A stretch of DNA of 23,060 nt from positions 1-23,060 of the forward strand of contig JAHLTZ010000140.1 in assembly GCA_025786725.1 (NCBI GenBank). The letters are read 5' to 3'. Source of the DNA: Syncephalis fuscata. Taxonomy: Eukaryota > Zoopagomycota > Zoopagomycetes > Zoopagales > Piptocephalidaceae. The notes under the pieces were generated by a model that was not told the DNA's origin, did not search any database, and saw nothing but the letters and a program-made list of their open reading frames with translations. Both the position numbers and the translations under genes were made by a program. Positions within the stretch are counted from its first letter, which is position 1, and each line of letters begins with the position of its first letter. Shown here one piece after another: positions 1-23,060 of the stretch.

Positions 1-54
1 ATACCATCAACAGTATGCTTCTTGGCCCAATAACGACGAATAACGTGTCTTAAA
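1..54 (+). other. possible 3' end of an upstream gene
   Basis: The first 50 or so bases are less AT-rich than what follows. Two plus-strand frames run from the window edge to a stop (TAA at 42-44 or 52-54). An AATAAA lies about 25 bases downstream, near 77, as expected for a 3' end. A minus-strand reading is also open. Too little is visible to choose a frame or name a product. Confidence 0.2.
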
Positions 55-492
55 AATAATCGACATTTCTTCAAATAAAAGTGTAATGTGTTTTATTTTA
101 ATTATTGCATTTTTCTAATTGGCTTTAATATCTTTATTTACTTGTTAATCATCAATGATGTGTAAATGTTTGATTATACTAACAAAATTTGGCATGTTTT
201 AAACAATGTATATATACAAAAATCAAATTAAGGCAAGCTGAAAAGTAGTTTGGTAAATCGTTTCTAATATTTATTTAAATATTGATGATTTTTTACTATA
301 AATCATACACATAATGTAATACTAGTTTTTATTTATAATGATAAACAACACCAGCTAATCACTGGTCCAATACATATTATTGTGACATCATTAACCACTT
401 GATTTATATTATCGCGTTATCATATATGATGTTTCTTTCATAAATCAAATAACGCAAGCCTCTTTCTTTCGTAAACATTAAAAAACTACAAT

Positions 493-546
493 TAGATAGA
501 TAGATAAATAATAATAGATGGACAATAATAGATAGACAATAATAGC
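493..546. repeat. GATA/AATA simple repeat
   Basis: Short tandem runs of GATA followed by three imperfect copies of a roughly 14-base unit (gacaataatagat). Ordinary microsatellite-like sequence. Confidence 0.7.
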
Positions 547-591
547 TGGTACCTTTAAGGACGACATCCCAAGAAATGCAGCCGTGCCACC

Positions 592-711
592 ATGTTAACT
601 TGGTTCACCAATACTAGGCAGCGTTTATATGGCAAACTTGTATTTTGCACCGTTGTTTATGTGATGTCTACACACATGACGGACCTGTGCACTACGATTC
701 CATTTCCTTGA
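592..711 (+). other. candidate upstream ORF (39 aa)
   Basis: An ATG in the strong context GCCACCATG opens a 39-codon ORF ending in TGA about 440 bases before the methyltransferase start. The peptide has no recognisable domain. If the transcript starts upstream of it, it would be a uORF; it may equally be chance. Confidence 0.2.
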
Positions 712-1154
712 ACTTTACCATGTGCTATCACATTATTCATTGGCACCTTCGTATCACCATGTGTGCATCACTCAGTACGCATGGTAATGTTATGCACGCG
801 GCACTCATTTGCATGCTGTACGTGCCATTATACAGCAAGAGTCGTTTGCTTGCACCATTTCTTTCTCAATAATAACGCTTTCTTTTCTTCTACTATTGCT
901 TTTTCTTCGATTACCACTAATACTACAATTATACTACCTCTACACCATCTATCCCCCCCCTACACTACTTCAAAATAATACTACAACTAAGCCTAATACG
1001 ACATTTATTTCCTGTATCCTATCATGTTCATTGTAGCAATTGTATAGTATAAGAGATTTAGCAACAATTGCCCTATCATCCCATAGTTACACATAGTAAC
1101 GCTCCTTCCATATTCTCCCCCTACTCCTTATACCTTTGTCGATAGTTTGCGACC

Positions 1155-3676
1155 ATGGGGCAGGTACCCAGTCGAGGGCCATACGATTCAAATCGTCTAC
1201 TAGCGGCCCGCTCTCGGTCGCGCTCTCGCGGCTCTCTGCTGTCTAGGTCTTCATCGGCAGCTGTTACCGTAACTTCAAGTGGACCAGAGCAGGTACGCTC
1301 ATTTCTATCGGTCGACGAAGATTCGGATACTATTTTTGGCCGGCTAGACCGAGAAGAGAAGCGTGGTAACGAAATCTGGACCGAGCAGTCCATTTATGGA
1401 TCCATGACTGGTCATTCTGCAGCCACTGTTCCTACATCGCGCAATGGCTGTTGCAGCTACGGTGCACGATGCAGCCTGGCTTCGGCCAATCCAGCTGCAG
1501 CCGTAGATGGAAAAGCTTCAATGCCAGGCTACGAGAAGCCTGAAGGTACTCGATATCTTCAACACTCAAGTTACCATTGTGAGTGCTCTAACACCGACGA
1601 CCGTCCACGTCGTTCTACCCTACCAGGACTATCCTCGTCTTCATCTTCATCCTCCGCCAATACAGCGTTACCCGGTCGATGCCTAATGCGTCCACCTGCT
1701 GTGACGGCTGAACCATATCGAATGGATCTCACAGAAAGCTCAAACCGTAACCCACGCAACCGTCTTCGTAAGATGGCCAGTCTAGCAAGCAGTTTGCGCA
1801 GCTTTGCCATGGGTAAACGATCAACACCCAGTGTGCGTAGTGAGCGCAGCATGGATAGTATTACATCGGATTCATGTGAAGGTCACTCTACACCTACAAA
1901 GGATCCCTCGTCTGGGCTTGTAGTAGTAACGACACCGACACCTATCTACTCCGCTAATGGTTCGGCAAGTAGCTTTGTTGTATCGGCAAATCATGTCGAT
2001 GCTACATGTACCAGTGAGCTTTCTACAATGTGTGCTAGTCCCGTTGATTGGCAGTCTTCAAGTCATGTCCGTTCTTCTTCGTCTAATACTGCTACAACTT
2101 CGTTTCCGTTTACCGATGTGCTTGAATATGTGCCTGTAAGACGGGGTAGTGTTCAGGAAATGCCATTACGCAAAAAGCGTTCAATTATTGGCAGTTTTCA
2201 ACGACGTTCACCAAAAGACAGTTCACAAATGGGCATTGCCACTGATATTGGTGCAATGAAATCATGTCCGCTTGTGGCCAGTGCATCGTATGATCCAACG
2301 ATGCAGTGTACTACTCGACAAAATTCAATATCGGCTGATGGTAAAGGCTCCAAATCCAGGCCAAAACTAAACATTATTACTGAACTAAATCCAAATGTTG
2401 GTGCAGCTCAAAAGTCCAGTTCACTGGTTCAGTTTCATTGGGTGCAGGGCCGACGGCGCTGTGATTTTGGTCAAGGTGCCTCGGAAATGCTTCCTGGTGA
2501 TCAGGACGACGTTGATTAGTAAGTAGTAATTAGTCGCAATGTTGTATAATACTTACATTTATTTAGTGCCGATCATTTACATGACATTATCTGGTTTATT
2601 GCACGTCGTAACTACTTTGCTCCTTTATTGTATCCAAAACGTGTTCTAGACATTGGCTGTGGCAGTGGGACGTGGATGCGCGTAAGTAACATTATAATGT
2701 ATAGGCATTAAATAATTAACTGACATTTATATAACAATAGGAAATGGCTACAAGCTTTCCTAAAAGCCAATTTACCGGCATCGATTTAGTCGATGTATTT
2801 GCGCGTGATCGTGCTCCTAAAAACTGTCGCTTCCAACTGGCCAATATACTTGATGGCATGCCTTCTTTAGCGGCAAACCATTTTGATTATATTCACCAGC
2901 GAATGCTTGTATTTAATATTCCAACCGATAGCTACTCAAACGTATTTGCCGAATACCATCGTCTATTACGACCCGGAGGCTTCCTTGAGCTGATGGAGTG
3001 TGATATGCAACTACAGCCTGCCGGTCCAGTGGGCACACGTCTTAATGCTATGTTACAGATGGTGTGCAACTCGCGTGGTATCAATCTAGATCATGCTGCT
3101 TCGCTAGATCAGTCTATTACCTCTGCTGGTCTACACTGTATCGGTAGAGAAGTACTGCATGTGCCGGTTGGCGCATGGGCCGGCGTAACAGGCGAGATTG
3201 TGGCACGAGTACTTCTTGGCCAAATATTTTCTAATTTTGAAGACTCCTTTTTACGTCTGGGTTTACTTGAAGATTCATCAAAGTTATTTAGCACTGATGC
3301 TACTTTTAATACTAACAATAACAAAAGCGATTTTAGCTCAACAACCTATAAAGACAGTAGCGATTTTGGCCTAAGTACAGAAAGCTGGGCCATGCCTGAT
3401 ATGATGACAGCGGCAACACCAGGAACGTGTCCAACGTCATCAACAGACATATGTGCTACAGCGTTGTCCGGAATGACGCTACATACTGTTTCAGAGGAAT
3501 CATCGTTAACTTCGGCAAATTCCGAGTCATCTTCACATATGCCTCAACGTATTCGCTGGGATGCCGAATCACGAGCCGCCAATCTTGCCGATTTACTTGC
3601 TCGTTTCACCAAAGAAGTTGACGATCGACAAACTCATTTATTAATGCATGTTTTTGTAGCACAGAAAAAGGCATAG
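1155..3676 (+). CDS. SAM-dependent methyltransferase, UMTA/LaeA-like, Ser-rich N-terminus (3 exons)
   Basis: Predicted class I SAM-dependent methyltransferase; the substrate cannot be read from sequence. Exons 1155-2518, 2567-2681 and 2741-3676 join in frame to 804 aa, with introns of 48 and 59 nt (GTAAGT...TTTAG and GTAAGT...AATAG). The ATG is in GACCATGG and gives Met-Gly-Gln-Val-Pro-Ser-Arg, which fits the N-myristoylation pattern; an Arg/Ser run follows. Residues 1-420 are Ser/Thr-rich and probably disordered. A family signature (WVQGRR) starts near 430. SAM-binding motif I (LDIGCGSGTW) is at 482-491, the acidic GIDL at 506-509, FDYIHQR near 541-547 and RPGGFLEL at 570-577. A Ser/Thr-rich insertion of about 90 aa (about 668-759) separates the PVGAWAG segment from the C-terminal helix and is absent from the paralogue at 8953-10420. 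Exon 1 is open to TAG at 2517-2519, but only the splice reaches the catalytic domain. The fold is very likely; localisation is inferred. Confidence 0.88.
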
Positions 3677-4946
3677 TATATTATGTGCTTCTGCAAAGCC
3701 CCAACACCTACTTTTTAGAAAATTGTTTTTTTACACTATTGCTATTGCTATGGATTTCAAACCTTGTTTAATTTCATATTCATTTATTAACTATTCATAC
3801 TCGATGACTTACTTTTAATGTCGTTCATCTTTATTGTTATTAATCTCATTTTGAGTATTTGAATTTCGATAGTAGCATTTTACACCGGCTATCATTGTTC
3901 ATTCTTGTTATCATGCTCATGTTAATATTATTACAAGTTGACACAGCCTTTAAGGCCATGCAATTTGTTTAAATAAATATACTCTGCACAATAATTAATA
4001 TTTTAGGTGCATTATAAAACAATTTGAAACTATGTACAAATTACATTGTCTCCCATAGTAGTGGTTCATCAGATTGCAATATCTAATGAAGATTTTTTAA
4101 ACAAATTTAATTTTAATTGATTAGTGTTTATATATAATTTCAATAGAAAGAGGTATCACTACTGATAGTAGAACAAATTCAGCAAATAGAATATTGGCAA
4201 ACATATTTAAAGCAATCGATTGCTATCGACAATAGTTGGTATACTTGCTATAAAAACGCAAGTAAATGTTTTAATTGTAGCTATAGCAATGCATAATAAA
4301 TGTATTTACTTATTCCGGAAGTTCTAGAGTAATATCAGCATGCATTATACTGTCAAATATCCGTTTTTTCAAAAATAGATGCAAAAAGATTATAATTAGA
4401 CACACGAGGAAAAGTGAATAATTATTGTTTTCACGCTTAAGCTTGACAAGATACTAATCACATTTGACTTATACATCGAAATATAATGTATGTTTTTGAC
4501 AGCCATTATATTGTGAATTCGTATTGTATTATAGCTTGGACGCTCAAGTATGGCGTGTAGCTTACGCTCTGATTTGATAGCCATTAGATTGGCCAATATT
4601 TGAATTTACAGTTGTTATAAATTAGCCAGTATATATAAATTCAATTGAATCACTAAACTTATTAGTCATTTTTTTTAAAAAAACACGTAGTTTTTCTTTA
4701 ATAAAAAAGTTGAATTTGCCACCAACAAAAATAGTCGCTATTTTTCTGTGATGTGTGGCAAGATAAGATTAAAAGAATATTAATAATAACGACTTCTAGT
4801 GTTCAATGATTTTACTGTTATTTAACTTTACTACTATACTTATTATTTTTTATAATAATATAGTATATGCGTTTACTTGTGTGTGGTATTATAATTGTAG
4901 GAATGTGTAAAGTGTAGAAAGTTTTAGACCAATTTTAGTATGCACC
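3677..4946. other. AT-rich intergenic region, no supported gene
   Basis: Follows the methyltransferase 1 stop. An AATAAA near 3972 could be its polyadenylation signal. Other marks are a perfect 12-base palindrome (GCAATCGATTGC) at 4212-4223 and a T8A7 palindrome at about 4669-4683. A 66-codon minus-strand ORF (4396-4596) shows no family features and is not supported. Confidence 0.5.
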
Positions 4947-5390
4947 ATGTCATTGAACATTACTTTGTGCAATCCAAATATCAATGCAGCCTTTTCGCCA
5001 AAAATTTCATCTAAATTATTTATTACGGCCTCATACAAAACAATTGCTACTGAATTTATTACACGTATAGCAGCGGGGACATCAAACGACGCAAGAAATC
5101 CCAGGACATCAAATGATGATTATAAACTTAATTTATTTGTTATTGGAAACTTTAAACCGCTTATCGATGCAATGAATTCTAGAAAGCCATTTGATTTAGC
5201 TAAAATCGACTTTGAATATCGTATTACTATCAGTAGCAAAACTGATGTTAGGATTAAATTTCTTAAAAAAATAAAAAAATTAATGGTGAAAGTGAATTTA
5301 TATACGATTTCTGGTTATAAACAATCTAACAATAAAGAAAACTTGGCGACATCACAATTGTTTCTCGCAATAAATCATCACATGATATGA
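4947..5390 (+). CDS. hypothetical protein, 147 aa
   Basis: Not recognised. An intronless ORF with a good start context (CACCATG), the longest in this AT-rich island. The product is basic and Asn/Ile/Lys-rich, with a Lys-rich stretch around residues 104-115 and no signal peptide, membrane segment or catalytic motif that I can identify. It lies upstream of, and on the same strand as, the broken coding relic from 5572, so it may belong to the same degraded unit. In DNA this AT-rich a 147-codon ORF is unlikely but not impossible by chance. Confidence 0.35.
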   Translation: MSLNITLCNPNINAAFSPKISSKLFITASYKTIATEFITRIAAGTSNDARNPRTSNDDYKLNLFVIGNFKPLIDAMNSRKPFDLAKIDFEYRITISSKTDVRIKFLKKIKKLMVKVNLYTISGYKQSNNKENLATSQLFLAINHHMI

Positions 5391-5571
5391 GTGGTACATA
5401 GCGAAGAAAAAAGACTTATACCGTCCTTCTAATTTGCTTCATGTTGTTAGCGTTGTTGGCGAAATCTTAGCTTTTGTTTTCATCATACACACCTTACTTT
5501 TCAGTCAGCGTCGCCTTTGACCTTGGGAAATTATCCAACGGTATTTTGTACGTAACGAAATACTTAGTACT

Positions 5572-6147
5572 ATGCCGCAGTTCATGAAAGGCATGAAATC
5601 TACCAGTCAACCCAAATCTAAGCAAGCTACAACTATAGATATAGAGTTTTATATGCGTCAAATCTACAGAAACAAAATACTTATTACGGCCACCAAAATT
5701 ATAGAATTATTACGTCAACAAGTATCATTAAATGGCAGTATAGCACCATATGTACCACCAATGATAGTTGATGAGAAGCAGTAAAATTATTTGCCACACT
5801 TTTTTTTGAAGATGAAATTTATGAACTTGAAACAATATTGACTACAAAAACTATAAAACACAAAATTACAAGGCACAAACAGAAGCACAAATGAAAGCAC
5901 AAGTAGAACAACTTGAACTGGCATCACGACGACTTGCAGCACTTAAGGATAAATAATATCCAGACAACCCAATATTACGTTAAATGAACTAATAAGTGAT
6001 AATAACAATGGTAATAGTGGTAGTAATTTATTAAATTGTTTGATGGCCCAAAATAATAATTTTTTAAAGCTCATTTAACTAAGTTGGAAGCATTTCAACA
6101 TCGATTGGGAGCATTTTACCTGGACCCTGATCTGTTTAAAAATGATT
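5572..6147 (+). pseudogene. broken coding relic with coiled-coil segment
   Basis: Family not recognised. The ATG at 5572 opens a 70-codon ORF ending at 5784. Protein-like sequence then continues in successive other frames: an acidic segment from about 5787, a Gln/Glu/Lys/Ala-rich heptad-like helix about 5837-5956 (ending LAALKDK), an Asn/Ser-rich segment about 5962-6070, and a segment ending FYLDPDLFKND at 6147. Each switch needs one missing base and all four shifts go the same way; two lie beside homopolymers (T8 near 5800, T6 near 6060). No short-intron model explains them. Either a pseudogene or an assembly with under-called homopolymers; the intact product would be a coiled-coil protein of about 190 aa. 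Confidence 0.45.
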
Positions 6148-6388
6148 AATTTATATATTTGGAGTTATTTTACTTTCACATTTTTTATTTACTCATTTCA
6201 CTTTCTTTTTCTTAATATTTTTAAATACAATTAAACATCTATTCATCACTATAACATGTATAATATTACATCCAACATTAATTAATTTATGTGTAATTAT
6301 CAATACAATAATGTAATTAATTAGTTATCTTTATTATTGCTTTAATATATATATATTGTTATTTATGATATTGATTGTTCAAAATGCC
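6148..6388. other. AT-rich spacer with (TA)n run
   Basis: No coding signal seen. Contains a short (TA)n tract at about 6345-6356. Confidence 0.5.
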
Positions 6389-6619
6389 ATTTATTTAGTC
6401 AGATTGGCTATAGGAAAAGTGACTGTTTAATAAACTACTTTTTATAATAGTTATATTAATCTTGAGTTTACATCACAAATATGCCCAAAATGCAATAGTA
6501 GAATAGTAGAAAATAAAAGAGACCATTCAGATGTAATAATCCATATTGTACGTAGATGCAACAACAACAAATGCGGAATGACATGGAAGCACAATCATAT
6601 AGCTTCTATTAACATCTAA
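6389..6619 (+). pseudogene. Fanzor/TnpB-like nuclease relic, C-terminal zinc ribbon (copy A)
   Basis: The open frame 6434-6619 has no ATG and encodes the C-terminus of an OrfB_Zn_ribbon/RuvC protein. It reads EFTSQxCPKC, then a basic stretch, then RCNNNKCG, then W followed by A-S-I-N-I and a stop. This matches the known TnpB/Fanzor layout: (Y/F)TSxxCxxC, a second CxnC pair, then WNRDxNAxxNI carrying the last RuvC aspartate. Here the residue at that Asp position is Asn (WKHNH), so the nuclease would be dead even if full length. Upstream, 6389-6433 is conserved in DNA with copy C but carries tandem stops. The N-terminal body and the other RuvC motifs are not visible. Copy C lies at 17684-17911 on the minus strand. 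Confidence 0.65.
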
Positions 6620-6810
6620 TCAAGCTTTTTATACATGGCTAACAACAATAATAGTTGACCTCAATGTTTCAATGAATTTAAATAGTATGCTACATTCTTT
6701 AAATTAATAACAATATTTTAATAAAGAGTAATATAACTATGTTGTGCACAACAACGACATGACTCTGATTGGAACGAATTTTACTTTGGGAATTCAAGAT
6801 GCAGAAGTCA
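6620..6810 (+). repeat. conserved 3' region of Fanzor-like element (copy A; candidate guide RNA/right end)
   Basis: About 190 bp directly after the relic stop codon is shared with 13682-13900 (+) and with 17473-17683 (-). Well-conserved blocks include TGTTTCAATGAA, AATATTTTAATA, AGTAATATAA-TATG-TGTGCA, CATGACT and CTTTGGG. In this copy GTTGTGCACAAC (6741-6752) is a perfect palindrome. In TnpB/Fanzor elements the guide RNA is transcribed across the ORF 3' end into the right end, so the position fits; the RNA itself is inference. Confidence 0.5.
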
Positions 6811-7380
6811 CGCTGTTATGTATAACATAATTATATCACTTTTTATTAAAATATTATACATGCTATGTATTATTCCATTTTTAGCTTTTAACTTTTAGTA
6901 CTTGTTAATTGAGTTAAATAAAATGCTGCATCATATAAAATATTGTGTGGTATTTAGCATTATTATACAATCTAATTAAATTTATTAATTAGTATAGTGT
7001 AGTGCGGTTATGTCGGTACCTAAGCCCAGTACCTGGGCCTCTGGGATATCACCCATGGCGGTATGAGTTCCGTGGACGTTCGCTTCTATTGCTTGATTTG
7101 ATAAACAAAATCCCTCTACTCAGAAGGGCAAGCACTGTAGGTATTCTCTTACAGATGCTCGAATCTGCCTAACTAGAACGCTACGTAACTTTTTAACACT
7201 TGATACAAAATAAAATACAATTCAAAAAGCTTCTTCTTTATTCAAAAGTGTGTTCTGAATCCTCTTATTATGCATCAAAGATACAGCAAACACAACACGG
7301 CAATGCCGAGCTACATGATCACATTGTCATCAAAGGCTATAATTGTCATTCTTTCATCAAGTAGTCATTTTTTTTCCACA
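6811..7380. other. intergenic with GC-rich islet at 7000-7180
   Basis: Mostly AT-rich, but about 7005-7180 is markedly GC-richer. The islet holds a hairpin (GCCCAG TAC CTGGGC, about 7023-7037), a second short stem (TGGG/CCCA) and an ATG-less open frame of about 58 codons ending TAA near 7170, which reads like protein (PVPGPLGYHPW, then Leu-rich). It could be an old exon or gene relic, or a structured RNA. No tRNA, 5S or spliceosomal RNA signature was found. Confidence 0.35.
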
Positions 7381-7515
7381 ATAATATGATTTGTGACTAA
7401 AATGACTATTTTTAATAACATTCAATCTATTTAACATGATGATGATGGGTGGTGAGGGACATCAGTCATCAAATACTGATCATTATAGATTTATTATCCA
7501 ATATGCATATATCAG
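7381..7515 (-). repeat. dispersed repeat R2, copy 1 (inverted arm)
   Basis: The reverse complement matches 8116-8262 closely, including GATGACTGATGTC, CACCCATCATCATG and TAGATTG-ATGTTATTAAA. The shared frame has stops and an indel here, so the repeat looks derived from coding sequence (S-S-C-S-I-D-W-M-L-L in copies 2 and 3). With copy 2 it forms arms of about 140 bp around some 600 bp. Confidence 0.65.
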
Positions 7516-7611
7516 CACAATATGTGTTAATACTATGTATACCCGTCACTTTGTTTGCTTAACATTAAAATTATAACTAATTGACATGGTTTAGTTTGTT
7601 TATAAATAATT

Positions 7612-7830
7612 TTAATAAAACATAACTCTGTTCATATTCATATTATTTGTTTTACCAATATAACTCAGTGAACAGGCTAAGTGCGATATGTCAATTTTCA
7701 TTAATAAAAGAGTCGGAACCATACCGACAACGGCCATAGACAGCGTATAGCCAATATATAATAAAATGGTAAATATTATAATGAATACGCAATATTGAAC
7801 GAGATTAGCAATGTTCAAGTTATTGAACAT
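7612..7830 (-). CDS. small hydrophobic ORF, 72 aa
   Basis: Not recognised. Lies between the two inverted R2 arms. The product has two probable membrane segments in residues 10-45 and an Asn/Met-rich tail. A segment around D-I-S-H-L-A resembles D-V-A-H-L-A in the minus-strand translation near 12870-12890, suggesting a degraded family, but the DNA match is short. Could be chance: hydrophobic ORFs arise easily in AT-rich DNA. Confidence 0.15.
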   Translation of the reverse strand: MFNNLNIANLVQYCVFIIIFTILLYIGYTLSMAVVGMVPTLLLMKIDISHLACSLSYIGKTNNMNMNRVMFY

Positions 7831-8115
7831 ATATGCATAAGTAAATGGTCAATATTAGTTGAATTTATTAATAATAGTTCTAGAACAAAAATAAAACAGT
7901 TTTGGATAGAGAAAGTCTAGACGAGTATAAGATGCTATATAAATTGATAAATGTACGGTAAGAAAACATATAAACCAATGTTAAAGGTACAGTGTGTATA
8001 GTGCAATGAATGGAATGAGTAAATTATATTGAAACATATCAACAATAGAATGTGTCTAGTATATTGTATGCTGATACATAGTAGTGTGGGACAGAATGGG
8101 AATGATATATGTATA

Positions 8116-8262
8116 CTGAATATATGCATACTGGATAACGAATCTATAATGATGAGTATTTTGATGACTGATGTCACTCATCACCCATCATCATGTTCAA
8201 TAGATTGGATGTTATTAAATATTAGTCATTTAACACCAAATCATACTGAATGGCTAATAAAT
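8116..8262 (+). repeat. dispersed repeat R2, copy 2 (inverted arm)
   Basis: Most intact copy of R2. Its frame is open here and ends at 8274 (SCSIDWMLLN, then NHTEWLINCLM). It pairs as an inverted repeat with 7381-7515, and its right half recurs in direct orientation at 13369-13450. Family of origin not recognised. Confidence 0.65.
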
Positions 8263-8952
8263 TGTTTAATGTAAAAAGATTATTTTTATTTAATAAATAG
8301 ATAATGTAATATATATAATTCATAAATTAAATGGCATTGTACATAAAAAGACTATGAACAAATTGAAATACCAATGAGTGAATTGTTCAAGTGGTGAAAT
8401 ACAAGAAAGAATAAAAATCAATAGCATAAAAGCAAATATATTCATAAAACAATGTCATTAGTAAAATAAGAAGGATGGATATCAATGCATAAACAAATGT
8501 CATTATCATAGAACATAATATTACAGTTGCCAACTCTAAACTTTTAAGCATTAGATTCAGTATATAAGCAGCAGCTTTTATTGTAAATGATGATTTAAAC
8601 ACAAATTAATCTAATCAGCTCGTCAACTATTTAAATCACTACAATCGATTGCGTAAAATAATTTACTACCCTGGGGGATTAAAGTAGATAGTTAATTAAA
8701 AACATTTATACATTACAATATCAATGTTAATTAACATTGAAATAATCAACCGTTTACATTTCGTGGCAGTTATACTGCAAAGCGATTAACATGAAAAACG
8801 CATAGTACATTCTTTAAATCCGCCATTATACTGCAAATAGGTGCAAGTATAACAGCATGTTGTTGAAGAAACAAAGGCTATCCGAGCAATGAAATAAAGC
8901 AAACATATCTTAGAGTGAGTAATTAAGTAATTGTGTTGTCAAACATAATCCT
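8263..8952. other. AT-rich spacer downstream of methyltransferase 2
   Basis: No supported gene. A 71-codon hydrophobic minus-strand ORF (8387-8602) has no recognisable motif. A direct repeat around TTATACTGCAAA occurs near 8770 and 8827, and CAATCGATTG at 8642-8651 echoes the palindrome at 4212. Confidence 0.45.
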
Positions 8953-10420
8953 TTAAGGCTTCTGGCCATAAAAGTAATAAGCATGAACAAGCGTTCTATG
9001 CTCATCGCAGTCTTGCCATAGCTCGTCGAGAAGCTTGTCGTATTCCTCTTCCGATGAAACGACACCAATAATAGCGGCCAATTTTTTCAGGCTACGTAAT
9101 GCCTCATCGATATTGTTGCGCATCATACGACCAGAAATGCCAGCCCATTCGCCCACGGGAAATTCTACAATGCGCGCCTGAATCTCTATGTAGCCAGCTC
9201 GTTTCATTAGTTTGTCAAGACGACGAATAATGGAAAGATCAAGGCCACGATAAGCAAAACACTGCTCGACAATCTTATTTACGCGATAGCCGATATCACC
9301 GACATTCTGAAAGCTGAAGTCGGTATCAGCCAGCTCGAGAAAACCGCCAGACTGTGTAATGCGAAACAGTTCGCCTACATGTGTTGGCCAGAAAGACGCG
9401 GGGATGGCACCACTCATCAAGCGTTGGTGAACAAAGTCGTAGCGATTCGAAGAGAATGACAATCCTAATATAGCAAATAAAAGGTAAATAATCGAGTATA
9501 TATCATTTATATTAGTTGTATTTACCTTCCAGTATATTTCCCAATTCAAAAGCACAATTGTTTGGCATGTCTGTTTGCATAAAAATGTCGGCAATATCAA
9601 CGCCAATTAGGCTGGCCTTTGGATAATCGCGCGCCACTTCCTTCATCCACATACCGGTGCCACAGCCCACGTCTAAAATCCGTTTTGGGTCGTTGACTGG
9701 CGCGAGGTATGTGCGACGAAGTACATAGCGAATAATGTTGTGCTGCGTATTGAGTCTATCCGTTTCATCAAGATCTGTAGGCCATAAATAATTGGCCATA
9801 TCTTCATTTAGCATACGGCGGCCATCTTGCCAAATGTATTTAGCTGGCACAATGCTTGTTGAGCTATTGGAACCTGTTGTACTATGGTCATTGTTGTCGG
9901 ATTTAATCAGCTTAGGATAGCAGTTTTCGTGGCCGAAAGAACCGCCTTCGCTATGACTACGCATCATACCATTAGAAAAATCGTTGGCACTACTGTAACT
10001 ATTGCTATGCGTGTGCGGCCCCTTTACTTGACAAGGAACGTAGTTGGTATCAAGTAGTGCATGGGCGACACAATCTGCACATCCACCGCAGTGCACGAAA
10101 CCATTGGAAAACTTTTGAATATGTTCGCCAATATTTGCGGTCATTTGGTCCATACTACGATTATTGTGGACGTGTGCGGATGTTAAATCAACGCTTAAAC
10201 CAAGATGCGATTTATTGCGTCGTATTCCCGGAATACTTTGTAGAAATTTAGAACCTTTCTTGGTTCCAGGATCAGCTGTAGGAAGTACTTCATGCTGCAG
10301 CTGTTGCATACACAATGGTGATGGGCGTCGATGCTGATGAGGCTGTCGACGGCAAGCATGCTTTCGCGCAGCTTTTGAATCACTTGCCGTGCTTTTACGT
10401 GATGATGTAGTATTGCCCAT
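8953..10420 (-). CDS. SAM-dependent methyltransferase, UMTA/LaeA-like (2 exons)
   Basis: Predicted class I SAM-dependent methyltransferase, paralogous to the gene at 1155-3676; substrate unknown. Exon 1 is 10420-9526 and exon 2 is 9464-8953; the 61-nt intron (GTAAAT...ATTAG) splits a Gly codon, giving 468 aa. The start is Met-Gly-Asn-Thr-Thr-Ser-Ser-Arg-Lys, a textbook N-myristoylation context, followed by a basic Arg/His/Lys stretch to residue 32. Residues 33-195 are low-complexity with a Cys cluster (HCGGCADC, 110-117). The family entry motif WQDGRRMLN is at 197-205, DETDRLNTQH near 218-227, SAM motif I (ILDVGCGTGMW) at 248-258 and IGVD at 272-275; SGGFLEL and PVGEWAG follow in exon 2. It is convergent with the paralogue across a 5.3-kb repeat-rich island. 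Domain call strong; membrane anchoring inferred. Confidence 0.9.
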
Positions 10421-12300
10421 GATGTTTGTCGCTCACTTATTAATCTTTTTTTCTCTTTCTCTTGTTTCTTCTATTGCTACACAGCGGGGTCAGAAAAGCG
10501 GGGAAAGAACAAGTCGGATTGAACTGAGCCGGTAAATAAGCGGGCGATCAATAACACCAGAAATACGCAATTCAAGCCACAGTCGTACACAATAGGAAGC
10601 TGACGTCTAGCGCCGAACCGGTACTGTTCTTAGTAAAGATTGATATCACGTGCCAAACCAGCTGTATTACGCTGGAACGTAATTGTCTATAGGAATAAAA
10701 AGCAGTGCTGCTGTATAGTGAAGGATAATATTAAACGCCTAATCAAATGTTATACCAAAATTTAGTATCTATAGACTGTTTATTCAAGCGGACAAGAACG
10801 AGGTTCAAATATCAAAATCAAAAGTCGTTACTCGATAGGCAAGGCGTAATAATGCTCAACCAGTTTTGGTACCAAAATAAATGTCAGCTGAATTGACCAG
10901 CATGCCGACTTTGGTTTATTGTATCACCATCACGTCCACCACAGACCATGAACGAAGAAATAAACCATCAAAAAGTACTTACCCGTGCGTATTTAAAAGA
11001 ATATAGTCGGATATTATATAGCTATTGTTGCTATTTAAGTAGCGGCTACGTAAAATGAGAACTACAATCTAACGCTTGATTGAGAGCACAGTATTGAGTC
11101 GTTATATAGTGTGAGAGGAGAGTAAACGGGAATAAACGAAAAATAATAGCGTTAAGGCGTGTAACGGTTAGGTTCAATAAAAGGCGCCGAGAAAATGAAG
11201 TAAGAAGCAGGCCAAGGAGCGCAACGTTAAGCTCTGGCCGTAAATATCTGAAAAAAAGTTAGTAGGATGATGGAGACGGAATAATACTGGTGTAACAAAT
11301 ATCTTGAAACGACGGCAAGTTTCGTGTAGGATATTTGTTTGGAGAATTAGGAAAATAGAAACGAGAAAGATAGAAAGAGTGGGAAATAGAGCGATAGATA
11401 GAAGAAGAGGAAGAAAAGAATACGCAGTATATCAACGTATAGTTGGACAAATAGTGCCAATGCTATTGGTGCCGATAATAATAGCAGTACTAATCGTAAT
11501 GGTAATAAAAATGGAATGATTGGCGATGGCAAAAGAAAACATCCGAATGCAAGACGGCGTCCGCGTGTCTATTTTAACCATGTTCTCGTCCTAAACAACT
11601 ACAAAATGCCGCATTGTTCATTCATTGGACCCATTAGGGTAACGAGCTGATACTGATTACGAGGATGGTCGGCGATGGCAGCAATAACAGAAATGGAAAT
11701 GCATGAGCAGCAGCAGCAGCATTTGTAGGCCATGTACTATTCAGCTGCACACAGCAGTGTAATGCATGTGCCGTCCATTCGTTGGTCTATTGCTTCTGAC
11801 ATCTTTGATTTCGTCGTTTGATTTGTACGCAAAAGGCGGAGGCACTAACGTGTGCCAATACGCGTTTCGTATGCATGCGGACCAGTTTTGCTGAAAAAAA
11901 TTCCTAGCATGTGCCCCTTGTGGCCTTGGGTGCGACTGTTTTCCCTCTTCACTTGCTTGCTCGCTACTACTCACTTGCTAGTGTTGTACTGCTTTGGCCG
12001 CTAAATGATAATAAAATGACATGATAGGCCTAAAGGGTCGAGTTAAAAGCTTAGTTGGGACCGCTGAGTGTTTATTTGACGATTTCAGTGAAGTATACAC
12101 GTGCACATTGCTTTCATGCAACCAAAAAAACGATGTCTTGCGCGATTGGTAAATTTTATTAGACACGCTTCACGGACGTGCGTGGTTGGCCTTACTCACC
12201 CGTGCTTACAGACCAACGACGTCATTGTCGTAACGGTGCATGAGCGTGGGCAGACAAATAGAAAATACTGGGTCTCAAAAAGCAGTATTTCATGACCACT
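10421..12300 (-). other. long upstream/leader region of methyltransferase 2
   Basis: Nearly 1.9 kb that is GC-richer than the flanking intergenic DNA. On the minus (sense) strand, 10440-10470 and about 11250-11450 are pyrimidine-rich, resembling the leader of methyltransferase 1. The 11740-12260 part is dense in CATGTG, CACGTG and GCATGC-type hexamers. A TGCACCGTT motif (minus strand, 12232-12240), followed by a CRE-like TGACGTC, recurs as TGCACCGTT...TGATGTC at 643-664 upstream of the paralogue. Interpreted as promoter plus long leader. A (CAG)4 run lies at 11708-11719. Confidence 0.4.
11402..11650 (+). other. open frame without start, Asn/Ser-rich (possible exon)
   Basis: An 82-codon frame with no ATG near its left end runs from after a TAG to TGA at 11648-11650. 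It encodes a Lys/Arg-rich start, an Asn/Ser/Gly-rich middle and an Arg-Pro segment (ARRRPRVYFNH). It could be an exon of an unrecognised plus-strand gene or a by-product of the purine-rich strand of the leader. No partner exons were found. Confidence 0.15.
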
Positions 12301-13368
12301 TTGATCTTAGCAGAAGGCCTTGTTCGTAAGTTTTTCATTTAATAGTACATTAACCATAAACAACTTGTTACAGAAAATATTTATATTATAGATAATGTTT
12401 ATTTGTCCACAAGGGGCTCGTATACAATACATCGATTCTAATCGCGATAGCATTGCTTAAAGCATTGTTTAGCAAGTGGAGTACTACCGATAAAGCAATA
12501 ACAAACTCTTCTGAGGTTGCACGGTTATACAGTAACCCGTAATGGCAAAAACAGACGCTATAGATTTATGTTAGTACTATTAATCTGTTTTAAAACTGTT
12601 GCTATCCTTTTTTCAATTTTTCATATTGATTAAACCTTTTGTTTTTTGTATCGTATTTAAAACACTCTTGCTTGATGTTACACCAGTTGTACCAGTATTT
12701 AACTTATGGTCTAATAGAAATCATAATGTAATAAATACAATAACACATGGTTACTGTATTTTATTTCATAGTAATAATTACATGGGGCACAATGAGTGAA
12801 AGAAAAGATTTAAAATTTAAGTTTACAATTACATCTTTAGTATAGCTGGCCAAATAAAATGAAAAACATATGCTAAGTGCGCAACATCTACGTAAATTAA
12901 ACGTTATTCAATAGTTATAGCACAATATAATGATAAACTAATAATAATAAACTGCTTACTGTAAAGCTATGCCATGCTAATAAAGCAGCCACTAATAAAG
13001 CTATTGCTGTAGTAGATATGGTTGTTTTTCACGCCTATTCTAGCCATTACTACAAAACTATTTTATTTTATGTTTCCAGCTTCAAGATGGAAACAAAAAA
13101 ATTATAACTTAATAATAAACGTCCATCGGTTTTTAACACTGAGAAGTGTCATTTGTTGAAGCATCACTATGTCAACTCCGTTTGAATTAGTTGAAGTTGA
13201 GCCAGTCTGTACTATTTTCAATATTCGATATTAGAGTTAATAGATGTTAAATAGCATTTTCATGTTACTTACAATAAAATATAATAAACAGATAAATGTT
13301 AATCCATATTATTGTTGCAGTAAGTATTCAAAGCATTATAATTTGATATTTAATGTCATTTACTATTC
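12301..13368. other. AT-rich intergenic region with possible relics
   Basis: No supported gene. A 66-codon plus-strand ORF (12599-12799) is hydrophobic at its start and unrecognised. The minus strand of about 12850-13060 reads as a degraded membrane segment rich in Ala/Leu, with frame interruptions, weakly like the ORF at 7612-7830. Confidence 0.35.
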
Positions 13369-13450
13369 TTCATCATGTTCAATAGATTGGATGTTATTAA
13401 ATAGCCACTTTAACCACAAATCATATTAAATGGCTAACAGATTCAACTAA
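13369..13450 (+). repeat. dispersed repeat R2, copy 3 (partial)
   Basis: Near-identical to 8187-8262 over CATCATGTTCAATAGATTGG and ATGTTATTAAATA, then diverging slightly through CACAAATCATA and AATGGCTAA. The same reading frame (SCSIDWMLLN) is preserved. Lies 230 bp upstream of the Fanzor-like 3' region copy B. Confidence 0.65.
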
Positions 13451-13681
13451 ATTGTATAATAATGTTAAATGATACACTATTTTATACAATGATGCAGTTT
13501 ATTTAATTCAATTAGCAAGTACTAAATTAAAGTTAAAAACGAAATGCTACATAGCATGTATATATTAGTGCAACAACACTAGCACAATCAAATAAAACAA
13601 TTGACTAAATAATTGCTAATATCATTACTAAAATAGCTAATGTGGTTGTAATTGTAGTAAATGTAGCTCATTGTAATATGT

Positions 13682-13900
13682 TAATATTTAGTCAATTTTT
13701 CTACACATGACGAACAATAACAATCAACCTCAAATGTTCCAAAGAAATCAAACAGTATGTTACATTATTTATTTAAATTAATTTATTAATAATATTTTAA
13801 TAGAAAGTAATATAATTATGTTGTGCATAACAATGGCATGACTTCAATTGAAATAAAACTTTGCTTTGGGGACTTGAAATAGGCGGCGCAAAGTAAAATT
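13682..13900 (+). repeat. conserved 3' region of Fanzor-like element (copy B)
   Basis: Matches the sequence downstream of the zinc-ribbon relic in copies A and C, beginning at the codons for the terminal Asn-Ile and stop (TTAATATTTAG) and running through GTTGTGCATAAC, CATGACTT and CTTTGGGGAC. It ends AAAGTAAAATTC, close to AAAGTAAAATGC in copy C. The zinc-ribbon coding part is missing, so this is a 5'-truncated copy or a short non-autonomous derivative. Confidence 0.6.
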
Positions 13901-13983
13901 CATTCATTATCATTATGATGATGGTTAAAAATAGCAGACTTGTTTGTCGCCTATTTCAATAACTAACCATAGTATTAGCCACC

Positions 13984-15974
13984 ATGACCACTACAAAGCC
14001 TATTGAACGACAGAATAAGCTGCTTTTTATACTGATTGACGGCGTCGGCGACGTGTCGGTCTCTTCTTTGGCGGGGAAAACACCTTTGCAAGCGGCACAT
14101 TTACCTCACTTGGACCGAATTGCGCGTATGTACAACTATTTATAAAGCATAAGTAACATGATTGTGAACACGTAATATCGTTGCTAGTTAAAGGTGTCAA
14201 CGGCTTGCTTGATCCAGTAGAGCCAGGACTGGCGTGTGGATCGGATACAGCCCATTTATCTTTGTTCGGCTACAATCCAAGGCAGTAAGTTTTATGTTAA
14301 CGATACCGTTTATTTATAAATATTAAAAATCCTACTAATATATATTGGATATTGGTAGATATTACCGCGGACGAGGAGCATTTGAATCGATGGGTGCTGG
14401 TCTTTCAATGATACCAGGCGATATTGCTTTCAAGGTTAGTAGACCAACTTTTATATTGGTTTTGTGTAGCGTCGATTCATACTAGGATTAGTCAAATTTT
14501 GCTACTCTAGACCGTGCATCCGGCATTGTTCTAAAACGTAGAGCGGATCGTAACTTTGAAGGCCTTGGACCACAATTATGTGCCGATTTAAACGGTCTGT
14601 AAGTACTTTGACTAGACGATAAACAATCATTACTATTATCATTGTTATACTAAATGTATCATTTAATAGCAAACTACCATCATTTCCTAACCATAGCGTT
14701 GCTGTTAAATATGCAACGGAACATAGGTAAGTGAATTTATTACTTATTGACCTATTACAAATCTAAGTGTTTTATCAATTAGATGTGGCGTTCGTGTTAG
14801 AGGTCCAGGTCTAACCGATATGATTACAGGTACAGATCCATTAAAAGACAAGTCAGTTACTTTAAATAATAATATAATAATACTAATTGACTTAATAGTC
14901 TTCCACTTGTCAAGTGTACACCGACTGATGATAGTGAAGAGGCCGAACTAACAAGCAAAGTAGGCTAACTCTAGCTGATAATGTAGTTTATATTAATAAT
15001 ATAGCAATGGGTGGCTGTTTAGCTTGTCAATGAGCTTTCCGACTGTATTTATAACATACTTGTCAATCATCCAATTAATGAGCAACGTGTAAAAGCGGGC
15101 AAATCTTTGGCCAATTGCGTTTTACTACGTGGATGTGGGTCTCGTATCAAGGTAATAGTTGATATGTTATAGAATTAATACTGAATAATGATATATAGAT
15201 GCCTACAGTAGAAGAAATACATGGGTTAAAATCATTTATGGTTGCGCCAACATGTATTATCGCCGGTTTAGGAGAAACCATTGGTATGGGTAAGTAAAGT
15301 ATTGTGTTGCAAGTAACCGCATTATAAACAGTTGTATAGATATTTGTGTGGTTCCGGGTGCTACTGGCGATTACTTTACCAATATTCTGGCTAAAGGAGA
15401 GGCGGTCACTGATAAATTATTGCATAGTGGTAAATTATTAGTAAATGGTGATGATAATTGTAATTAATTGTGAATATTAGAATCGCCGTATAATTTTGCC
15501 TTTTTACACATTAAAGCAGTTGATGATGCGGGACATGATAAAAATATTGAATACAAAGCAAGTAAATTGTAATAAATTTTAAATTGTATCATCTAACATT
15601 TTACAGATCCGATTCTTACAAGAAATTGATCAAATGATCGGTAAAGTTGTGGAGAAACTAGAGGATTATACAAAAGCATCGAGTGAACATAAGGTAGATA
15701 TTGGCTTGATTGCTTATTGGTCTAGCTATTTATTTAATATTTAATTGAATAGGTTACGCTCTGTGTGACGGGTGATCATTCAACGCCCGTGCTCTATGGC
15801 GATCATAGTTGTGAACCCGTTCCATTTACTGCATTACGCGTCGATCAGATGCCATTACCGCCAGACAATGTCGCAACATTCGATGAAATGGCTGCAGCCT
15901 ACGGTGGGCTGGGTCGTTTTAGTGGACAAGATGTCATGTCGTTACTGAAAACGCTCATGACCATGTCAAATTAG
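13984..15974 (+). CDS. apgM: 2,3-bisphosphoglycerate-independent phosphoglycerate mutase, archaeal type (13 exons)
   Basis: Interconverts 3- and 2-phosphoglycerate in glycolysis and gluconeogenesis; cytosolic, metal-dependent, alkaline-phosphatase superfamily. The start is in a perfect GCCACCATG context. Exons: 13984-14125, 14188-14284, 14359-14434, 14492-14598, 14670-14726, 14783-14851, 14899-14959, 15023-15151, 15199-15289, 15340-15429, 15481-15557, 15607-15693, 15753-15974, giving 434 aa with all phases consistent. Motifs: metal-binding DGVGD (19-23), GKTPLQAA (31-38), GVNGLLDPV, the catalytic Ser in CGSDTAHLS (Ser66), YYRGRGAFE, DDAGHD (321-326) and TGDHSTP (367-373). The length is near that of archaeal enzymes (about 400 aa). 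All introns are GT-AG except intron 11 (15558-15606), which needs a GC donor (GCAAGT) to keep frame. Its stop is 20 bases from that of the convergent NTAQ1 gene, so their 3' UTRs probably overlap. Confidence 0.93.
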
Positions 15975-15994
15975 TATTATTGATAGTAGCGTAG

Positions 15995-16968
15995 TTATAG
16001 CTTTTTTGTTGATTGAAATAATGCAAGAAAGTCATCTTCAGAATAAACCTGGCCAAAATGTTGTGCTGTGGTATTGCGCATATCAATATAAGCATCAAGA
16101 TTTGTCACGCCTAGTGTAAATAGAAAATATGATAGTTAATTGGCACGTAGATTGATTATAATTAGTTAACCACTTACGTTCAGAATATTCATTACTGATC
16201 AGTGGTGGATAATCGGGCGGTGGAGCTAGCCATGCTTTTGTTACTTTATCGATCTACAACAGTTTGTCATCAATTTGGTCTTCAGTCGCATTAAAATTTA
16301 CCAATTACCATGTGAGATCGATCAGATGAAAAGTGCTTAACATAATCAACTGCAGGTACAACTCGGAACTGCCTTTTTATTTGTTGTTAGTGAGTTCATG
16401 AGTTGTAAATAATAAAATTAATCCTTACCGCTGATAAATATTTAATAATTGCATGTTTGGCTTGAATGCCGCATCAACATACTTATGAAATAAGCAAGGA
16501 AAAGGCAGTAGTGCATCGAAATCGTAAACTATACAGCTAGTTTGATAGCATTTTAGTTGATATACAAATCTATTATTATTATTATTAATCCATTTACCTG
16601 CTTGCTGTCTGGTTAATCAATATAACATGATAGTCCTAGATATTAAATTATTGAATATCAATATACTTAACCGTATCAGTTTTCGTAGCAATCATCATTA
16701 CCCATATCACAAGTGTACTATCATCTCTAGAAGCCGACTGGGCCCATAACGGCACCTACAACGCAAGAAAATAAGTATGGGACGGAACTTACAGCTATTG
16801 CAAATCATATAATTACTAAGCACTTACTGCGCGACGCTCATTAGAAATAAAAACAACTAGCGCATTGCTGGTCGGGTCAACAGCAAGTAATTGCTTTGAT
16901 AAAAGATAAATATTTTCTTCGCAGTATTGCTTTGTATATTGAGTTTCACTTCGAGTCAATATTGTCAT
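15995..16968 (-). CDS. NTAQ1: protein N-terminal glutamine amidohydrolase NTAQ1 (7 exons)
   Basis: Deamidates N-terminal Gln to Glu on proteins or cleavage products, a tertiary-destabilising step feeding the Arg/N-degron pathway; a soluble, cysteine-protease-like amidase. Exons (minus): 16968-16828, 16755-16702, 16635-16598, 16536-16429, 16372-16309, 16253-16178, 16110-15995, in frame to 198 aa (human protein 205 aa). Introns are 55-72 nt, all GT-AG. Diagnostic motifs: YCEEN (catalytic Cys16), VVFISNERR, WDYHV split by intron 2 (His68), VYDFDALLPFPC (Asp83), FSSDRSHM and PPPDYPP before the C-terminus. The Cys-His-Asp triad is complete, so the enzyme should be active. Intron 3 carries an ATT run. 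The fit to the family is end to end. Confidence 0.94.
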
Positions 16969-17472
16969 TGTAATGTGTTGTGTGTTAATGATTGTGAGAA
17001 GAAAAGTATATTTTATTTAGTCAATGAGATTAATAATTACGTGCTATGTTGTTAACAAGGTCAGCGTGATCATTGATGTGTTTAATAACGGTCGTGCTGA
17101 TATGTGATTTTCAACCTATGCTTATTTTAATGATATACACGACATTGTTTTTATGGTTTTGCACACTGAAATGATATATTCTATTATTCAGTTATGCATA
17201 ACGTATACGTATTTAAATAAACTGTACATGGAAAGTATCAGAGATGCGACTGATGCCATCATCGGCGCACTGTTTACTATCAATTTGATACTGTTCGTAT
17301 TGTATTATCGGCCGATTATAGCGATTTAATCAAATTTAGCCAACATTTTATTTCGAACTACAATTTAATGGCTATATTAAATACAATTGACCATGCAGCG
17401 ATTAAACTTTCTACACTTATACAGATGATCAGAAAAACTACACTGATTATTAAATATACAAATGTCTTGGTT
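16969..17472. other. intergenic region upstream of NTAQ1
   Basis: AT-rich; presumed to contain the NTAQ1 promoter. The 61-codon plus-strand ORF 17368-17553 runs antisense into the Fanzor-like repeat and is not a gene. Nothing else recognised. Confidence 0.5.
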
Positions 17473-17683
17473 GCATTTTACTTTGCTTCTACATCTGTCC
17501 CCAAAGCACAATTTGTTCTAATCAGAGTCATGTCGTTATTATGCACACCATAGTTATATTACTTCCTATTAAAATACTGTTAATAAACTGATTTAAATGA
17601 AGAATGTAACATACTATTTGATTTCATTGAAACATTTAAGGCCGATTATTATTGCTGTTGGCTATGTGTAGAAAGATTGATTG
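17473..17683 (-). repeat. conserved 3' region of Fanzor-like element (copy C)
   Basis: The minus strand follows the zinc-ribbon relic and matches copies A and B through AATGTTTCAATGAAATCAAA, AGTATTTTAATA, AAGTAATATAACTATG, GACATGACTCTGATT and CTTTGGGGAC, ending near AAAGTAAAATGC. Confidence 0.6.
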
Positions 17684-17911
17684 AATATTAATAAAAGCCA
17701 TATGATTGCAATTTCATGTCATTCCGCATTTGTTGTTGTTACATTTATGTACAGTGTGGATTATTGCATCTGAATGGTCTCTTTTATTTTCTAATCTTCT
17801 ACTATTACATTCTGGATATCTTTGTGTTGTAAAATCAAGATTGCTATAATTAGTATAAAAAGTAGTTTATTAAACAACCACTTTTCCTATAACCAATCTG
17901 ACTAAATAAAA
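17684..17911 (-). pseudogene. Fanzor/TnpB-like nuclease relic, C-terminal zinc ribbon (copy C)
   Basis: Inverted copy of 6389-6619, roughly 80% identical by eye. The minus-strand coding segment 17839-17684 retains the layout TTQ-x-x-P-x-C, a KRDHSD block, KCNNNKCGMT and a terminal Asn-Ile. It has lost the first zinc-ligand Cys (TGC to TAT), carries an in-frame TGA where the conserved Trp was, and has lost the normal stop. As in copy A, the codon at the RuvC-III Asp position is AAT (Asn). Confidence 0.62.
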
Positions 17912-18502
17912 AAGTCAAATTACAATAGCCTCAGTGTCTTAAAAAGAAGTAAATTTGTTTTGATATTAATACAAAACGGGCTACGAACTAATCTTCAAAA
18001 CTATCACGGTTACACATATAAATTTAGTTGTCAATTGAAGCAAATAGAATATTCTAATGATGCGTTATTCTACTATTTTAGTTGAGCTATCATGCTGTGC
18101 TGTATTTAGCAGTAATATAAAATTGAAAATAATAATACCAGAATTCACACATGCTATTTAGATTTCCATAGAAGGACGTAGTTAACGACGATACATATTC
18201 AAAATAGGTAATAGTCATGCTTTAGGCCATACTATTTTAGTCGAATAATCATGTCACATTACAATCAGTAGTCATTGAGGTATAAAAATAAACAAACTTG
18301 ATGTTTCAAGTGTGCTATTTTGTATTCTACACTAATGAGCTTGACACATGATTTTGTATCAATGCCTGTTGAGTTCCAATCGGCTTGTGCCTAAATGATT
18401 ATAAATTCTACAGTAGTTAGTGTTTTTCTTCAAATTAGCATACAACTTAGTGTCTCAAATTTTACTTAGAAAAAATATATAGACAAAAATTCTGTTTTCA
18501 GT
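17912..18502. other. intergenic region upstream of kinase-like gene
   Basis: AT-rich with no supported gene. A short imperfect direct repeat (TACTATTTTAGT followed by ATCATG) occurs near 18070 and 18230. Presumed promoter of the downstream gene; no clear TATA placement was assigned. Confidence 0.45.
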
Positions 18503-19788
18503 ATGGTTAAAATTGGTATTTTTGCTATTGCTGCTGCTTTTACAGCCATAATACTATCTAGTATACCAGCAAGTAGTTTCATGAACGAAGAATCTAATGG
18601 TAAATCACATATTATAACCATCATTAATATTAACACATATGCATTACTAATAGATGAAATTCTATCTAATGGAGCTGGTAAAGTATATTTGGATGATCCA
18701 GAAAATCGAGAAAAGCTTGGATTGCCGGTGGATAGGCCAGTCAAATGGAGTTATGCAACTCCTGAAAAAAGCCTTGGTTATACACAATGGAATAACAAAA
18801 ATGTCTTCGTTAAATGCGTAGAAAGTAGTGATGACGCCATAGAAGAAACTAAAGCTTTTGAGGTAATGATTTTACTGGAGCAGAAATACCATTGACTTAC
18901 ATGACAGTTAGATATTGATTAGACTCATAAATCATCCAAAATACAACATACCAGGAAAACACAATATTATGCATCCATTAAAACGATTTAATGTTCCGCA
19001 TCCTAATTTCCCCAAAGAAACAAAAGATAACTGCTTTATCTACACGCGTGCTCCTGGTGCAACATTAAAAGAATTCATCATTGATAAAACCTGGCAACAG
19101 AAAGCTCAGTATCTACCTCAAATATTTTATCAAGTAACGCAAGGTGAGTATTTTATATTCGAGCGATAAATCATTAATTGCTATAATTGAATATAGGCAT
19201 GCTGTATTTACGTCGAGTTGGTATTATACACTATGATATAGATCATGAAAGTAAGTTGCATAGTGATTACAAACAGCATGCTAATTAGTTAATGTAGATG
19301 TTATGGTGTATGTTAATGCTAAAAACAATATGGTTCAGGCAACCATTATTGATTACGACTGTGTAAGTTTTATCTATGGCAGCATCCAAAAAACTTTAGA
19401 ATTGGCACCATATACAAACCTTGATATGATAAATGGACATGACCAAAAACGGTATTGCAACATCGGCAATTCACTATTTAGTACAACAATTCATTTTGCA
19501 ATTACCGAGGCAGTGATTATTGATGAATTCGATGACATAGTTCAAGGGTCATTTGAAATGATAAGCGGCATTTTTGATGCAACAGCAAAAGGTTTATCGG
19601 TTTCACCTGATAAGCGTTATGGAGTCGTATATGATAGAAAACCTCAATATCCTAGTAAAATGGATGAACCATATGCAAAAGTATTATATCCTCTTGTTAA
19701 AGCCATGAAAAAACTATATGATAGTAGCTATGGCTGTGCGATACCAAATGATGTTTTGGCTTTATTAGGATTTGCTAACATGAAATAA
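18503..19788 (+). CDS. secreted protein-kinase-like protein (4 exons)
   Basis: Protein-kinase fold predicted to enter the secretory pathway; substrate unknown. Exons 18503-18862, 18912-19143, 19197-19250 and 19298-19788 join to 378 aa (introns 49, 53 and 47 nt). Residues 1-26 form a signal peptide (long hydrophobic run, cleavage probably near Ser-Ser at 24-25). Kinase landmarks: possible VAIK lysine in VFVK (Lys104), helix-C Glu in AFEILIRL (Glu120), INHPK (126-130), a hinge-like FIYTRAPGATL, catalytic loop HYDIDHEN (209-216, Asp211 and Asn216 kept, usual Lys replaced by Asp213), and DYD (234-236) in place of DFG. No clear glycine-rich loop or APE motif. The acceptor at 18911 rather than 18922 keeps the frame and joins helix C. 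Either an atypical active secretory kinase or a pseudokinase. Confidence 0.82.
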
Positions 19789-20106
19789 ATTGCTTATTGA
19801 GCCTGGAATTTAATTGAATGCATTATGTGTATTTAAACTAACGTTGTTTACATTAAGTATGTATTTAATTTATTTTTCATTTATACTGAAAATGCAGTTG
19901 TAAGCTAAATAGCCATGACGTTATTATGTACAATTGAAATATTAATATAATAAAATTCAAAGATAAATATGTCATTTATCCATATAGTTGACGTAATTCA
20001 TGCATATTTGTTGTAACGATCTTCTGTGCTTGTTCCTCTATAAACCATTACGCAATTATTATGATGTCCAGACGGAAATGTTACATAAATTGACACATTA
20101 CAAGAT
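19789..20106. other. 3' spacer between convergent genes
   Basis: Separates the kinase-like gene (+) from the ABC transporter (-). AATAAA overlaps the kinase stop and recurs at 19949-19954. No gene seen. Confidence 0.5.
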
Positions 20107-23060
20107 CTATAACGCTGATTTATGAGCAAGTGCTAGTAAATTCTCAAATTCTCCCGATCGTTCGCATAAATAACGGAAAAGACTATCCGACTTTTTGATG
20201 AGTGCCGATGGCGTATCAAATTCAATAAGCCGTCCGGAATCTAGATTGTATTAATGTTAGAATTAATGTGTTAGCAATCAATATATTTTACAAACCTAGA
20301 ACCAGAATACGATCATAATCAATGACTGTACGCAAACGGTGGGCAATACAAATAATAGTCGAGTGTTTAAATTCTTTGCGAATAGTTTGTTGCACAAGAA
20401 GATCGGTGTCGAAATCAATACTGGCCGTAGCCTCATCCATAATAATAATCTAAAAATAATGATCAAGATTGTTATTAAAAGCAAACAAAATATCAATCAG
20501 TCTACCTTGCTATTGCGAAGTAAAGCACGAGCCAATGCTAATAGTTGGCGCTGCCCTTGGCTTAGATTATCACCATTTTCAGTAACTGGAGCATCTAAAT
20601 GGCCTAGATTGATGGGTCGTGTTGCTTCATCGTTTCTGCTGACTAGGTGACAGCGTCGAAGTGCATTCCAAATAATATGATCATCGTGTTGTGAGAATGG
20701 ATCGAGATTAGTACGGATTGTACCGCTAAATAGTACCATATCTTGGGGAATAATAGTCAGTCTTGAGCGTAAATCATGTAGTCCAATTTGACTAATATCA
20801 ATATTATCAATAATAATCTTGCCTGCCATAGGTTCGACAAATCTAAAAAGTGCTGCTGAAAGAGTTGATTTACCCGCACCTATAACTAATATTAATATAA
20901 TTTATTATATTTTTATTGGCATAGCCAGCTTACCAGTTCGACCTACAACACCAACTCGTTCGCCGGGATAAATGTTAAATGTAACATCTCGAATAACCGG
21001 ACTTAAATGTAAAGCATAACGAACAAACAAATGTTCCACCGACAGATTGCCATGCATTGGCCACTACAGAATTGTTAGGCAAAATTTGCTAATAAATATT
21101 TTGTAAATAATTTACCTCATCGGGTGGCCTATAACTTTCAATAATTTCCGGTAATTCTTGTTCTACCTGAGAGTACTCAATAACACGTTCAACGGCGTTC
21201 ATAGTGATCTCGATTTTACTATAGTTTTGCACGGCATACTGAAATAAAACTTAGTTACTAGTCATGAGATTGCTATATCTGCTTACACTGGCACTCTCTG
21301 AGAACATTAGAGCATAAGTCAGAATAAAACCAGCCGTGCTTGCATCGATGCTGTTATGATAAATTATGATAAATACACCAACAAGCAATACTACAAACGC
21401 TGCAATCCATCCAATAAGATTAAGCATCCATTGAGTAGACATTGTAAGTAAATAAACTGGACGATTCATAGTATCAATACACTCGGATATTTGTGACATG
21501 AACCATTGTTGTGTGCCAAAAGCTCGAATTGTAACCACGCCTCTAATAATAATAATGTTATTATTATTATTATTACAAATTATTAATACATTTATTTAGT
21601 ATTCTGTAGAGTAATAAAGCATACCTTAATGTCTCGGTTATTTTTGAAAGAAATGGAGATCGAGAAACCGATTCAATACGCTTAATACTACGAGATGCTT
21701 TTAAATAGTATTGAGTGGCTAATACATAAATTATACCTAAATAATTGTATTGTCATATTAATATCATGACCTATCTACATTACCACTGTTACTAATAATG
21801 ACTCACCAATAGAGATGCTAATAGGTATAAAATGTGGCAGTACTACAGCTATAATTGCTAATTGAAATATAATATTACCAACAGCTGAAATAAGAAAGAA
21901 TAAATGGGTTGGTAAATCTTGGTCAATCGCATTGATATCACTACTAAATCGATTAATAATACGGCCCACTGGTGTTGTGTCAAAGAATCTAATGGTGGCA
22001 CGTGTAATACTATTTACTAGATTACCATGTAAACTGTGACTTGCTTTAAGAGCTGCAAAATATGTAAAGAAATGTGGCAGTCCAATAAAAGCAAGTGTTA
22101 TAAGTGTTAATGCAAAATAAATTACAAAATGCCAACGACGATTCTGAGCTGTCGTCTGCTCCTCTTTCGTCCATATACTAAGCCAGTAGCTTTGTAAGCA
22201 AATGTTAATTCATAAAACATATAGATGGAAAATATTGCCGTCCATAGAAGGTAGCCGCCACTTGCATTAAAGTAGGCACGGTAGATTTTAAATGGCACGC
22301 TACCTTCGGCGTATACTTCATCATCGATAAGTCTTCCACCAATAGGCTGGTTATTATATACATTCGTACTGGTAGTATTAGTAGCGGCAGTAATAATCGG
22401 ACCATTATCGTGCTGGTAATCAACCAGTAAATGTGTTGTATTATCTAGATTAGTCGATAAATTCGTTGGTGTACTAATAGTGGTGGTGGCAGTAGTGGGA
22501 ATAGCCGCAGTAGACATAGTAGTAGGCGTGGTACAGTAGGTCGTTGACGTACCGAATTTACAAAAGATGAAGTACGTCCCACAGGTACTGATGCATCATC
22601 GTAAAGTAGCAGTGCCTTTACCAAAACTTCCGAAGCTTGTCCTTGTGACACAATGCATCCATCCTGCATTAGAATGGCTAGAGCTGCGTTATGCATACCC
22701 ATGTCAACATGGTGTGTAACGAGAATACAAGTACGATCACGCATAAGTGGTCCCAGTATGCACTTGTCCATAATATGTTTAGCAGTAGGCATATCAACGG
22801 CCGAGAAGCAATCGTCCATAATAATATGATTTGCTCGACTGTAGACAGCACGGGCAATGGCAATACGTTGACGTAAACCGTTTGACAATGTCACGCCTAT
22901 TTCGCCAACTTGTGTAGCATCGCCCATATCAAGATTTTCAAAATCCTTTTCAAGGGCACAAGCATTGCTTACTTGAAGATAGCGCTGTGCATCATACGAT
23001 TGACCAAATAAAATATTATCACGTATTGATATATTTTGTAGCCATGCTTGTTGTGCAACA
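20107..23060 (-). CDS. ABC-C (MRP-type) transporter, 3' part, 5' end beyond window
   Basis: ATP-driven full-size exporter, typically vacuolar or plasma-membrane and moving conjugates or drugs in fungi. Visible exons (minus): 23060-21807, 21736-21625, 21542-21287, 21238-21116, 21063-20934, 20879-20506, 20449-20296, 20240-20107. The window enters NBD1 at its Q-loop ([17 protein letters not shown]). NBD1 then has signature LSNGLRQR, Walker [12 protein letters not shown] (Asp for the catalytic Glu, usual for ABC-C) and H-loop VTHH. A Thr-rich linker and TMD2 ([35 protein letters not shown]) follow. NBD2 has Walker A GRTGAGKST (split by an intron), signature LSQGQRQ, Walker [13 protein letters not shown] and H-loop IAHRLRTV. 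The first exon changes frame twice: in the linker (22460-22600, perhaps an unrecognised intron such as 22552-22413) and before SYWLSIWT (22191-22212), where no plausible intron exists. Pseudogene or base-call error are both possible. Confidence 0.88.

Follow-up and report, generated by a model that had tools for sequence, protein, structure and literature searches.

The window, that is, the whole stretch of DNA analyzed, is one entire contig of 23,060 bp in the 28.95-Mb, 299-contig assembly of Syncephalis fuscata, which we take to be a mycoparasitic member of the Zoopagomycota. The alignment of 31 copies and the analysis of their ends place in it, at 6161 to about 6810 (+), what appears to be a whole nonautonomous, Fanzor-derived element of the "ghost" kind, bounded by terminal inverted repeats (TIRs) and deprived of its right tip. 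Agreement between 30 of these copies (all but the near-duplicate L002) is 0.74 to 0.93 over 6160 to 6799 and 0.45 to 0.58 outside 6160 to 6839. The left TIR (family form GGAGCTACTGTACTTTGACT) lies at 6161 to 6180 (+), where the best left-tip match starts at 6161 with 5 mismatches; since best matches in shuffled flanks have at least 5 mismatches (median, 9), and the value for the window is this minimum, the tip was placed by alignment. The noncoding 5′ part of the element follows at 6181 to 6466 (+), as delimited by alignment with short and longer copies. Its beginning (from approximately 6168 to 6217, overlapping the TIR) is common to longer, Fanzor-bearing relatives, the remainder to 6466 has no recognizable Fanzor coding, and 6220 to 6466 is a different, noncoding sequence common to the short copies. 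A zinc-ribbon remnant occupies 6467 to 6616 (+), followed at 6617 to 6810 (+) by a right-end block that could be aligned in 24 of the 31 copies and is found at two other sites of the window. Within this block, 6776 to 6788 (+) is the 5′ arm of a right-end hairpin whose matching 3′ arm (approximately CAAAGTAAAATTC) is absent from the window copy. Fused at the lost right tip is an inverted fragment of a second copy (6811 to 6855, −), 84% complementary to 6712 to 6756; among 48 loci, only the window and the near-identical L002 carry this 6810/6811 junction. Because its right tip is gone, the window copy cannot display a target-site duplication.

A reading of the window from its sequence alone had described a block of about 190 bp downstream of the ribbon, recurring at two other loci. 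Both recurrences were found, at 17486 to 17910 (−) and 13715 to 13857 (+), and the block is a transposon right end; it is not the entire repeated unit, since the whole element from 6161 to about 6810 repeats. The first belongs to a second, shorter copy of 464 bp (17469 to 17932, −), defined by an own-genome DNA search and by tip and flank analysis. Hardly any sequence separates its left repeat from the conserved core, a stop lies inside its zinc ribbon, and 17486 to 17910 (−) matches bases 2 to 419 of the 422-base query at 83%, zinc ribbon included. Its flanks, in element orientation, are AAGACACT / AAGACATT (at 17933 to 17940 and 17461 to 17468), agreeing at 7 of 8 bases. The other, identified by within-window repeat comparison, is a third, truncated copy (13715 to 13857, +) consisting of the right-end part only.

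The surroundings include a second repeat with imperfect inverted ends at 7382 to 8247 (7385 to 7512 versus 8120 to 8245), which accompanies 6850 to 7001 in L006, L017, L027, and L044; extra window DNA at about 7002 to 7380 is missing from L017. In L017, L027, L006, and the window at 6811 to 7001, element copies stand tail to tail with an inverted piece of their own element, which continues into the 6850-to-8247 repeat, and these joins look as if a larger composite had moved or formed repeatedly. Elsewhere in the window, a methyltransferase open reading frame (ORF) lies at 9512 to 10420 (−), and the sequence after 13991 (13991 to 14300), just beyond the truncated repeat, resembles, by eye, the beginning of a phosphoglycerate mutase-type gene. 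The window is collinear with contig C278 (14000 to 16500 versus C278:775988-778488 at 99%; 5001 to 7316 at 96%), and judging from this match it may duplicate C278 or be a second haplotype that the assembly left uncollapsed.

The zinc-ribbon remnant and its decay

The frame from 6434 (+) reads TTFYNSYINLEFTSQICPKCNSRIVENKRDHSDVIIHIVRRCNNNKCGMTWKHNHIASINI, closes with a TAA stop at 6617 to 6619, and encodes the ribbon CPKC...CNNNKCG...ASINI. The sequence-only reading had called this segment Fanzor/TnpB-like, and profile and structure comparisons bear it out: PF07282 (Cas12f1-like_TNB) matches the translated segment with an E value of 9.1e-6 and 26.2 bits, 0.1 bit under the curated cutoff of 26.3 bits (24.1 bits in the own-genome search), and the best PDB match is the Fanzor1 of Guillardia theta (E = 0.002), with RNA polymerase zinc ribbons ranking behind it (E ≥ 0.24). 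The ribbon is also homologous to that of the longer copies L049/L017, L050/L018, and L051/L019. The window match exceeds chance, yet it would be weak taken alone. The segment 6467 to 6616 (FTSQICPKC...RCNNNKCGMTWKHNHIASINI) is a genuine, though decayed, zinc-ribbon (TNB) end of the TnpB/Fanzor type with its RuvC-III motif. The ribbon proposed for 6434 to 6619 hence stands, without its start at 6434, as homology to Fanzor-bearing relatives begins at about 6467. No coding for RuvC-I or RuvC-II is present upstream of the ribbon in the window copy. The Asn in place of the RuvC-III Asp is not taken here as a sign of inactivity, since Guillardia theta Fanzor1 (GtFz1) has Asn there too (PMC11423790).

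In principle, the remnant ORF could encode a small zinc-ribbon protein retained for some independent function, and some features of the 30-copy alignment favor this: 18 copies keep the 150-nt ribbon length, 20 have a multiple of three, and 10 are fully open. However, variation at codon positions 1, 2, and 3 is 0.084, 0.108, and 0.059, so that third positions vary least and second positions most, the opposite of what protein selection produces, and the third-position excess that would signal such selection is missing from the ribbon alignment. These rates rule out the candidate, and we regard a retained protein as scarcely credible. Nor was a complete ORF under protein selection found, as only 10 of 30 ribbons are open and the longest PF07282 frame of the genome has 168 residues. 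Substitutions per 100 sites are 16.4 for C>T and 14.0 for G>A versus 5.0 for T>C and 4.7 for A>G. RIP-like mutation was considered and rejected, C>T having no CpA preference and G>A being highest at CpG (0.283); the changes are AT-biased decay without a RIP signature. The window copy no longer encodes the family protein, and its right tip is destroyed.

Family ends, Fanzor-richer relatives, and mobilization

The own-genome DNA search yielded at least 40 long matches (301 to 422 of 422 bases, the two window sites included) and at least 3 short ones, the best 40 of 565 being scored; among the matches listed, most copies are 80 to 84% identical to the window copy. In the 31-copy alignment, the family begins with GGAGCTACTGTACTTTGACTYTYACA, and its right end, read backwards, is GGTTGAATTTTACTTTGACTCCCACA; by eye, the two form imperfect TIRs. 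Both tips match well in 14 of the 31 copies, which are 464 to 674 bp long (median, 635.5). Genome-wide, the family form of the left tip occurs 245 times at ≤3 mismatches (reversed control, 1), a count that spans more than one subfamily, since by eye the tip also ends the second Fanzor lineage described below. A 30-base core pattern has 142 matches and a 35-base ribbon pattern 212 (control, 0 for each), and haplotype duplicates may inflate 142, 212, and 245 alike.

The flanks of the copies point to an 8-bp target-site duplication. In the 20 of 31 usable copies, a mean of 4.3 of 8 flanking bases agree, versus 2.97 ± 0.28 for exchanged flanks (reached by 0 of 5,000), but this set contained near-duplicates (L001/L002, L003/L005, and L004/L007) and copies whose right tip is doubtful (L001, L002, L054, L062, and L068). 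The cleaned set of 13 copies gives 4.62 of 8 versus 3.02 ± 0.36 (again 0 of 5,000), with flank lengths of 5 to 7 and 9 to 11 at chance level; 4 of these 13 agree at just 1 or 2 of the 8 bases. Among individual loci, L039 and L008 have exact 8/8 duplications, ACTGGTAT flanks L042 on both sides (by eye, in a copy below the tip threshold used), and comparison of the filled site L057 with the related empty site L056 shows, by eye, ATYGATYT duplicated.

Relatives with more Fanzor coding exist in the same genome. PF07282 has 71 matches at an E value of ≤0.01, 26 of them over the cutoff; three frames at other loci score 33.7 to 39.3 bits and a fourth 19.9. No intact intronless Fanzor was found among the 71 (an intron-split Fanzor may exist), a protein search reading through stops found no full-length Fanzor among the 41 candidates scored, and PF01385 (OrfB_IS605) has 0 matches in the genome. 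The search of the assembly for full-length copies thus returned partial longer Fanzor relatives and no full-length one. Five of these relatives (L049, L050, L051, L057, and L062) have the left part and the ribbon in common. The window-type right end is full in L049 and L050, reaches about 6701 in L051 and L062, and is partial in L057; 6468 to 6788 aligns to the longer copies L017/L049 and L018/L050, themselves partial. The right end is therefore common to the short copies and to Fanzor-bearing, if incomplete, loci of the same genome.

A second Fanzor lineage comprises L052 to L055, L059, L060, and L065, with better frames (...IPLIAFGAARFATSMKGK...DIDEYNTSKVCSKC...WQRDVNASRNM), and L056 to L058 and L067 form a third. 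A protein search with the second-lineage frame, limited to proteins of 72 to 229 residues, found two proteins, both from Rhizopus delemar; the 131-residue frame of L059 is 51% identical over 92% to a PF07282 protein of that fungus. By tblastn, the Rhizopus protein has matches at 14 of the 20 loci inspected (nothing at the other 6), and at 8 of the 20 the match extends to an IAFG stretch preceding the ribbon. This IAFG/IAYG motif, also seen by eye in L049, we take to be RuvC-II. What precedes the ribbon at these 8 loci thus aligns with the corresponding part of a PF07282 protein, and the unrelated upstream protein that would have spoken against a Fanzor origin did not turn up among these partial copies. 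Against the PDB, the second-lineage frame retrieves Cas12g first (E = 0.048) and the Spizellomyces Fanzor at an E value of 0.75; we keep the label Fanzor, not Cas12, because of the published context of the Rhizopus protein, the eukaryotic host, and the PDB match of the window segment. An AlphaFold model of the 131-residue frame was useless (mean pLDDT, 33.5). In L052 to L055, L013, and L059, inverted window-type element sequence (in L059, the left-end part only) precedes the second lineage, and the two seem to have traveled together. Rhizopus delemar presumably belongs to a fungal order parasitized by Syncephalis, and its protein being the closest to the second lineage raises the question of host-parasite transfer.

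How did the window acquire its remnant? In the sequence-only picture, a once-complete Fanzor element degenerated at this locus, which would agree with a Fanzor-derived ribbon at the 3′ end adjoining the right end. However, 26 of 47 other loci align without interruption across the ribbon, beginning left of 6300, and have the gutted 5′ part in common, so that the deletion preceded insertion; this and the 8-bp duplications indicate that the gutted form is common to the copies and moved as such. We consider decay in place highly improbable, and the claim that the locus preserves the 3′ end of an RNA-guided nuclease element is upheld for the Fanzor-lineage ribbon and the right end, not for degeneration on the spot. 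Very probably, 6161 to 6810 is instead a decayed copy of a nonautonomous, TIR-flanked DNA transposon that arose by internal deletion of a Fanzor1-carrying element in an early-diverging fungus. Supporting this are the ends, the 8-bp duplication, the copy number, the relation to Fanzor-richer copies, and the decay of coding without protein selection, all observed. Internal deletion would have produced the nonautonomous copies, which a transposase acting on their ends would have moved in trans; the Fanzor tail may have been retained since it adjoins the right end, which is needed for mobility and may once have served as the template for a guide RNA (omegaRNA).

No intact parent element or transposase with the family ends was found in the genome. 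MULE genes are present (18 matches), and the superfamily MuDR/MULE makes duplications of 8 to 11 bp. One MULE element, at 1911 to 4322 of L070 (contig C90), has TIRs of about 205 bp, a 9-bp duplication (TACTTTTTA, by eye), and a transposase in several open pieces; its ends differ from those of the family, as does its duplication (9 versus 8 bp). The hAT transposase profile PF05699 has 0 matches in the genome, and equally 0 in 14 control genomes. A 6.5-kb pair of inward-facing tips on contig C267 was rejected as an autonomous element: its ends form a 678-bp inverted repeat with arms 99% identical, the locus has no MULE match, and none of its five ORFs of at least 100 residues matches a transposase family (two have weak EST1 matches).

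The right end, the guide-RNA question, and known systems

At the very right end of the family, a 13-bp hairpin (GAATTTTGCTTTG...CAAAGTAAAATTC) was spotted by eye, ending a few bases before the tip. It keeps 10 to 13 of 13 pairs (mean, 11.1) in all 24 copies tested (21 of the 31 short copies, those with usable tips, and 3 longer ones), with arms positioned where they best fit the majority form, a choice that favors pairing. Sliding the arms by 1 to 3 bases lowers pairing to 4.5 to 6.4 of 13, and the best 13-mer self-complement is 10.5 at the right end (24 copies) versus 6.95 at 20 left ends. Among the tiled windows, mean folding z is lowest for the right-end 66-mers (21 copies), at −0.64, a small effect. 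These observations suggest an asymmetric hairpin at the right end of the ancestral element, of the sort that the end of an omegaRNA might have.

The sequence-only reading had gone further and taken the downstream block for a guide-RNA scaffold. Covariation gives this no support. Own arms pair at 11.08 versus 11.03 for arms swapped between copies (7,785 of 20,000 shuffles as high), and because swapped arms pair equally well, there is no compensatory change. The RNAalifold consensus of 26 right ends (24 of the 31 short copies and 2 longer ones, leaving out L002 as a duplicate; L038, L043, L054, L062, and L068 for their divergent ends; and L066 for a gap) is weak, −3.1 kcal/mol, and missed the terminal hairpin; its helices covary no better than shuffles (215 of 500 as high), and Rfam has no match for the block. 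The fold of window 6620 to 6830 (z = −1.83) was discarded as scaffold evidence, resting partly on the local palindrome 6712 to 6756/6811 to 6855. A scaffold in the downstream block is thus at most a possibility, and the window copy lacks the hairpin 3′ arm.

The closest precedent is found in Spizellomyces punctatus, for which Saito et al. 2023 (PMC10432273) report 42 Fanzor (Fz) loci and 134 Fz-less "ghost" loci of approximately 550 nt between inverted repeats, and describe ghost omegaRNAs from four loci as active with SpuFz1 in human cells. The window copy is a member of this known kind. Like the ghost Spu-1 as described there, the Syncephalis copies are short (464 to 674 bp versus approximately 550 nt), numerous, inverted-repeat-flanked loci with no Fz ORF (the window copy being without its right repeat), and have right-end sequence in common with Fanzor-bearing relatives. 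Unlike Spu-1 in that account, they retain about 150 nt of Fanzor coding (the TNB), have different ends, are decayed, have no intact Fanzor partner that we could find, and are known from DNA alone.

This precedent invites the reading that the family consists of functional ghosts, whose right ends would give omegaRNAs with flanking DNA as the guide, acting in trans with a Fanzor made elsewhere. The Spizellomyces loci, the hairpin at a right end whose left counterpart has none, and the lowest folding z of that end speak for it. Weighing on the other side are helices without covariation, arms found by eye and placed in a way that favors pairing, the lack of an intact intronless Fanzor among the 71 PF07282 matches, and a window copy without 3′ arm and tip. 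We find functional ghosts unlikely overall. From sequence, the family may have a role in supplying guide RNA, which is unlikely for the window copy.

As nonautonomous transposons of Fanzor origin, the Syncephalis elements also resemble other systems in part. Bao and Jurka 2013 (PMC3627910) report Fanzor1 from Rhizopus, Phycomyces, and Mucor, in TIR elements that resemble MuDR, make 9-bp duplications, and lack a transposase. Like these (ROr-4, PBl-3, and MCi-4), the Syncephalis elements join TIRs to Fanzor1 without a transposase, and one lineage is closest to the Rhizopus delemar protein (51%); whereas the Mucorales elements, as presented, carry Fanzor, duplicate 9 bp, and have MuDR-type ends, the Syncephalis duplication is 8 bp, and its ends were compared with one own-genome MULE. 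As in the TnpB elements IS200/IS605 and IS607, the ORF closes with the zinc ribbon and RuvC-III, next to the right end; unlike those elements, which the same authors describe as lacking TIRs and target duplications, the Syncephalis family has both, in a genome with no PF01385 match. Size, TIRs, target duplication, copy number, and lack of coding capacity are those of MITEs. MITEs are short nonautonomous TIR transposons; the Syncephalis family differs in being Fanzor derived and in its asymmetric right-end hairpin.

A far-reaching scenario, which we rate as very unlikely, would have a Mucorales-like Fanzor1 arrive with or from the hosts and lose its nuclease, while the hairpins of well over 100 ghost right ends still yield guide RNAs, a genome-wide guide store serving a hidden, intron-broken Fanzor or the host's Fanzor during parasitism. 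More immediately, PF07282 matches in such genomes can be noncoding repeats, not nucleases, which calls for caution in annotation. Among the literature matches listed, there is no report of Fanzor in Syncephalis and no mention of Zoopagomycota in work on Fanzor or RNA-guided systems of fungi; the present family extends Fanzor-derived ghost elements to this phylum. It further offers a deletion series that runs from copies richer in Fanzor coding, via ribbon-only copies, to minimal copies of 464 bp. The copies recovered, which were found with right-side queries, keep the right side and little of the left. If upheld by a census of left tips, this right-side retention would test whether it is transposition or guide RNA that preserves the right ends of ghosts.
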